The notes under the pieces were generated by a model, which did no database searches, was not told the DNA's origin, and saw only the letters and a list, made by a program, of their open reading frames with translations. Of a DNA stretch of 64,000 bases, positions 1 through 64,000 are shown in pieces. This DNA is from Myxococcota bacterium (GTDB taxonomy: Bacteria > Myxococcota_A > UBA9160 > SMWR01). The first letter of the stretch is position 1, and every line of letters starts with the position of its first letter. The stretch is taken from contig JBCCEW010000006.1 of assembly GCA_039030075.1 (NCBI GenBank), positions 62,001 through 126,000 on the forward strand. Reading direction: 5' to 3'. The position numbers and the translations under genes were made by a program.

Positions 1-554
1 GGATTGCCCTGGGGGATCCCGCCCGACATCGCGACCAGCGGGTTGACGCCGATCAGCAGCGCGACGTCGGCCGTGGCGAAGTCCTGGAAGGGCGCCATCC
101 ACATCCCGTGGAGTGCCTGGGCCAGCGCCTTCCCGGGTTGATCGATGGTGTTCGAGTTGAACGCCATCCGAGATCCGAGGGCCTTCATCCACGCGGTGGC
201 CAGGGTCCCGTTTGCCGGGTTGGCGGTGCTGAAGGTGCCGCTGTAGAGCGCAATCGAGCGCGGGCCGTAGGTCTCGCGGATTCGGGCGAGTCGCTCGGCG
301 ATCTCGTCGAAGGCCTGCGTAGAAGGAATGGGCCGGTGCTGCCCCGCCGCGTCGCGCTTCTGGCTGTGGAGGAGCCGCTCCGGGTGTCGGCGCGCCTCCA
401 GCAGCTGCTGGCCCTTCACGCAGAAGTAGCCCTGGTAGACGGGGTTCTCGCGGTCCCCGCGGACCGCGACCGGTTCGCCGTCCTCGAAGTCGACGAGCAT
501 CGCGCAGGCGTTGAAACAGAATCGGCAGTACGAGGGGCGGGTTTCTCGGGCCAT
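1..554 (-). CDS. molybdopterin-dependent oxidoreductase, N-terminal part (cut by window edge)
   Basis: Only the first ~184 residues are in the window; the gene runs off the left edge. Near the N-terminus sits the Cys-x2-Cys-x3-Cys-x27-Cys pattern (SYCRFCFNAC ... YFCVKG) that binds a [4Fe-4S] cluster in the formate dehydrogenase/nitrate reductase/acetylene hydratase superfamily, followed by the expected GPRSIALYSG and NTIDQPGKAL segments of the first molybdopterin domain. No twin-arginine signal is visible, so the enzyme is probably cytoplasmic. The substrate cannot be told from this fragment. An in-frame ATG nine bases upstream (563) is an alternative start; an AGGAGG touches the chosen ATG. 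The gene is divergent from the secreted protein that follows. Confidence 0.85.
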   Translation of the reverse strand, partial: MARETRPSYCRFCFNACAMLVDFEDGEPVAVRGDRENPVYQGYFCVKGQQLLEARRHPERLLHSQKRDAAGQHRPIPSTQAFDEIAERLARIRETYGPRSIALYSGTFSTANPANGTLATAWMKALGSRMAFNSNTIDQPGKALAQALHGMWMAPFQDFATADVALLIGVNPLVAMSGGIPQGN

Positions 555-711
555 CCTCCTCATTTTCGCACACCGTTGCCGGTGCGTGAGGCGGCAGCTT
601 CGAAGCCCTACACGCGCATGTGGAAAATGACCCCTCTTGGGTCTCAAGTCGCCGACGCATCGCGTCGAAACCTGGGCCGGACCTCACTCGCGCCTGCGAC
701 GGAGACACCTC

Positions 712-1470
712 ATGCACCACCCCAAGTGCGCACAGCGCGCGCTCCCCCTCGTCGTGTTCCTGTTCCTGGTCGGGATCCTGGCTTCGGCCGCTCCCGCCTT
801 CTCCGAAGAGAGCGTCGATCTCGGCAACGGCCGGATCGTGCTCGTTCCGCCCAACCTCGGTGTCCGCGCCGTGGACGAGGTGGAGCCCGGCATCGAGCCG
901 GTCTGGCAGGAGATGCTCCAGCACTTCGCGGCCCAGGAGCGCCCCGTCACCGCGATCGAGCGCACCAGTGGCGTCGCGCTCTGGAACGACGTGATGGCCG
1001 AGCTTCAGAAGCGCGAGGAAGAGACGGGCCAGAAGCCCGGCGTCTATGACGCCTACGCGCTCTTCGCCCAGCGCGTGGCCGAGCAGGTCGACTACGAGAA
1101 GATCGTCTTCCCGTCCCTCGTGACCCGCGTCGCGAAGGTGCGTGGCAGCACCGCGAGCTGGGACGGCGTCCGCCAGCGGATCGACATGCCGTCCCTGGAC
1201 GTGCCTGCGATCGAGGGGCTCGTCGTGGCCCAGCGCGGCGTCAACGGCGAGCTCGCCGCGGCCTCGCTCCACGTGGCGATCCTCCAGTCCGATGGCCAGC
1301 TCTTCTTCGAGGGCACCGGCGGCCTGGCGCTCCTCCAGGAAATCAAGCCGGACACCCGCGACGAGATCGCGGCGACCCTGCGCGACGATGCCTTCGACGA
1401 CGACCGCGCCCTGCGCGAAGGCGTCGAGGTCGCGTTCCGCAAGCCGCTGCCGGCCTCCCGCGCGCGCTAG
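712..1470 (+). CDS. secreted protein of unknown function
   Basis: The 252-residue product starts with a clear signal peptide (MHHPKCAQRALPLVVFLFLVG, then ASAAPAFSEE with an AxA cleavage site), so it is exported. GGAG lies about eight bases before this ATG; an in-frame upstream ATG at 637 would bury the signal peptide. The mature part is acidic with no membrane segment and no motif I recognise. A stretch of short beta-like segments follows residue ~150 (GLVVAQRGVNGELAAASLHV). It stands alone between a divergent oxidoreductase and a convergent transporter, so context gives no function. Confidence 0.75.
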   Translation: MHHPKCAQRALPLVVFLFLVGILASAAPAFSEESVDLGNGRIVLVPPNLGVRAVDEVEPGIEPVWQEMLQHFAAQERPVTAIERTSGVALWNDVMAELQKREEETGQKPGVYDAYALFAQRVAEQVDYEKIVFPSLVTRVAKVRGSTASWDGVRQRIDMPSLDVPAIEGLVVAQRGVNGELAAASLHVAILQSDGQLFFEGTGGLALLQEIKPDTRDEIAATLRDDAFDDDRALREGVEVAFRKPLPASRAR

Positions 1471-1479
1471 CCCGGGAGC

Positions 1480-2343
1480 TCAGCTGGCCTCGGTGGTCGC
1501 CCGCCGAAAGGCGACGGCCACCGCGGCAGAGGCGGGCACGACCAGCGCGCCGTAGAGGAGCGGCACGCGCAGGATCTCCTGCGCGTGGGCATCGGCGAAG
1601 CTCACCACGATCACACCGATCGCGAGCGGTGCGTTCTGGATGCCTGTCTCGAGGCAGATCGCGCGACGCTGGGGGCCCGGCACGCGCAACAGACGCGCGC
1701 CGAGCCACCCGAAGACGAAGCCCAGCGGCCCCAGCGCCGTGCCCGCGAAGACTTCGGCCGCGCTGAAGCTCGTGATCCGCTCGTGGTCGCGGAACACGCT
1801 CACCGCGAAGACGAGCACCAGGACCGCGATGCCGGCGAGGCTACCCACCCGCTCGGCCCGCCGGGCCCAGTCGGGGCGGCGCGTGCGCAGCCAGACCCCG
1901 GCGGCTACCGGGACCAACACGGCCACGAGGGTCGAAACGACGTTGGCGTAGGGCACCTCGAGGTCGTCGCCGGTGAAGGGAGCGGTGTAGATCCCCAGGG
2001 CCAGGGGCATCAGCACGAGCGCCGCGACCGTCGACGTGACCGTCATGGCGATGCTCAGGGCGAGGTCGGCGCCCGCGTAGTAGGAGAAGAGGTTCGAGGT
2101 GGTGCCGCCCGACGAGCAGCCCATCACGATCAGGCCCAGGGCGAGGGCGTCGGGAAGGCCCAGCGCGCGCGCCAGCAGGAAGGCCGCGAAAGGCATCCAG
2201 ACGAACTGACTCGCGACCCCGATAGCCAGGGCGCGCGGACGCGCGAGCACGCGTCGGAAGTCGGGCACCGACAGCGTCGAGCCCATCCCGAACATGGTCA
2301 GGAACAGGAACAGCGCCAGCAGGACCTGATCGAGCTGCTGCAT
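1480..2343 (-). CDS. bile acid:sodium symporter (BASS) family transporter
   Basis: The 287-residue, almost entirely hydrophobic protein is predicted to have nine or ten membrane helices. It carries BASS-family hallmarks: an N-terminal FLTMFGMGSTLSVPDFRRVL segment, GCSSGGTTSNLFSYYAGAD (the sodium-site crossover region) and a late ETGIQNAPLAI segment, the second crossover motif. Family members use the sodium gradient to import organic anions such as bile acids, pantoate or pyruvate; the substrate here is unknown. The gene ends nine bases after the convergent secreted-protein gene and lies just downstream of a cupin gene on the same strand (12-nt gap), so the two may be co-transcribed. Confidence 0.85.
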   Translation of the reverse strand: MQQLDQVLLALFLFLTMFGMGSTLSVPDFRRVLARPRALAIGVASQFVWMPFAAFLLARALGLPDALALGLIVMGCSSGGTTSNLFSYYAGADLALSIAMTVTSTVAALVLMPLALGIYTAPFTGDDLEVPYANVVSTLVAVLVPVAAGVWLRTRRPDWARRAERVGSLAGIAVLVLVFAVSVFRDHERITSFSAAEVFAGTALGPLGFVFGWLGARLLRVPGPQRRAICLETGIQNAPLAIGVIVVSFADAHAQEILRVPLLYGALVVPASAAVAVAFRRATTEAS

Positions 2344-2355
2344 TCGCGTCGCGGG

Positions 2356-2847
2356 CTAGCCGCTGATCAGCACGTTCGGTCGCGCGAAGCCCTGCGCCTC
2401 ACACAGCGCGAGGTAGGCCTGCAGCGTGACGTCGCCGTCCACCACCGACTCGATCTCGCCCTTGGCGTCGAGGTTGAGGTTGGAGCCCGTCATGTGGAAC
2501 CAGACGCGGGTCGTGTCTTCGATGCACTGGAGGGTGTGGACCGAGCCCGCCGGCTCGTAGAGCATCGAGCCCGCGCGGTTGACGTAGTCGTACTCGGCGT
2601 ACTTCCACGCCCCGGACACCGTGAAGCCCCAGACCGGGCCAGTGTGCTTGTGGGTGGGCACCTGGTAGCCGTTCTGGAAGACGTTCTCGATCACCCACAG
2701 GCCCTGGGCGCGATCCACCTGGATCACCTTGAGCTGGCTGCCGTCGCCGATCTCCACGAAGGGCAGGTCTTCGGCGCCGAAATGCACGGCCAGGGGCGCC
2801 GCTGCCGTGGGGTCGCCGACCGTCGTTGATTCGCTCGCAGTGGCCAT
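2356..2847 (-). CDS. cupin-domain protein, 2,4'-dihydroxyacetophenone dioxygenase-like
   Basis: The 163-residue product has one cupin fold: GYQVPTHKHTGPVWGFTVSG holds the metal-binding HxH and later residues, and EPAGSVHTLQC supplies the second cupin histidine. Length and overall pattern resemble the 2,4'-dihydroxyacetophenone dioxygenase group, which cleaves C-C bonds of aromatic ketones with a non-haem metal; the exact substrate is inference. The ATG at 2847 is preceded by GGAG at good spacing. A much longer open frame in this phase runs upstream to 3735 but overlaps the next gene and lacks sensible composition. Confidence 0.75.
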   Translation of the reverse strand: MATASESTTVGDPTAAAPLAVHFGAEDLPFVEIGDGSQLKVIQVDRAQGLWVIENVFQNGYQVPTHKHTGPVWGFTVSGAWKYAEYDYVNRAGSMLYEPAGSVHTLQCIEDTTRVWFHMTGSNLNLDAKGEIESVVDGDVTLQAYLALCEAQGFARPNVLISG

Positions 2848-2921
2848 GGGAACTCCTTCACCGGCTGGCGTCACGCGTAGCGAAGGCGTGCCGACGCCGG
2901 CAAGCGCAGGCTCGGGGCGGT

Positions 2922-3641
2922 TCAGTCGAAGATGCCGCGCAGGATGTCGCCGGCCGCTTCGCCCGCGGCGCCGCCGATCTCCCGTTCGAGCACGTCCCCG
3001 AGTTCGTGACCGGCGGCCGTCAGCGCCACGCGCTGGAGCAGCGCCTCGGTGGCGAGGCGGCCGATCTCGGCCCCGGTCGCCCCCTCGCTGCCCCCGAGGT
3101 CCCGCAGCCGGATCTCGGGCAGGTCGAGGATCTGGTCCTTCTTCCCCTCGCGCGCGAGGACGATCTCCCCCCCAGCGAAACGCAGCTCGTCGACCCGGAA
3201 GCGCGCGGGCTCGCCGGCACTCTCCTGGGGCGTCGGCTCGGCCGGGCTGCGGACGACCTCGAGGAGCTTCTCCAGGTTCGAGAACCCGCGCTCGCCGAGT
3301 TCCACGCGCACCCGGGAATCGCCGATCCGGATCTCGTTCAAGCGGATCGTCTCCTCGGCCATCGACTCGGCGTCGATGGCGAGCGCGACCTCGCCGAGGA
3401 CGAAGGCGGGTGCGTCGCTGAACCCCTCCGGGTTGGCGACTTCCACGCCCCGAACGGCACCGCGGCTCTCGGTGAGGGTGAGATCCACCGCATCCACCTG
3501 CACGGGCGTCCCGAGCGCGGCGCTGCCCTCGCTCTCGATCGCCCGGGCCACGAAGAAATCGAGGGAGAGGTAGACGATCGCGCCTGCGACGACGATCAAT
3601 CCCACCAGCGCGGCGATCCCGTACCCGAGGAAGCGTGCCAT
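2922..3641 (-). CDS. AsmA/DUF748-like membrane-anchored protein
   Basis: The 239-residue product has one N-terminal membrane helix (about residues 6-28) followed by a predicted periplasmic domain rich in beta strands with repeats such as VQVDAVDLTLTESRGAVRGVEVANPEGF and IRLNEIRIGDSRVRVE. This is the layout of short AsmA/DUF748 proteins, relatives of lipid-transfer proteins TamB and YhdP. The start is supported by GGAGG before the ATG. A role in envelope lipid homeostasis is family-level inference only. It is divergent from the cation:proton antiporter gene with only 67 bp between the starts. Confidence 0.7.
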   Translation of the reverse strand: MARFLGYGIAALVGLIVVAGAIVYLSLDFFVARAIESEGSAALGTPVQVDAVDLTLTESRGAVRGVEVANPEGFSDAPAFVLGEVALAIDAESMAEETIRLNEIRIGDSRVRVELGERGFSNLEKLLEVVRSPAEPTPQESAGEPARFRVDELRFAGGEIVLAREGKKDQILDLPEIRLRDLGGSEGATGAEIGRLATEALLQRVALTAAGHELGDVLEREIGGAAGEAAGDILRGIFD

Positions 3642-3708
3642 GTCGGTCCTCCGTGCGCGCAATCCATAGCGCGGTCGGGTCCGGGCGTCCGCGAACGCGT
3701 GCGGTGGC

Positions 3709-5709
3709 ATGGCGTCGCGGGCCGCTTCGAAGCACCTTGCGCGCTTGGGTCTCGACTTCCTACCGGAGCTGCTCGGACTGCTCGCCGCCGCCACCGCCAC
3801 GGCGGCGCTCTTCGAGCGACTGCGTCTACCGTCGATCGCGGCGTTCCTGGTCGTGGGCGTGGCGGTCGGCCCCGGCGGGCTCGGCTGGGTCTCCGATCCC
3901 GAGGTCGTGCGCGAGATCGCCGAGCTCGGCGTGGTCTTCCTGCTCTTCGAGATCGGCCTCGAACTGCCGATCGAGCGCCTGCGCCGCTTCTGGAAGCCCG
4001 CTCTGCTGGCGGGCGGGCTGCAGGTCACGCTCACCCTGGGTGTCGTCGCGGCACTCGCCTCCGGGTTCGGGCTGCCGCTGCGCGAGGCGCTGGTGCTCGG
4101 TGCGCTGATCGCGATGTCGAGTACCGCGCTCGTGATGCGCATGCTCGGCGAACGCGGGGAACTCGACGCCCCCCATGGTCAGCTGGCGATCGGGATCCTG
4201 CTCTTCCAGGACCTCTGCGTGGTTCCGTTCCTGCTCGCCGTGCCGATCCTGGCCGCTGGCCCCGAAGCGGGGGGCACCGCGATCCTGGTCGCCTTCGGGC
4301 GTGCCCTCGCTGCGCTGGTGTTGTTCGCGGCCGTCGCGCGCTTCGTCTTGCCCACCCTGCTCGACCGCTTCGCGCGCATCCGCTCGCGAGAGATCTTCAC
4401 GATGGCGGCGTTCCTGGCCGTGCTCGGATCGGCAGTGGTGGCCGAAGAGATCGGGCTCACGCTCTCCGTGGGCGCCTTCATGGGTGGGCTGGTGCTCTCG
4501 ATGTCGCCCTACGCCCACCAGCTCTTCGCCGAGGTGGTCCCGCTGCGGGGCGTGCTGCTCGCGGTCTTCTTCACCGCGGTCGGCATGCTCTTCGATCCCG
4601 CCGTCGCCTGGGAGCAGGCCGGGGCGGTGTTCGCCTACGCGGCCGGCGTCGTGGTGCTCAAGGCCGGCTTCATCGCGCTGATCCTGGCCGGCGTGCTGCG
4701 TCTCGGCGTTCGCCTGGGCGTCCTGACCGGGCTGTGGCTGGCCCAGACCGGAGAGTTCTCCTTCGTGCTCTCCGGCGTGGCCGCCGCTGCCGGGCTGCTC
4801 GACCCGACCCTGGGACAGATCTTCGTCGCGGGTTCGATCCTCACGCTGGTCGCCACCCCGTTCCTGGTCGCCGCCGCACCGCGCATCGCCGGGGGGCTCG
4901 GCGCCGGCCTCGAACGCCGTCCGGATCCCGAGGCGCCCGTCGAAGAGCGCGGCCACGTCGTCCTGGTCGGGTTCGGACTGGCCGGCCGCAACATCGCCCG
5001 GGTGCTGCGCTCTCGGCAGATCCCCTACCGCGCCGTCGACACGAACGCGGCGGCGGTGCGGGAAGCCGCGGCGCGGGGCGAGCCGGTCGTCTACGGAGAT
5101 GCCACGCGCTCGACCCTGCTCGCGCAGGTCGACGTGCGCGACGCGCGGCTGGTGGTGCTCGCTCTGGCCGACGCTGCTGCGACGCTCGAGGTGGTGCGCA
5201 GCGTCCGCCGCTTGACGCCGGACGTTCCCATCGTCGCGCGCACCCGTTTTGTCCTCGACGTCGATCGTCTCGCCGAGAGCGGAGCCAGCACGGTGGTCGT
5301 CGAGGAGTTCGAGTCGACGCTCGAGCTCCTGGCCGAGACCCTGCGTCAGTTCAACTTCCCCGAGGAGTCGATCCTGCGTTTCGCCAGCGAGCTTCGCGAC
5401 GAGGGCTACGTCTTCCTCCGCGAGACCGAGACGATCCTCGACCCGTGGCTCACCGACCTACTCGAAGAGGTCACGTCGGACTGGGTCGAGATTCCCCACG
5501 GCTTCCACGCGGGGTTGGACCCGGCCACCCTCGCGAGTCTGGCGATCCGCGAGGACACCGGTGCGAGCGTCGTGGCGGTCGAGCGCGACGGGTCCACCCA
5601 GGTGAGTCCACCGGCGAACTACGCGCTCCATTCCGGGGACCGTCTGCTGGTGGTGGGGGAGCCGGCGGCCTTGGAACGCCTCCGCAAGCTGTTCGACGAA
5701 GACGACTGA
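3709..5709 (+). CDS. Kef-type CPA2 cation:proton antiporter with RCK domain
   Basis: The 666-residue protein has an N-terminal CPA2 antiporter domain (about residues 15-390, a dozen membrane helices, with FEIGLELPIERL, AMSSTALVMRML and LAQTGEFSFVLSG). A TrkA-N Rossmann domain follows (about 408-525; HVVLVGFGLAGRNIARVL is the dinucleotide-binding glycine motif), then a TrkA-C-like domain to the end (ASVVAVERDG ... GDRLLVVGEP). Such proteins exchange K+ or Na+ for protons and are gated by NAD(H) or nucleotides on the RCK domain. Length and order match KefB/KefC-type proteins with an added TrkA-C. It is a single gene, convergent with the selenoprotein gene 17 bp downstream. Confidence 0.88.
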   Translation: MASRAASKHLARLGLDFLPELLGLLAAATATAALFERLRLPSIAAFLVVGVAVGPGGLGWVSDPEVVREIAELGVVFLLFEIGLELPIERLRRFWKPALLAGGLQVTLTLGVVAALASGFGLPLREALVLGALIAMSSTALVMRMLGERGELDAPHGQLAIGILLFQDLCVVPFLLAVPILAAGPEAGGTAILVAFGRALAALVLFAAVARFVLPTLLDRFARIRSREIFTMAAFLAVLGSAVVAEEIGLTLSVGAFMGGLVLSMSPYAHQLFAEVVPLRGVLLAVFFTAVGMLFDPAVAWEQAGAVFAYAAGVVVLKAGFIALILAGVLRLGVRLGVLTGLWLAQTGEFSFVLSGVAAAAGLLDPTLGQIFVAGSILTLVATPFLVAAAPRIAGGLGAGLERRPDPEAPVEERGHVVLVGFGLAGRNIARVLRSRQIPYRAVDTNAAAVREAAARGEPVVYGDATRSTLLAQVDVRDARLVVLALADAAATLEVVRSVRRLTPDVPIVARTRFVLDVDRLAESGASTVVVEEFESTLELLAETLRQFNFPEESILRFASELRDEGYVFLRETETILDPWLTDLLEEVTSDWVEIPHGFHAGLDPATLASLAIREDTGASVVAVERDGSTQVSPPANYALHSGDRLLVVGEPAALERLRKLFDEDD

Positions 5710-5726
5710 TCGCTCGCTCGCGGAGA

Positions 5727-6302
5727 CTACGCTTTGGCCGCGTGTTCGGGGATCGGGCAGACCGCCCCTTCCGAGAAGCCCTGGGCGGACACGTCGAAGC
5801 CGCGGTTGAAGCGCGCGCGGAAGTTCTCCCAGGCGATCGCTGCCGTCAGCTCGACCCACTGCTCGTCGTCGAGGTGCTTGCGCAGCTCGGTCACCAGAGC
5901 GTCGCTCGGGTTCGCCGGCGTCTCGGTGAGTGCGACGGTGTAGGCGAGCACGGTCTTCTCGAGCGCGTCGAAGGCGTCGCTCTCCTCGAAGTCGTGAATC
6001 GCGAGGAGCTGCTCTTCGCTGAGGCCGTGTTCTCTGCCGACGGCAGAGCCGATGTCGATTCAGAACACGCAACCGATCATGGCCGCGGCCTTGACCCCGG
6101 CCAACGCCTTCAGCGCCGCTGGAACGCGCGAACCCTTCGCACTCGCGAGCTCGTAGAAGCCCGCGGCCCACATCACCGACTTGCTGAGGGCCATGATGCG
6201 TAGCGGGTCGGGCACCTGGCCGGCGCGCTGCTTCGCACCGCGGAACACCGCGCGCGTCAGGGCCGAGGCCTGGTCGTCTTGAATGCCCTCGATGCGAGCC
6301 AT
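5727..6302 (-). CDS. carboxymuconolactone decarboxylase (AhpD-like) family selenoprotein, Sec81
   Basis: Read through, the frame gives 191 residues. It starts MARIEGIQDDQ behind GGAGG and meets an in-frame TGA at codon 81 (bases 6062-6060). It then continues open for 110 codons with normal composition to the stop at 5727. The TGA lies exactly where the CMD/AhpD family has the second cysteine of its redox motif: IGCVF-[TGA]-IDIGSA, giving C78-x-x-U81. A perfect 7-bp hairpin begins 11 nt after the TGA (separate entry), and a selD gene lies 4 kb away. CMD/AhpD proteins are small helical oxidoreductases that use the CxxC pair in peroxide or thiol-disulfide chemistry. A standard gene caller would split or truncate this gene. 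The alternative is a nonsense-mutated pseudogene, which the hairpin and residue position argue against. Confidence 0.82.
6032..6048 (-). promoter_or_regulatory. bacterial SECIS element following the in-frame TGA
   Basis: On the minus strand, 11 nt after the TGA, the sequence CTCTGCC-GTC-GGCAGAG forms a perfect 7-bp stem with a GUC loop. Bacterial SECIS hairpins lie within the coding sequence just downstream of UGA and present a GU in the apical loop to SelB; here the GU is at +19/+20 after the UGA, close to its place in E. coli fdhF as I recall it. The element overlaps codons for residues after Sec81 without breaking the frame. Confidence 0.75.
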
Positions 6303-6325
6303 GGGAGCCTCCGGGCGTGCGAGGG

Positions 6326-6751
6326 TCAGAGCGCGTCGGGTTCCGCCGAACCCGAACGCGACAGGAAACGATGCGTGGCGACCGCCGTCACGACGGCTGG
6401 GAGGTAGACGCCCGGCAGGTCGAGGAGCCAGTGGTCGTGTCCGACCGCACCGCGCGCCGTGTCGTAGACATGCAGCAGAGCGTGGGCGACCAGGAAGAGG
6501 GCCGACACCGCCACCAGGGGCGGCCGCCAGGCCGGGACGCGGGCGGCCCACACGAGCGCAATACCGACGGTCAGGAAGGCACAGCCGATGTCGCGGACGA
6601 AGTGGGCGTTGAACGGTCCGGTGTCGGGAACGCCGGCCGGAATCTCGGTGTACCAATGCTGTGGCCCCGCCAGCATCCAGAGCGCGTTCAACAGGCTGAC
6701 GATGCCGATGAACCCGAGAACCCAGGCCCAGGTGTCTCGCGGCGCGTCCAT
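6326..6751 (-). CDS. four-helix membrane protein of unknown function
   Basis: The 141-residue protein has four predicted membrane helices (WAWVLGFIGIVSLLNALWML, DIGCAFLTVGIALVWAA, PPLVAVSALFLVAHALLHVY, GVYLPAVVTAVATHRFL). The loop after helix 1 contains GPQHWYTEIPAGVPDTGPFN and the second helix is preceded by HFVRD, a pattern I have seen in small uncharacterised inner-membrane proteins but cannot name. It ends 23 bp before the selenoprotein start on the same strand, so the two may share a transcript. The ATG at 6751 gives the natural N-terminus before helix 1. Confidence 0.7.
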   Translation of the reverse strand: MDAPRDTWAWVLGFIGIVSLLNALWMLAGPQHWYTEIPAGVPDTGPFNAHFVRDIGCAFLTVGIALVWAARVPAWRPPLVAVSALFLVAHALLHVYDTARGAVGHDHWLLDLPGVYLPAVVTAVATHRFLSRSGSAEPDAL

Positions 6752-6882
6752 GCGACGAAGGTAGGAGAGGGGACGTCGGCCCGTCAGGACCACTTCGCCG
6801 CGCGGATCCGGGTCCAGTGGCTCCGCCGTGGGGGCACGGCGTTTCGTGCGATACTCGGCGTCCCCACGCGAGGAGAGCGCCG

Positions 6883-7773
6883 ATGGCCCTACCTGGACTC
6901 GAAGTCACACGTCTGGCGGGAGCGCTGGGCGCCGAAGTGCGCGGCGTGGATCTCGCGGCGGTCGATGCCACGGTGGCGCGTGGGATCGAGGAGCTGCTCT
7001 GGGAACACCAGGTGCTGTTCTTCCCGGATCAGCACCCGACCGTCGAAGCCCACGTCACCTTCGGCGCCCACTACGGAGAGCTCCAGGGGCATCCGCATCT
7101 CAAGAACGCCGACTCGGACCTCGCCGACAAGGTCTTCGAGCTGCGCGCGAGCCGCGGCGGTGTCGCCGACGAGTGGCACACCGATCTCACCTTCCTCGAA
7201 GAGCCGGCGCTCTACTCGATCCTTCACATGGTCGCCTGCCCGGCGGTGGGTGGAGACACGATGTGGTCGAGCCTGTATCGCGCCTTCGACGAGCTGTCGG
7301 CGCCGCTCCAGGAACTCTGTCTCGGGTTGACGGCGTTGCACAACGCCGACCCTCACCAGCGTCCCGAAGCCATGACGGTGCACCCGGTGGTCCGCCTCCA
7401 CCCGGAGACCGGTCGTCGCGTGCTCTACGTGAACGAGCACTTCACGCGACGCATCGTCGAGCTGTCTCGTGAGGAGAGCGACCTCCTGCTCGGTCACCTC
7501 ACCCGCTGGGTCTCGAACCCGCGCTTCACCGTCCGCTACCGCTGGACGAAGGGCACGGTCGCGATGTGGGACAACCGGTGCACCCAGCACTTCGTGCTGA
7601 ACGACTTCGAAGAGGAGCGCATCATCCAGCGCGTCACGGTGATGGGAGACCGTCCCGAAGCCGCGGCGCCCGCGCGCTGGGAGCCCTTCCTGCGCAAGGG
7701 CGGTCTGAGCGACACGAGTCGCCACGACAAGCTGCTCCGCGAGTGGCTGCGACGGCAGAAGCCGTCGAGCTGA
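6883..7773 (+). CDS. TauD/TfdA-family Fe(II)/2-oxoglutarate dioxygenase
   Basis: The 296-residue product has the TauD/TfdA metal triad: HTD in DEWHTDLTFLEEPA (His-x-Asp) and the distal His in DNRCTQHFVLNDF; the 2-oxoglutarate-binding Arg is likely in EEERIIQRVTVMGD. Family members hydroxylate taurine, 2,4-D or other acids using O2 and 2-oxoglutarate; the substrate here cannot be assigned. GGAGA precedes the ATG by six bases, and a GATACT resembling a -10 box lies at 6850-6855. The gene is monocistronic, convergent with the acetyltransferase gene. Confidence 0.87.
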   Translation: MALPGLEVTRLAGALGAEVRGVDLAAVDATVARGIEELLWEHQVLFFPDQHPTVEAHVTFGAHYGELQGHPHLKNADSDLADKVFELRASRGGVADEWHTDLTFLEEPALYSILHMVACPAVGGDTMWSSLYRAFDELSAPLQELCLGLTALHNADPHQRPEAMTVHPVVRLHPETGRRVLYVNEHFTRRIVELSREESDLLLGHLTRWVSNPRFTVRYRWTKGTVAMWDNRCTQHFVLNDFEEERIIQRVTVMGDRPEAAAPARWEPFLRKGGLSDTSRHDKLLREWLRRQKPSS

Positions 7774-7783
7774 TCCGGATGCG

Positions 7784-8437
7784 TCAGAGGCTGCGCCGCA
7801 GGTAGACGTTGCCCGCGCTGCCGCTCGCCTGGCGGTAGTCGTCGTGCTCCCACCGGGCGAAGGCCACGAAGCCAGCCGCCTCGTAGGCGCGCCGGGCCGG
7901 CGCGTTCTCGAGCGCCGTCGCGACGACGGCGCGGTCGCAGCCCTCCGCGCGCGCCCGGGCGAAGTTCGCCTCGAGAAGCGCGCCCACGAGTCCCTTCCCG
8001 CGCCAGGCGGGATGCACGGCGACCCACTCGACCCGCCAGGCCTCCGGCGGGAGATCGACCGAGACGTGCTGGAAGGGCCCGAAGCGCGCCCAGGCGTCCA
8101 GCGCATCGGCCACGCTGTGTCCGTGCTCCAGGAAGGCCTGGTACCAGGCGCGACGGAAGTGGGCATGGGTGTGACGCGCGGCGATGTAGCCCGAGAGCGT
8201 GGCGACCGGCTCGCCCGCGTGTTCCGCTACCAGGAAGCGCGACCAGTGGCAGAAGTGCTCCGGCTCGGTGGTCGCGATGCGCGCGAGCAGGGCCTCGCGC
8301 GCGTCGGGCGGCCCCGGCAGCACTGCGTCCCACTCGCCCTCGGGATCGGTGCCGCGCTCGGCCTCGATCATCGCCCACGCGAGGAAGGGGGCGTCGGTCG
8401 GCGCGGCGCGCCGCAGGACGACGTCGCTTCGTTCCAT
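7784..8437 (-). CDS. GNAT-family N-acetyltransferase
   Basis: The 217-residue product ends in a GNAT acetyl-CoA fold: RVEWVAVHPAWRGKGLVGAL is the V/I-x-P-x-x-R-G-x-G motif A that binds the CoA pyrophosphate, followed by CDRAVVATALENAPARRAYEAAGF. An N-terminal ~100 residues with a histidine/tryptophan-rich part (HFCHWSRFLVAEH) precede it. The acceptor substrate is unknown. It lies 10 bp from the convergent TauD gene and 50 bp upstream of the acyltransferase gene on the same strand. Confidence 0.82.
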   Translation of the reverse strand: MERSDVVLRRAAPTDAPFLAWAMIEAERGTDPEGEWDAVLPGPPDAREALLARIATTEPEHFCHWSRFLVAEHAGEPVATLSGYIAARHTHAHFRRAWYQAFLEHGHSVADALDAWARFGPFQHVSVDLPPEAWRVEWVAVHPAWRGKGLVGALLEANFARARAEGCDRAVVATALENAPARRAYEAAGFVAFARWEHDDYRQASGSAGNVYLRRSL

Positions 8438-8486
8438 GCTCGCTTCCGATGCCGGGGGGCGAGTCAGGACACAGGCGTCTGGAGCG

Positions 8487-9056
8487 CTAGCCGGCGGCCT
8501 CTTCCTGGAGGCTGACCGGCCCGAAGCGCTCGGGGTACTTGCCGTCGATGTCGCCGTAGAAACGCCGGATCTCTTCCATGTCGCGCTTCACGTCGCCGGT
8601 GGTCCAGAGCGTCGGTCCGAGGCCTCCCACCTTGCGCGTGTAGTCGAGGAAACCCATCACGATCGGGACCTCCGCAGCGCGCGCGATCCGATAGAAGCCC
8701 GACTTCCAGTGCTCGGCCCGGCTGCGCGTGCCCTCGGGCGGCACCGTCAACACGAGGTCGGGTTGGCGCTCGAAGGCCTCGGCCATCTGCGCCACCAGGT
8801 CGTTGCGTCGATCCCGTTGCACCGGGATCCCACCGAGACGTCGCATGATGTTGCCCATGGGGCCGCGGAACAGGGTGTGCTTCCCCATCCACGACACCCG
8901 CACCCCGAACGACCAGGCGTGGGCGAGGAAGTAGAGCAGGTCCCAGTTGGTGGTATGCGGCGCCGCGATCAGCACGTAACCGCGCGCATCGGGGACGGCT
9001 CCCTCGGGAGTCCAGCCGGCCAGGCGCAGAAACCACTTCGCGAGGCGGATCTTCAA
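8487..9056 (-). CDS. PlsC-like 1-acyl-glycerol-phosphate acyltransferase family protein
   Basis: The 189-residue product contains the acyltransferase HX4D motif as HTTNWD (in VLIAAPHTTNWDLLYFLAHA) and the acceptor-binding PEGTRSR, with a second conserved block at MGFLDYTRK. These mark lysophosphatidate-type acyltransferases acting at the inner membrane, though this short subgroup is often uncharacterised. The start is a TTG at 9056 with AGGAG five bases upstream; no ATG fits. It precedes the acetyltransferase gene on the same strand. Confidence 0.82.
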   Translation of the reverse strand: MKIRLAKWFLRLAGWTPEGAVPDARGYVLIAAPHTTNWDLLYFLAHAWSFGVRVSWMGKHTLFRGPMGNIMRRLGGIPVQRDRRNDLVAQMAEAFERQPDLVLTVPPEGTRSRAEHWKSGFYRIARAAEVPIVMGFLDYTRKVGGLGPTLWTTGDVKRDMEEIRRFYGDIDGKYPERFGPVSLQEEAAG

Positions 9057-9111
9057 GGGGACTCCTGGGGAAAGCCCGAGTGTGGCGGGTTCCCCAGGGC
9101 GCGCAAGGCGA

Positions 9112-9594
9112 TCAGTCGGCGGGCGGCTTCTCGGGATGTCCGAGGGTCTCGGCGAGTTCGTTGAGGTCGTCCGCGAGCCCCAGGAACGCGTCGCGCTTGC
9201 GGAGGTTCACGCGGGCCGTGAAATCACCACCGATCAGCGCCTGGACCTGACGTCGGAACGCGACCATGGGGCCGACCATCTTGTGCGTGTAGGCGATCCC
9301 GATCGCGGTCACGACCAGGACGTAGAAGATCGCGATCACCGCACTCGTGGTCAGGTAGTCGTTCATCTGCGCGAGCAGCAGGCGATGGTGCGCATCCGAG
9401 GCGAGCGTCCCCTCGATCGCGGCGTAGAACCGACCGAACGCCAGATAGCTCTGGTAGAGCTGACCCGCACCGAAGACGGCCGTCACCACGACCAGCAGGG
9501 CCGGCAGGGCCAGCTGGAGGCGGGGCTCGATCAGAGAGTTCCGCGCACGTCTTCGAGTCTTCATCGCTTCCTCGCTGAAGGGCGGGCTCGACAT
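9112..9594 (-). CDS. two-span membrane protein with HAMP-like linker
   Basis: The 160-residue product has a short cytoplasmic N-terminus, a first membrane helix (LQLALPALLVVVTAVFGAG), a ~45-residue outer segment, a second helix (AVIAIFYVLVVTAIGIAY) and then a HAMP-like domain with the expected Pro (MVGPMVAFRRQVQALIGGDF, then NLRKRDAFLGLADDLNELAE). It is a sensor-like module without any output domain, resembling orphan HAMP proteins. The ATG at 9594 has AAGGA upstream; an in-frame TTG at 9630 is the alternative. It sits between unrelated genes. Confidence 0.72.
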   Translation of the reverse strand: MSSPPFSEEAMKTRRRARNSLIEPRLQLALPALLVVVTAVFGAGQLYQSYLAFGRFYAAIEGTLASDAHHRLLLAQMNDYLTTSAVIAIFYVLVVTAIGIAYTHKMVGPMVAFRRQVQALIGGDFTARVNLRKRDAFLGLADDLNELAETLGHPEKPPAD

Positions 9595-9658
9595 GGCTTC
9601 CTTCGGGGGAACGCCCGTCGTATCGGCCAATCGCGCGCCGGAGTGAAGCGGGAGGGGG

Positions 9659-10258
9659 CTATCCGAAGGCCCCGGACTCGGCCAGGTAGGAGGCCTCCTC
9701 GGGGCTGGAATCGCGGCTCAGGGCCGCGTTGCGCCCCGGGAAGCGCCCGAAGCGCCGAATCACGTCCTGATGCTCCCGGGCGTACCGCAGGGCCTCTTCG
9801 AAGCGCGGCCGGCCGGCGGCGGGGGCGTCGTCCACCAGCCGCGAGAAGCAGTCCACCGAGCGCTCCTGGTGCCCCGGATCCTCGGCGTGCATGAAGGGCA
9901 GGTAGAGGAAATGGCGCTCGATGGGCAGCAGCCGCAGGTCGCTGCCCTCGGCGAGCGAGCGCTCCGCCCAGCCCAGGGCAGCGGGGTCGCCCGCGAAGGC
10001 CCGCGGATCGCCTCGGAACAGGTTCCGGGGCAGTTGATCGAGCAGCAGCACCAGCGCCAGGCGGCTGCGCGGCGCATCCGCCCAGCCGTCCAGGTCGCCC
10101 GTCAGCGCCTGCTCGACGGCCGCCCCGAAGCGTTCGCGGCAGGCCTGGTCGAAATCCGGGTCGGGGCGGAACCAGCGCTCGCTGTGCTCGGAGTCGGACA
10201 GGCCGTCGCTGCCCAGGTCACCGAACCAGAACGCGTGCAGCTCGTCCGCGTGCAGCAT
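9659..10258 (-). CDS. DUF924 family protein
   Basis: The 199-residue product shows the DUF924 pattern: an N-terminal FWFGDL, the RWFRPDPDFDQACRERFG segment, LALVLLLDQLPRNLFRGDPRAF and FLYLPFMHAEDPGHQERSV. The family is a TPR-like helical fold, widespread in proteobacteria, without an established biochemical role. The ATG at 10258 starts just before the first conserved block. It is divergent from the selD fusion gene with about 170 bp between them. Confidence 0.85.
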   Translation of the reverse strand: MLHADELHAFWFGDLGSDGLSDSEHSERWFRPDPDFDQACRERFGAAVEQALTGDLDGWADAPRSRLALVLLLDQLPRNLFRGDPRAFAGDPAALGWAERSLAEGSDLRLLPIERHFLYLPFMHAEDPGHQERSVDCFSRLVDDAPAAGRPRFEEALRYAREHQDVIRRFGRFPGRNAALSRDSSPEEASYLAESGAFG

Positions 10259-10430
10259 CGGCGGTTGCGCTCCGAACAGAAGGTTCGCGTCACCCGCGAA
10301 CCCGGCGGGAGCTCCGCGCCGCAGTCCCTGTGCTGCGACGCCGTCCCCCCGTTCCGCGGCGCATTCTACCCGAGCCGGCCGGCGGGTCGGCCGGTTTGGA
10401 GCCACGGGGCGCCGGGATTACCGTCGCGCC

Positions 10431-12629
10431 ATGGCCGCGACTTCCGCAGACCTGGTCCTGGTGGGCGCGGGTCACGCCCACGTCCAGGTGCTGCGGCGCT
10501 GGATGATGGCGCCCGTGGCCGGGGTCCGGCTGTCCCTCGTCGTAGATCAGCCGGTCGCGGTGTACTCGGGCATGGTCCCCGGCTTCGTCGCGGGGGACTA
10601 CCGCGCGGCCGACCTGGAGATCGACGCGGGCCCCCTCGCGAGGCGTGCCGGCGCACGCGTCATTCTCGCCGCAGCGCGCTCGATCGACGCCGCAGCGAAG
10701 CGCATCGAACTCGAGGGACGACCGCCCGTGAGCTACGACGTCGCGAGTCTGGACGTAGGGGCCACCGTGCGCGGGCTGGACCTGCCCGGCGTGCGCGAGC
10801 ACGCGCTCGCTACCCGTCCGATCGCGACCTTCGTCCGCGAACTCGACGCGCGTGTCGCCGCGCTCTCGGAGCAGCCGCGCATCCACGTCGTGGGCGGTGG
10901 GGCCGCCGGCGTCGAACTCGCCCTCACGCTGCAGGCGCGCTTGCAGTCGCGCGGGCCGAAGCTCTCGTTGATCAGCGCCGGACCGCTGCTGGCGGGGACG
11001 TCACCGCGACTGCAGCGGCACGCGGCGGACCTGCTGCGCGAGCGGGGGATCGCCACGCGCGAGGGGCGGGTGGCGGCCGTTGGGCCGGGACGGATCGAGC
11101 TCACCGACGGCGAAGCGGTCGAGACCGACCTCATCGTCTGGGCGACGGGTGCGGCGCCGCTGTCGTTCCCCGACGGTCCCGGGCTTCCGAAGGATGAGGC
11201 GGGCTTCGTGCGCGTCACGCCCGAGCTCTCGGTCGAGGGCTTCCCGGAGCTCTTCGCCGCCGGCGACTGCGCTGCACTTCCCTTTGCGCCGTGGGTGCGG
11301 AAGGCGGGCGTCTATGCGGTGCGCGGAGGCCCCGTACTCGACGCGAACCTGCGCGCGCGGCTGCGCGGTGGTGCGCTGCAGCGCTATCGCCCCCAGCGCG
11401 ACTTCCTCGCGTTGCTCAATACCGGAAATCGCGAAGCGCTCGGCGCCAAATGGGGCTTCACGGCGCAGGGGGCGCGCGTCTGGCGGCTCAAGGACTGGAT
11501 CGATCGCCGCTTCATGGACCGTTTCCAGGTGCTCGACGCCCAGGGGCGGCCCCGTTCGTCGTTCCCGAGCGCCGAGTCCATGGGGATGGAAGAGATGGAA
11601 TGCGGCGGTTGCGCGGCGAAGGTGGGAGCGACCCCTCTCGCCGCTGCTTTGGCGCGTCTGCCGAAGGCACCCGAGGACCCGAGCGTTCGCCTGGGACTCG
11701 CCGAGCCCGATGACGCGGCCGCCTTCGAGCTCCCGCACGGCGACGTCGTGCTCGCCACCATCGACGCGTTCCGGGCCTTCAGCGACGACCCGTTCACGGT
11801 GGGGCGCGTGGCGGCGGTGAATGCCGTGAGTGACGTGCTCGCGAAGGGCGGTCAGCCCCGACACGCATTGGCGTTGGTGAACGTGCCCGAGAGCGATCCT
11901 GTCCGCGCCGAGGAGTTGCTCTTCCAGGTGCTCTCGGGCGTGCGCGCTGCACTGGACGCCGAAGGAATCACGCTGCTCGGAGGACACACCACGCAGGGGG
12001 AGGACCTCTACGTCGGCCTGTCGGTGACGGGGGTGCCCGGGGATCGGCTGCTGCCGGCGTCGGGTCTGCAGCCCGGGGATCGGCTGGTGCTGACGAAGCC
12101 CCTCGGTAGTGGGGTGCTGCTCGCTGCCGACATGCGGGGCGAGCTTCCGGGGCCACTGCTGGTGGCGCTACTCGCGGGTCTGTCCCGTTCGAACGCGGCC
12201 GCGGCCCGCATTGCGCTCGACATGGGGGCGCGGGCTTGCACCGACATCAGCGGCTTCGGATTGCTCGGACATCTTCGCGAGCTGTGCGAGGCGAGTGACG
12301 TCGCGGCCCGGGTCGCTGCGGCGGAGGTGCCGGGCTGGGACGGCGCGCGCGACCTGCTCGCGCGGGGCGTGCGCAGCACCTACCACGCCGAGAACGAACG
12401 CGCGCGGGCCGGCCTCGTGCCGACCGCAGATCCCGCACCCGTGGATCTCGCGCTGCTCTTCGATCCGCAGACCTCGGGCGGGCTGCTCTTCGGCGTCGCC
12501 GAGCCCGCGCTCGAGGGCGCGCTCCGCGCGCTGCACGCAGCGGGTGACGTGCACGCCGCGTGCATCGGGACCGTGCGCGCCGCGCAGGCCGATGGCATCC
12601 GCGTCGAGATCGCCGGCTCGGATTCTTGA
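10431..12629 (+). CDS. selD: FAD/NAD(P)-dependent oxidoreductase-selenophosphate synthetase (SelD) fusion
   Basis: The 732-residue protein has an N-terminal pyridine-nucleotide-disulfide oxidoreductase domain (about 1-375: LVLVGAGHAHVQVL, HVVGGGAAGVELALTL for NAD(P), FAAGDCAALPF for FAD) fused to SelD (about 385-732). The SelD part starts with ECGGCAAKVG, where the Cys and Lys match the catalytic Cys17/Lys20 of E. coli SelD. It continues with the ATP-binding DAFRAFSDDPFTVGRVAAVN and LGGHTTQGEDLYVG blocks and a C-terminal DPQTSGGLLFGV. SelD makes selenophosphate from selenide and ATP for tRNA-Sec; the oxidoreductase half may feed reduced selenium. The fusion is known in other bacteria. The catalytic position is encoded as Cys, not Sec. 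Confidence 0.93.
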   Translation: MAATSADLVLVGAGHAHVQVLRRWMMAPVAGVRLSLVVDQPVAVYSGMVPGFVAGDYRAADLEIDAGPLARRAGARVILAAARSIDAAAKRIELEGRPPVSYDVASLDVGATVRGLDLPGVREHALATRPIATFVRELDARVAALSEQPRIHVVGGGAAGVELALTLQARLQSRGPKLSLISAGPLLAGTSPRLQRHAADLLRERGIATREGRVAAVGPGRIELTDGEAVETDLIVWATGAAPLSFPDGPGLPKDEAGFVRVTPELSVEGFPELFAAGDCAALPFAPWVRKAGVYAVRGGPVLDANLRARLRGGALQRYRPQRDFLALLNTGNREALGAKWGFTAQGARVWRLKDWIDRRFMDRFQVLDAQGRPRSSFPSAESMGMEEMECGGCAAKVGATPLAAALARLPKAPEDPSVRLGLAEPDDAAAFELPHGDVVLATIDAFRAFSDDPFTVGRVAAVNAVSDVLAKGGQPRHALALVNVPESDPVRAEELLFQVLSGVRAALDAEGITLLGGHTTQGEDLYVGLSVTGVPGDRLLPASGLQPGDRLVLTKPLGSGVLLAADMRGELPGPLLVALLAGLSRSNAAAARIALDMGARACTDISGFGLLGHLRELCEASDVAARVAAAEVPGWDGARDLLARGVRSTYHAENERARAGLVPTADPAPVDLALLFDPQTSGGLLFGVAEPALEGALRALHAAGDVHAACIGTVRAAQADGIRVEIAGSDS

Positions 12630-12694
12630 CAAGGCCTCGCTACCTCCACTAACCAGACCAGATCCACGGGGAACTGAGGGGGCCACGAGATCGC

Positions 12695-13795
12695 GTGCCC
12701 AACGTCCGAATCGCCATCGTCGGGGTGGGCAACTGCGCCAGCTCGCTGGTTCAGGGAATCCGCTATTACCAGGACGCCGATCCGGCGACTGCAGTCGGTT
12801 TGATGCACTGGGAGATCGGGGGAATGCGGCCCCAGGATCTCGAAGTCGCGGCCGCCTTCGACGTCGACCTGCGCAAGGTCGGCAAGGATGTCGCCGAGGC
12901 GATCTTCGAGAAGCCCAACTGCACCCAGGTCTTCTGCGAGGGCGTCCCCAAGACCGGCGTGCGCGTCCGCATGGGGCGCGTGCTCGATGGGGTCGCCGAT
13001 CACTTCGAGGACCACGCCGACGACCGTCGTTTCCTGGTGTCGGACCAGGCCGAGGCGAGCCGCAGCGAGGTGGTCGAGGCGCTGCGCGACGCCCGTGTGG
13101 ACGTCCTGGTGAACTACCTCCCGGTCGGTTCCGAAGAGGCCGCGCGCTTCTACGCCGAGTGCGCGCTCGAGGCGCGCGTCGCGGTGGTCAACTGCATTCC
13201 CGTCTTTCTTGCCAGCGATCCCGAGTTCGCGAAGCGTTTCGAAGAGGCGGGCGTTCCGATCCTGGGTGACGACATCAAAGCCCAGCTCGGTGCGACCATC
13301 ACCCACCGCATGCTCACCGACCTCTTCGCGAAGCGCGGGGTGAAGCTCGATCGGACCTATCAGCTGAACACGGGCGGCAACACCGACTTCCTCAACATGC
13401 TGAACCGCGACCGCCTGGCGTCGAAGAAGATCTCGAAGACCGAAGCCGTGCAGTCGGTGGCGTCGGAACGCATCGAGGCCGACGACATCCACGTCGGGCC
13501 GAGCGACTACGTCGCATGGCAGAACGACAACAAGGTGTGCTTCCTGCGCATGGAGGGGCGGCTGTTCGGCGACGTGCCGATGCACCTCGAGCTGCGACTC
13601 TCGGTCGAGGACTCGCCGAACTCGGCGGGCGTGTCGATCGACGCGATCCGCTGCGCGAAGCTCGCCGCCGACCGCGGCCAGGGCGGGGTCGTCGAGGGGC
13701 CCTCGGCCTTCTTCATGAAGCACCCGCCGCGTCAGTGGAACGACGACGAAGCGCACCGCCGCACCGAGGCCTTCGTGCGCGGCGAGGACGACTAG
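12695..13795 (+). CDS. ino1: inositol-3-phosphate synthase
   Basis: The 366-residue product matches the short bacterial/archaeal myo-inositol-1-phosphate synthase type: NAD-binding AIVGVGNCASSLVQGI at the N-terminus, PKTGVRVRMGRVLDG, VVNCIPVFLASDPEF, GDDIKAQLGATITHR and QLNTGGNTDFLNML. The enzyme converts glucose 6-phosphate to inositol 3-phosphate. The start is GTG at 12695. It follows the selD fusion on the same strand, 65 bp apart, and its stop codon shares a CTAG with the convergent epimerase gene. Confidence 0.93.
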   Translation: MPNVRIAIVGVGNCASSLVQGIRYYQDADPATAVGLMHWEIGGMRPQDLEVAAAFDVDLRKVGKDVAEAIFEKPNCTQVFCEGVPKTGVRVRMGRVLDGVADHFEDHADDRRFLVSDQAEASRSEVVEALRDARVDVLVNYLPVGSEEAARFYAECALEARVAVVNCIPVFLASDPEFAKRFEEAGVPILGDDIKAQLGATITHRMLTDLFAKRGVKLDRTYQLNTGGNTDFLNMLNRDRLASKKISKTEAVQSVASERIEADDIHVGPSDYVAWQNDNKVCFLRMEGRLFGDVPMHLELRLSVEDSPNSAGVSIDAIRCAKLAADRGQGGVVEGPSAFFMKHPPRQWNDDEAHRRTEAFVRGEDD

Positions 13796-14832
13796 CGGCT
13801 CGCCGAGGCCCCGATGTCTGCGGCGGCGAGGAGCCCGGCTTCCTCGGGCGTCAGGTGCCCGGTCTCGTAGAGCCAGCGAATCGTCTCGCGGTAGGTCTCG
13901 CGGCCATCGCGAAACGCGATCTCCATGGCCTCGACGTTCGGTGAGGTGACCACCCCCGGCCACTGGGTGGCCAGCTGCATGGCTTCGCGGGAGAGCGGGA
14001 AGTCGAAGGGAACGACGCGCTTGACCACGTCGGCCGCGTTTCCGATCACGCGCAGCAGCGGGCCCGGGACGGTCATACGCCGCACCCGCCTACCGGTGAG
14101 TTCGTCCATCAGCGCGATCAGCTCGGGCCAGGGCAGGTAGAAGCCGCCCACGACGTAGCGTCCCGGCGCGCTCTCGGGCTCGACCAGGCGCGCGACGATC
14201 TCGGCGAGATCGCGCACGTCCGAGATCTCCATGCCGCCCGTCGTGTCGACCATCGCGTCGCGGATGAAGGTGCGCACCGTGTGGTTGCTCTCGCTGAGGC
14301 CGGGATCGTCGGGCCCGAGGATCCCGACCGGATACAGCGTGCGGATCGGTGCGCCTGCCTGCTGGAGCTGACGGACGAACGCCTCGCCTTCGGCCTTGGA
14401 GCGCGAGTAGGCGTTGTCGGGCCGCGCCAGCGGGGAGTTCTGGGAGACGGGCGGTCCGCCCGGCGTGACGAGCGCGCCGATGCTCGAGATGTGCACGATC
14501 GCGCCCAGTCCGCGCTCGTGGGCGCCTCCGATCACCAACTCGACGGCCCGTACGTTCGTGGCCTCGACTTCGTCCGCTCGCCGGGCTTCGATCGCCACGA
14601 CGGCGGCGGCGTGGATGACCGCATCGACCCCGTCCAGGGCCTTCGCCACCACGTCCGGGTCGGTGACGTCGCCCACGACGATTTCACGGGGGCGCTCGCC
14701 GCGGGCGTTCAGCACCCGCTCGACCTTGCCCTGGCTCCGCGCCAGCACCCGCGTGGTGTGCCCCCGGGCATGCAGCGCGGCCACGCTGAAGCAGCCCAGG
14801 AAGCCTGTCGCTCCCGTGACCAGGACGTGCAT
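13792..14832 (-). CDS. NAD-dependent epimerase/dehydratase (extended SDR)
   Basis: The 346-residue protein is an extended short-chain dehydrogenase: VLVTGATGFLGCFSVAALHA is the nucleotide-binding glycine motif, VIHAAAVVAIE follows, and NAYSRSKAEGEAFV carries the catalytic YxxxK. Its closest look is dihydroflavonol-4-reductase/cholesterol-dehydrogenase-like SDRs, whose substrates vary widely. The ATG at 14832 fits the conserved N-terminus. The stop overlaps the inositol synthase stop by four bases. Confidence 0.87.
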   Translation of the reverse strand: MHVLVTGATGFLGCFSVAALHARGHTTRVLARSQGKVERVLNARGERPREIVVGDVTDPDVVAKALDGVDAVIHAAAVVAIEARRADEVEATNVRAVELVIGGAHERGLGAIVHISSIGALVTPGGPPVSQNSPLARPDNAYSRSKAEGEAFVRQLQQAGAPIRTLYPVGILGPDDPGLSESNHTVRTFIRDAMVDTTGGMEISDVRDLAEIVARLVEPESAPGRYVVGGFYLPWPELIALMDELTGRRVRRMTVPGPLLRVIGNAADVVKRVVPFDFPLSREAMQLATQWPGVVTSPNVEAMEIAFRDGRETYRETIRWLYETGHLTPEEAGLLAAADIGASASR

Positions 14833-14910
14833 CGGCGCGCAGTCTAGCGGCTGGCTCCGCACGGGCCGCTGGCCCGCGACGCTGCCGCCAAACGCGTCTA
14901 CAGCCTATCG

Positions 14911-14939
14911 TTGGCGTGGCCGAAGCAGTCCCCGATAGA
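14911..14939 (+). promoter_or_regulatory. candidate promoter of glnS
   Basis: TTGGCG (14911-14916) and GATAGA (14934-14939) are separated by exactly 17 bp and lie 30 bp before the glnS start. Both boxes are only partial matches to the sigma-70 consensus. Confidence 0.35.
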
Positions 14940-14968
14940 CTCGGGCGCCGCTCCGAGCCGAGGAGACC

Positions 14969-16663
14969 ATGGCCGATTCTTCAGCGCCGAACCCGCCCAA
15001 CGATTTCATCCGCAGCATCATCGCCGCGGATCTCGCGGCGGGAAAGAACGGGGGCCGCGTCGTGACGCGCTTCCCCCCCGAGCCGAACGGCTATCTCCAC
15101 ATCGGTCACGCGAAGTCGATCTGTCTGAACTTCGGCGTCGCGGGCGAGAACGAGGGGGTCTGCCACCTCCGCTTCGACGATACGAACCCGACGGCCGAGG
15201 AAGTCGAGTACGTCGATTCGATCCGCGACGACGTTCGCTGGCTCGGGTTCGACTGGGGCGATCACCAGTACTACGCCTCCAACTACTTCGAGCCGCTGCA
15301 TGCCTTCGCCGTCCAGCTGATCGAGAAGGGGAAGGCCTACGTCTGCGATCTCTCGAGCGAAGAGATCGCGGCGCGTCGCGGCTCGCTCACCGAGCCCGGC
15401 GAGAACAGTCCCTACCGCGATCGCTCCGTGGAGGAGAACCTCGACCTCTTCGCCCGCATGAAGGCTGGCGAGTTCGACAACGGCGAGCGCACGCTGCGCG
15501 CGAAGATCGACATGGGGTCGCCGAACCTGACGCTGCGCGATCCGATCCTCTACCGCGTGCACAAGCATCCGCACCACCGCACCGGGGACGCGTGGTGCAT
15601 CTACCCGATGTACGACTTCGCGCACTGTCTTTCGGATTCGATCGAGGGCATCACCCACTCGCTCTGCACCCTCGAGTTCGTCGACCACCGCGCGCTCTAC
15701 GACTGGATCCTCGACGAGCTGGACGTCGAGTGTCACCCGCAGCAGATCGAGTTCGCGCGCCTGAATCTCTCGCACACCGTGATGAGCAAGCGCGTACTGC
15801 GCAGCCTCGTCGAGCAGGGGCACGTGCGCGGCTGGGACGATCCGCGCATGCCGACGATCTCGGGGATCCGCCGGCGCGGCTACCCGCCGACGGCGATGCG
15901 GCGCTTTTGCACCGAGGTGGGCATCGCGAAGCGCGACAACACCATCCAGCTGGCGCGCCTGGAGGCGTCGGTCCGCGAAGAGCTGAATCGCACGGCGCCG
16001 CGCCGCATGGCGGTGTTGCGCCCGCTGAAGCTGGTGATCGAGAACTACCCCGAGGGCCAGAGCGAGACGCTCACGGCGATCAACAACCCCGAGGACCCGT
16101 CCGCGGGCACCCGAGAGGTTCCCTTCTCACGCGAGATCTACATCGAGCGCGAGGACTTCCTCGAGGATCCGCCGAAGAAGTTCTTCCGACTCGCGCCCGG
16201 TCGCGAGGTGCGCTTGCGCTACGCCTACTTCGTCACCTGTACCGAGGTCGTGAAGGACGCGGAGGGCGAGATCGTCGAGCTTCGCTGCACGTACGATCCC
16301 GAGACCCGCGGCGGCGATGCGCCGGACGGACGCAAGGTGAAGGGGACGCTCCACTGGGTGTCGGCGGAGCATGCGATTCCGGCCGAGGTGCGCCTCTACG
16401 AGACGCTCTTCAGCGTCGAGAACCCGATGGACGTGCCCGAGGGCGAGGACTTCACGGTCCACCTGAACCCGAACTCGCTTGAGGTCCTCGAGGAGGCGCG
16501 ACTCGAGCCGGCGCTTGCCGCTCCCGAAGTCGGGCGCCGCGTGCAGTTCGAACGCCACGGCTACTTCTGCGCCGATCCCGATTCCACCGGTGACACGGCG
16601 GTCTGGAACCGCGCGGTCACGCTCCGCGACACCTGGGCCAAGGTGAAGGGCAAAGGGAAGTAG
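14969..16663 (+). CDS. glnS: glutaminyl-tRNA synthetase
   Basis: The 564-residue product is a class I aminoacyl-tRNA synthetase of the GlnRS type: [17 protein letters not shown] holds the HIGH signature, [15 protein letters not shown] follows, and [12 protein letters not shown] carries the KMSKS equivalent (MSK). The full-length C-terminal beta-barrel anticodon-binding region is present (about 350-550). It charges tRNA-Gln directly. AGGAG precedes the ATG. Confidence 0.96.
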
Positions 16664-16666
16664 GGA

Positions 16667-17311
16667 TCAGACCCCGGGCATCGGGGACTGGGTCGTCTGG
16701 CGGCAATCGGCCTCGACCCGCAGCTGGGTCTGGCCCGTCGCGGGGGCAGCGTCGTCGGCCTGGACGTGTACGGCACCGCTCCAACGGAGCTTCCCACCCG
16801 CGAAGGGAGCGTCGAATTCTTCGACGCTGCGCCAGCGTCGCTCTCCGTCGGTGAACTGGATCGGTCCGCGCTGGTAGTGGCTGCCCTTGCTGGTGACGTG
16901 GAGGGTCGGTTCGCGGCGGTCCGGACCCTGTCGCGCGCTCAGCGTCCAGACGTCGCGAACGCTCGGCCCGGCGAACGTCTCGCAGCGGGTGATCGTGAGC
17001 TCGAAGCGCTCGCCGTCGACCTCGACGACCGCGGTGCCCTTTGGACCGTGTTCCGCGAGGAACGCGGAGCGGGCGCGGTCGGCTTCGGCCTGGCGGTTCT
17101 GATTCTCCTGGCGCGCCGCGCCCCCCAGCATCTGCTCGAGCTGTTGCGCTTGCTTCGGATCCATCCCCTGCGCCTTCAGCATCTCCATCGCGCGCTTCAG
17201 CTCTTCCGCCTGCTCGGCAGAGAGACCGTCGCTGCCCGACTGGGCCGCGCTCGGGAGCGGGGCAAGAATCAGAAACACGCTGAGCAGAGCAATCGCCACA
17301 GGGGTACGCAT
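16667..17311 (-). CDS. secreted coiled-coil/beta protein of unknown function
   Basis: The 214-residue product has a signal peptide (MRTPVAIALLSVFLILAPLP then SAAQ). A helical Gln/Glu-rich part follows (about 30-85, LSAEQAEELKRAMEMLKAQG), then a C-terminal beta-rich domain with two cysteines (TRCETF and ADCRQT) that could form a disulfide. I do not recognise the family. It ends three bases after the convergent glnS gene. Confidence 0.72.
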   Translation of the reverse strand: MRTPVAIALLSVFLILAPLPSAAQSGSDGLSAEQAEELKRAMEMLKAQGMDPKQAQQLEQMLGGAARQENQNRQAEADRARSAFLAEHGPKGTAVVEVDGERFELTITRCETFAGPSVRDVWTLSARQGPDRREPTLHVTSKGSHYQRGPIQFTDGERRWRSVEEFDAPFAGGKLRWSGAVHVQADDAAPATGQTQLRVEADCRQTTQSPMPGV

Positions 17312-17432
17312 CGAGGTCTCCTTCGGTGGGCCCGTCCGTGAGCCCGGACGTCAGGAAACCCCATCGCAGGTCGAACCCCTGTGTTGCAGTTCACAGCGGT
17401 TTCTGCAGCGGCGCGCAACCGCGCGGGGAGGA

Positions 17433-18257
17433 TCAGCCGATCGAGTTCGCGTAGTGGTCGAGGATCGGCAGGATCTTGTCGCGGGGCGCGGGCGGTAGGC
17501 CGAGCACCACCCGGTTCGCGCCCGCATCCTGGTAGCGGCTCCAGTCGTCGACCGCCGCGCCGTAGATCGAGACCTCGCCCGGCCCGCGGCCGGCTTCCTC
17601 GGCGAGCTTCCGGTACTCGGGGATCTGGGTGACGAGTTCGTCGTCGCGACCGCCGATCGGGATCCAGCCATTGCCATAGCGGGCGGCGCGCTTCGCGCCG
17701 CCGGGGAAGGCGCCACCGACGTGGATCGGCGGGTGCGGCTTCTGCACCGGCTTCGGCCACATGAAGATCGGATCGAAGTCGACGCGCTTCCCGTGATACT
17801 CGGCCTCTTCCCCGGTCCAGATCGCCTGCATGGCTTCGATGCGCTCGCGCATCAGGCCGAAGCGCCCCTCGAAGGGCGTGCCGTGGTTGTTCATCTCTTC
17901 TTCGTTCCAGCCGGCGCCGATGCCGAACAGGAAGCGTCCCTGGGAGATGACGTCGAGCGAGGCCACCTCTTTCGCGGTGTGGATCGGGTCGCGCTGGATG
18001 ACCAGGCAGATGCCCGTGGCGAGCTTGATGCGTTGGGTCACGGCCGCTGCGGCAGAGAGCGCCACGAAGGGGTCGAGCGAGTCGTAGTACATCTTCGGCA
18101 GCTCGGCGCCGCCGGGCCACGGCGACTTCCGCGACGTCGGAATGTGGGAGTGCTCGGCCACCCACAGCGACTCGAGCCCGCGGTTCTCGGCCTCGAGGGC
18201 GAGCTCCGGGAGCGGGATGGCGTAGTCGGTCGGGAAGATCATGATGCCGGTGTGCAT
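17433..18257 (-). CDS. LLM-class (luciferase-like) flavin/F420-dependent oxidoreductase
   Basis: The 274-residue product has the luciferase-like TIM-barrel signature: RGLESLWVAEHSHIP, KLATGICLVIQRDP, SQGRFLFGIGAGWNEEEMNN, then PKPVQKPHPPIHVGG. The pattern is that of the TIGR03619-type F420-dependent group common in actinobacteria and lipid-degrading deltaproteobacteria. The substrate is unknown. It is divergent from the thiolase-DUF35 pair with 115 bp between, so a link to that lipid pathway is plausible. Confidence 0.85.
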   Translation of the reverse strand: MHTGIMIFPTDYAIPLPELALEAENRGLESLWVAEHSHIPTSRKSPWPGGAELPKMYYDSLDPFVALSAAAAVTQRIKLATGICLVIQRDPIHTAKEVASLDVISQGRFLFGIGAGWNEEEMNNHGTPFEGRFGLMRERIEAMQAIWTGEEAEYHGKRVDFDPIFMWPKPVQKPHPPIHVGGAFPGGAKRAARYGNGWIPIGGRDDELVTQIPEYRKLAEEAGRGPGEVSIYGAAVDDWSRYQDAGANRVVLGLPPAPRDKILPILDHYANSIG

Positions 18258-18372
18258 CGGGGCCTCCGTGGCGGTTTGGCGGCGCGCGGTTCGGCGCTCA
18301 TCCTAGACCGCGGTGGCAGGCTTTGGGTAGCCGCGACTACCGTCGCCAGCGAGGAGGCCACGAAGAATCGAC

Positions 18373-19542
18373 ATGGCGGCGCGAGACCCGGTGATCGTGG
18401 GCGTTGGACTCTCCGACTATCCGAAGGCGCCCGACCTCTCCGCCGTGGGCCATCACGCCCAGGCGCTACAGCGCGCGCTCGCCGACTGTGGCCTGGAGAA
18501 GTCGGCGATCGACGGCTTCCTCTCGACGGGTGGCATGGCGCCCGGGGACGATCCCGTCACCCTCGCCGAGACGCTCGGCATCGAGCACCGCTTCATCGAC
18601 GGGACGATGGTCGGCGGATCCTCCTTCGAGTTCCACGTGCAGCACGCGGTCGCTGCGCTGCGCGCCGGGCTGTGTGAGACCGCCGCCATCACCTACGGGT
18701 CCGACTACCTCTCGCGCATGGGGCGCGCCCTGGGTACGGGCGGTGGGCGCGGCGGTCGTCGCGTCGGCGGACCGATGCAGTTCGACGCTCCTTATGGCAA
18801 CTCGCTGGTGGGCGCCTACGCGATGGTGGCCCAGCGCCATATGTACGAGTTCGGCACCACCTCGGAGCAGCTGGCGGAGATCGCCGTCGGCGTCCGCGAG
18901 TACGCGGGCCTCAATCCGAACGCGCTCTACCGCGATCCGATCGGCGTCGAGGATGTGCTCGGTTCGCGCATGATCGCCGACCCGCTTCACAAGCTCGACT
19001 GCTGCGTGGTGTCGGACGGGGGCGGTGCGTTGATCCTGACCACCGAAGAACGCGCCCGTGATCTGCGCCAACCCGCCGTGTCGGTGCTCGGCGCCGCTGG
19101 CGGGATGACCCACTGGAACATCCACCAGATGGGCGACTTCACCCGCTCCGCCGCCGCGCGCTGCGCGCCCGAAGCCTTCGACCAGGCGGGGCTCACGCCG
19201 GCGGACGTCGACGTGCTCCAGTTCTACGACAGCTTCACCATCACGGTCCTGATGCTGCTCGAGGACGCGGGATTCTGCGCGAAGGGGGAGGGTGGCCCCT
19301 ACGTCGCCGAGGGGTTCCTGCGGCGTGGCGGTCGCCATCCCTTGAACACCGACGGTGGCGGGCTCTCGAGCTGTCACCCGGGCATGCGCGGGGTCTTCTT
19401 GCTGATCGAGTCGGTGCGACAGCTGCGCGGACAGGCGGGCGAGGCCCAGGTGCCCGACTGCGACGTCGCGCTCGCGATCGGGTCGGGTGGCTGGCTGTCG
19501 GCGATCGGGGCGGTGCTGCTCGGACGCGGAGGGAACGCTTGA
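18373..19542 (+). CDS. thiolase-superfamily protein, Ltp2-like (probable aldolase)
   Basis: The 389-residue protein has the SCP-x/thiolase fold (VIVGVGLSDYPKAPD, QLAEIAVGVREYAGLNPNAL, LNTDGGGLSSCHPGMRG). The site of the nucleophilic cysteine reads TMVGGSSFEFHVQHA, with no Cys, so classical thiolysis is unlikely. Cys-less thiolase-like proteins of the Ltp2 type act with a DUF35 partner as retro-aldolases that shorten steroid side chains. Here a DUF35 gene overlaps by one base (TGATG), which fits. FYDSFT near residue 285 is a candidate active-site block. A role in steroid or branched acyl-CoA breakdown is inference. Confidence 0.82.
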   Translation: MAARDPVIVGVGLSDYPKAPDLSAVGHHAQALQRALADCGLEKSAIDGFLSTGGMAPGDDPVTLAETLGIEHRFIDGTMVGGSSFEFHVQHAVAALRAGLCETAAITYGSDYLSRMGRALGTGGGRGGRRVGGPMQFDAPYGNSLVGAYAMVAQRHMYEFGTTSEQLAEIAVGVREYAGLNPNALYRDPIGVEDVLGSRMIADPLHKLDCCVVSDGGGALILTTEERARDLRQPAVSVLGAAGGMTHWNIHQMGDFTRSAAARCAPEAFDQAGLTPADVDVLQFYDSFTITVLMLLEDAGFCAKGEGGPYVAEGFLRRGGRHPLNTDGGGLSSCHPGMRGVFLLIESVRQLRGQAGEAQVPDCDVALAIGSGGWLSAIGAVLLGRGGNA

Positions 19543-19961
19543 TGGAAGTCGTGAAGGGCGTCGACTGGCAGAAGCCTCTGCCCGAGCCCGATCCGCTCTA
19601 CAGCGTCTTCTGGGAGGCGGCCGGCGAGGGACGGCTGCTCTACCAGCTGTGTCCGAACTGCGGTCATCGCCAGTTCTACCCCCGTCCCCTGTGTCTCGCC
19701 TGCGGCGCCGACCCGGAGTGGGCCGAGGCGTCGGGCGTCGGCGAGGTCTACACCTACACCGTGGTACGACAGTTCGGCGCGCCGCCCTTCAAGGACGAGC
19801 TGCCCTACGTCGTTGCGATGATCGCGCTCCCGGAAGGGGTGCAGATGCTCGGGAGCATCACCGATTGCGATGTCGACGCCGTGCGGATCGGCCTGCCGGT
19901 CGAGGCTTACGCGATCGCCGCCGGTGACGGGATCGGCATTCCGTTTTGGCGCCTGCGCTAG
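19542..19961 (+). CDS. DUF35/OB-fold zinc-ribbon acyl-CoA-associated protein
   Basis: The 139-residue product has a four-cysteine rubredoxin-like zinc ribbon (LCPNCGHRQFYPRPLCLACG) followed by an OB fold (GVGEVYTYTVVRQF). These are the two halves of DUF35 proteins that bind acyl-CoA and pair with thiolase-like enzymes. Its ATG overlaps the thiolase stop by one base, so the two are translationally coupled and probably form one complex. Confidence 0.87.
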   Translation: MEVVKGVDWQKPLPEPDPLYSVFWEAAGEGRLLYQLCPNCGHRQFYPRPLCLACGADPEWAEASGVGEVYTYTVVRQFGAPPFKDELPYVVAMIALPEGVQMLGSITDCDVDAVRIGLPVEAYAIAAGDGIGIPFWRLR

Positions 19962-19970
19962 GCCGACGCC

Positions 19971-20567
19971 TCAGCGCGCGGGCGCGCCCTGGGCGTTCAA
20001 GAGACCGAGCAGCTCCGAGAGGAACTCGGTCTGGCGCAGCACTCCTTCCCCCGAGAAGGGGTCGATGCCGAGCAACTCGCGGTGGAGCGGCGCCATCGTC
20101 GCGTAGCCCAGGATCAGCGAGTGGAAGCCGGTCACCACCCAGGGCAGGAGTGCCGGGTTCTTCTGAACGATCGCGTTCTTCTCGTGGGAGAGGAGCCGCG
20201 CCCGTTCGAAGAAGGGTCGGTACCAGCGGGCCAGCAAGAGCTCGAGCTGTTCGCCGCCGGCGAGCGTCGCGTACTGCAGGATCCGCGCGAGGTGCGGGTT
20301 GCGCGCGTGGAAGGCGACCTCGCGGGCAAGGCTGGCTTCGAGGTCGGGCTGCTCGACCGCGTCGTCGAGCAGCGCGAGGAACGGATCGAGGAGTCGCTCG
20401 AGCACGGCCTCGTAGAGCGCCCACTTGCTCGCGAAGTGGTTGTAGATGCCCTGAGGTCGGATCCCGACCCGATCCGCGATCTCGCCCAGGGAAGCGGCGT
20501 CGTAGCCCCGCTCGGCGAAGGCAGCTTCGGCCGCGTCGAGGATCCGCTCGGAGGTTCGCTTTCGCAC
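19971..20567 (-). CDS. TetR-family transcriptional regulator
   Basis: The 198-residue product begins with a TetR helix-turn-helix (ILDAAEAAFAERGYDAASLG, then IADRVGIRPQGIYNHFASKW), followed by a helical ligand domain. The start is GTG at 20567. It is divergent from the KstD-like flavoprotein gene, and the AT-rich gap between them holds a long inverted repeat, its likely operator. It probably represses the flavoprotein-P450 operon and itself until a lipid CoA ester or sterol-like ligand binds; the ligand is inference. Confidence 0.88.
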   Translation of the reverse strand: MRKRTSERILDAAEAAFAERGYDAASLGEIADRVGIRPQGIYNHFASKWALYEAVLERLLDPFLALLDDAVEQPDLEASLAREVAFHARNPHLARILQYATLAGGEQLELLLARWYRPFFERARLLSHEKNAIVQKNPALLPWVVTGFHSLILGYATMAPLHRELLGIDPFSGEGVLRQTEFLSELLGLLNAQGAPAR

Positions 20568-20598
20568 CCGGTCAGGCTACCCGGACGGCCCGGAAGTT

Positions 20599-20639
20599 AC
20601 CAGTTGACAACCATTCACAAAATCTCCTATTCAACTGGT
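20599..20639. promoter_or_regulatory. inverted-repeat operator with embedded promoter between tetR and flavoprotein genes
   Basis: ACCAGTTGA (20599-20607) is repeated exactly as TCAACTGGT at 20631-20639, 32 bp centre to centre, about three helical turns. A TTGACA (20604-20609) overlaps the left arm, and a weak -10-like TATTCA (20628-20633) overlaps the right arm, so bound repressor would cover a rightward promoter. The region is strikingly AT-rich for this genome. Confidence 0.6.
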
Positions 20640-20681
20640 TCCTCTAATTTTTTCGGCACCTCCAACCGCGGGAGCCCGCGC

Positions 20682-22145
20682 ATGCCCGAAGCCGCTTCGA
20701 ACCCGCTCCGCAGCGGTCCCGCCACGGCCCTGCCGGCCGCCGCCGTGCCGTCCTGGGATGCCACGGACGATGTCCTGATCGTGGGGCTCGGTGCCGCTGG
20801 CGCGTGCGCCGCCATCGAGGCGGGTCGGGCGGGCGCCCGGGTGCGGGTGCTCGAGCGCGCGGGCGGGGGCGGAGGCACCACCGCCGCCTCGGACGGGATG
20901 ATGTACTTCGGCGGGGGAACCTCCCTGCAGCGCGCCTGCGGCTTCGAGGACAGCGTCGACGCGATGGTCGACTACCTGATGGCCTCGTGCGGTCCCGAGC
21001 CCGACGAAGCGCGCATCCGCGCCTACTGCGAGGCGAGCGTGGAGCACGTCGATTGGCTGGTGGAGCTCGGCGTCCCCTTCAAGGCCGAGTTCTACCCCCT
21101 GCGCATGCTGTCGCCCGGCGAGGAAGGCCTGACCTACTCGGGCAACGAGCTCGTCCATCCGTTTCGCGACCTGGCGAAACCCGCGCCGCGCGCCCACATG
21201 CCGCAGAAGGAAGGACAGGCCGGTGCCTTCCTGATGCAGACGCTGATGGCGGCCGCCGAGTCTTCTGGTGCGACGATCGAGGCGAACACTCTGTGCGAAC
21301 GTCTCATCGTCGACGAAGCCGGCCGGGTCGTCGGCGTGCACGCCATCGTCGCGGGTGAGCCCCGCCACTACCGCGCCGAACGCGGCGTGGTGCTGTGCGC
21401 GGGCGGCTTCATCAACAACAAGGACATGATCCGCCAGTACGCACCGGCGCTGCGCAAGGCACGGTTCCGCGCCAGCACCGAGGGCGACGACGGGCGCGGC
21501 ATCCGCATGGGTATGGGCGCTGGCGGCGCCGCCATCCGCATGCACATGGGTTCGGTAACGCTGCCCTTCTACCCGCCAAAGCAGCTCATGCAGGGCATCT
21601 TCGTCAACAAGTACGGGCAGCGCTTCATGCCCGAGGACGTCTATCAGGGGCGAGCCGGCGAGGTTGCCCTGCTTCAGCAGGGCGGCGAGGTCTGGCTGAT
21701 CCTCGACGACGAGAGCTTCGAGCGCCCCGTTTTCGCCGGCGGTGAGATCCACGCCGCCGAGACCGTGGAAGAACTCGAGACGGAACTCGGCTTCGCCGCC
21801 GGGACTCTCCAGTCCACCGTCGCGCTCTACAACGAGAACGCGGCGCGGGGCGAGGATCCCGTCTTCCACAAGTCAACCGAGTACGTGAAGCCGCTGGCAA
21901 CGCCGCCCTTCGGCGCGATCGATCTCTCCTGGGACAAGGCGATCTACGCCGCCTTCACCCTCGGTGGGCTCTCCACCGACACGGAGGCGCGCGTGCTCGA
22001 CGCCGACGGCGCGCCGATCGCCGGACTGTGGGCCGCCGGTCGGACCGCCGCTTCGATCTCTTCGCCCGGGTACAGCAGCGGGACGTCGATCGGAGAAGCG
22101 CAGATCTTCGGTCGCATCGCAGGGCGCGGCGCCGCAGCCGCATGA
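20682..22145 (+). CDS. FAD-dependent oxidoreductase, KstD/fumarate-reductase flavoprotein type
   Basis: The 487-residue product has the FAD-binding DVLIVGLGAAGACAAIEAGR near residue 30, the GGGGGTTAASDGMMYFGGG segment, and a C-terminal FTLGGLSTDTEARVLDADG block with GLWAAGRTAAS for FAD. This is the 3-ketosteroid dehydrogenase/fumarate reductase flavoprotein family. The C-terminal sequence is closest in feel to 3-oxosteroid 1-dehydrogenases, but the substrate is not proven. It leads a probable two-gene operon with the P450 gene 42 bp downstream, under the TetR-type operator. Confidence 0.85.
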   Translation: MPEAASNPLRSGPATALPAAAVPSWDATDDVLIVGLGAAGACAAIEAGRAGARVRVLERAGGGGGTTAASDGMMYFGGGTSLQRACGFEDSVDAMVDYLMASCGPEPDEARIRAYCEASVEHVDWLVELGVPFKAEFYPLRMLSPGEEGLTYSGNELVHPFRDLAKPAPRAHMPQKEGQAGAFLMQTLMAAAESSGATIEANTLCERLIVDEAGRVVGVHAIVAGEPRHYRAERGVVLCAGGFINNKDMIRQYAPALRKARFRASTEGDDGRGIRMGMGAGGAAIRMHMGSVTLPFYPPKQLMQGIFVNKYGQRFMPEDVYQGRAGEVALLQQGGEVWLILDDESFERPVFAGGEIHAAETVEELETELGFAAGTLQSTVALYNENAARGEDPVFHKSTEYVKPLATPPFGAIDLSWDKAIYAAFTLGGLSTDTEARVLDADGAPIAGLWAAGRTAASISSPGYSSGTSIGEAQIFGRIAGRGAAAA

Positions 22146-22187
22146 ACGGGCGGGGCCGCCCGTCCCGCCTCACAGGAGTCGACATCG

Positions 22188-23366
22188 ATGGTCCAGTACC
22201 ACCCCTTCATGGACGAGGTCCGCTTCGGCGACCCCTATCCGGTCTACGAGCGCATCCGCGCCGAAGAGCCCATCTACTATGTCGAGGAGTACGACTGTTG
22301 GTTCTTGTCGCGTTTCGAGGACATCTGGCGCGCCGGTCCCGACTTCAAGCACTTCACGGCCACTGAAGGGACCACACCGCTGCATCTGTTGACGAAGGAC
22401 ACGCCACTGAACTTGTCCTTCGCGAGCATGGACCCGCCCCAGCACTCGAAGTACCGCGCCCAGGTCGCGTCGCTCTTCAAGCCGGGAGCGGTGAAGCGCG
22501 TGGAGTCGGACTTGCGCCCGATCGTCACCGAGCTCGTCGACGCGATCGTCGAGCGTGGCCGCTGCGATTTCGTGCAGGACCTGGCTGCCCAGGTATCGGT
22601 GCGGGGCGCGCTCTCGACGATCGGTCTGCCGCTCGAGCTCGCCGACCAGGCGCTCGGTTGGGTGAACGGGATCTTCTTCCGCCGCGACGATCACTGGGGC
22701 TCCACCGAGAAGAGTGACGAGGCCGGCAAGGAGATGTTCTTCACGATCCTCGACCACGTGAAGGCGCTGCGGAAGAACCCGGGCCAGGCGAAGGGCGTCC
22801 TGGAGCTCGTGATGAACACCGACGTCGATGGCGACAAGATGGACGACTTCCGTCTCGCTTCGCTGGCGAGCGTGATTCTCATCGGGGGCACCGACACGCT
22901 GCCGAAGGCGCTCGCGGCGACGCTCTACCGGCTCTGGCAGCACCCCGACCAGCGCGCGCAGCTGGCCGGCGACCTCAGCCTCGCCCAGGACGCCTTCCTC
23001 GAGGGTCTGCGTCTCGATACGCCGACCCAGCATCTGGGCCGCACCGTCACCGCCGAGGTCGAGTTCGGTGGGCACGTCTTCAAGCCCGGCCAGAAGTGCA
23101 TGTTCATGTGGGCGTCCGCCAACCGCGACGAAGCCGAATTCGAGGCGCCGACCGAGTACCGCATGCTGCGCCGCCCGCCGCGGATGCTCGCCTTCGGCCA
23201 CGGCGTCCACATGTGCCTCGGCAAGCACGTCGCGCTGATGGAGGCGCGGATCACCCTCGAAGAAGTCATGCGACGTCTCCCCGAGTACGAGATCGACGAG
23301 GCGGGGGCCGTGCGCAACCGCACCGAGTTCGTGCAGGGGTGGCTGGAGCTGCCGGCGACCTTCTAG
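22188..23366 (+). CDS. cytochrome P450
   Basis: The 392-residue product is a complete soluble bacterial P450. The haem-binding loop is FGHGVHMCLGKHVA (Cys thiolate), the I-helix oxygen-activation site is ILIGGTDTLPKAL, and the K-helix ExxR is in FLEGLRLDTP. No ferredoxin or ferredoxin reductase gene is adjacent, so electrons come from elsewhere. It follows the KstD-like flavoprotein and probably hydroxylates a terpenoid or sterol-like substrate; this is inferred from context only. Confidence 0.93.
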   Translation: MVQYHPFMDEVRFGDPYPVYERIRAEEPIYYVEEYDCWFLSRFEDIWRAGPDFKHFTATEGTTPLHLLTKDTPLNLSFASMDPPQHSKYRAQVASLFKPGAVKRVESDLRPIVTELVDAIVERGRCDFVQDLAAQVSVRGALSTIGLPLELADQALGWVNGIFFRRDDHWGSTEKSDEAGKEMFFTILDHVKALRKNPGQAKGVLELVMNTDVDGDKMDDFRLASLASVILIGGTDTLPKALAATLYRLWQHPDQRAQLAGDLSLAQDAFLEGLRLDTPTQHLGRTVTAEVEFGGHVFKPGQKCMFMWASANRDEAEFEAPTEYRMLRRPPRMLAFGHGVHMCLGKHVALMEARITLEEVMRRLPEYEIDEAGAVRNRTEFVQGWLELPATF

Positions 23367-23376
23367 GGGTTTCGCG

Positions 23377-24381
23377 TCAGGGTCCGCTCGACACCGACGG
23401 CGGAGCCGGGGACGTGAAGCCCCCCACGTAGGTTCCCTGGTGGCCGCGCGCGAGCCAGACCGATCCGCCTTCCGTCACGGCGAGGGCCGCCACGTCGCGC
23501 AGGGCGAGCTCACGGAACGAAGTCACCTGGCGCCAGGCGCCGGCGAACCGCGTCACCAGTCCGCGTCGGTCGCTGATCGCGAAGGCGCCGGTGGCGAGGG
23601 GCGCCAGCGCCGTGACGCGTTCGCCCCGCAGCGACCAGTGCACCTCACCGCTGGCGTCGACCTCGGCAAGGCCGTCGTCGGTTCCGATCCAGGCACTCGC
23701 TTCCGGACCCAGCGCGAGACACAGCACGTCCGGCGTGGTTCCCGTGGAGCGCCAGATCGCCCGCCAACCGGCCGCGTCGTAGCGCCACACCCGACCTCCG
23801 CTCGCAGCGAGGACGCCGGCCTCGGGGTCGGCGGCGAAGGCATCGACGGCAGCGAGGGTCGGGAGCGGCACGCGCATCCAGATGCCTTCGGGGCCGACGC
23901 GCCAGAGCGAATCGCTCACCACCCAACGGTCGTCACCGAAGCTCGCGATCGCGCGGATCGGTCCCTTCGGACCCCGGCCCACCGAGCTTCGCGGCAGCCA
24001 GGCGGAGTCCTGCCGTTCGAAGACCGCGCCCTGCTCGGTGCCGAGCCAGAGCGCTCCTCGCGGGTCGACATGGATGGCGGTGAAGCGACCTGCGCGCGCG
24101 CGTCCGTCGGAATCGGGGAGGGCGATCCTGCGGCTCTCCCCGCCGTCGGGATCGAGTCGTTCGACGCCGCGTCGCGACACAGTGACCACGCCGCCGCCGG
24201 GCTGCTTCGTCAGCAACGCCGCGGGGCTCGGGCTCACCCGCTCGAAGATCCGGCGCAGCGGCTGCTCCGGCAGGTCGAGGTCAGGGGACGCCGGGGCGTC
24301 GAGTTTCCCGACCGAGGCCATGCCGAGCAGCAGACACCCCATTCCCCATGCGATTCCAGTCGCCGATCCGGGCCACGCCAT
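23377..24381 (-). CDS. secreted beta-propeller-like protein
   Basis: The 334-residue product starts with a hydrophobic export signal (ATGIAWGMGCLLLGMASVG), with a possible lipobox cysteine at about residue 16. At least five blade-like repeats follow, such as FTAIHVDPRGALWLGTEQGA, VLCLALGPEASAWIGTDDGL and VAALAVTEGGSVWLARGHQG. These resemble two-component-regulator propeller repeats. No enzymatic motif is seen. The ATG at 24381 has GGAGG upstream. It is convergent with the P450 gene. Confidence 0.72.
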   Translation of the reverse strand: MAWPGSATGIAWGMGCLLLGMASVGKLDAPASPDLDLPEQPLRRIFERVSPSPAALLTKQPGGGVVTVSRRGVERLDPDGGESRRIALPDSDGRARAGRFTAIHVDPRGALWLGTEQGAVFERQDSAWLPRSSVGRGPKGPIRAIASFGDDRWVVSDSLWRVGPEGIWMRVPLPTLAAVDAFAADPEAGVLAASGGRVWRYDAAGWRAIWRSTGTTPDVLCLALGPEASAWIGTDDGLAEVDASGEVHWSLRGERVTALAPLATGAFAISDRRGLVTRFAGAWRQVTSFRELALRDVAALAVTEGGSVWLARGHQGTYVGGFTSPAPPSVSSGP

Positions 24382-24503
24382 GGGCACCTCCAGCGCGGGG
24401 GGTCGGTACCCGTATCGGCAGCTCGGCGGGCGGCATTGAGGGCTGCTAACCATCCGATCTGGAGGGGGTTTTTCGCTGTTCCCGCGGCGGCGGCCGGGGC
24501 GGG

Positions 24504-25733
24504 CTAGCCGCAGGGCGGTCCGACGTAGCGGGCGCGCGGCCGGATCAGCCGCGCGTCGGCCCCCTGCTCGAGCAGGTGCGCGATCCAGCCGGCGCTGCGC
24601 GCGATCCCGACGAGCGCGAGGGCGGCACCACTCGGGAGCCCCAGTCCGCGCCGAAGCGCGACGGTGGCGAAGTCGATGTTCGGCGCGCGCCCGATCAGGC
24701 GTTGGCTCTCGGCGCCGATCGCCGCCGCGAGATCGGCTTCCGCGTTGGATCCGCCGGCCGCGGCCAGCTGCGCGGACAGCGCGACCGCACGCGGGTCCCC
24801 GTCGGCGTAGAGCGGATGCCCGAAGCCGGGCAGGCGCTCGCCGCGTCGCAAGCGCGCGGCGAGGACCTCGGCCGCCCGCTCGGGTCGCCCGACCTCCTCG
24901 AAGAGGGCTTCGACGCGTTCGGTCATGCCCCCGTGCAGCACACCGCGTAGCGCGGACAAGCCGGCCACCACGGCCGCGTAGGCGCTGGCTCCCGCCGACG
25001 TCACGCAACGCACCGTGAAGGTGCTCACATTGAGTTCGTGGTCGGCCCAGAGGATCAACGCGGCTTCGATCACTTCCCGCGCCGCGCGTCGACGGGGTGC
25101 CCAGGCGAGCTGGAGCCGTTTGGCGATCCCCGTTTCGGGGCTGGCCGTCTGGCGGCCCGTCGCCACACCCGTCACGAGCTCGAGAATGTGGGCCCCGTGT
25201 CGACGCAACAGAGACACGTCGCGCGTGTAGCCGGTCGCGTCTTCGGCCGCCGCTGCCAGCAGCACGCTCGCGAACGCCTCGAGCGGGGGAAGATGGTCGA
25301 GCGCCTGGCGTCGCTTCCAGGCCGAGGGCCAGCTGCGCCCGCTCTCGGGCAGGCCGGCGTCGAGCGGAAGGCCCCAGAGCCAGCCGGCGACCTGTTCGAA
25401 GCGGTGGGAACGCGCGAGGGCCGTCGCATCGCGGCCGCGGTAGAAGAGGCGTCCCGCGTCGATGCGGGTGATCGCGCTCTCGAGAACGGGAGCGCCGAAG
25501 TGCAGGGTTTCCTGGGCCGCCTTGGCCGGATCGCGGCGCGCCTCGCGACGCTGCTGCAGTCGTTCGATGTCCGAGGCGTCGTAGCGCCGGGCACGCGTCC
25601 CGGGCTGGGCCTCGGAGCGGATCAAGCCCCGGCTGACGTAGGCGTAGAGAGTGTCCCGGCGGACACCGAGGCGCCGGGCCGCCTCGGCCGCGTCGAGCCA
25701 GGCGCCGCCCGCGGGCGAGAGGTTCTGCTCCAT
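24504..25733 (-). CDS. citrate synthase-family protein with N-terminal helix-turn-helix domain
   Basis: The 409-residue product begins with a MerR/excisionase-like helix-turn-helix (WLDAAEAARRLGVRRDTLYA, then YVSRGLI), followed by a citrate synthase fold from about residue 75. The catalytic His/His/Asp positions are present as VLHGGM, GFGHPLYADGDPRA and NIDFATVAL. It may be an enzyme, an autoregulator, or both. It is divergent from a second citrate synthase gene, with palindromic AT-rich sequence between, a layout also seen around other HTH-citrate synthases. Confidence 0.83.
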   Translation of the reverse strand: MEQNLSPAGGAWLDAAEAARRLGVRRDTLYAYVSRGLIRSEAQPGTRARRYDASDIERLQQRREARRDPAKAAQETLHFGAPVLESAITRIDAGRLFYRGRDATALARSHRFEQVAGWLWGLPLDAGLPESGRSWPSAWKRRQALDHLPPLEAFASVLLAAAAEDATGYTRDVSLLRRHGAHILELVTGVATGRQTASPETGIAKRLQLAWAPRRRAAREVIEAALILWADHELNVSTFTVRCVTSAGASAYAAVVAGLSALRGVLHGGMTERVEALFEEVGRPERAAEVLAARLRRGERLPGFGHPLYADGDPRAVALSAQLAAAGGSNAEADLAAAIGAESQRLIGRAPNIDFATVALRRGLGLPSGAALALVGIARSAGWIAHLLEQGADARLIRPRARYVGPPCG

Positions 25734-25735
25734 TA

Positions 25736-25769
25736 CTTGATTTAATCATCAAGATTGACAATATTCAAG
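25736..25769. promoter_or_regulatory. palindromic operator between the two citrate synthase genes
   Basis: CTTGAT-N6-ATCAAG (25736-25753) is a perfect interrupted palindrome. It is followed by TTGA-N6-TCAA (25755-25768). The tract is very AT-rich. On the minus strand, TTGAAT and TTAAAT in this tract are 17 bp apart, which would give a nearly leaderless transcript for the HTH-citrate synthase. It is the likely binding site of the HTH domain encoded next to it. Confidence 0.5.
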
Positions 25770-25815
25770 CATCGATCTAGCTCTCTCGGTGCGCGCCAAC
25801 GCCCGGGAGGACTTC

Positions 25816-27027
25816 ATGCAACAACCGCCCCAGCAGTTCCCGCTCTCGCGCGGGCTCGAAAACGTCGCCATCGCCGAGACCCGCCTCTCACGGGTGGACG
25901 GCGATGCCGGCGAGCTCGTCATCGGGGGGTACGCGCTCGAAGAGCTGGCGTCCCGGGCCGAGTTCGAGGAGACGCTCTTCCTGCTCTGGAACGACCGGTT
26001 GCCCACGCTGGCCGAGCTGGCGGGTTTGCACGGGGAGCTCGCCTCCCGGCGCGCCTTGCCCGCGCCGACGCTGGCGCTGCTCGAGGCGGCGGCCGCGGCC
26101 GATGTCGCGCCGATGGATGCGCTGCGGATGGCGATCGGCAGTCTGGGGGTGGGCGAGCCCGCATTGCACGCCACCGAGCTCCAGGCCGAGCCGAACCCGG
26201 CGAACCAACAGCGCGCGCTGCGGCTCGTGGCCGCGGTTCCCACCGCCGTCGCCGCCTTTGCCCGGCTGCAGCGGGGCGTTGCACCGGTGGCTCCGGATCC
26301 GTCGCTCGGACACGCTGCGAACTACCTGTGGATGTTGAACGGTGAGCCGCCGAAGCCCGAAGTGGTTCGCGCCCTCGGTACGTACCTGAACACGGCCGTC
26401 GACCACGGAATGAACGCATCGACGTTCACCGCGCGGGTCGTCACGAGCACGCGCTCCGACATCGGCTCCGCGATCGTGGCGGCACTCGGAGCCCTGAAGG
26501 GTCCGCTCCACGGCGGGGCTCCGGGCCCCGCTCTCGACATGGTGATCCACCTGCAAGAGGAGGCGGAGCGCAGCGGGGAGTCCCTCGATTCGCTGGCCGA
26601 GCGATGGGTGCACGACGCGCTCGACGCGGGACGCCGCATCATGGGATTCGGCCATCGCGTCTACCGAGTGCGGGACCCGCGCGCCGATGTGCTCGGGGCG
26701 GCGGTGGATCGCCTGTTCCCCGACCCGGCGGCCGCCTCCCTGCCTCGGGCGGCCCGCGAAGTAGAGGCCGTAGTCCTGCGCGTGCTGGCCGAGCGCAAGC
26801 CCGACCGTCCGCTCCAGACGAACGTCGAGTTCTACACGGCGCTGCTCCTGGCGGGCATCGGACTGCCGACGCCGCTCTTCACGCCGACCTTCGCGGTGGC
26901 GCGGGTGGTGGGCTGGACGGCCCACGTGCTCGAACAGATCGAGGAAGATCGACTGATTCGTCCGCGGGTCCACTACGCGGGCGAACTCGGCCGGCGCTGG
27001 CTTTCGCCCGACGAGCGGGCCGCGTAG
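25816..27027 (+). CDS. citrate/2-methylcitrate synthase-family protein
   Basis: The 403-residue product has the citrate synthase fold with both catalytic histidines (GPLHGGAPG and GFGHRVYRVRDPRA). The usual catalytic Asp is Glu here: NVEFYTALLLAG, codons AAC-GTC-GAG at about 26821. Paralogues with this change are known, but their activity is uncertain. The enzyme would condense oxaloacetate with acetyl- or propionyl-CoA. GGGAGG lies just before the ATG. It is divergent from the HTH-citrate synthase gene. Confidence 0.85.
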   Translation: MQQPPQQFPLSRGLENVAIAETRLSRVDGDAGELVIGGYALEELASRAEFEETLFLLWNDRLPTLAELAGLHGELASRRALPAPTLALLEAAAAADVAPMDALRMAIGSLGVGEPALHATELQAEPNPANQQRALRLVAAVPTAVAAFARLQRGVAPVAPDPSLGHAANYLWMLNGEPPKPEVVRALGTYLNTAVDHGMNASTFTARVVTSTRSDIGSAIVAALGALKGPLHGGAPGPALDMVIHLQEEAERSGESLDSLAERWVHDALDAGRRIMGFGHRVYRVRDPRADVLGAAVDRLFPDPAAASLPRAAREVEAVVLRVLAERKPDRPLQTNVEFYTALLLAGIGLPTPLFTPTFAVARVVGWTAHVLEQIEEDRLIRPRVHYAGELGRRWLSPDERAA

Positions 27028-27313
27028 GCCGTTCGCAGGAAGCGTCGCCCGTTCGAGAGACCTCTCGGGCAAGGCCCGAGCGTCGTCTGGACCGCGCCCA
27101 TGGTCGGAATCCGACGCCGTAGGGTCCCCCTCGGCCCGGATCGGCCTCCACCGACGGGGGTCGGCCTCGGCTTCCCCCGGACCCTCCGGGCGAGTAGCAT
27201 CCCGCCGCCGCGCGAGCCCTGCCTCGGGGTCCGGTGACTCGGGTCACAGCGCCCGTCAGCGGGATCACCGAGACCCGCGTGGGGGCTGACCAGCGGCGGA
27301 GTACGGGGGAGAC
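27028..27313. other. intergenic region with no recognised feature
   Basis: These 286 bp between the citrate synthase and the retropepsin-like gene have no credible open frame. I see short GC-rich repeats (CCGGATCGG, CCGACGGGGG) but no convincing terminator or promoter. Confidence 0.5.
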
Positions 27314-27904
27314 GTGGGTTTCGGCGAGTACACCCATGCGAGTGGGCGAGGCGGCTGCGGGCGAAGGGTCCGGGCGCGTCGGCCGGTGGCGTGGGCCACA
27401 GCGATCGCAGCCCTCGGCTTTCTCGGTGCCGATTCCTGCGCAGCCGAGCCTCGGGCCGGTGATCCACGGGTGCGAGGTTGGGTCGAGTGGGTGCGCGTCG
27501 AGCCAGGCTCCACGCGCGTGAAGGCGAAGCTCGACACGGGCGCGACCACGAGTTCGATCGACGCCCGCAACCAGGAGGTCTTCAAGCGCGACGGCAAGCG
27601 CTGGGTCCGGTTCACGATCGAGGACCGCGACGGTCGCGAGGTCGAACTCGAGCGCCGCGTGGAACGCTTCGTGAAGATCCGGCGACCCGACGACAAGTTC
27701 GACCGGCGCCCCGTCGTCAAGATGTCCCTCTGCCTGGGCCGCGAGCTGCGCAGCGTCGAGGTCTCTCTCGCCGACCGCGAGGGATTCGTCTACCCGGTGC
27801 TGCTCGGCCGCAACTTCCTGGCGGGCGTCGCCGTGGTCGACTCGGGGCAGACCCTCACCTCCGAGCCGGATTGTCCCGGCGCCGCCGAGACCGCGGCGCG
27901 GTAG
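27314..27904 (+). CDS. retropepsin-like 'ATP-dependent zinc protease' family protein
   Basis: The 196-residue product has an N-terminal hydrophobic export segment (VAWATAIAALGFLGADSCAA) and then the pepsin/retropepsin catalytic motif KLDTGATTSSIDAR (Asp-Thr-Gly-Ala). A PVVKMSLCLGRELRSVEVSL strand region and YPVLLGRNFLAG near the C-terminus complete the single-lobe aspartyl protease fold of PF05618. The GTG at 27314 is chosen; a GTG at codon 25 is possible. It heads an operon with a 7TM transglutaminase-like gene and a RimK-like ligase, the conserved trio in which the protease is thought to process the ligase product. Confidence 0.83.
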   Translation: MGFGEYTHASGRGGCGRRVRARRPVAWATAIAALGFLGADSCAAEPRAGDPRVRGWVEWVRVEPGSTRVKAKLDTGATTSSIDARNQEVFKRDGKRWVRFTIEDRDGREVELERRVERFVKIRRPDDKFDRRPVVKMSLCLGRELRSVEVSLADREGFVYPVLLGRNFLAGVAVVDSGQTLTSEPDCPGAAETAAR

Positions 27905-27913
27905 CAGGTTCTC

Positions 27914-29440
27914 GTGCGGAACCACCAACTCCTCGTTCTCAGCGCGATCATCGCGCTCGCCGGTCTCGGCCTCTTCTACTACAAGGCCGCGATCCTCGGC
28001 TTGCCGCTCGAACCGCGAGAACGTACGTCGGTGTGGACCGTCGAAGCGCGGGTGCAGTTCCAATCGCGCGACAAGGCCGCGCGGGTGGCACTGCGCATCC
28101 CCGAGTCCCCGCCCAACTTCGAGGTGATCGACGAGAGCTTCGTGAGCTCGGGCTTCGGCTTGACCAGCGAAGGCGTCGACGGCAAGCGCGCCGCACTCTG
28201 GGCGAAGCGGCGCGCCTCGGGAAAACAAACGCTCTACTACCGCGCCGTCGTCCACCCCGGCAGCGTGTCCGCGCCGCCGCCGCCGCCGAACTTCCCCCAG
28301 CCTCCCGAGGAACCCGACGAGGCCTTCGCCGCCGCCGCCGAGGCGCTGCGCGAAGAGGTGCGCCGGCAGTCGGCCGACATCCCCACCTTCGCCTCCATGC
28401 TGCTGGCGCGACTCGCCGATCCGACCCCGGACGAGTTCGCGCGCCCAGTGCTCGAGCGCGACATGGAGCGCGTCCCGCTGGCGATCCACCTGTTGGCGGG
28501 CGCCCGCATTCCGGCGCGCGAGATCCGCGGCTTGCAGCTGCGCGATCGCGCCCGCGAGATCCCGCTGGACTCCTGGCTGGCCGTCCACGACGAGACCGAC
28601 TGGGTGTTCTTCGATCCGACGACCGGCGTGATCGGGCTGCCCAGCGATTTCCTGGTCTGGTCGTGGGGCGACGGTCCCCTGCTCGACGTGGAAGGCGGAC
28701 GCCGCGCGCGCGTCGATTTCTCGGTGCTGCGCAACCGCCACGGATCGGTCGAGGTGGCACGCGCGCGCGCCGCCGTGCTCGGGAGCCCGCTCCCGTGGCT
28801 GTCGTTCCTGGAGCTCCCGATCGCCACCCAGGCCGTGTACCAGGTCCTCGTCCTGCTGCCGATCGGCAGTCTGCTCGTGGTGCTGCTGCGCAACGTCGTG
28901 GGGCTCGCGACCTTCGGCACGTTCATGCCGATCCTGATCGCTCTCGCGTTTCGCGAGACCCAGCTGTTGTGGGGGGTCGTGCTGTTCAGCGCAACGGTGG
29001 CGCTCGGTCTGCTCGCGCGACGCTTCCTCGAGCGGCTGAAGCTCCTGCTCGTCCCGCGGATGGCGGCGGTCCTCACGATCGTCGTGCTGATCCTCGGCCT
29101 CACCAGTCTGCTCGGCTACGGGGCTGGGATGGAGCGCGCGCTGTCGACCGCGCTCTTCCCGATCGTGATCCTGACGATGGTGATCGAGCGCATGAGCGTC
29201 GTCTGGGAAGAGGTCGGGGCGCGCGCCGCCCTCCAACAGGCGGTCGGCAGCCTGGTCGTCGCGGTGATCGCGTACGCCGTCTTCTCGAACCGGCTCGTGC
29301 AGCACCTGAGCTTCGTCTTCCCCGAGCTCCTGCTCGTGGCGCTGGCTCTGATGCTCCTCCTGGGCCGCTACAGCGGGTATCGCCTCTCCGAGCTCTACCG
29401 CTTCCGCGCGCTCGGCACGACGGCCGAGGAGTCGGCGTGA
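27914..29440 (+). CDS. inactive transglutaminase-like protein with 7 membrane helices
   Basis: The 508-residue product has an N-terminal signal anchor, a periplasmic domain (about 35-290) with a degenerate transglutaminase fold and a proline-rich linker (residues ~117-130), then seven membrane helices to the C-terminus (YQVLVLLPIGSLLVVLLRNV onward). This is the family annotated as inactive transglutaminase fused to 7TM. The start is GTG at 27914, nine bases after the upstream gene. It is the membrane component of the trio with a retropepsin and an ATP-grasp ligase. Confidence 0.85.
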   Translation: MRNHQLLVLSAIIALAGLGLFYYKAAILGLPLEPRERTSVWTVEARVQFQSRDKAARVALRIPESPPNFEVIDESFVSSGFGLTSEGVDGKRAALWAKRRASGKQTLYYRAVVHPGSVSAPPPPPNFPQPPEEPDEAFAAAAEALREEVRRQSADIPTFASMLLARLADPTPDEFARPVLERDMERVPLAIHLLAGARIPAREIRGLQLRDRAREIPLDSWLAVHDETDWVFFDPTTGVIGLPSDFLVWSWGDGPLLDVEGGRRARVDFSVLRNRHGSVEVARARAAVLGSPLPWLSFLELPIATQAVYQVLVLLPIGSLLVVLLRNVVGLATFGTFMPILIALAFRETQLLWGVVLFSATVALGLLARRFLERLKLLLVPRMAAVLTIVVLILGLTSLLGYGAGMERALSTALFPIVILTMVIERMSVVWEEVGARAALQQAVGSLVVAVIAYAVFSNRLVQHLSFVFPELLLVALALMLLLGRYSGYRLSELYRFRALGTTAEESA

Positions 29441-30381
29441 TCTTCCAGGGCCTTCAGGAGAGAGGCGTACTCGGCATCAATGCCCGAAACGCCGACCTGA
29501 TCAGTCGCTGGAACGAGCGGCGCTACTTCCCGCTCGTCGACGACAAGCTGCGCACGAAGCGGCTGGCGGAGAAGGCGGGCATCGCGGTGCCTCCCCTCTA
29601 CGGCGTGGTGCGCGCCTACCACGAGCTCAAGCATCTACGCGAGCGTCTCGCCGACTACGACGAGTTCGTCATCAAGCCCGCCCACGGCAGCGGCGGCAAC
29701 GGGATCCTCGTGATCAGCGATCGCTACGGCGATCGCCTGGTCAAGGCCAGCGGCGAGGTGATCAGCGCCGAGGACGTGGAGTACCACGTTTCGAATGCGC
29801 TCTCGGGGATGTACAGCCTCGGCGGGCAGCCGGACGCGGCGATGATCGAGTACCGCGTGGCCTTCGATCCGCTCTTCGAAGACGTCGCCTTCCGCGGCGT
29901 GCCCGACATCCGCACGCTCGTCTACCGCGGCGTTCCGGTGATGGCGATGGTCCGCATGCCCACCCGCGCCTCGGATGGGCGGGCGAACCTGCACCAGGGC
30001 GCCGTCGGAGCGGGGATCGACCTCGCGACCGGCACGACCCGCCGGGCCGTGTGTCGCGAGCGGATGATCGAGGCGCATCCGGATACGGGGAAGACCCTGG
30101 CAGGTCTGCGCATCCCGGGTTGGGGACAGCTTCTCGACCTGGCTGCGCGCTGTCACGATCTCACCTCGCTCGGCTACCTCGGCGTGGACGTCGTGCTCGA
30201 TGCGAAGTACGGGCCGATGATGCTCGAGCTGAACGCGCGGCCGGGGATCAGCATCCAGACCGCGAACGACGAGGGGCTGCGTCCCCGCCTCGAGCGCGTG
30301 GATGCCTGGCTGGCCGAGCGCAGCGACCCGCCGGTGACCGACCGGGTCGCCTTCGCGCGCGACCACTTCGGAAGCTTCTAG
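29437..30381 (+). CDS. RimK-like alpha-L-glutamate ligase (ATP-grasp)
   Basis: The 314-residue product has ATP-grasp features: the glycine-rich loop DEFVIKPAHGSGGNGILVIS, the metal-binding MMLELNARPGISIQ at the C-terminus and LGVDVVLDAK before it. It resembles RimK and other ligases that add glutamate-like residues to an acceptor carboxylate. The GTG start overlaps the upstream stop in GTGA, so it is translationally coupled to the 7TM gene. The acceptor is unknown; periplasmic partners suggest an exported peptide or cell-wall compound. Confidence 0.88.
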   Translation: MIFQGLQERGVLGINARNADLISRWNERRYFPLVDDKLRTKRLAEKAGIAVPPLYGVVRAYHELKHLRERLADYDEFVIKPAHGSGGNGILVISDRYGDRLVKASGEVISAEDVEYHVSNALSGMYSLGGQPDAAMIEYRVAFDPLFEDVAFRGVPDIRTLVYRGVPVMAMVRMPTRASDGRANLHQGAVGAGIDLATGTTRRAVCRERMIEAHPDTGKTLAGLRIPGWGQLLDLAARCHDLTSLGYLGVDVVLDAKYGPMMLELNARPGISIQTANDEGLRPRLERVDAWLAERSDPPVTDRVAFARDHFGSF

Positions 30382-30474
30382 GCGACCGTTGTATGCTGCC
30401 CGGCCCAGCGCCGTCCGGCACGCCGCCGGCTGGGTGCCCGCGCGCCAAAGCGCCCCCATCCAAGGAGATCTCGC

Positions 30475-31125
30475 ATGAAACTCTATGACGCTCTCGGTCC
30501 GAATCCGCGCCTCGTTCGCATGTTCGTGGCGGAGAAGGGTCTCTCGATCGATTCGGAAGCCGTCGACCTGATGGGCGGCGAGAACCGCGCGGAGGGCTAC
30601 CGCGAGAAGAACCCCTACGGCCAGCTGCCGGCCCTGGCTCTCGATGACGGCGGGGTGATCGCCGAGACCACGGTGATCTGCGAGTACCTGGAAGAGAAGC
30701 ACCCGGCACCGCCGCTGATCGGCAGCACGGCCGAGGAGCGCGCCGAGACGCGGATGTGGACGCGGCGCCTCACGCTGGGCATCACCGAGCCGATGTCCAA
30801 CGGGTTTCGCTACGGCGAAGGACTCTCGATGTTCCAGGACCGGATGCGCACGCTTCCCGATGCCGCCCCCGGCCTGAAAGCCATCGCCCAGGACGGGTTG
30901 GCGCTGCTGGACGGTCTGCTGCCCGGTCGCAGCTGGATCTGCGGTGACCGATTCAGCCTGGCGGACATTCAGCTCTATACGTTGATGGACTTCTTTGCCG
31001 GAGTGGGACAGCCCCGCGACACCGAACTCAAGAACGTCGATGCGTGGTTCGAGCGCGTGAACGCGCGCCCGAGCGCCGAAGCGAGCTTGCACCCGAAAGC
31101 AGGCGCCGTCGGGATGCGCGCCTGA
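30475..31125 (+). CDS. glutathione S-transferase family protein
   Basis: The 216-residue product has the thioredoxin-like N-terminal domain (MKLYDALGPNPRLVRMFVAE; NPYGQLPALALDDGGVIAET holds the cis-proline and glutathione-binding ET) and an all-helical C-terminal domain with ICGDRFSLADIQLYTLMDFF, the N-capping-box region. It should conjugate or reduce with glutathione or a similar thiol. AAGGAG precedes the ATG, and a TATGCT resembling a -10 lies at 30392-30397. Confidence 0.9.
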   Translation: MKLYDALGPNPRLVRMFVAEKGLSIDSEAVDLMGGENRAEGYREKNPYGQLPALALDDGGVIAETTVICEYLEEKHPAPPLIGSTAEERAETRMWTRRLTLGITEPMSNGFRYGEGLSMFQDRMRTLPDAAPGLKAIAQDGLALLDGLLPGRSWICGDRFSLADIQLYTLMDFFAGVGQPRDTELKNVDAWFERVNARPSAEASLHPKAGAVGMRA

Positions 31126-31285
31126 CTCCGAGTCCATTCTCGAAAGGAGCGTTCTCGTCTGCGAACGCGAGCGTTCTGAATCTCACCCGCGGCTTCTGCG
31201 TCGAAGCCGCCACGTCCCCACCCGCGTGCCCGGGAAGCCCTGGGCTAGTATGCAAGCGGGCGGAAACCCAGGAGAAAACACCGTG

Positions 31286-31951
31286 ATGCGACGAAACCGG
31301 ATTCGTGTGATCGCTGCATGTGTGGCCAGCGTCTTCTTCGCGGCCTGCACCACCGATGCCTTTACCGGCGAGCGCAAGGTGGCGCGCACCGCCATCGGCG
31401 CCCTGGTGGGCGCGGCCGCCGGCGCGGCCATCGGCGCACTGGCCGACAAGCGAAACCGGGCGCGCGGCGCACTCATCGGGGCTGGTGTCGGCACCCTCGC
31501 CGGCGGCGCCGTCGGCGCCTACATGGATCTGCAGGAGAAGAAGCTCCGCGAGCGTCTGCAGGGCAGTGGCGTCAGCGTCACCCGCGTTGGCGACGACCTC
31601 TACCTGAACATGCCGGGCAACCTGACCTTCGCGACCGACCGCGCGTCGATCAAGCCCGAGTTCTACGAAGTGCTGAACTCGGTCGCTCTCGTCCTCGACG
31701 AGTTCGACAAGACGATCATCGAGGTCACCGGCCACACCGACAGCACCGGCTCCGACAGCTACAACCAGGAGCTCTCCGAGCGGCGTGCGCAGGCGGTGGG
31801 TCAGTACCTGGTGGGTCAGCAGGTGATGCGCCAGCGCGTGATCACCGAGGGCTTCGGCGAGCAGTTCCCGGTCGCGGACAACAACACCGCCGGGGGCCGT
31901 ACCCTGAACCGCCGCGTCGAGCTCCGCCTGGTGCCGCTCACCCAGACCTAG
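31286..31951 (+). CDS. OmpA-family lipoprotein with glycine-zipper region
   Basis: The 221-residue product has a lipoprotein-type signal ending in FFAAC (Cys at about 21), a glycine-zipper hydrophobic stretch (AIGALVGAAAGAAIGALADK and a second repeat ALIGAGVGTLAGGAVGAYMD), and a C-terminal OmpA peptidoglycan-binding domain (IIEVTGHTDSTGSDSYNQEL, SERRAQAVGQYLV, LNRRVELRL). This is the YiaD-like layout, anchoring outer membrane to peptidoglycan. GTG at 31283 is an alternative start. The stop shares CTAG with the convergent DUF3604 gene. Confidence 0.9.
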   Translation: MRRNRIRVIAACVASVFFAACTTDAFTGERKVARTAIGALVGAAAGAAIGALADKRNRARGALIGAGVGTLAGGAVGAYMDLQEKKLRERLQGSGVSVTRVGDDLYLNMPGNLTFATDRASIKPEFYEVLNSVALVLDEFDKTIIEVTGHTDSTGSDSYNQELSERRAQAVGQYLVGQQVMRQRVITEGFGEQFPVADNNTAGGRTLNRRVELRLVPLTQT

Positions 31952-34173
31952 TCGGAGCGCTCGCTCTCGCTCTCGGCTTCGACGTCGTCGACGTCGAGGA
32001 AGAGCGGTGACGACCAGGCACGTTCACGCCCCGGGGCGAGACAATCCTCGTCCCGGGGCGTTCTCCATCCGCCGTAGCACGGGGTGACCCCGGTGGCGTT
32101 TCCCGCTGCGTCGAAGCGCGTGCGAAGACCGGCCCCGTTGATGGCCGGCGTCGGCGCCTGGAGCGCACGCGCGTAGTAGACGCGATCCTCGTCCCCGAAC
32201 GCCGGGTCTTCGAACCGGACCGTGCAACCCGCCGGGTCCCCCGGGCATTCGAAACGAAGCCACGGGTCTTCGATGCGTTCGGTGAGGGTCGCGGGGTCGG
32301 CGCTCGGGGTGATCCGCACGATCTCGATCGCCTCGATCGGGTGCCTGGCCTCGCCCGGGTGATGGCATTCCCCCAAACACAGCCGCGTGATCCGTGACTC
32401 GGAAAGCGCGGCCCGGGTCTCGTCCGGGCAGCCCGGGAGCTGAATCCGGCTGCCGATCGCGCGCACCTCGAACGCGGGCGTCGCGCGCTGCGCAACGACG
32501 CTGCCCATGGGCGCTCGGCCCTCGGGCCCGTTCAGCAGGTCGAACCACAGGAGCAGACGCGGACCGCTGGTGCCGTAGGCCTCGCGGCGTTCGAGGGCGT
32601 CCCAGACATTCGCCCGATCGCGTCCCTCCGCGTGGACCGCCACGAGTCCGCCGGGGTAGAGGAAACTCGAGGTCCGGCCGACGTCGAGCAGGCCCCGGAA
32701 GCCGAGGCGTGCGGGCGAGCTCTCCACCGCACCCCCGTCCGCGCGTGGCCGGCCGTGGACGAAGCGCGTGAGCCAACGCTCGGCCCGCTCCGAGGCGAAA
32801 CCGCGCACGTCCGTCATGCCCTTCCGACGCACCTGCTTGTAGCCACTGCCCGCGCGGGCGGTGTGGATGTCGCTCGAGCCGATCAGGCCGAAGCGAAAGC
32901 GCAGCTCGTTGCCGTCTACGTCGGTCGCGTGCGACGCGAGCGCGGCCTGTGCGCTCATGCCGGGCCGCGGCGTGAGCGCCGACTTCCAGGCGCCGCGGTC
33001 CTGATCGCAGTCGAGCCAGTCTGCCGGCTCGGTATCCGGGAGCACCCAGTGGGGACGCCGCCCGGCTTCACTCGCGCGCTGACGCGCTTCCGCGACGCGC
33101 GCGGCGCAGGCCTCGGAGGTGGGATCGTCGCAGCGCGCCCTCACGATCTCGCCTGCCTGCCAGCAACAGGGCAGGAACTCGGCGGTCGGTTCGGCACAGC
33201 CTCCGGCGCGCTGCACCGCCTCTGCCTTCGCCGCAGCAGGGGCGTAGCGCTCCGACGCACCGTGACCCGAGAACACCTCGAGCAGCCGCTGGCGCTTCGG
33301 GTCGTGGCTCGCCTGCGCGAGCTGGGTCGCGAAGGAGGCGCCCGGCGGCGCGTGGATGCCCCAGGCGGTTCCATGCGGGATCACCAGCGACGGCAGACCC
33401 CACTGATCGAGCTTCTCGAAGAGGATCGCCGCGGTCGGCGCGTTCTCGTGGCAGTCGTCGGGCAGCGTTCGCGTGTCGACGCCGGGTTCGCAGAAGGGCG
33501 TTCCTGCGAGCTGGCGGACCCAGTAGAGGAAGTCGGCGTAGTGAGGTGCGGTGACGCTCAAGAGCGCTTCCGCGCCGCGCGCGAGCGAGAGGCCCCTGGC
33601 GCGCGCCATCGTGTTGTCCGCCAGCGCGGAGATCGGTCGCGTCGGCAGGTCGTCTTCCCCGAGGCCGGGAAAGACCACGTTCTTGTGTCCCTCGTGATCC
33701 TCCGGCGCTGGGTTCGTCTGGGTCCACTCCCAACCCATGAACGGCACCAGGTCCGGGTTCGCCGGGTCGCCGGCACGTGCATCGCATGCGCGCAGACTCT
33801 CGATCGAAGCGCGCCAGCGTGCGGGCGTGAGCCCCTCGGCATGATCGTTCAGCGAGAAGAAGTCGAGTTCCGCGCAGTAGCGCGCAAAGTCGCAGGCGTC
33901 GGCGGGTGGGTGCGCCCCCTCGCCTCCGAAGATCGGCAGCCCGTAGAGGTAGGCATCGATCGAGAACGTCGTGTGGACGTGGAGATCCCCGAAGAGGATC
34001 GTCTTCTCGCTCGCGATGCCCGCCGCGCTCGCCGCTTCCGAGTCCGCGCGCGCATGGGGCGTGCGGGTGCGCGTCCCCCCCGCGATCTCGCCGACGTCGA
34101 GCTCGGACCCGCTGCACGCCATCAGCAGACCGAGCAGACCGAGCAGGGTGCGTGCGAGTGTCGGGTCGCTCAA
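31948..34173 (-). CDS. DUF3604 (PHP-like) lipoprotein
   Basis: The 741-residue product starts at a TTG that overlaps the stop of the upstream ExbD-like gene in TTGA, giving a lipoprotein signal (TLLGLLGLLMAC). The DUF3604 domain follows: ILFGDLHVHTTFSIDAYLY is the PHP-type metal-binding start, with DFFSLNDHAEGL, FMGWEWTQT, VIPHGTAWGIH and GLIGSSDIHTARAG as later metal/histidine blocks. The family is PHP-phosphoesterase-like, but its natural substrate is not established. An upstream extension of this frame overlaps the motor genes and is not real. It is the last gene of the putative motor operon. Confidence 0.83.
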   Translation of the reverse strand: MSDPTLARTLLGLLGLLMACSGSELDVGEIAGGTRTRTPHARADSEAASAAGIASEKTILFGDLHVHTTFSIDAYLYGLPIFGGEGAHPPADACDFARYCAELDFFSLNDHAEGLTPARWRASIESLRACDARAGDPANPDLVPFMGWEWTQTNPAPEDHEGHKNVVFPGLGEDDLPTRPISALADNTMARARGLSLARGAEALLSVTAPHYADFLYWVRQLAGTPFCEPGVDTRTLPDDCHENAPTAAILFEKLDQWGLPSLVIPHGTAWGIHAPPGASFATQLAQASHDPKRQRLLEVFSGHGASERYAPAAAKAEAVQRAGGCAEPTAEFLPCCWQAGEIVRARCDDPTSEACAARVAEARQRASEAGRRPHWVLPDTEPADWLDCDQDRGAWKSALTPRPGMSAQAALASHATDVDGNELRFRFGLIGSSDIHTARAGSGYKQVRRKGMTDVRGFASERAERWLTRFVHGRPRADGGAVESSPARLGFRGLLDVGRTSSFLYPGGLVAVHAEGRDRANVWDALERREAYGTSGPRLLLWFDLLNGPEGRAPMGSVVAQRATPAFEVRAIGSRIQLPGCPDETRAALSESRITRLCLGECHHPGEARHPIEAIEIVRITPSADPATLTERIEDPWLRFECPGDPAGCTVRFEDPAFGDEDRVYYARALQAPTPAINGAGLRTRFDAAGNATGVTPCYGGWRTPRDEDCLAPGRERAWSSPLFLDVDDVEAESESERSD

Positions 34174-35192
34174 TCGACGAACCGCGGAGACGAGCCCTGG
34201 CGACCGAGGTAGTGGAAGAGGTCCTCGTTCTTCTCGAAGGCCTGCCAGCCCGCCGCGAAACCGGCATCGTCGGACGCCCGCCTCGCCGCGGTGTATGCGC
34301 CGAAGCTGTCTTCCCAGACGAAGTACTCGAGGTACGCCCGTCGCGCGCTCGTGCGTCGCAGCTCGCGCTGGAAGTTCGACCCGGCCAGCGCCACGGTCTC
34401 GGCGGGTTCTCCCAGGCTCTCGCGGGCCCACTCGAGACGTGCCGCCAGCTCGCCCTCGCGCGGAAGTTGCCAGCGCAGACCGGCCGCGCCCACCGGGAAG
34501 CGCGAGAAATGGGAGCTCAGCCGAATGCGCTCGAGCATCGGCAGGAAGCCCGTCGCGATCTGGTGCCGCGGTCGGCCGAGGGCCTCTTCGACTCCGCGCC
34601 AGAGCTCGGTGACGAGGCGACGGTCGTCGATCACCTGGACGCGCCCGTAGCGACACAGCACCGCGAGCCGGCGTGCGCCGCTCGGTGCGGGTCGCGGGTC
34701 GGGCAGCCGGGCCGAGCGTCCGACCGGCGCGCTGGCCACGCTCGCCAGTCGCGCCGACCAGTGATCGGTTTCGCCTCGCGCGTCGGCGACGGCGCGTTCG
34801 AGATCGGCGGCCCGGGATTCGGCTGCTTGGAGGCGGCGCTCGAGGGCTTCGGGAGAGACGCCGGCGAGCGCGACTTCCGAGGCGAGGGTTTCGATCTCGT
34901 CGGCGAGTGCGCGCGCCTGGGCCTCTGCTGCGGAGTGACGCGCTTCTAGTCCCTCGGCCTGGAGAGGAGCCAGCTGAGCTTCGAGCCGCTGCGTCTCTGC
35001 GATCGCCGCATCGAAGGCTTCGGCGGAGATTCCCGCCGCCTCGGCGCCGAGTTGCGCGCGCAGTCGACCCATGGCGTCCCCCATGCTGAGCTGGGTGACG
35101 GCGAGCATGAAGATCAGGATGCCCGTGACGTTCGCCATCGTGTCGAGCAGCGAATCGAGGTTGGCCTCCACGCCTCTCCGCGACCGCGCCAT
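34170..35192 (-). CDS. ExbD/MotB-like single-span coiled-coil protein, Asp-containing
   Basis: The 340-residue product has one N-terminal membrane helix, ANLDSLLDTMANVTGILIFM, with Asp placed as in ExbD/MotB (DTM at the helix start). A long coiled coil follows (about 45-150), then a mixed C-terminal domain (about 155-340) with no OmpA motif, so it is not a classical MotB or ZorB. Its ATG overlaps the upstream gene's stop by one base (TGATG), and its own stop overlaps the DUF3604 start. I infer a stator-rod subunit of a proton-driven complex; the C-terminal domain family is unrecognised. Confidence 0.7.
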   Translation of the reverse strand: MARSRRGVEANLDSLLDTMANVTGILIFMLAVTQLSMGDAMGRLRAQLGAEAAGISAEAFDAAIAETQRLEAQLAPLQAEGLEARHSAAEAQARALADEIETLASEVALAGVSPEALERRLQAAESRAADLERAVADARGETDHWSARLASVASAPVGRSARLPDPRPAPSGARRLAVLCRYGRVQVIDDRRLVTELWRGVEEALGRPRHQIATGFLPMLERIRLSSHFSRFPVGAAGLRWQLPREGELAARLEWARESLGEPAETVALAGSNFQRELRRTSARRAYLEYFVWEDSFGAYTAARRASDDAGFAAGWQAFEKNEDLFHYLGRQGSSPRFVD

Positions 35193-35983
35193 CAGGAGCT
35201 GCCCTGGCTCTTTGGAATGCGCGAGAAGTCGAGTTCACCGACTTCCGGGATCGGCATGCGCCCGTGTCGCGCGCGGTGGAGTCCGGCCTGCTGTTCGACC
35301 GCCCGGCAGCTGGCGACACCGCTCGGTCGGTTCAACAGGATCGCAGACGCGCCCGGGGTGGCACGCACGCGACTCAGGAAGTGGCGCACGTCGAGGCTCG
35401 TGGCGATGCGATGGGCGGGCACCCGGCTCGGACGCCGATCCGGCTCTTCGTAGAGGATGATCTCGTCGCGTCGGCATTCGATGAAGTGGGGCGCGAGGTC
35501 GCGGCCGCTGCCCGAGGGTTCGAGCGCGATCGGCGATTGCGCTCGCGCGCGCCGCCGCACCTCCACCTGTCGCTCGAGCTCCGACTGGGAGGCGATCTGC
35601 TCCTCGAGTTCGGAGCGCAGCGCGGTTACCCGCGCCTCGGCGCGGGTCAGGCGCGCCTGGAGGGGCGCGACGCGGTCCGGCCGCGCACCCAGGGCCTCGC
35701 GTTCTGAACGCAGCGCGTTCCGTCGCGAGGTGGCCGTCGACTGCTCGGTCTCGAGACGGGTCACCTCGGCTGCCAGCGCCTCGAGGCGTTCGAGCTCGGC
35801 GCGGCTCTGCTGATTGGCGACCAGGCGTTCGGCGTGCGCGTCCTCGTCGACGGCCTCGTGGCCGATCTCACCAATGGCGGTCGCGGTGATGAGCAGCGTC
35901 AGCGTCCCGATGATGCAGGCGAGGACGGAGAGGAAGGGGAAGAGCGACAGCGCCGTGGCGCTGCGCCGACGCGGCCGCGGCAT
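35192..35983 (-). CDS. ExbD-like single-span coiled-coil protein lacking the membrane Asp
   Basis: The 263-residue product has an N-terminal basic patch and one membrane helix, LFPFLSVLACIIGTLTLLIT. The position of the ExbD/MotB Asp is Ser (PFLSVL against PLIDV). A coiled coil follows (about 50-145), then a small alpha/beta domain (FIECRRDEIILYEEP ... VRATPGASAILLNRP). It overlaps the Asp-containing paralogue gene by one base and starts five bases after the channel gene ends, so the three are almost certainly one operon. It may form a heterodimer with the Asp-bearing partner. Confidence 0.68.
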   Translation of the reverse strand: MPRPRRRSATALSLFPFLSVLACIIGTLTLLITATAIGEIGHEAVDEDAHAERLVANQQSRAELERLEALAAEVTRLETEQSTATSRRNALRSEREALGARPDRVAPLQARLTRAEARVTALRSELEEQIASQSELERQVEVRRRARAQSPIALEPSGSGRDLAPHFIECRRDEIILYEEPDRRPSRVPAHRIATSLDVRHFLSRVRATPGASAILLNRPSGVASCRAVEQQAGLHRARHGRMPIPEVGELDFSRIPKSQGSS

Positions 35984-35987
35984 GGGT

Positions 35988-37760
35988 TCAGCTTCCGCGG
36001 AAGAAGCGCGAGAGCCGCGTGCCGGTTCCCGCGCGCGCTTCGATCGCCGAGAGCGCACGTCCCAGGCGGTCTGCCACCTCGCCCAGATCTCCCCGCACCG
36101 CGCTCGCATCGCTACGCAGGGAACGCAGGGTTTCGCTCAGCTCGTGGGTGGCGTGGCCGAGGGCTTCGCGTTGACGCTCCTGGAGCGCCGCGTGCCGCTC
36201 TTCGTGGGAGCGCCGTTCGAGGGCCGACTCCCGATCGGCTTCGATCACGCCGCGCACCTGCTCCTGGCGCCAGCGTTCGAGGCCCCCCACCTGCTCGTCG
36301 ATGCGCCCGAGGGTCGCGGCGAGTCGTTCGCTCGCCGCGTGCAGTGTGTGGGCCTGGGACTCTTCGGCGCTCGCCATGTCTCGCTGGAAGGCCTGGGCCT
36401 CGCGAGCGGCGTCGCGCAACTGCTCGGCGAAGTCACCGAAGGCGCGTGCGCCCTCGTCGCGGACCTCGCTGGCTTCGCTGCGAATGTGACCGAGGGTGCG
36501 GGCCAGCTTCTCGGCCGTTCCCGAGAGCTCCTGGGCCTGGACGCGCTGGGCCTCCCCGGCCATCGCCTGCTGTTCCTGGAGCCGGCGGTGAAGGCGCTCG
36601 ATCCCCGCGAGCTGATCGTCGACGCGGGCGGCACCGAGTTCCTGGATCCGCCGGGCCTCGGCGGCCATGCCTTCCAGGTGCGACCGGAAGTCGCGGAGCA
36701 GGTTGCGCTGGGTTTCCGAGAGTTCGTCGCTGGCCTCTTGCTGGCGCGCATGCGCCCATTGGTCGAGGCGCTCGAGCTGTTCGCCCTGTCGCACGCGCAA
36801 CAGCTCGTCGACCTTCTGCCAACCCGAGAGCACCTGGCCCGAGAGCGTCTCGCCGATCTGGCCCAGTCGCTCTCCCCAGTTCCGCAGCTGAGCCTCGTGC
36901 GCCGCCATCGCCCGCGCGACAGCGGCTTCGACCCGCTGCGCGACGTCGGCTTCCGAACCGAGCGGGTCGCTCGCCAGGCGTGACAGCAGCTGGAGTTCGG
37001 CGTAGTCCTCGACGGCGACGAGGAAGTCCTCCTCGGACTTCTGGACGGCACTGGCTGGGAACATGATCAGGATGCTCATCACGAGCGCCAGGAGCGTGGT
37101 GTCGAAGGCGACGGCCAGCCCCGTCGTGACACTGCCGAGCGCGCTCTTCATCACCGCGAGATCGGCCGCGGCATCGAGGGATTCGGAGAACCCCCCGACC
37201 GCGGTCCCGATACCGATCACCGTGCCGATGAAGCCGAGAATCGGAACCGCCCAGATGAAGACGCGCACCAGCGTGTAGCTCGACTCGACCGCGTCGGCGT
37301 CGGCCTGGGCCCGGGCGCCGAGCTGTTGCGACACCTCTCGGGAGTCGCCGCGGCCAGCGAAGTGCACCAGCGCGCGGCGCAGGCGCGTCGCCAGCACGCC
37401 CGAGCGGGCGGGCGCGGGGAGCGCATCCAGATGGGCCAGGAGCGCCGGCGTGTTTTCGGGGGTGATCGTGTCGCCGAGTCGGGCCGGGAGCAGGTCCTCT
37501 TCGAGGACCGCCCGCTCGCGGCGCAGCCGGGCGTACTTCACGCCCAGGATGATGGCGGCCCACGCCGACAGGAACGTGATCGCGTAGGGCACCCGTCCCC
37601 GATCTCCGAAGAGGGCGCCGAAGGACGTGTCGAGGAGCGGATCGACCAGACCCAGGTAGAAGACGGCCGTGACGATCACCGCGACCGCGCCGGTCCAGGC
37701 GAGCGCCACGTTGGTGGCAGCGTGGGCAAAGACGTCTTCGCTGTGTGTGCGGTCCGGCAA
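35988..37760 (-). CDS. MotA/TolQ/ExbB-type proton channel with long coiled-coil tail
   Basis: The 590-residue product has four membrane helices: two near the N-terminus (about 18-43 and 58-75) and the diagnostic pair VPILGFIGTVIGIGTAVGGF (about 175) and TTGLAVAFDTTLLALVMSIL (about 210), which match helices 3 and 4 of MotA/ExbB. From about 235 to 575 it is one predicted coiled coil, a cytoplasmic tail longer than in MotA or TolQ, reminiscent of ZorA. The start is TTG with GAGGA four to five bases upstream. It leads the operon with two ExbD-like proteins and a DUF3604 lipoprotein. Confidence 0.85.
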   Translation of the reverse strand: MPDRTHSEDVFAHAATNVALAWTGAVAVIVTAVFYLGLVDPLLDTSFGALFGDRGRVPYAITFLSAWAAIILGVKYARLRRERAVLEEDLLPARLGDTITPENTPALLAHLDALPAPARSGVLATRLRRALVHFAGRGDSREVSQQLGARAQADADAVESSYTLVRVFIWAVPILGFIGTVIGIGTAVGGFSESLDAAADLAVMKSALGSVTTGLAVAFDTTLLALVMSILIMFPASAVQKSEEDFLVAVEDYAELQLLSRLASDPLGSEADVAQRVEAAVARAMAAHEAQLRNWGERLGQIGETLSGQVLSGWQKVDELLRVRQGEQLERLDQWAHARQQEASDELSETQRNLLRDFRSHLEGMAAEARRIQELGAARVDDQLAGIERLHRRLQEQQAMAGEAQRVQAQELSGTAEKLARTLGHIRSEASEVRDEGARAFGDFAEQLRDAAREAQAFQRDMASAEESQAHTLHAASERLAATLGRIDEQVGGLERWRQEQVRGVIEADRESALERRSHEERHAALQERQREALGHATHELSETLRSLRSDASAVRGDLGEVADRLGRALSAIEARAGTGTRLSRFFRGS

Positions 37761-37820
37761 ACGTTCCTCTGCCGGAAGTATTTCATGTCCCGGTCGGGGC
37801 GCCCAGCCGAGGACCCCGCA

Positions 37821-37826
37821 TATACT
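37821..37826 (+). promoter_or_regulatory. candidate -10 box of the RuBisCO-like gene
   Basis: TATACT at 37821-37826 is a near-perfect -10 element 60 bp before the start codon. No good -35 is visible. The 125-bp divergent region also serves the motor operon on the other strand (AAATACT on the minus strand near 37779-37785). Confidence 0.35.
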
Positions 37827-37885
37827 GCGCCCAGCGCTGGGTTCGGGGCTTCCCGCGGCGTTCGACTCCCCGGGAGACCGCGGCC

Positions 37886-38995
37886 ATGGAATTCCTTCGC
37901 GTCACCTACGAGCTCGCCGTACCCCTCCCGGAGGCCGAGTCCCGGGCCGAGGGGATCGCCCGCGAACAGACGGTCGAAGTGCCGCGGGTGGTGGTGCGCG
38001 ACGCCTTCATCGCCGAGCACGTCCTGGGGCGCGTGGAGCAGGTCGCGGCCGCCGGTGAGGAAGGCCGGAGCCGCGCCACGATCGCCTACCCGGCGGACGC
38101 CACGGGGCTGGATCCGGCCCAGACCCTGGGCGTGCTCTTCGGCAACAGCTCGCTCGCGGCCGACGTGCGCTGCGTCGACATCGAGGTCCCCGAGAGCCTG
38201 GCGCGCGCCCTCGGCGGGCCGCGGCACGGGCTCGAGGCCCTGCGCGCTGCCACCGGGGCGGCCGACCGGGCGCTCACCTGCACGGCGGTGAAGCCGCTCG
38301 GCCACCGCCCCGAGGCGCTGGCCGATCTGCTGCGCGCCTTCGGGCGGGCCGGGATCGACGTGGTGAAGGACGATCAGGGATTGGCGAATCAGGCGTTCTG
38401 TCCCTTCGAGGCCCGAGTGCGCGCGTGCCTCGGCGCCGTCGAGGAGGTCGCCGACGCCACCGGGCACCGGGTGCTCTACGCGCCCAATCTGATCGGCACC
38501 CCGGGTCGGGTCTTCGACGAGCTTCGCCTGGCCGAAGACCTGGGTGCGCGCGCGGTCATGGCGTCGCCGATGCTGATCGGGCTGCCGACGTTCTCGGAGA
38601 TCTGCGCGCGTTCGTCGGTCCCGGTGTTGGCCCATCCCTCGCACGGGGGCGCGGTCGCGTACGCACCCGAGCTGCTCTTTGGGAAGCTGCTGCGCCTCTA
38701 CGGTGCCGACGCGGTGATCTTCGTGGGGTACGGCGGGCGCTTCGAGACGCCGCGTCCCGCCTGCGCGTCGATCGCCGACGGGCTGCGCGCGCCCTGGGCA
38801 GGGCTGCGGCCGAGCCTGCCGGTACCGGGCGGTGGCATCGAGCTCGAGAACGCCGCGGAGATCGTGTCCTTCTACGGGCGCGACACGATGCTGCTCGTCG
38901 GGGGAAGTCTGCAGCTCGACGACGCAGGCCCCGAGGCGCGCAGCCGCGCCTTCGTGCAGGCCGTGCACGACGCGTCCGCCGCGCTGCCCGCCTAG
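37886..38995 (+). CDS. RuBisCO-like protein (form IV)
   Basis: The 369-residue product has the RuBisCO large-subunit barrel but is short and altered. The carbamylated-lysine block reads GIDVVKDDQGL (Lys and first Asp kept, metal-ligand Glu changed to Gln). TAVKPLGHRPE keeps one lysine of KPK. VLAHPSHGG keeps the His but lacks the Arg. The phosphate-site Ser is Gly in PVPGGGIEL. It cannot be a carboxylase; RLPs are enolases or isomerases in thiosugar or sugar-acid pathways. It has no pathway neighbours: a motor operon lies upstream and polB is convergent. Confidence 0.85.
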   Translation: MEFLRVTYELAVPLPEAESRAEGIAREQTVEVPRVVVRDAFIAEHVLGRVEQVAAAGEEGRSRATIAYPADATGLDPAQTLGVLFGNSSLAADVRCVDIEVPESLARALGGPRHGLEALRAATGAADRALTCTAVKPLGHRPEALADLLRAFGRAGIDVVKDDQGLANQAFCPFEARVRACLGAVEEVADATGHRVLYAPNLIGTPGRVFDELRLAEDLGARAVMASPMLIGLPTFSEICARSSVPVLAHPSHGGAVAYAPELLFGKLLRLYGADAVIFVGYGGRFETPRPACASIADGLRAPWAGLRPSLPVPGGGIELENAAEIVSFYGRDTMLLVGGSLQLDDAGPEARSRAFVQAVHDASAALPA

Positions 38996-41289
38996 AGGAG
39001 ACCGAGCTGGCGCGGTTCTCCGAGGGCATCCTCGGTGTGCTCGCCGAGCGGCGTGAGCACGGCCTCGGCGAGGGGGCGCAGCACCCGGTCGACGTAGTGG
39101 GCGCGGTCGATGTCGTCGGGCAGCGGTTGGCCCGGGAGGACCGGCTCGGGTCCGCGCTGGGTCACCAGGTAGCGGATTACCGGCCCGGCCCGCGGCCCGG
39201 CCTTGCGCGCGGCCTGGACGTGGGGCGGCGCCGACTGGGTGTACCGATCGAGCGACCCCTTGCGCAGCCGCTTCACGTAGACGAGCTCGGCGTCGCGTTC
39301 GCCGGCGCGGACCGCGTTCACGACCTCCCGGACGAAGGGCACGACGGTGTCGCCGTCGAAGGCGCGTTCGAGCATGCCGCGCTGCAGGTGTCCCGCGATC
39401 GCCGGCCAATCTCGTCGCACGGATTCGAGGCCGACCACCGCCAGCCGACCGTCGACACGGCCGGCGTAGCGCTTCTTGCTCCCGCTGGTGCCGCCGCGCA
39501 CCCGCGGCAGAAAGAAGCGGTCGTAGACCTTCTCGAGCTCGAGGTCGAGGTGGGACGTGACGCCGTGGGTCTCTTCGACCCATGCGGCGATGCGGGTCTG
39601 CACCCGCTCGCGCAGCTTCGCGGCCTGGTCCGAGCCGTCGCTGCCGTCCGCGGCGAGCAGCACGAAGACCGAATCCGTATCGCCATAGATCACCTCGACG
39701 CCTTCGTCTTCGAAGGCGGCACGGGTGCGCGCGAGCATCTCCTGGCCGAAGCCGGTGATCGCGTTCGCGATGGCGGGATCGAAGAAGCGACACGACGCTG
39801 CTCCGAGCACGCCGAACAGGGCGTTCATCATGATCTTGATCGCCTGGTCGGCGTTCCGGTCGCCGCGGGCCTTGGCCGCGTCGCGGCGCTCGGCGAAGCC
39901 CTCGAGGATCTCGGGCAGCAGGGCGCCTTCGCGGGCGAAGCGGGCGCCGCCGGGGGCCTGGATCGGGTTCGGCGCGTCATCGGCCAGGACGTGCGCGAGC
40001 GGATCGAGCTGGAAGGTGCGGATCAGGCTCGGGTAGAGGCTCTTGAAGTCGAAGACCGCGACGTTCTCGAAGAAGCCCGGGCGGCTGTCGAGCACCGCGC
40101 CGCCTCGGACCTGGGCGCTCTTCCGCGAGCTGTCGACGCTCGGCGCGGCGTAGCCCCGCTTGCGGAGGGCCGGCAGGTACAGCCGATCGAACGAAGCGAT
40201 CGACGCGCCCACGCGGTCGAGGGGCATCCCGGTCAACAGGCTGCGTTCGAGGCTCAGGGCCAGGAGGCCTTCGTGCTCGAGGATCTCCAGGACGAGTCGG
40301 GCGTCTTCGCGGTTGTAGGCGACCAGGGCCTCGGGTTCTTCGCGGTAGAGCCGATCGATCTCCGCGGCCGGATCCGCGACTTCTTCGGACAGGAGCTTGC
40401 CGCGCCCCAGCACGTGCCGCGCCACCGTCTCCAGCCGGTAGTCCTCGAGACGCAGCGCATCGCGCACGACGGGGAGGGCGTCCAAGAGGATCCGGCCGGG
40501 CAGGGTGCCCCGCGTCTGGCGGGTGAAGCCCATCTCCTGTTGGAAGCGCATCTCGCCCGGAACGCGACCGAGCGAGGCCCCGACGCGCAGCTCCCGCTGA
40601 CGCTTGGCGATGAGCTGCAGATCGAAGTCGATCACGTTCCAACCCGTGATCACGTCCGGGTCGAGGGCGCGGATGCGCTCGGCGACGGCGCGCAGCAGCG
40701 CACGTTCGTCGGCGTGGGCGGTCGCGCCCGTGATCTCTCCGCGCCCGGCGAGGTGCACCTCGTCCGCGTCGTCGCCGACGAGCGCGGCCGAGCGGATCTC
40801 GCGACCGCGCGGATCGGTCTCCAGGTCGAGAGACAGAACGCGCAGCTGGGGTCGCACCGCCGCGGGTGTCAGCGCCGGGTTGCGGAACCAGACCAGCCCG
40901 TCGCGTTCGGTCGCCTCGCCGTCGATCGCGACGCCGGCCCGCACGCCGGCGTCGATCAGGTAGCGATAGGGAAAGCGGACGTCGGACTCGAAATGCGGCC
41001 GTCCCTGCTGGGCGAGTCGGTCGCGCAGGGCCGGGACGTCGCCCGGTGTCGCGGCCTCGACCCGCGCGAGAGCGTGGCCCCCGAAGCTGCGCAGTGCGGC
41101 GTCGCCGATGCGGACCGACGCGGTGTCGCGGAGCGCGTCGGCGTCCTCGGCCCGCACGAAGAAGTAGGGCCGGAAGCGGTCGTCCTCCACACAGAACGCG
41201 CGCCCATCCTCGAGTCGCCCGAAGAGCTGGACCACGGCCACCCCATCGCGGATGCGGTAGCTGGGTTGGAGGATGTAGCCGTCGGGCAT
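38992..41289 (-). CDS. polB: DNA polymerase II (family B)
   Basis: The 765-residue product carries the proofreading exonuclease motifs (LSLDLETDPRGREI, NVIDFDLQLI, YNREDARLVLEI) and polymerase motifs A (VFDFKSLYPSLIRTF), B (IKIMMNALFGVLG) and C (YGDTDSVFVLL), all with catalytic residues intact. Length and order match E. coli Pol II, a damage-tolerant repair polymerase. No SOS box was recognised upstream. Its stop codon shares a CTAG with the convergent RuBisCO-like gene. Confidence 0.95.
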   Translation of the reverse strand: MPDGYILQPSYRIRDGVAVVQLFGRLEDGRAFCVEDDRFRPYFFVRAEDADALRDTASVRIGDAALRSFGGHALARVEAATPGDVPALRDRLAQQGRPHFESDVRFPYRYLIDAGVRAGVAIDGEATERDGLVWFRNPALTPAAVRPQLRVLSLDLETDPRGREIRSAALVGDDADEVHLAGRGEITGATAHADERALLRAVAERIRALDPDVITGWNVIDFDLQLIAKRQRELRVGASLGRVPGEMRFQQEMGFTRQTRGTLPGRILLDALPVVRDALRLEDYRLETVARHVLGRGKLLSEEVADPAAEIDRLYREEPEALVAYNREDARLVLEILEHEGLLALSLERSLLTGMPLDRVGASIASFDRLYLPALRKRGYAAPSVDSSRKSAQVRGGAVLDSRPGFFENVAVFDFKSLYPSLIRTFQLDPLAHVLADDAPNPIQAPGGARFAREGALLPEILEGFAERRDAAKARGDRNADQAIKIMMNALFGVLGAASCRFFDPAIANAITGFGQEMLARTRAAFEDEGVEVIYGDTDSVFVLLAADGSDGSDQAAKLRERVQTRIAAWVEETHGVTSHLDLELEKVYDRFFLPRVRGGTSGSKKRYAGRVDGRLAVVGLESVRRDWPAIAGHLQRGMLERAFDGDTVVPFVREVVNAVRAGERDAELVYVKRLRKGSLDRYTQSAPPHVQAARKAGPRAGPVIRYLVTQRGPEPVLPGQPLPDDIDRAHYVDRVLRPLAEAVLTPLGEHTEDALGEPRQLGLL

Positions 41290-41448
41290 GGACCCTCTCG
41301 CGGGGGCGCGCCGCTCGGCCCGGGGCGTCGCAGCGCTTCTCCCCCGGGGCGACCGGGTGGCGAACCCGTGACGATTCCGAGACTCTTGGTGCCAGCGGCG
41401 CGCGATCCCTCCCGCATCGCAGCCCTCTCACGATAGCCTTCGGGACCG

Positions 41449-42132
41449 ATGGCACAGCGAATCCTCGTCGTCGACGACGAACCCGACCTGCTCGAACTGG
41501 TCCGCATCAACCTGAGCCAGGCTGGCTTCGAGGTCGAGACCGCCGATACCGGCTCCCAGGCCCTCGAGAAGCTGCGCGCCGCTCCTCCGGACCTGATGAT
41601 CCTCGACCTGATGCTCCCGGATCTCTCGGGAACCGAGGTGTGTCGCCAGGTTCGCGCCGATGTGGCGCTCTCGGAGACCCCGATCATCATGCTCACCGCG
41701 AAGGCCGACGAGGTCGATCGCGTGGTGGGGCTCGAACTCGGGGCGGATGACTACGTGACCAAGCCCTTCAGCCCTCGCGAGCTGACACTCCGCGCTCGCG
41801 CCGTCCTGCGGCGGCGCCAGCCGGCGGCGCGCGAGAGCTCGGACGTGCTCGAGAACGCGGTCTTGCGGCTCGACCCGGAACGGCACCGCTGCTTCGTGTC
41901 CGACCAGGAGATCGAGCTCACCGCCAAGGAGTTCGCGCTCCTGCACGGGTTGATGCGCCGTCCCGGGCGCGTGATGACCCGCGATCAGCTCCTGGACGAC
42001 GTCTGGGGCACGGACATCGCCGTGACGACCCGCACGATCGACACCCACCTGAAGCGACTCCGCGAGAAGCTGGGTCCAGCGGGGAGCTTGATTGAGACCG
42101 TGCGCGGGGTCGGCTATCGGTTCTCGGAGTAG
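41449..42132 (+). CDS. phoB: phosphate regulon response regulator PhoB
   Basis: The 227-residue product has a receiver domain (ILVVDDEPDLLELV, phospho-Asp in LMILDLMLPDLSG, LTAKAD, KPFSPREL) and an OmpR/PhoB winged helix (ELTAKEFALLHGLM ... TRTIDTHLKRLREKL ... VRGVGYRF). The downstream histidine kinase and the Pst and ppk genes support the PhoB assignment. A weak 7-4-7 repeat (CCGTGAC-GATT-CCGAGAC, 41366-41383) upstream could be a degenerate Pho box for autoregulation. Confidence 0.9.
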   Translation: MAQRILVVDDEPDLLELVRINLSQAGFEVETADTGSQALEKLRAAPPDLMILDLMLPDLSGTEVCRQVRADVALSETPIIMLTAKADEVDRVVGLELGADDYVTKPFSPRELTLRARAVLRRRQPAARESSDVLENAVLRLDPERHRCFVSDQEIELTAKEFALLHGLMRRPGRVMTRDQLLDDVWGTDIAVTTRTIDTHLKRLREKLGPAGSLIETVRGVGYRFSE

Positions 42133-42221
42133 CGCTCCTCCGAGCGCTTCTCCGAGCAGGGCGATGGGACGCGCACGGTGTCCCTTCGTTCCCTCGCGGA
42201 CCCACCCCGGAGACCCGTTGG

Positions 42222-43997
42222 ATGCTGGGGAGACCGCTCACCCGCGCCGCGGCCTTCGCCGCGCTCCTGACCCTGCTGCTGATCGCAGCGGAGCCCTTCG
42301 GCTATCGACAGCTCCGCGAGAACGATCTCGCGCGTCTGGACGCGCGTCTCGAGCACGTCGCCCGGGCGATCGCCGCGAATCTGGGACCCGGCGGGATCGG
42401 TGGCCCGAGGGCGGCGGAAGCGTTGGCCTCTGCTGCTCGCTACGCCGACATCCGCGTGACCCTGATCGAGGACGCGGGTCGGGTGCTGGCCGACAGCGAG
42501 ATCGAGCCGCAGCGGATCGACTCGGTCCAGAACCACGGGGAGCGCGAGGAAGTCCAGGCCGCACGCGCGGCGGGGATCGGACGCGCGTCTCGAACCAGCC
42601 GCACGGTCGGTCGATCGCTGCGCTACGTCGCCATCGCGGTGCCCGGCGGTTTCGTGCGCGTGGCCCACGATCTCGACGAGCGCGACGCGGCGCTGAGTGG
42701 CTTTCGCCGACAGGCCCTGCTGCTGATCGCGCTCTCGGCGCTCGGATCGCTGGCGCTCTTCCAGCTCTTCCATTGGCTGTTTCAGCGGCGTCCGATGCGC
42801 GAGATGCGTCGGATGGCGGCCCGGATCTCGAAGGGACGCCTGGACGCGCGCGTGCCTCAGACCTCGGATCCCGATCTGTCGGGAATCGCGCGCGCGATCA
42901 ACCGGATGGCGGGGCAGCTGCGCTCCCAGCTCCAGCGCGCCACCGATGACAAGGAGCAGCTCGGTTCCGTGCTCGAGGCGATGGTGGAGGGCGTGCTCGT
43001 TGTCGACGTGCGTGGCGTCACCCTGCTCGCGAACTCGCGCCTCGGCGAACTCTTCGCCCTGCATGGGGAACTGGTGGGGCGTCCGATGCTCGAGGGGATC
43101 CGCAACGCCGAACTCGAAGACATCTTGATGGACGCCGCCGCGACCAACGAGACCGTGGCGGGAAGCCTCGAGCTGGGCGGCGCGAACCCGCGCACGCTCC
43201 AGGTGCAGGCGGCTCGCTTTCCCGCCGACGGAGAGCGCATCGGGACGGTTGCGGTGTTGCACGACGTCACGGAACTGATGCGTCTCGAGGACGTGCGGCG
43301 TGACTTCGTTGCGAACGCGTCCCACGAGCTGCGTACGCCGCTCGCTGCGATCCGCGGGTTCGCCGAGACCCTGCTCGAGTCGGTGTCGCTGGCTCCCGAG
43401 GACCAGAAGTCGTACCTAGAAGTCATCCACCGCCACGCGCAGCGGCTCTCGAACATCGTCGAAGACCTCTTGGCGCTGTCCACGATCGAGAGCCGTACGG
43501 TGAAGCTCGAGATCGCTCCCATCGACGTCGAGACGGTCGCCCGAAGCCTGATCGCGGACTCCGGGCTCCGGTTCGAAGAGCGCGAGATCCGCGTGCGTCT
43601 CGACGTCCCGAACGGGTCGACCGCACTCGCTGATGCGAGGGCCCTCGATCAGGTCCTCTCCAACTTGATCGACAACGCCGTGAAGTACACCGAGCCCGGC
43701 GGCACCATCGACGTCACCATCGAGTCCGAAGGGTCCCGGGTGCGGGTGGTCGTTCGCGACTCGGGCATCGGAATTCCCGCCGAGGACACGGCCCGGATCT
43801 TCGAGCGCTTCTACCGGGTGGACCGCGCCCGTTCTCGCGCGCTGGGAGGCACGGGCCTCGGCCTCTCGATCGTCAAGCATCTCGTGCAGGCGATGGGGGG
43901 TGAGATCTTCGTGCAGAGCGAGCTGGGCGAAGGCTCGAGTTTCATCTTCACGCTACCGGCACCCGTCGTCGGGCAGGCCGAGACTCAGATCCCGTAG
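42222..43997 (+). CDS. phoR: phosphate sensor histidine kinase PhoR
   Basis: The 591-residue product has two membrane helices (about 8-25 and 163-185) bounding a ~140-residue periplasmic domain. A HAMP linker (MREMRRMAARISKGRLDARV), a PAS domain (about 245-340), the HisKA H-box FVANASHELRTPLAAIRGFA and an HATPase with NLIDNAVKYTEPGG, DSGIGIPAED and GLGLSIVKHLV follow. It lies 89 bp after phoB. It overlaps ppk1 by 13 bp, convergently. Phosphate status is probably sensed through the PstSCAB-PhoU complex encoded in the same island. Confidence 0.9.
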   Translation: MLGRPLTRAAAFAALLTLLLIAAEPFGYRQLRENDLARLDARLEHVARAIAANLGPGGIGGPRAAEALASAARYADIRVTLIEDAGRVLADSEIEPQRIDSVQNHGEREEVQAARAAGIGRASRTSRTVGRSLRYVAIAVPGGFVRVAHDLDERDAALSGFRRQALLLIALSALGSLALFQLFHWLFQRRPMREMRRMAARISKGRLDARVPQTSDPDLSGIARAINRMAGQLRSQLQRATDDKEQLGSVLEAMVEGVLVVDVRGVTLLANSRLGELFALHGELVGRPMLEGIRNAELEDILMDAAATNETVAGSLELGGANPRTLQVQAARFPADGERIGTVAVLHDVTELMRLEDVRRDFVANASHELRTPLAAIRGFAETLLESVSLAPEDQKSYLEVIHRHAQRLSNIVEDLLALSTIESRTVKLEIAPIDVETVARSLIADSGLRFEEREIRVRLDVPNGSTALADARALDQVLSNLIDNAVKYTEPGGTIDVTIESEGSRVRVVVRDSGIGIPAEDTARIFERFYRVDRARSRALGGTGLGLSIVKHLVQAMGGEIFVQSELGEGSSFIFTLPAPVVGQAETQIP

Positions 43998-46180
43998 GGT
44001 CCCGGCGCTCGCCGCAAGCGCTGCTCGATCGCCGAGTGGCTCCGCTCGCGCGCGCGCAACACCAACTCGTCCTGAGCCGAGAGCCCGAGGCCCCGGTCTG
44101 CCCGGGTCCAGGTGCCGTCGGCACCGAGTTCCCAGGCCAGGGCGTCGTCTGCGATGCAGAGCTCGAGCACCTCGTCCACGCGCTCGATGCCTTCGCGGGA
44201 CTCGATCGGCACCACGGCTTCGACGCGGCCATCGAGGTTGCGGGGCATCAGATCGGCGGAGCCGAGGTAGAGGCGCGTGCGCTCTGGCGAACTCCCGAAG
44301 CGGAAGATGCGCGAGTGCTCGAGGAACGGGCCCACGAGCGATCTCACCCGGATGTTCTCCGAGAGCCCCGGCACGCCCGGTCGCAGGCAGCACACGCCCC
44401 GAACGATGAGGTCGATCTGGGTCCCCGCGCGTGACGCCTCGTAGAGAGCGTCGATCAGAGCGCGGTCGGCGAGGCCGTTCGCCTTGATCACGATCCGCCC
44501 GTCGGGCGCCTGCTTCTCGCGCTCGATCTCCTCGAGCAAAGTGCGTCGCAGGGTCGTCGGTGCGACCAGGAGCTTGCGGTAGTCGGTCTGTTTGCTGCAG
44601 CCCGTGAGCGAGTTGAACAGGTCGGTGGCGTCTGCAGCCAGTGGTCCGCTGCAGCTGAAGAGTCCGAAGTCTTCGTAGGAGCGCGCCGTCTGCGGATTGT
44701 AGTTTCCGGTGCCGATGTGCACGTAGCGCCGGATGCCGTCGCTTTCATTGCGGACGACGAGGGTGACCTTGCAGTGCGACTTCAGGCCGACCACGCCGTA
44801 GACGACGTGGACGCCGGCCTCTTCGAGGGCGCGTGCCCAGCGGATGTTCGCCTGCTCGTCGAAGCGGGCGGTGAGCTCGACGAGGGTGACCACCTGTTTT
44901 CCGGCTTCCGCCGCGTCGATCAGGGTGCGGATGATCGAACTCTCGCTGCCCGCGGCCCCACCACCGGCCGTGCGATAGAGGGTGTGCTTGATCGCGAGCA
45001 CGTCCGGGTCTTCCGCGGCCTGGGTGAGGAACGCTTCGAAGGAATCTCGAAACGACTCGTAGGGGTGGTGGACCAGGACGTCGGCGCGATGCATCGCATC
45101 GAACAGCCCTCCATCCCCGTCCTCGATGCCCTCGAAAGCGGGCGGCGTGACGGGCACGTGTGGGGCGCGCTTTGCGGCCGGGCGATCGATGCCGTGGATC
45201 TCCCAGAGCGAGCCGAGATCGAGGAGCTCGCGGGTCATGAACACGTCGTCGGCGCCGAGTTCGAGCTCGGCCCGCAGCAGGTCGAGGATGCGGTCGGACA
45301 TCTGCCAGGGGGCTTCGAGCCGAACGGCCGCGTTCATGCGCAGGCGCCGCTTGAGTCCGGACTCGACGGCTTGCAGGAGGTCCTCGGCGTCGTTCTCGTC
45401 GAGCGCGAGTTCCGCGTCACGGGTGAGTCGGAACGGTGTGCACGACGCGATCTCCATGCCGGGAAAGAGCAGAGTGACGTGCGCGGCGATCAGCTGCTCG
45501 ATCGGGATGCGGTGGTCCGGCTCGTCGGGGAGCGGGATCCAGCGCGGGAAGAGCGGGGGAACCTTGACCCGCGCGAACCGCAGGGCCTGGTTGCCCGGAT
45601 CCCGGACCACGACCGCCAGGTTGAGCGAGAGATTCGAGATGTAGGGGAACGGATGGGACGGATCGACCGACAGCGGGGTCAGGACCGGGAACACACGGTG
45701 CTCGAACCACGCGGAGAGGGCGGACTGTCGCTTGGCGTCGAGTTCGTCCCAGGTACAGAGTCGGACGCCGATGTCGCGCAGGCGCGGCAGCAGTTCCTTC
45801 CCGAAGCAATCGTCCTGGCGCTCCATCTGCGCGACGATGCGCGGGCGAATCGCCGCGAGCTGCTCCTCGGGCGAGCGCCCATCGATCGAACGCGCACCGA
45901 CGTCGGCTTCGACCTGGGCCTTCAGGCCGGCGACGCGCACCTGGAAGAAGTGATCGAGGTTGCGGCTTGCGATCGCCAGGAACTTCACGCGCTCGAGCAG
46001 AGCCAGAGACGGGTCTTCTGCGAGAGCGAGTACGCGCTCGTTGAAGTCGAGCCAGGTCAGTTCGCGGTTGAAATAGCGCGCTTCCGGGAAGGCGGGGTGG
46101 CCGTCCGGCGAGCGTGTCTGTTCCGCGTTTCGCGGGTCCGGGACCCGCGACGCGTCGTGGGGGAGCCGATCGCGTCTCAT
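43985..46180 (-). CDS. ppk1: polyphosphate kinase 1
   Basis: The 731-residue product is a complete PPK1: N-terminal ARYFNRELTWLDFNERVL, the long helical domain, and the catalytic half with HIGTGNYNPQTARSYEDFGL (phosphorylated His), LGSADLMPRNLDGRVE and CCLRPGVPGLSENI. It makes polyphosphate from ATP at the membrane. It is preceded on the same strand by a response regulator gene 75 bp away, whose promoter region holds a Pho box, so ppk1 is likely phosphate-starvation induced. Confidence 0.95.
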   Translation of the reverse strand: MRRDRLPHDASRVPDPRNAEQTRSPDGHPAFPEARYFNRELTWLDFNERVLALAEDPSLALLERVKFLAIASRNLDHFFQVRVAGLKAQVEADVGARSIDGRSPEEQLAAIRPRIVAQMERQDDCFGKELLPRLRDIGVRLCTWDELDAKRQSALSAWFEHRVFPVLTPLSVDPSHPFPYISNLSLNLAVVVRDPGNQALRFARVKVPPLFPRWIPLPDEPDHRIPIEQLIAAHVTLLFPGMEIASCTPFRLTRDAELALDENDAEDLLQAVESGLKRRLRMNAAVRLEAPWQMSDRILDLLRAELELGADDVFMTRELLDLGSLWEIHGIDRPAAKRAPHVPVTPPAFEGIEDGDGGLFDAMHRADVLVHHPYESFRDSFEAFLTQAAEDPDVLAIKHTLYRTAGGGAAGSESSIIRTLIDAAEAGKQVVTLVELTARFDEQANIRWARALEEAGVHVVYGVVGLKSHCKVTLVVRNESDGIRRYVHIGTGNYNPQTARSYEDFGLFSCSGPLAADATDLFNSLTGCSKQTDYRKLLVAPTTLRRTLLEEIEREKQAPDGRIVIKANGLADRALIDALYEASRAGTQIDLIVRGVCCLRPGVPGLSENIRVRSLVGPFLEHSRIFRFGSSPERTRLYLGSADLMPRNLDGRVEAVVPIESREGIERVDEVLELCIADDALAWELGADGTWTRADRGLGLSAQDELVLRARERSHSAIEQRLRRAPGPYGI

Positions 46181-46255
46181 CGACCGAGATCGCTTTCCTG
46201 GCAGGAGGGGAGCGGGAGTCTATCACCCGCCCTCGGGGAGACTCCGGAGATCCTG

Positions 46256-46987
46256 CTAGTTCTTCGGTCCCGCGCCGTCCGGGGAGGCGGCCAGACCTTC
46301 CTCGGATACGCGATATCCGACCCCTCGCACGGTTTCGAGGTAGATCCGGGCGGCGCCCAGCTTGCGACGGATGCTCTTGATGTGCGCGTCGATCGCCCGT
46401 TCGCTGTGCGGGGCTTCATCCCCCCACAGTCGGTCGATGAGCTGACGCCGGCGCACCACCCGGCCGGGTTCGGCGAGTAGGGCCAACAAGAGATCCCGCT
46501 CCCGCGGTGTCAGGTCGACGCGCTGTCCCCCGGCGACGACCCGGCCCGACTCGACATCGACCTGGATCTCGCCGCCCTTCGAGAGCGTGGCCGAGTCGCG
46601 TCGTTGCCGTCCACCGAACCCGCGCAGAACGGCGGACACCCGGGCGCCGAGTTCGGGTGCGTAGAAAGGCTTGGCCAGGAAATCGTCGACGCCCGATTCG
46701 AACGCCAGCACGCGATCCATCTCGCTCGCGCGGCTGGTGAGCACGATGATGGGAGTCGACTCCAGTTCCGGCGATTCGCGGAAGGTGCGGCACAGACCCA
46801 GGCCGGATTGGTCCGGGAGGTACAGATCCACCAAGACGAGATCCGGCGGCTCCTCGAGAGCCGCTTCGAGCGCTTCGCTCGCAGTCGCGGCCTCTCGGCA
46901 CGCGAGTTGCCGATCCGCCAGACAGCTCCGGACCTCGGCCCGCACTGCTGCGTCCTCATCGACGACCAAGACCAAACGAGATTCCAC
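46256..46987 (-). CDS. OmpR/PhoB-family response regulator
   Basis: The 243-residue product has a receiver domain (LVLVVDEDAAVR, phospho-Asp in LVLVDLYLPDQSG, LTSRAS, KPFYAPEL) and a PhoB-like winged helix (DLTPRERDLLLALLAEPG ... SERAIDAHIKSIRRKLG ... VRGVGYRVSE). No histidine kinase is adjacent, so it is an orphan or uses PhoR. It sits directly upstream of ppk1 on the same strand and is preceded by a Pho-type box. Confidence 0.9.
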   Translation of the reverse strand: MESRLVLVVDEDAAVRAEVRSCLADRQLACREAATASEALEAALEEPPDLVLVDLYLPDQSGLGLCRTFRESPELESTPIIVLTSRASEMDRVLAFESGVDDFLAKPFYAPELGARVSAVLRGFGGRQRRDSATLSKGGEIQVDVESGRVVAGGQRVDLTPRERDLLLALLAEPGRVVRRRQLIDRLWGDEAPHSERAIDAHIKSIRRKLGAARIYLETVRGVGYRVSEEGLAASPDGAGPKN

Positions 46988-47040
46988 GCCTACGACTTCG
47001 GTGAACGGCCCTCAGGGGCCACTCCAAGCAACCAAAGCCT

Positions 47041-47058
47041 TGTGACGCTTGCGTGAAG
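47041..47058 (-). promoter_or_regulatory. Pho box upstream of response regulator-ppk1
   Basis: On the minus strand the sequence reads CTTCACG-CAAG-CGTCACA, two 7-mers on an 11-bp period, 54 bp before the start codon. It matches the pstS box at 12 of 14 repeat positions or better, and lies outside coding sequence. Confidence 0.6.
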
Positions 47059-47106
47059 CGGAGAGCACGTTTGTGAGGGAGGACCCGCGGTTCCCCACCC
47101 GCGGCC

Positions 47107-47610
47107 CTAGCCCTCGTCGGTCTCGTTGCCAATCGCGTGCAGTTCGCGCTCCAGGTCGTTGCCTGTTAGGCGGCGCGGCAAGGCGAGGAAGCGCTCGATG
47201 CGGCGCTCCATCGCGGCGTACGCAGCTTCGAAGGCACGCGCGATCTCGGCTTCGCTGCCCTGCGCGGCCGCCGGATCTGGGATTCCCCAGTGAGTCGCAA
47301 TCGGCCCATGGGGCCAGATGGGACATGTCTCATCGCGGGCCGAGTCGCAGACGGTGATCACCAGGTCGATCGGTGGCGCACCCTCGGCCGCGAACTCGTC
47401 CCAGCTCTTCGAGCGCAGGTCGCTCGTGTCGTATCCCTTCGCCTCGAGCAGAGCGAGCGTCTGGGGATGGGGCGCGTCCTTCGGATGGCTCCCCGCGCTG
47501 TAGGAAGCTATGCCGTCGGGCTCACCCAGACGCCGCAGCAGGCACTCGGCGAGGACGCTGCGCGCGGAGTTGCCCGTGCAGAGGAAGAGCACGTTCTTCG
47601 GAATGGCCAT
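47107..47610 (-). CDS. arsC: arsenate reductase, thioredoxin-coupled low-molecular-weight phosphatase type
   Basis: The 167-residue product has the CX5R catalytic loop LFLCTGNSARSVLAE and the two resolving cysteines in VITVCDSARDETCP, spaced as in S. aureus pI258 ArsC. IPDPAAAQGSEAEI supplies the DP motif. It reduces arsenate to arsenite with thioredoxin. A place inside a phosphate-uptake island makes sense because Pst and other phosphate importers also admit arsenate. Confidence 0.92.
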   Translation of the reverse strand: MAIPKNVLFLCTGNSARSVLAECLLRRLGEPDGIASYSAGSHPKDAPHPQTLALLEAKGYDTSDLRSKSWDEFAAEGAPPIDLVITVCDSARDETCPIWPHGPIATHWGIPDPAAAQGSEAEIARAFEAAYAAMERRIERFLALPRRLTGNDLERELHAIGNETDEG

Positions 47611-47680
47611 GTGCGCATTCTAGGGATCCTGGGTGACAACGGTGGGTCGGTGGCGAGACGCACGGCGCTACGCTGTTCCC

Positions 47681-48229
47681 ATGAACACCGTCTGGCTGCT
47701 GCGACACGCGAAGTCGAGCTGGTCCGACGCCGACGCCTCGGACCACGAGCGGACGCTCAACGCGCGCGGTCGCGACGCGGCCCGCCGGATCGGCCGTCAT
47801 CTCGAGACCCGCGGCGCACGCTTCGACGCGGTGCTGTGCTCGTCCGCCGTGCGCACCCGCGAGACGGCCGAAATCCTGGCGACCGAGCTCGGCGCATGGC
47901 CCGGGTTCGAACCCGAGCCTGACCTCTACCTCGCCGAGCCCTCGACCCTGCTCGGTCGTCTCGAGGCGCTACCGGCTTCCGTCGACGCTGCGCTCGTGAT
48001 TGCGCACAACCCGGGAATCGCCGCGCTGGCGGTTCACCTGGCCCGGCGCGGAGAAAGAGCGCAACGCGAGCGCCTGCGCAGCAAGTTCCCGACGGCGGCG
48101 CTGGCACAGATCGAGCTCGAGGGATCCTGGTCCGAGATCGGGAACGGTGGGCGCTTGGTCCACTTCGCGGTGCCGCGCGAGCTGCCCCCACCGTCGGAGG
48201 ATGGCCAGCCGCTCCCCGGCGTGGGTTAG
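47681..48229 (+). CDS. sixA: phosphohistidine phosphatase SixA-like
   Basis: The 182-residue product is a short histidine-phosphatase: LLRHAKSSWSDADASDHERT holds the RHA catalytic motif, with CSSAVRTRETAEIL and VIAHNPGIAALAVHLA supplying the second His. SixA removes phosphate from histidine phosphotransfer proteins or PtsN-pathway proteins. It is divergent from arsC and runs into the CYTH-CHAD gene ten bases downstream. Confidence 0.88.
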   Translation: MNTVWLLRHAKSSWSDADASDHERTLNARGRDAARRIGRHLETRGARFDAVLCSSAVRTRETAEILATELGAWPGFEPEPDLYLAEPSTLLGRLEALPASVDAALVIAHNPGIAALAVHLARRGERAQRERLRSKFPTAALAQIELEGSWSEIGNGGRLVHFAVPRELPPPSEDGQPLPGVG

Positions 48230-48238
48230 GCTGGTCCC

Positions 48239-49801
48239 GTGGCCGTCGCCCGCGAAGTCGAACTCAAGCTGGAAGCATCGACGTCGGATCTCCGGCGTTT
48301 GGGGACCCACCCCGTGGTCACGGCCCTCGCGGTGAGCGGCGCTGTGACCCGCGTGCTCGAGTCGCGCTACTTCGACAGCGCCGACGACCGGCTCGCCGCC
48401 GCAGGCTTCGCTTTGCGCCTCCGCCGCGATGGCGACACCTCGGTGCAGACGCTGAAAGGAGGTGGGTCCACCGTCGGGGGGCTCTTCGAGCGCGTGGAGA
48501 TCGAAGTGCCGTTTCACGGCGAGCGCCCCGACCTCGGCCGCATCGACGATGGGGCGATGCGCGCGGCCGTCGAGGAGACTCTGGGAGGCGCCCCGCTGGT
48601 CGAGCGCTTCCGGACCGAGTTCGAGCGCTCCACGCGCGTGCTGGGCAGCGGCGAGTCTGCGTTCCGCGTCGACATCGATCGCGGGCAGGTGATCGCCGGC
48701 GATGCACGCATGCCGATCCACGAAGTCGAGCTCGAGCTCGTGACGGGCACGCCCGCCGCCCTCTTCGAGTTCGCGCTGATGTTGCAGGAACACTTCGACG
48801 TGTGGATGCTGGCACGGAGCAAGGCCGAGCGCGGGCATGCGCTGGCGCGCGCCGAGATGCCCCGGGCACAGCGCAAGGGACGGGTCGACCTGCCTGCAGG
48901 CGCCAATGTCGAAACGGCGCTCGGCGGCATCCTCTCCCATGCGCTGCACCAGTGGACGGTGAACGCCGACCTTGCCGCCGACGGCAGCGATCCCGAAGGG
49001 GTCCATCAGATGCGCGTCGGAGTGCGCAGGCTCCGCGCGGCGCTCCGCGGCTTCCGCAAGCTCTTGCCCCAGGAGCGGGTCGCCGTGTTCCGCTCCGAAC
49101 TCCGCTGGCTCGGACAGATGCTCGGGCCCGTGCGTGATCTCGACGTGTTCCTCTCCGAAGTCATCCAGCCGCTGGAAGCCGGGTGCGGCCACGACGAAGC
49201 CTTCAAACGGCTCCGCGAGGAGGCGTTGGCCCTTCGGGACGAGTGCCAGAGCGCAGCCACCCATGCGATTCGTTCCCAGCGTCACACGCGTCTCGCCCTC
49301 GAGATCGGCAGCTGGATCGCCGCGGCGGGTTGGCGCAACCAACCGGTCAACGAGGTCTCGGCCCGGCTCTTCGATCAGGCGACGGACTACGCCGACAAAC
49401 TCTTGTCTTCCCGGCGTCGGTCGCTCAAGCGACGAGGCGCAACGCTCCCGACCACGGATGCCGAGCGCCATGCCGTGCGGCTGCGCGTCAAGCGCCTGCG
49501 CTATCTCGCCGAGAGCGTTCGGGACCTCTACCCCGAAACGCGCGCCCGGCGTTTCCTGAAGCCCGTCGCGAGGCTGCAGAGGGCGCTCGGGCGCTCCAAC
49601 GACTGCGCAACGGTTTCGCGAATTCTCCGGGTGCTTCTCGAGAGGCTCGGTGACGAGCGGATGCCCGCGCACGATCAGATGGCCGGTTTCGTGAATGGCT
49701 GGATGGTGCGACACGCCGAGCGGGCCCTCGCGGATGCGGACGAGGCCTGGGAACGCTTCCGGTCGGCGAGGCCCTTCTGGAAAGGGAAGGCGCGTCGGTA
49801 G
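48239..49801 (+). CDS. CYTH and CHAD domain protein (triphosphatase / polyphosphate-binding)
   Basis: The 520-residue product has an N-terminal CYTH domain (REVELKLEAS is the ExExK motif; ALRLRRDG, LKGGGS and EVELELVTG complete the tunnel) and a C-terminal CHAD domain (about 240-510) with its conserved histidines (VHQMRVGVRRLRAALRGFRK, and RLRVKRLRYLAE near the end). CYTH hydrolyses triphosphate or tripolyphosphate; CHAD binds polyphosphate. The start is GTG at 48239, coupled to sixA. Neighbouring ppk1 and pst genes point to polyphosphate turnover. Confidence 0.93.
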   Translation: MAVAREVELKLEASTSDLRRLGTHPVVTALAVSGAVTRVLESRYFDSADDRLAAAGFALRLRRDGDTSVQTLKGGGSTVGGLFERVEIEVPFHGERPDLGRIDDGAMRAAVEETLGGAPLVERFRTEFERSTRVLGSGESAFRVDIDRGQVIAGDARMPIHEVELELVTGTPAALFEFALMLQEHFDVWMLARSKAERGHALARAEMPRAQRKGRVDLPAGANVETALGGILSHALHQWTVNADLAADGSDPEGVHQMRVGVRRLRAALRGFRKLLPQERVAVFRSELRWLGQMLGPVRDLDVFLSEVIQPLEAGCGHDEAFKRLREEALALRDECQSAATHAIRSQRHTRLALEIGSWIAAAGWRNQPVNEVSARLFDQATDYADKLLSSRRRSLKRRGATLPTTDAERHAVRLRVKRLRYLAESVRDLYPETRARRFLKPVARLQRALGRSNDCATVSRILRVLLERLGDERMPAHDQMAGFVNGWMVRHAERALADADEAWERFRSARPFWKGKARR

Positions 49802-49881
49802 GATCGGGGCCCCGCCAAGGACCGGTCCGGGCGGGCGGGCAGAGTCGCTCGGGCGGGATCCAGATCGAGGAACCGCTCCGC

Positions 49882-49899
49882 ATTCACGAAACCGTCACT
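49882..49899 (+). promoter_or_regulatory. Pho box upstream of the TonB/ExbBD cluster
   Basis: ATTCACG-AAAC-CGTCACT has the same 7-4-7 layout as the pstS box. A second pair, CGTGACT-CCTC-CGTCACG at 49937-49954, lies in phase exactly 55 bp (five 11-bp periods) further on. Both are in the non-coding gap before the DUF3450 gene. Confidence 0.6.
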
Positions 49900-49987
49900 A
49901 AACCGACTCCAACGTCCCCTGGAATCGCCGTCCAACCGTGACTCCTCCGTCACGAGAGCGCGGCGACGGTCCCATAGATTCGCGCCC

Positions 49988-50752
49988 GTGAAGGCGAAGA
50001 CCAGCGCGTGGGTGTGTTGTGTTCTCGGACTGGCGCTGCCCGCCCAGGCCCAGAACAACGTGGGCGATTTCCGGGCGAAGCTATCCAAGTGGGTGGAGAC
50101 CCGTCAGATCGTTTCGGAAGAGCGGTCGGACTGGGAGGCCGAGCAGGAGTCCCTGCGCTCGACCCGGGATCTCCTGCGCCAGCAGAAGAAGATCCTCGAC
50201 GCCGAGATCCAGGAGCTCGAGGCGTCGTCTACCACGGTCGACGACGAGCGACGCGACCTGCTGCTGCAGCGCGGCGAATACCAGCGCGCGAACGCGGCCC
50301 TCGAGTCCGAGATCCGCGGCCTCGAAGAAGAGGTGCTCGCGCTGGCGCCGCTGTTTCCCGAGCCGCTGCAGAAGCGGCTCGAGCCGCTCCTCGTCCAGAT
50401 CCCCGAAGACCCGGACCTGACGAAGCTCCAGCTGGGCCAGCGGATGATGAACGTACTCGGCGTGATGGCCCAAGCCGAGAAGTGGAACAGCACGGCCACC
50501 TTCCTCGGCGAGACCCGCGCAGTCGGAGGCGGCGATCGCAAAGTCCAGGTGCGCACCCTCTACTGGGGTCTGGGCCAGGCGATCTACGTGGACGCCCAGG
50601 GCGAGACCGCCGGGATCGCGCGTCCCGGTGCGAACGGTTGGGTCTTCACCGATGAGCCCGACCTCGCGGAAGATGCCGCCCTTCTCCTCGACATCTACGA
50701 GGGGAACGTCGACACGATCGAGTTCGTTCCGATGCCGGTGCAAGCCAACTGA
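49988..50752 (+). CDS. DUF3450 periplasmic coiled-coil protein, TonB-system accessory
   Basis: The 254-residue product has a signal peptide (ending LALPAQAQ), a long coiled coil (about residues 40-130) and a C-terminal globular part with LYWGLGQAIYVD. This is the DUF3450 family, which is nearly always encoded next to ExbB/ExbD/TonB genes. It probably links the proton channel to the periplasm or outer membrane. The start is GTG at 49988. It heads the seven-gene TonB operon. Confidence 0.88.
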   Translation: MKAKTSAWVCCVLGLALPAQAQNNVGDFRAKLSKWVETRQIVSEERSDWEAEQESLRSTRDLLRQQKKILDAEIQELEASSTTVDDERRDLLLQRGEYQRANAALESEIRGLEEEVLALAPLFPEPLQKRLEPLLVQIPEDPDLTKLQLGQRMMNVLGVMAQAEKWNSTATFLGETRAVGGGDRKVQVRTLYWGLGQAIYVDAQGETAGIARPGANGWVFTDEPDLAEDAALLLDIYEGNVDTIEFVPMPVQAN

Positions 50753-50825
50753 GCGCGTTGGCGCCGTCGTCCGCTTCCGATCTTTCGTCACCCCGAGAAC
50801 CCCGAACGAGCCGGGCTGTCCCCGA

Positions 50826-52301
50826 ATGAACACGCGATCCTGTCTTCTGGTGATCTTCGCGGCGCTGTGTCTGAGCGCACCCGCGCTCGCTCAGTCCTTC
50901 GACGGGGCCCAGAGCGAAATCGACGGCCGCCTCGAGCGCGCCCTCCGCGAGCTGCGCGACACCCGCGCGCGAATCGCGAAGGAGAAGATCCCGCTCTCGC
51001 GCACCGTGTCTCAGCTGGAGCAGCAGGTGCTCGAGCTGCGCCGCGATCGCGACGGTCTCTTGAAAGTGCGTGACAGCCGCACCATCGACTTGACGTCTCT
51101 GCGCAAGCAGGTGGACTCCCTGTCCGGGCAAGAGGACTTCATCGACAGCCGCCTCGACGAGTTCGTCCGCGACTTCGAGAGCCGGCTCGACATCTCGGAA
51201 ACCGCGCTCTACGAGCCCAAGACGAGCGCCGCGCGTCTCGCGAAGAAGAACCCGGAGCTCGACGCCGGCGGCGTCCGCGGAGCCCAGCTCGACGTGGTGA
51301 AGGCCGGACTCGAACGGCTGGGCGCCCAGCTCGGGGGCCAGGTGTTCGCAGGCGAAGCCCTGAGCCCGGATGGCGTGTTGACCGCGGGCAACTTCATCGC
51401 CCTCGGTCCGACCGTCTTCTACGCGAGTTCCGACGGGGAGGTCAGCGGGCTGGTCGAGAACCAGTTGAACGCGGCGGACCCCGTGGTCGTGCCCCTGCCG
51501 GGTGGTTTCGCCGGTGACATCGTCCAGGTCGCGAACACCGGCACCGGTCTCCTCCCCCTCGACGCCACGCTCGGCAAGGCCCTCAAAGTCGAGAAGGCGC
51601 GGAAGACCCTGTTCCAGTACATCGATGATGGCGGGGCCGTCGGCTACGTGATTCTCGGGCTCGGCCTGGCGGCCCTGGCGCTGACGGTCTTCAAGGCGAT
51701 GGAGATCCTCGGCTTCCAGGTGGCCGAGGCCGAGCAGGTCGACGGCGTGCTCCGCGAGCTCTCGAAGGGCAACCTCGAGGCCGCCGCCTGGGAGGCCGAG
51801 CGCGTCGACGGCGTAGCGGGCGAGATGCTCCAGACCGGCGTCGCCAACGCGGGCGAGAAGCGCGGTGTGATCGAGGAGCTGCTCTTCGAGAAGATCCTGC
51901 GCGTACGGCCGTCGCTCGAACGCTTCCTGCCGTTCTTGGCGATCACCGCCGCCGCGGCGCCGCTACTGGGTCTGCTGGGCACGGTCATCGGCATGATCCG
52001 GACCTTCCAGCTCATCACGATCTTCGGTACCGGCGACGCGAAGAGCCTGTCCTCCGGTATCTCCGAGGCGCTGATCACCACGGCCCTCGGCCTGATCGTC
52101 GCGATCCCCACCTTGATCATGCACGGCGCCCTGTCGCGCATGGCGAAGCGGAAGCTGGGCCTGCTCGAGGAGCTGTCGGTCGCCTTCGTCAACGGCGCCA
52201 CGGCGATCCGGCGCGGGCCGGCGCCCGCCCCGCCGGACGCGACGTCGCCTCCCTCGGGAGCGATCGCGCGCACGCTGAGCGCGCGGCTCGCGGATGACTA
52301 G
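50826..52301 (+). CDS. MotA/TolQ/ExbB-family protein with periplasmic N-terminal domain (TtpC-like)
   Basis: The 491-residue product has a signal peptide (ending SAPALAQ), a periplasmic coiled coil (about 25-130) and beta region, then a C-terminal ExbB domain with three helices (VGYVILGLGLAALALTVFK; FLAITAAAAPLLGLLGTVIG; EALITTALGLIVAIPTLIMH). This long ExbB form resembles TtpC of marine TonB systems. It follows the DUF3450 gene by 73 bp and overlaps the next exbB by 8 bp. Confidence 0.9.
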   Translation: MNTRSCLLVIFAALCLSAPALAQSFDGAQSEIDGRLERALRELRDTRARIAKEKIPLSRTVSQLEQQVLELRRDRDGLLKVRDSRTIDLTSLRKQVDSLSGQEDFIDSRLDEFVRDFESRLDISETALYEPKTSAARLAKKNPELDAGGVRGAQLDVVKAGLERLGAQLGGQVFAGEALSPDGVLTAGNFIALGPTVFYASSDGEVSGLVENQLNAADPVVVPLPGGFAGDIVQVANTGTGLLPLDATLGKALKVEKARKTLFQYIDDGGAVGYVILGLGLAALALTVFKAMEILGFQVAEAEQVDGVLRELSKGNLEAAAWEAERVDGVAGEMLQTGVANAGEKRGVIEELLFEKILRVRPSLERFLPFLAITAAAAPLLGLLGTVIGMIRTFQLITIFGTGDAKSLSSGISEALITTALGLIVAIPTLIMHGALSRMAKRKLGLLEELSVAFVNGATAIRRGPAPAPPDATSPPSGAIARTLSARLADD

Positions 52302-52878
52302 GATTCTCGACATCTGGCTGTCGGGCGGCTGGGTGATGATCCCGCTCTTCGCGGTCGCCGTGCTGATCTACGCCCAGGCGTTCCAGCTCGTGCTCTACGT
52401 GCGGCGCACGAAGATCTCGCAGAAGGGCGGGGCGCACTGGTTCCAGTGGGTGAGCGCCCCGGAGTCGGCCGACGAAGGCAACGTCGCCGACATCATCCGC
52501 TACACCCAGGCCGACGTCCGCTCGGCGAAGCAGATCCGCAACCGCTTTGACGAGGTGCGACTCGGCATTGTCTCGCTGATCGACCGGCGCACGAAGTTCG
52601 TCGGCACCCTGGTGGCCGCGGCCCCGCTGCTCGGGTTGCTCGGTACGGTGCTCGGCATGCTCCAGACCTTCTTCGGGATCTCGACCAGCGGCGGCGCCGA
52701 GACCGCCGGCGTCGTGGCCTCGGGCATCTCCGAAGCGCTCGTCACGACCCAGACGGGCCTCACGATCGCGCTCCCGGGGCTCTTCCTGGTGATGATCATC
52801 CAGCGACAGCGCCACGAGATCGAAGCGTCCCTGGCGCGCCTCGAGAGCCTCACGCTCAGCCATTTCAAGTTCGACTGA
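52294..52878 (+). CDS. exbB: TonB-system proton channel subunit ExbB
   Basis: The 194-residue product is a compact ExbB with helices WVMIPLFAVAVLIYAQAF, VGTLVAAAPLLGLLGTVLGM and ALVTTQTGLTIALPGLFLVM, the second and third forming the conserved ExbB/MotA signature. It conducts protons with ExbD to energise TonB. It overlaps the long ExbB gene by 8 bp and precedes two exbD genes by 26 bp. Confidence 0.92.
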   Translation: MTRILDIWLSGGWVMIPLFAVAVLIYAQAFQLVLYVRRTKISQKGGAHWFQWVSAPESADEGNVADIIRYTQADVRSAKQIRNRFDEVRLGIVSLIDRRTKFVGTLVAAAPLLGLLGTVLGMLQTFFGISTSGGAETAGVVASGISEALVTTQTGLTIALPGLFLVMIIQRQRHEIEASLARLESLTLSHFKFD

Positions 52879-52904
52879 TCCGGCGAACGGACGCAGGTTC
52901 CCCC

Positions 52905-53306
52905 ATGCCGAAGCGCAGCATCCTCGATGAAGAAGACAACACCGAGATCAATCTGTCTCCGATGATCGATTGCATCTTCATTCTGTTGATCTTCTTCATC
53001 GTGACGACGGTCTTCGTCGAAGAGAAAGGGCTCCAGGCGGACAAGCCCGACGTGGCGGCGGCCGCTTCCTTCGAGGAGTCGGAGAACGTCACGCTCGAGA
53101 TCACCGCCGAAAGCAAGGTGCTCTACGACGGGCAGGAAGTGAATCTCGCGGAGATCGCCGGTCTCGTGAAAGCCGGCGTTTCCGACCCGGAGACGCCGGT
53201 GACGATTCGCGCCCACGAGAAGGCGAGCCACGGCGTGTTCGTGGCCGTCTGGGACGCCGCCCGCCGCGGCGGCGCGGTCGCGTTGAGCTTCAACACGGTG
53301 AACTAG
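52905..53306 (+). CDS. exbD: ExbD (first copy)
   Basis: The 133-residue product has the ExbD membrane helix with the essential Asp (NLSPMIDCIFILLIFFIVTT) and a periplasmic domain of the ExbD fold. It is one of two adjacent exbD genes whose membrane region is almost identical in DNA as well as protein. ExbD dimers transmit proton flow to TonB; two different copies may form a heterodimer. Confidence 0.92.
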   Translation: MPKRSILDEEDNTEINLSPMIDCIFILLIFFIVTTVFVEEKGLQADKPDVAAAASFEESENVTLEITAESKVLYDGQEVNLAEIAGLVKAGVSDPETPVTIRAHEKASHGVFVAVWDAARRGGAVALSFNTVN

Positions 53307-53308
53307 TC

Positions 53309-53713
53309 GTGCCGAACCGGACTCTACTGAGCGAGCAGGAGGAGGAGACGGAGATCAATCTGTCTCCGATGATCGACTGCATCTTCATCCTGCTGATCTT
53401 CTTCATCGTGACCACCGTCTTCGTCGAAGAGCCCGGCGTCGAGATCGCAAAACCCGACGCCACCGTCGACGCGGATCTCGAGAAGAACAGCATCATCATC
53501 GCCATCACGACCGACAACAAGGTCGTCTACGGCGGTAAGGAGCTGGGCGTCGCCGGCGTGGGCGCGCGCGTCCGCCAGCTGCTCAGTCGGGACGAGCTCC
53601 CGGTGATCATTCAGGCCGATTCTCGCGCCGACCACGGCGTCTTCTCGGACGTCTGGAGCGAGGTGAAGAACGCGGGCGCGAAGAAGATCAGCCTCTCGAC
53701 GCGCAACGACTGA
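53309..53713 (+). CDS. exbD: ExbD (second copy)
   Basis: The 134-residue product has the same membrane helix (NLSPMIDCIFILLIFFIVTT) but a clearly different periplasmic domain (VEIAKPDATVDADLEKNSII). The start is GTG at 53309, two bases after the first exbD stop. Divergent heads beside near-identical helices suggest duplication followed by specialisation. Confidence 0.9.
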   Translation: MPNRTLLSEQEEETEINLSPMIDCIFILLIFFIVTTVFVEEPGVEIAKPDATVDADLEKNSIIIAITTDNKVVYGGKELGVAGVGARVRQLLSRDELPVIIQADSRADHGVFSDVWSEVKNAGAKKISLSTRND

Positions 53714-53735
53714 CCCGACGAACGGGCGTACAGCC

Positions 53736-54404
53736 ATGCCGACCCCCACGACCTACCGCATCCCCGACGCGAAGCACGAACAGAAGTGGAGCACCCTTCT
53801 CGGGGCGGCCTTCGCGTTCGTGCTGTTCGTGCTGATGGCGTTGGCACAGATGCTGGGAGACGTGGAGCCGCCGAAGCAGACGCTCGACGAGACGCTGGTG
53901 GCGTTCGCACCCCCAGAGATCGAGGAAGTCGAAGAGGAGCCGCCGCCGCCTCCCGAGGAGGAGGAGCCGCCGCCCGAGCTCGAGGCCGAGCCGCCCCAGC
54001 TCTCGCTCGACCAGCTCGACATCGCGCTCAACCCGGGCACGGGTGGCTCGCTGGCGGGTGACTTCGCCATGCCGACGATCGGATCGTCCGCGAGCGATCT
54101 CGGCACCGAGGACTTCGTCGACTTCTCCGATCTCGACCAGACGCCTCGGCCGATGGCGGGGGCGAGCCTGAACTTCCCGCGGCGCCTGAAGAAGAAGGCC
54201 GTCAGCGGGAAGGTCGTGCTGTTCATTCAGCTCGATTCGGACGGCCGCGTCCTCGACGCGAAGGTCGATTCCTCGACGCTGCCGAAGTTCGACGCCGTCG
54301 TGCTGTCCCAGGTGAAGAAGTGGAAGTTCACGCCGCCCACGAAGAACGGCCAACCGGTGAAGGCCCAGGCACGCCTCCCCATCCCGATCAACATCCGAGG
54401 CTGA
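53736..54404 (+). CDS. tonB: TonB
   Basis: The 222-residue product has one N-terminal membrane helix (LLGAAFAFVLFVLMALAQML), a Pro/Glu-rich spacer (about 55-85) and a C-terminal TonB domain with GKVVLFIQLDSDGRVLDAKV and VKKWKFTPPTKNGQP. It transmits energy to outer-membrane TonB-dependent transporters. No such receptor is encoded in the window. It sits between exbD and the TPR gene. Confidence 0.92.
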   Translation: MPTPTTYRIPDAKHEQKWSTLLGAAFAFVLFVLMALAQMLGDVEPPKQTLDETLVAFAPPEIEEVEEEPPPPPEEEEPPPELEAEPPQLSLDQLDIALNPGTGGSLAGDFAMPTIGSSASDLGTEDFVDFSDLDQTPRPMAGASLNFPRRLKKKAVSGKVVLFIQLDSDGRVLDAKVDSSTLPKFDAVVLSQVKKWKFTPPTKNGQPVKAQARLPIPINIRG

Positions 54405-54406
54405 TC

Positions 54407-55786
54407 ATGATTCGATCGACTGCCACCACCCTCGCGCTGTCGCTCAGCGTCTTGCTCTGGCTCGGGGCTGCGGCCTCCGCTGAGGAGATCACGCCGCCCT
54501 GGGACGAGCAGAGCGTCCTCAGCGACCCCGAATGGCGGAAGCGCTTCCTCGGGAGCTACGGCTTTCTCTCCGGAGCGGAGCCGAGTGTCTCGGGCACCGA
54601 GCTCGAGCTGCTGCGCGAGGTGATCGACCTGATGCAGGCGAACCCGCGCGCCGCCGAGGCGCGCCTGGTGGGCGTCTCGGGCGGCACCAGCAGCGCAGCC
54701 CTCGATTTCGTGCTGGCCAATCTCCAGTTCCAGAACGGGAACACCGAGAAGGCCGCGAAGACCTACGAGCTGGCCCTGTCGAAGTTCCCCGACTTCCGGC
54801 GGGCCCACAAGAACCTCGGACTCGTGCGCGTGCAGGGCGGTGACTTCGCCGGCGCCGCAGAGCACCTGGCTCGCGCGGTCGAACTCGGCGATCGAGACGG
54901 CAAGAACTTCGGCCTGCTCGGCTACTGCCATCTGAATCTCGAGAACTACGTGGCTGCGGAGGAGGCCTACCGCAGCGCGATCCTGCAGGAGCCCGAGACC
55001 CAGGACTGGCAGCTGGGGCTCGCCCGCGCCCTCCTGTCCATGGAGAAGTACGAGGAGGCGGCGGCCCACTTCAGCTCCCTGATCGAGAAGAACCCCCAGG
55101 ACGCGACGCTCTGGCTGCTCCAGGCGAACGCCTACGTCGGCCTCGAGAAGCCGGAAGAGGCCGCGGTGAATCTCGAGGCGGTCCGGCTGCTCGGGAAGGC
55201 GCAGACGAGCAGTCTGGTGCTGCTCGGCGACATCTACATGAACGCCGGCATGCCCGAGTTCGCGAAGAGCGCCTACCTCGAAGTGGTGCGGACCGACCAG
55301 TCGGGGACCCAGTTCCACGCCGCCTACCGCGCAGCGGATCTGCTGATCCGCACGGGATCCCACCGCGATGCCGAGGAGGTCCTGGCCTCGATCGACAAGC
55401 GCTACGAGAGCCTCTCGAAGGACGACGAGTTGAAGGTGCTCACGCTGAAGGCGAAGGTGGCGCGCGCGCTGGGACGGAAGAAGGAAGCCGCGAACTTGCT
55501 GGAGTCGATCGTCGGTCGCGACGGCACGCGTGGCGAGGCACTCCTCGAACTCGCGCGCTATCGCAAGGGCCAGGGCGAGGTCGACCGCGCCCTGCTGCTG
55601 CTGGAGCGCGCGCAGAACCTCGATGGCTTCGAGTACGCCGCGCTGCTGGAGCGCGCGCAGCTGCTCGTCACGCGCAGCGACTACACGAACGCCGCTCAGC
55701 TGCTGCGCGAGGCGCTGCAGATTCGCGACGAGCCTCGGGTGCAGCGGTTCCTGGCGCGCGTCGAGGAAGCCGCACGCGGCACCTGA
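54407..55786 (+). CDS. secreted TPR-repeat protein of the TonB cluster
   Basis: The 459-residue product has a signal peptide (LALSLSVLLWLGAAASAEE) and about eight TPR-like repeats (such as DFVLANLQFQNGNTEKAAKT, KNFGLLGYCHLNLENYVAAE, TLWLLQANAYVGLEKPEEAA). It starts three bases after tonB. Periplasmic TPR proteins at this position are typical of long-ExbB TonB clusters and may scaffold the complex. Confidence 0.88.
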   Translation: MIRSTATTLALSLSVLLWLGAAASAEEITPPWDEQSVLSDPEWRKRFLGSYGFLSGAEPSVSGTELELLREVIDLMQANPRAAEARLVGVSGGTSSAALDFVLANLQFQNGNTEKAAKTYELALSKFPDFRRAHKNLGLVRVQGGDFAGAAEHLARAVELGDRDGKNFGLLGYCHLNLENYVAAEEAYRSAILQEPETQDWQLGLARALLSMEKYEEAAAHFSSLIEKNPQDATLWLLQANAYVGLEKPEEAAVNLEAVRLLGKAQTSSLVLLGDIYMNAGMPEFAKSAYLEVVRTDQSGTQFHAAYRAADLLIRTGSHRDAEEVLASIDKRYESLSKDDELKVLTLKAKVARALGRKKEAANLLESIVGRDGTRGEALLELARYRKGQGEVDRALLLLERAQNLDGFEYAALLERAQLLVTRSDYTNAAQLLREALQIRDEPRVQRFLARVEEAARGT

Positions 55787-55836
55787 GCGCCGCGGGAGGG
55801 CTGGCGAAGCGGCGAGAGGCTGGCAAGCTTCGCCGC

Positions 55837-56652
55837 GTGAGGGGGCGCAGCGATTCTCGGAGCCGGCGCGGACTCGCGGGGCTCGCCGGGGGCTGCGCGC
55901 TGTGGGTCGCGATCGCTGCCACCGCCGAAGACGCCGTGTACCGCGCCGCTGATCCGGACCACCCCGAGATCACCGCCGCCTCGCTGGCGGAGGCCGAGCG
56001 CTTCTGGCCTCACGAAGTGCGCACGCTCGAGCCCTGGACGCCGACGGGTGCGGGGGATGCGCTCGCGCCGGGCCCCGCTCGGCTGGTGCGTGTCGAGGGC
56101 GATCACGCTCGTCTGGACCTCGGCGAGGCGGGGGTCCACGACGTTCCCATCGCCGTCACCGACGTCGTGGCCCGCGCGAACCTGGTGCGGGTGGGAGCCC
56201 TGGAGAAGGTGGCGCCCAACGCCTTCGTCGTCCTGGGGAGCCACCTGCTGGACGCGACCGGCAAGGACGCCGGTGCGCACGCGCTCGACCCTGGGGAGTA
56301 CGACACGTTCCTGTGTCTCTTTGCCGAGGTCGTCTCGCCCGAGTTTCGGGCCGTCGCCGAGAGCCTCTCGGATCTGACCGAACGCGAGGACCTCCAGATC
56401 GTCCTGGTTCCGCAAGACGACCGCCGCGATGCCCGCGTCTGGCGTCGCCTGCGCGAGGTCGGCTTGGCCGTCCCGTTCGTGCTGCGCACGGAGGCCGCCG
56501 CGCGGACCCGCACGTTGCTCGACCCGGGGACGCCGATGCCCCAGGTCCTGCTGCTGAGCGCCGAGGGTCGCGTTCTCTACCAGAGCGTATGGCGACCGGA
56601 GCCGCCGCCCGCGCCCGCCGAGGCGGACGGGGCGCAGGACGCGCTTCGCTAG
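55837..56652 (+). CDS. secreted protein of unknown function at the end of the TonB operon
   Basis: The 271-residue product begins at a GTG with a signal-like segment (GLAGLAGGCALWVAIAATA). The mature part has mixed alpha/beta pattern; a late segment (VPQDDRRDARVWRRLREVGL ... VLLLSAEGRVLYQSVW) weakly recalls thioredoxin-like folds but has no CxxC. It lies 50 bp after the TPR gene and is followed by the bidirectional hairpin that ends the lipoprotein operon. Confidence 0.65.
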   Translation: MRGRSDSRSRRGLAGLAGGCALWVAIAATAEDAVYRAADPDHPEITAASLAEAERFWPHEVRTLEPWTPTGAGDALAPGPARLVRVEGDHARLDLGEAGVHDVPIAVTDVVARANLVRVGALEKVAPNAFVVLGSHLLDATGKDAGAHALDPGEYDTFLCLFAEVVSPEFRAVAESLSDLTEREDLQIVLVPQDDRRDARVWRRLREVGLAVPFVLRTEAAARTRTLLDPGTPMPQVLLLSAEGRVLYQSVWRPEPPPAPAEADGAQDALR

Positions 56653-56654
56653 CA

Positions 56655-56693
56655 CGAAAAAGAAAGGGGGCTCGCGCAGCGCGCGAACCCCCT
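56655..56693 (-). terminator. rho-independent terminator of the small-lipoprotein operon
   Basis: Bases 56665-56693 form a 12-bp GC-rich stem with one mismatch and an AGC loop. Read on the minus strand it is followed by TTCTTTTTC. It lies 22 bp after the second lipoprotein stop. On the plus strand it may weakly terminate the TonB operon. Confidence 0.75.
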
Positions 56694-56715
56694 CTCGGAC
56701 CGAAATCGGTCGCCG

Positions 56716-57117
56716 CTAGCGGCGCTTGATTCCGTGCCCCTCGACGTAACGGCAGTGGTTGCCGTAGATGATCGAGAGGTAGGGCGAGCCTCCGATGATG
56801 CTCGCCGCCGGATTCGGCAGGAAGAACGCGTTCTCGAGACCCTCGTAGGTGATCTCGTTGAGCAGGTGCTCCGCACCGGCACCCTGCAGCGCCTGCTGCT
56901 GGGCATCCATGTACGACGGCATGTTGAATTGCATGCCGAGGATCACTTGCTCGCAATCCTTCCCGGACGCGATCTTCGTGAACATCACGTCCGAGGGCTT
57001 GAGTTCAATGACGTTCGCCGTACCCGGGTGCTGCGTGCCACCCCGGTTCGCGCAGGCCGGAAGCATGAGGCCCGCCACGAGGACGAGGCCGATGACGCTG
57101 ATGAATTTCTTGGTCAT
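56716..57117 (-). CDS. small lipoprotein B
   Basis: The 133-residue product has a lipoprotein signal (VIGLVLVAGLMLPAC) and shares a core with the gene upstream: SYMDAQQQAL, AEHLLNEITYEGLENAFF and HCRYVEG, plus a DCE near the middle. A second cysteine pair (KDCEQV and NHCRYV) may form a disulfide. AAAGGA precedes the ATG. I do not recognise the family. It is the second gene of a two-gene operon ended by the terminator. Confidence 0.75.
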   Translation of the reverse strand: MTKKFISVIGLVLVAGLMLPACANRGGTQHPGTANVIELKPSDVMFTKIASGKDCEQVILGMQFNMPSYMDAQQQALQGAGAEHLLNEITYEGLENAFFLPNPAASIIGGSPYLSIIYGNHCRYVEGHGIKRR

Positions 57118-57143
57118 GTCGGTTCCTTTCCTCCAGGCGATGC

Positions 57144-57491
57144 CTAGAACTTGGCTCCCGTACCTTCCACCCAACGGCAGTGGTCGGCGATCACGAAATA
57201 GTCGTTCTCGACGCCTTCATACAGGCGCTTGTTGATCAGGTGGGTTCCACCCGAGGCGCTCAGCGCCTGCTGCTCGGCCACCGCATAGGACGGCGCCTCG
57301 AACTGGATGAGCTTCATGATCTGCATCTTGCAGTCCTTGCCCTCACCCACACCGGTCATCTTGTAGTCGCGCTTGCTCATCTTCAGCACGACACCGTCGG
57401 CGCCACCGGCCACGGGCAACTTTGCCGCGCAACCGACGCTCACCATCGCTGCGGCGGAGACGCCCGCCACGAGCCATCTGCTCAGTCTCAT
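57144..57491 (-). CDS. small lipoprotein A
   Basis: The 115-residue product has a lipoprotein signal (AAAMVSVGCAAK) and the shared core DCKMQI, SYAVAEQQAL, GTHLINKRLYEGVENDYF and HCRWVEG. It is a paralogue of the gene 26 bp downstream, from an old tandem duplication. Its start sits behind a GGGGGG Shine-Dalgarno that can pair with CCCCCC further up the leader. Confidence 0.75.
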   Translation of the reverse strand: MRLSRWLVAGVSAAAMVSVGCAAKLPVAGGADGVVLKMSKRDYKMTGVGEGKDCKMQIMKLIQFEAPSYAVAEQQALSASGGTHLINKRLYEGVENDYFVIADHCRWVEGTGAKF

Positions 57492-57640
57492 GATTTCCCC
57501 CCAAAAGACTCGTCACCTCGCACATTGCGAGGTGGGGGGCCCATGCGTTCCGGTTCGCACTCGAACCGGTACGGCACCTCTCGGACCCCACGGAAGGGTC
57601 CTCAGCCTCTCGGGCCGCGTCAAGGTGCAAAAAGCCAACA
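57492..57640 (-). promoter_or_regulatory. structured 5' leader of the small-lipoprotein operon
   Basis: Three perfect inverted repeats lie within 90 bp: GGACCC/GGGTCC (57583-57601), CCGGTTCG/CGAACCGG (57550-57569) and CACCTCGCA/TGCGAGGTG with a 3-nt loop (57514-57534). On the minus strand a CCCCCC (57539-57534) can also pair with the GGGGGG Shine-Dalgarno (57502-57497) five bases before the ATG, enclosing the third hairpin. Together with the pstS upstream region this fills the gene-free gap 57492-57800. Confidence 0.5.
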
Positions 57641-57711
57641 GTTCTGATGATTTCGAGGTCGTATTTGCGAACGGGGCCGGAATCGGATCCCCCCAGGGGA
57701 AATGACGGCGT

Positions 57712-57729
57712 CTTCACAGGACCGTCACA
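57712..57729 (+). promoter_or_regulatory. Pho box upstream of pstS
   Basis: CTTCACA-GGAC-CGTCACA has two 7-mers on an 11-bp period, like the E. coli PhoB site, and lies 71 bp before the pstS start. Near-identical boxes precede the regulator-ppk1 pair and the TonB cluster. Confidence 0.65.
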
Positions 57730-57800
57730 CGATCGTACGGGTGCGGACAACTCCGGTGCCTAGGTTCTGGGCGGCTCTTCAACGGATGGGAGGAATCGAA

Positions 57801-58847
57801 TTGAAGTCCGCACTCCGCCTCGGGTTCGTCGCGCTCGGAACCCTGCTGCTCGCCGCTTCCGCCTCGGCGCGGGACCAGATTCGCATCGTCGGGTCTTCCA
57901 CGGTCTACCCCTTCGCGACGGCCGCGGCCGAGGAGTTCGGCCGCAGCAGCGAGTTCAAGACCCCCATCATCGAGAGCACCGGCACCGGCGGCGGGATGAA
58001 GCTGTTCTGTGCTGGCGTCGGCGTCGAGCACCCTGACGTGACCAACGCATCACGCCGGATCAAGCAGTCGGAGGTCGATCTCTGCGCGAAGAACGGCGTC
58101 GAGTCGATCACCGAGATCAAGATCGGATACGACGGGATCGTGCTGGCCAGCTCGAAGAAGACGGCGCGGCAGACGCTGACCCTCCGCCAGATCTTCCTCG
58201 CGCTCGCGAAGGAAGTTCCGGCGCCGAACGGCGAGCTGATTCCGAACCCGAACAAGACCTGGAAGGACGTAGACCCGAGCCTTCCCGACATCAAGATCGA
58301 AGTGCTCGGACCGCCGCCGACCTCGGGTACCCGAGACGCCTTCAACGAGCTCGCTCTCGAAGGAGGCTGCAAGACCTTCCCCGATCTCAAGGCGCTCAAG
58401 GGCAAAGACAAGTCGAAGTACAAGCAGGTGTGCCGATCGGTGCGCGAGGACGGGGCCTACGTCGAGGCCGGTGAGAACGACAATCTGATCGTCCAGAAAC
58501 TCGTGGCCAACCCCAACGCCCTCGGCATCTTCGGCTTCAGCTTCCTCGACCAGAACGCGGACCGGATCCAGGGCAGCCTCGTCGGGGATGTCGAGCCGAC
58601 CTTCGAGAACATCGCTGATGGGAAATACCCCGTGTCGCGTTCCCTTTACATCTACGTGAAGAACGCCCACGCCGATTCGATCCCCGGGATTCGCGACTTC
58701 ATTGCCGAGTTCACGAGCGAGAAAGCGCTCGGCGATCTCGGGTACCTCGCCGATCGCGGCTTGATTCCCGCCCCGAAGGCAGAGCGGATGAAGTACCGTG
58801 CCGATGCGGAGAGCCTGACCTCACTCAAGCTCGCCGCCGGTCACTGA
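57801..58847 (+). CDS. pstS: phosphate ABC transporter substrate-binding protein PstS
   Basis: The 348-residue product has a signal peptide (LGFVALGTLLLAASASA) and PstS phosphate-binding segments: IRIVGSSTVYPFATAAAEEF, STGTGGGMKLFCAG, NASRRIKQSEVD and PTSGTRDAFNEL. It binds phosphate in the periplasm. The TTG at 57801 is chosen because GGAGG lies seven bases upstream; an in-frame ATG at 57786 overlaps that ribosome site. It heads pstSCAB-phoU behind a Pho box. Confidence 0.93.
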   Translation: MKSALRLGFVALGTLLLAASASARDQIRIVGSSTVYPFATAAAEEFGRSSEFKTPIIESTGTGGGMKLFCAGVGVEHPDVTNASRRIKQSEVDLCAKNGVESITEIKIGYDGIVLASSKKTARQTLTLRQIFLALAKEVPAPNGELIPNPNKTWKDVDPSLPDIKIEVLGPPPTSGTRDAFNELALEGGCKTFPDLKALKGKDKSKYKQVCRSVREDGAYVEAGENDNLIVQKLVANPNALGIFGFSFLDQNADRIQGSLVGDVEPTFENIADGKYPVSRSLYIYVKNAHADSIPGIRDFIAEFTSEKALGDLGYLADRGLIPAPKAERMKYRADAESLTSLKLAAGH

Positions 58848-59002
58848 TCCGCCGGCTCTGGTGACCCGCCGGGTGGCTTTGCGGTCGCCGGGTGGGTCGC
58901 AGAGGGCCATGCTCCGAATCGGTTCTCCGGGCCGTCGCCAGGTCGAAGCGATCGCTCCGTTCTCGTACCCCCTCGACTGAGCCGGCCCCAGGAAGACCCC
59001 CC

Positions 59003-60385
59003 ATGCTGCTCGGGCTGCTTCTCGCGATCGTGCTGGCGCTGGCCGGTTCGGCCTACGTGCTGGGGAAGCGAAACGTGCTGGCCCTGGCGGCGGAGGCTGG
59101 ACGACGGCCCCAGTCCCTGGCCGGCTACTACGGCTGGTATGCCGCCCTGTGGTGCGGGATCCCCGGGCTCCTGGCCGCCACCCTGTGGTTGGCCTTGGCG
59201 CCGGGTTGGCTCGAGTCGACCGTGCTCTCCGAGTTGCCCGCGAACGCGATCCCGGAAGAGCCCGCCGCGCTCGACCTCTTCATCAACGACATCGAGAACC
59301 TGGCCAGCGGCAACATCGCCTCCGGGACGGCGGGCCCCGAGGTTCGCGCGGCCGCAGCCCGCTACACCGAGCTGCGCTCTCAGGCCACCTGGGCGGCCGG
59401 GCTACTCACCGCCGTTCTCGGCTTCGGCGGCGCCGCCCTGGGGCTGCGTCGCATCCGTCCCGATCTCGCGGCCCGGGTGTGGGTCGAGCGCGTGCTGCAG
59501 GGTTTCTTGATGCTCTGCTCGACGGTCGCGATCCTCGTGACCGTCGGCATCGTGCTCTCCCTGGTCTTCGAGACGTTGCGCTTCTTCGAGAGCGTGAGCG
59601 TGAGCGAGTTCCTGTTCGGGACCCATTGGAGTCCGCAGACGGCGCTGCGCGCCGATCAAGTCGGGAGCTCCGGGTCCTTCGGCGCGATTCCGGTCTTTGC
59701 CGGCACGCTCCTGATCACCCTGATCGCCATGCTCGTCGCGGTGCCGATCGGACTGATGTCGGCGGTCTACATGACCTTCTATGCGAGCGCGCGGACCCGG
59801 GACATCGTGAAGCCGCTGCTCGAGATCCTCGCCGGCGTTCCGACGGTGGTCTACGGCTTCTTCGCGGCGTTGGTCGTCGCACCGGCGGTCCGCGGGTTCG
59901 GAACCCGGCTGGGCCTCGACGTGGCCTCGGAGAGCGCGCTGGCCGCGGGCCTGGTGATGGGAGTGATGATCATCCCGTTCATCTCGTCCCTTTCCGACGA
60001 TTCGATCACCGCGGTTCCGAAGTCGCTGCGAGACGGTTCTTTCGGGCTCGGCGCGACGCGCTCCGAGACGATCCGGCTCGTGATCCTGCCCGCTGCGCTG
60101 CCGGGCATCGTTGGCGGGGTGCTGCTCGCCGTGTCTCGGGCGATCGGCGAGACGATGATCGTGGTGATGGCCGCAGGCCTCGCCGCGAACCTGACGATCA
60201 ACCCGCTGGAGGCGGTCACTACCGTCACCGTCCAGATCGTCACGCTCCTGACAGGCGACCAGGAGTTCGACAGCGCGAAGACCCTGGCGGCGTTCGCGCT
60301 CGGCCTGACGCTCTTCGTGGTGACCCTCGCACTCAACGTGGTCGCCCTGCGCATCGTGAAGCGATACCGGGAGCAGTATGACTAG
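59003..60385 (+). CDS. pstC: phosphate ABC transporter permease PstC, N-terminally extended
   Basis: The 460-residue product ends in a standard PstC permease (from about 230: GSFGAIPVFAGTLLITLIAM, EILAGVPTVVYGFFAALVVA, SLRDGSFGLGATRSETIRLV, the EAA loop). It carries an extra ~200-residue N-terminus with two more membrane helices and a soluble segment. Such extended PstC forms occur with an extended PstA, as here. Its stop overlaps pstA by 8 bp. Confidence 0.92.
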   Translation: MLLGLLLAIVLALAGSAYVLGKRNVLALAAEAGRRPQSLAGYYGWYAALWCGIPGLLAATLWLALAPGWLESTVLSELPANAIPEEPAALDLFINDIENLASGNIASGTAGPEVRAAAARYTELRSQATWAAGLLTAVLGFGGAALGLRRIRPDLAARVWVERVLQGFLMLCSTVAILVTVGIVLSLVFETLRFFESVSVSEFLFGTHWSPQTALRADQVGSSGSFGAIPVFAGTLLITLIAMLVAVPIGLMSAVYMTFYASARTRDIVKPLLEILAGVPTVVYGFFAALVVAPAVRGFGTRLGLDVASESALAAGLVMGVMIIPFISSLSDDSITAVPKSLRDGSFGLGATRSETIRLVILPAALPGIVGGVLLAVSRAIGETMIVVMAAGLAANLTINPLEAVTTVTVQIVTLLTGDQEFDSAKTLAAFALGLTLFVVTLALNVVALRIVKRYREQYD

Positions 60386-61688
60386 CGAGAGCCCCGGAGC
60401 GCGCTGGTCCTCGCAACGCATGAAGAACCGCATGCGGCGGCGACTTCGCGCGGAGCGGAACTTCCGTGCGGCTGGCTTCACCGCCATCGGCCTCGCCATG
60501 GCCGGCCTCGCCATCCTGCTCGGCAGCATCCTCTCGAACGGCCTGGGCGCCTTTCGGGCGACCGAGGTGCGACTGGATGTCACGTTCGACCCTGCGCACT
60601 TCGAGGGGCTAGAAGGTCTCGAGGGTGACGAACGCGATCGATTCCTGGCGCGCGTCAACTACGCGTTGCTGGTGCGCGACGCGATGCGCGAGCTCTTCCC
60701 CGAGGTCGAGGGCCGCCGCAACCTCCGCAAGCTGATGGGCCTGGTCAGCTCGGGAGCCCGGAGTCAGCTTCGAGAGATCGTCGAAGCGGACCCGGGCGTG
60801 ATCGGGTCGTCGGCGACGCTCTGGGTGCCGGCGGACGACGATGTCGACGTGTATCGCAAGGGCGGCATCTCCCGGGAGGTGGCCGAGGACGATCGCCGCC
60901 TCTCCGACCAGGAACTCGCCTGGATCGACCGCCTCGACGCGGAAGGTCGTGTGCGGAGCGTCTTCGCCACGCGTTTCCTGACTTCCGGGGATTCTCGCGA
61001 ACCCGAGCTCGCGGGGATCTGGGGCGCCGTCGTGGGCTCGTTCCTCACGCTGATGGTCACTCTGTCGATCGTGTTTCCGCTCGGCGTTTCGACGGCGGTG
61101 TACCTCGAGGAGTTCGCTCCGAAGAACCGGGTGACGGACATCATCGAGGTCAACATCAACAACCTGGCCGCGGTGCCCTCGATCGTGTTCGGGCTGCTCG
61201 GTCTGGCGGTGTTCCTCAACGCCCTGCATCTGCCCCGATCCGCGCCCGTGGTGGGCGGCATGACGCTGGCCCTGATGACCCTGCCTACGATCATCATCAC
61301 CGGGCGCGTCGCGATCGAGGCGGTCCCGCCTTCCATTCGCGAGGCCGCCCGCGGCCTCGGTGCGTCGCCGCTGCAGGTGGTGGTCCACCACGTCTTGCCC
61401 CTCGCGCTGCCCGGGATCCTGACCGGGACGATCATCGGCATGGCCCGGGCACTGGGGGAGACCGCGCCCTTGCTGATGATCGGCATGGTCGCGTTCATCG
61501 TGGACATTCCGTCGAGCCTGAACGAGGCGGCGACGGCCCTTCCGGTACAGATCTTCCTCTGGGCCGACAGTCCCGAGCGCGCCTTCGTGGAGAAGACTTC
61601 CGGCGCGATTCTCGTACTCTTGGGCTTCCTGATCGTGATGAACGGCGCGGCCATCTGGCTCCGACGCCGATTCGAGAAGAGCTGGTAG
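60378..61688 (+). CDS. pstA: phosphate ABC transporter permease PstA, with DUF3333 N-terminus
   Basis: The 436-residue product has a first helix ([20 protein letters not shown]), a ~160-residue periplasmic DUF3333 insert (about 65-200) and then the PstA permease domain ([59 protein letters not shown]). It pairs with the extended PstC. It overlaps pstC by 8 bp and is followed by pstB five bases later. Confidence 0.92.
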
Positions 61689-61693
61689 GCTTC

Positions 61694-62542
61694 ATGCAAG
61701 AACCTCACCTGGTGACCGAAGTCATGACCCAGAAACCAGCGTCCGATTCCGCTGGATCGGCCACGGAGTCAGCGAACGGCGCGGCGGAGGTCAAGATGTC
61801 CGCTCGTTCGGTGGACGTCTTCTACGGCGACAACCACGCCATCCAGGACGTCGAGCTGGACATCCTGCGGGACGAGGTCACCGCCCTGATCGGGCCCTCC
61901 GGCTGTGGGAAGTCGACCTTCCTGCGCTGCTTCAACCGGATGAACGACACGATCGCCGGGTGTCGGGTCACGGGGGAAATTCGCTTGGATGGAACCTCCA
62001 TCTACAGCGAAGTGATGGACGTGGAGCAGCTGCGTGCCCGTGTGGGCATGGTCTTCCAGAAGCCCAACCCTTTCCCGAAGTCGATCTTCGAGAACGTCGC
62101 CTACGGGCCGCGAATCCACGGCCTCGCCGACGATCGCTCCGAGCTAGAGGGGGTCGTCGAGACGAGCCTCTCCCGGGCGGGCCTCTGGGACGAAGTGAAG
62201 GATCGCTTGGACGAGGCGGGAACGGCGCTGTCTGGCGGGCAGCAGCAGCGGCTTTGCATCGCGCGCGCGATCGCCGTCGACCCCGAGGTTATCCTGATGG
62301 ACGAGCCCTGCTCGGCCCTCGATCCGATCGCCACGGCGCGCATCGAAGAGCTGATCTACGAGCTGCGCGGTCGGTACGCAATCGCGATCGTGACCCACAA
62401 CATGCAGCAGGCGGCACGGGTGTCCCAGCGAACGGCGTTCTTCCACCTCGGCGTGCTCGTCGAGTACGGCCGCACGGACGAGATCTTCACGAACCCGAAG
62501 GAGCAGCGCACCAGCGACTACATCACGGGGCGCTACGGATGA
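61694..62542 (+). CDS. pstB: phosphate ABC transporter ATPase PstB
   Basis: The 282-residue product has Walker A ([15 protein letters not shown]), the Q-loop [14 protein letters not shown], the signature [16 protein letters not shown], Walker [14 protein letters not shown] and the H-loop IVTHNMQQA, all intact. A ~30-residue N-terminal extension precedes the domain. It ends in an ATGA overlap with phoU. Confidence 0.96.
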
Positions 62543-63225
62543 GCCGACTCTTCGACAGCGTTCTCGAGGAGCTGCGCGAAGACCTCTACCGGATGGGGAG
62601 TCGCGCCGAGGCGATCCTCGACAAGGCCATGCGCTCGTTCTGGGACCGCGATGTCGACCTCGCACAGCAGGTCGCGGACGACGACATCGAGATCGATCGG
62701 CTCGAGGTGGCGATCGACGAGCGCGTGCTGAAGGCGTTGGCGCTCCAAGCCCCCGTCGCCGAGGACCTCCGCGAGGTGATGGCGGCGAAGATGATCGCCA
62801 CGGACCTCGAGCGCGTCGGCGATCTCGCGCGCAACATCGCGAAGAGCGCGCGGCGCATCAGCAGTCACCCGAGCATGCCGTACCCCGCGGCGCTGACCAC
62901 CCTGGCACGCGCGGCGCAGCGCGTGCTTCGGAGCTCACTGGATGCCTTCAGTCGAACGGACGCGGACCTCGCTCGCGCGGTGATGGCCGAAGACGACACG
63001 ATCGACGGAATCCAGGACGAGGTCGTGCAGAGCATGCTGCGCGAGATCCAGCTCCACCCGGAGAAGGCGTCGCAGGAAGTGGACGTCATCATGGTCGCGA
63101 AGCATCTGGAACGCGTCGGCGATCACGCCACGAACATCGCCGAAGACGTGATCCTGGTGGCCGAGGCGCGCAACGTGAAGCACGCCGCCAAGTTGGAGCG
63201 TGCCGACGCGAACGCGCGGCGCTAG
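62539..63225 (+). CDS. phoU: phosphate signalling protein PhoU
   Basis: The 228-residue helical product has the two PhoU repeats, each with a metal-binding (E/D)xxxD block: [18 protein letters not shown] and [18 protein letters not shown]. It inhibits PhoR when phosphate is plentiful through contact with PstB. Its ATG overlaps the pstB stop (ATGA), and its stop shares CTAG with the convergent gene. Confidence 0.95.
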
Positions 63226-63818
63226 CGACCGGTCAGCAGCGCGTCGCGAACCGACGCGTCGAGCGGACTTTCGCCGAGCCAGATCGCGAAGTACGCCGAA
63301 GCGAAGTCGGCGCCCGGGATGCTGCCGAGGGGCACGTCGTTCTTCGCGAGCACGGTGCCGTTGCCCGGCACGTAGGTGAGCGAGTAGCGATCGCCCGGTG
63401 CCACGTCCTCGTAGAGGGCGTTCAGCTGGCGCAGACGCGGTCCGAGGGTCGCAAGGGTCGCGTCGTCGACGTTCTCGCGGAGCATGGCGTCGCCCGCCTC
63501 GGCGATGTCCTGCCCCCGCAGATTCCAGAAGTACTCGAGCTCGAGGCGCTTCGGCACGTCTTCCAGGGCCTGCGCACCCGGCGTCTCGTCTTCGAGGTAG
63601 AGCGCCGCGACGTAGGCCTTGATCACCCAGCGGTAGCGATGCAGCGCGAGTCCATGCAGGGACAGCTCGACGTCGCCCGTGTCCACGCGTTCTGCGAAGC
63701 GCACCCCTTCCAGGGTGGCGGTCGAACCGGGCAGTGCGAACAGGCAGGCCGCGAGCAGGGCCAGCAGGCCCGTGGCCCGGCGCCGGACGAGGGCGGGCCG
63801 GAGGCGCAGTCGGTGCAC
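63222..63818 (-). CDS. exported chalcone isomerase-like protein
   Basis: The 198-residue product has a signal-like N-terminus (TGLLALLAACLFALPGSTA) and a chalcone-isomerase-like domain (KAYVAALYLEDETPG, KRLELEYFWNLRGQDIAEAG, VPGNGTVLAKNDVPLGSIPG, AYFAIWLGESPLDASVRDAL). Bacterial members are periplasmic and mostly uncharacterised; no flavonoid role is implied. The GTG at 63818 is preferred because GAGAGGA lies five bases upstream; an in-frame ATG at 63848 is possible. Confidence 0.83.
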   Translation of the reverse strand: MHRLRLRPALVRRRATGLLALLAACLFALPGSTATLEGVRFAERVDTGDVELSLHGLALHRYRWVIKAYVAALYLEDETPGAQALEDVPKRLELEYFWNLRGQDIAEAGDAMLRENVDDATLATLGPRLRQLNALYEDVAPGDRYSLTYVPGNGTVLAKNDVPLGSIPGADFASAYFAIWLGESPLDASVRDALLTGR

Positions 63819-63870
63819 GGGAATCCTCTCGAAGGGCGCGGCAGCCATGACCGACTCATCGGTCGGGCGG

Positions 63871-63897
63871 CGGAGCCCCTGAAACCGCGGGGCTCCG
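63871..63897. terminator. GC-rich hairpin at the right edge
   Basis: CGGAGCCCC and GGGGCTCCG form a perfect 9-bp stem with a 9-nt loop. No T-run follows on either strand, so its role as a terminator is uncertain. The last 100 bp of the window hold no gene that I can see. Confidence 0.35.
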
Positions 63898-64000
63898 AAA
63901 ACGGGATCGGCCCCTCGAGCGGCGCCGTCAGTGCTCTCAGACTAACCGCGCCGCCCAGGGATTCACGCCGGCGGGCGGGTCTGTGCAGCCCCCGGGGAGG

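Follow-up and report, generated by a model that had tools for sequence, protein, structure and literature searches.

An in-frame TGA in a CMD-fold gene of a Myxococcota bacterium is very likely read as selenocysteine

Introduction

Does an in-frame TGA in the middle of a bacterial gene mark a broken gene, or is the codon read as selenocysteine (Sec)? With standard gene calling, such TGA-interrupted genes end up split or discarded, and one of them lies on the minus strand of the 64,000-nucleotide stretch of Myxococcota DNA analysed here (hereafter, the window). A sequence-only reading had described it as a selenoprotein gene of the carboxymuconolactone decarboxylase (CMD)/AhpD family with a CxxU redox motif. 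CxxU AhpD-like or CMD selenoproteins have been reported from the Sargasso Sea survey (PMC1088965) and, as AhpD-like proteins, from the GOS survey (PMC2398784), and a CMD domain-containing selenoprotein is listed again in a 2026 review (PMC13188914). We conclude that Sec is very likely inserted at the apparent stop of the gene at 5727-6302, leaving the gene intact rather than broken, and put the probability that it codes for a full-length, Sec-containing CMD-fold protein at roughly 95%, judged from sequence comparison.

Results

A single TGA occupies the redox motif of a CMD gene

The gene and its signals comprise the following features:

5727-6302, minus strand: predicted selenoprotein gene of the CMD/AhpD fold, product of 191 residues (Sec at 81), assigned from the reading frame, Pfam, AlphaFold2 and Foldseek
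6302-6300 and 5729-5727, minus strand: start codon ATG, with GGAGG just 5' of it, and stop codon TAG
6060-6062, minus strand: in-frame TGA at codon 81, giving the second residue of CxxU (C78-V-F-U81), putative selenocysteine, shared at this column by all close relatives
6032-6048, minus strand: predicted bacterial SECIS hairpin, CTCTGCC-GTC-GGCAGAG, with a perfect 7-bp stem and the apical loop G-U-C

The 191-codon frame running from 6302 to 5727 holds this one in-frame TGA, with C78-V-F directly before it and 110 sense codons between it and the TAG; every detail of the interrupted frame described earlier was confirmed. Its product matches the Pfam CMD family PF02627 with 31.3 bits, above the gathering score of 23, in agreement with the CMD-type assignment, and the TGA takes the second position of the CxxC motif of the CMD/AhpD family. 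Past the TGA, residues D83, S86, T128, L140, E151, E159, N160, F165, N166, F176 and C182 are invariant in the family alignment. Internal TGAs were absent from the 11 neighbouring genes examined.

The TGA column is conserved across phyla

Within the order, 61 genomes yielded 14 sequences, that of the window included, with one TGA at the same column, and the TGA form is found in 22 of the 91 genomes of the class, in relatives 33-68% identical to the window protein. Altogether, more than 36 sequences from several phyla and largely independent assemblies have a TGA at this position. Named genomes with the same arrangement were Myxococcota or Deltaproteobacteria metagenome-assembled genomes (MAGs), Acidobacteriota, Actinomycetota (Acidimicrobiales), Chloroflexota (Dehalococcoidia) and Thermodesulfobacteriota, in a scan that overlaps the class set, so that some records are the same genomes.

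Cysteine at the TGA column was seen only in more distant proteins, namely those of Sphingobacterium and its relatives, of one gammaproteobacterium and in same-order CMD paralogues, with full-length identities that go no higher than about 35% and in most cases stay within about 33%. An alignment to homologues, suggested earlier as a check for Sec/Cys pairs at column 81, thus returned TGA in independent genomes and Cys in distant CMD proteins. No Cys version was found inside the Sec clade among the class genomes, the named genomes or in the tree. There, 35 of the 36 Sec rows cluster in a single block that contains no Cys form, and midpoint rooting means that the tree does not show the direction of Sec/Cys change. 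The remaining Sec row, L028 (33% identity), groups beside Cys forms and possibly represents a separate Cys/Sec switch.

Two members showed deviating features. The CMD selenoprotein at L028:1501-2025 (minus strand) has an 8-bp hairpin with its 3' arm shifted by 2 nt. In L097 (genome G066), the matched stretch was flagged with two TGAs; one is the CxxU TGA, followed by a hairpin like that of other members, and the second apparently lies at the tail end.

A covarying hairpin follows the TGA

The perfect 7-bp hairpin noticed by the sequence-only reading is present at 6048-6032, with its stem beginning 11 nt after the TGA. With generous settings (hairpin 7-17 nt from the TGA, loop of 3-8 nt), any perfect 7-bp hairpin follows only 12 of the 1105 TGA trinucleotides on both strands of the window. 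More telling than this chance estimate is that TGA, motif and hairpin return together in many relatives. An alignment of 26 sequences required no gaps from the TGA onward; in it, 91% of the cells of the 7-bp stem are paired and 14 cells carry compensatory changes (shuffled mean 3.1). The stem covariation score of 0.259, versus 0.092 for shuffled alignments, was reached in none of 500 shuffles, and all slid stem registers were clearly worse than the register 11 nt after the TGA. Compensated stems include the change of CTCTGCC/GGCAGAG to CTCGGCC/GGCCGAG (L055) and to TTCCGCC/AGCGGAA (L062). The innermost stem pair is open in 11 sequences, giving a 5-nt loop variant, and the first loop G is invariant (26/26).

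Published bSECIS rules specify an apical loop of 3-9 nt, an upper stem of 4-16 bp, a G as first or second loop nucleotide, a UGA-to-loop distance of 16-37 nt and a minimum free energy of at most -7.5 kcal/mol (PMC13188914). The window hairpin lies within all of these limits, with a 3-nt loop, a 7-bp stem, G first, 18 nt from UGA to loop and about -11 kcal/mol. Its folding energy is unexceptional against shuffles in this GC-rich DNA (z about -0.2), and the evidence for the hairpin is therefore conservation and covariation, not stability. The codons in the hairpin arms are rare in neighbouring genes, where TCT accounts for 5 of 187 Ser codons (2.7%) and AGA for 1 of 362 Arg codons (0.3%). Compared with its closest relative, the window gene differs at third positions in 7 of 35 codons just past the TGA and in 31 of 69 codons further on; third codon positions are unusually constrained just past the TGA. 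Judged by its sequence, the hairpin at 6032-6048 is under selection.

A covariance model built from the family's own SECIS set, used with the published rules in place of bSECISearch, likewise gave a positive result: in a whole-genome search, the sole site above noise was the hairpin at 6032-6048. This model was trained on its own family, the window sequence included, so it scores here by construction and has a narrow reach; it revealed no further selenoproteins across the genome. An Rfam scan of the window and the locus returned nothing relevant and was uninformative, as SECIS_1 matched no control genome either.

Several CxxU members depart from the shared hairpin register. The Acidimicrobiales relatives (L067-L069, L072, L073, L075-L077) and L070 have no hairpin there. 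L067 and L070 contain alternative hairpins near the same distance (GCUC..GAGC and CCGCUCU-GGUC-AGAGCGG, respectively), and their SECIS therefore differs. L063 and L064, from Geobacteraceae and Desulfobacterales MAGs, have the CxxU-column TGA and no clear hairpin in the shared register.

The genome encodes a complete Sec system

A genome search for selA, selB and selC found all three: selA (G000:C5, 517 bits), a full-length selB (G000:C3, 323 bits) and tRNA-Sec (G000:C16, 69.7 bits), which ARAGORN calls SeC with anticodon TCA. In addition, selD lies in the window itself, about 4 kb from the CMD/AhpD-fold gene:

10431-12629, plus strand: NAD(P)-disulfide oxidoreductase-SelD fusion (selenophosphate synthetase), matching TIGR03169 and TIGR00476

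The fusion scores 385.3 bits against TIGR03169 (cut-off 310) and 268.6 bits against TIGR00476 (cut-off 125), and it supplies the selenium donor for Sec synthesis; Ndh-SelD fusions have been described before (PMC2398784). selA is present in each of the 22 TGA-form genomes, a co-occurrence that is consistent with Sec coding rather than strong evidence for it, since selA is common in the class (84/91 genomes). Some fragmented relatives (G001, G007, G013) have selA and no selB match above the cut-off, a gap likely due to incomplete assembly. Together, TGA conservation, the covarying hairpin and the sel genes strongly support the CxxU selenoprotein reading, and each computational check suggested earlier gave a positive result.

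Directly downstream of selD, at 12695-13795 on the plus strand, lies a gene for an inositol-3-phosphate synthase, the product of which is most like the mycothiol-type INO1 model (466 bits, cut-off 638).

The clade extends a known kind of selenoprotein

We compared the window clade, by description only, with the AhpD-like 1 (COG2128) and AhpD-like 2 (pfam02627) groups of the Sargasso Sea and GOS surveys. All share the CMD/AhpD domain, Sec as the second residue of CxxU and a downstream bSECIS. The catalogued groups stem from marine metagenome surveys, whereas the window clade is seen in whole genomes, with hairpin covariation, Sec machinery and a DUF4345 neighbour; it could be the same group as one of them or a separate one. 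The best NCBIfam match is NF053654 (GroundWater_YciW, YciW-related (seleno)protein), the name of which allows for Sec. It covers positions 1-175 of 179 and scores 108.8 bits, below the cut-off of 310 bits, which no protein reached in any of the 91 class genomes. The match to TIGR01926 (peroxidase-related enzyme) is likewise below its cut-off (32.0 versus 81.8 bits).

From the earlier CxxU AhpD-like/CMD reports and the weak NF053654 match, we take the gene to be an addition to a known kind of CxxU selenoprotein, possibly as an unnamed orthologous group. The earlier reading was right that CxxU AhpD-like proteins were already known; the interest it assigned was too high for a kind catalogued since 2005. 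Less ordinary are the failure to find a Cys version in the clade, the score far below the NF053654 cut-off, the conserved tail Cys and the DUF4345 neighbour. Literature searches on selenoproteins in Myxococcota and on the debrominase Bmp8 yielded nothing useful.

An intact enzyme emerges once the TGA column, the covarying SECIS and the full Sec machinery are considered together, and selA in 84 of 91 genomes indicates widespread Sec use in a little-studied class. The clade offers a clean, apparently Sec-fixed AhpD-like group for testing Sec versus Cys in this fold, and its aligned SECIS set can be used to train SECIS predictors.

An AhpD fold without the canonical Glu/His relay

AlphaFold2 predicted a confident, all-helical model of the window protein (pLDDT 89.6), for which the best PDB matches in Foldseek have the AhpD fold, with TM-scores of 0.78 for Bmp8 and 0.83 for a Deinococcus alkyl hydroperoxide reductase AhpD. 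Bmp8 (PDB 6OHI) and the AhpD-type structures 6K40, 3C1L and 2PRR share the fold (TM 0.78-0.83) and the CxxC/U position; they differ in using Cys and are about 15-23% identical to the window protein.

Canonical AhpD enzymes have acid/base residues at Glu (first Cys -12) and His (second Cys +4). The window protein has A66 and G85 at these positions, which makes AhpD-like peroxidase chemistry uncertain, and the His at +4 occurs only in some relatives (for example, L025-L027). Of the features that define AhpD (CxxC/U, Glu and His), the protein thus has CxxU, with Glu and His replaced. The earlier AhpD/CMD-family label holds for fold, redox motif and PF02627 and fails for the Glu/His relay; 'AhpD' here denotes fold and redox motif, not proven activity. 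The invariant D83 could act as acid/base.

C182 lies on a poorly ordered C-terminal tail (pLDDT below 50) and could be a resolving thiol. It is kept in Myxococcota and Acidobacteriota members and most Chloroflexota members, and not in Acidimicrobiales. Some Cys-type relatives have it too, and so it is not Sec-specific.

Alternative readings of the codon and the reaction

A sequencing error, or a true nonsense mutation in a decaying gene, could in general account for such a TGA in any metagenome-assembled genome. The same-column TGA in 22 of 91 class genomes and in other phyla excludes it, and this account was already refuted by cross-genome conservation; with more than 36 such sequences, a conserved flanking protein and a covarying hairpin after the TGA, its probability is negligible. 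Hardly more credible is a UGA read by near-cognate readthrough or Trp reassignment, or a true stop with a downstream restart giving two polypeptides. A GTG at 5951 does open a 74-codon frame downstream of the TGA; however, the 35 codons between the two are conserved as protein in the family. The UGA also coincides exactly with the column of the catalytic Cys, the genome holds a complete Sec system, a covarying hairpin follows, and internal TGAs are lacking in the neighbouring genes, all of which speaks for Sec.

Given Sec, the product is, by its sequence, most likely a small thiol/selenol oxidoreductase, and peroxide or disulfide reductase chemistry is somewhat favoured. A selenoprotein with another reductive reaction, such as dehalogenation, is unlikely, though it would fit with Bmp8 as the best profile and fold match, the replaced Glu and His, and the failure to find a Cys version within the clade. 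Against it, the protein shares only about 23% identity with Bmp8, other AhpD-like proteins match the fold equally well, or better by TM-score, and halogen-related neighbours were not seen among the genes examined.

A candidate mechanism and a membrane neighbour

In the favoured reading, SelB and tRNA-Sec, recruited by the hairpin 11 nt downstream, decode UGA 81 as Sec, yielding a CxxU redox centre placed like the CxxC of AhpD. As an oxidoreductase, the protein would react with the oxidant first through Sec81. Cys78 would then convert the selenenyl intermediate into a Se-S bond, to be reduced again by the conserved tail Cys182 or an external thiol. The computational support for Sec coding is strong, whereas we infer the reaction, the substrate and the link to the following neighbour:

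6326-6793, minus strand: DUF4345-type small membrane protein gene (Pfam DUF4345), 23 nt upstream of the CMD gene and in the same direction

The window copy scores 26.3 bits, just under the cut-off of 26.5, and all 14 members match at E<=1. Like the window, about half of the close relatives have a DUF4345 gene immediately upstream, and such genes also adjoin several Cys-type CMD genes. This suggests that the DUF4345 and CMD proteins form a functional pair; the gene is a probable operon partner, and its membrane protein may tie the CMD selenoprotein to the membrane. A fold search of the DUF4345 protein against the PDB gave no significant match, kinship with DoxX is weak (1 of 14 members, at E = 0.025), and a literature search on a DoxX-CMD link returned nothing useful. 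It is a long shot that an orthologous CMD group with fixed Sec (no Cys form was found inside the clade across five phyla), a conserved third Cys in its flexible tail and a DUF4345 partner constitutes a membrane-linked selenol redox system with chemistry beyond the reach of Cys, such as quinone-linked oxidation of thiols or reductive dehalogenation.
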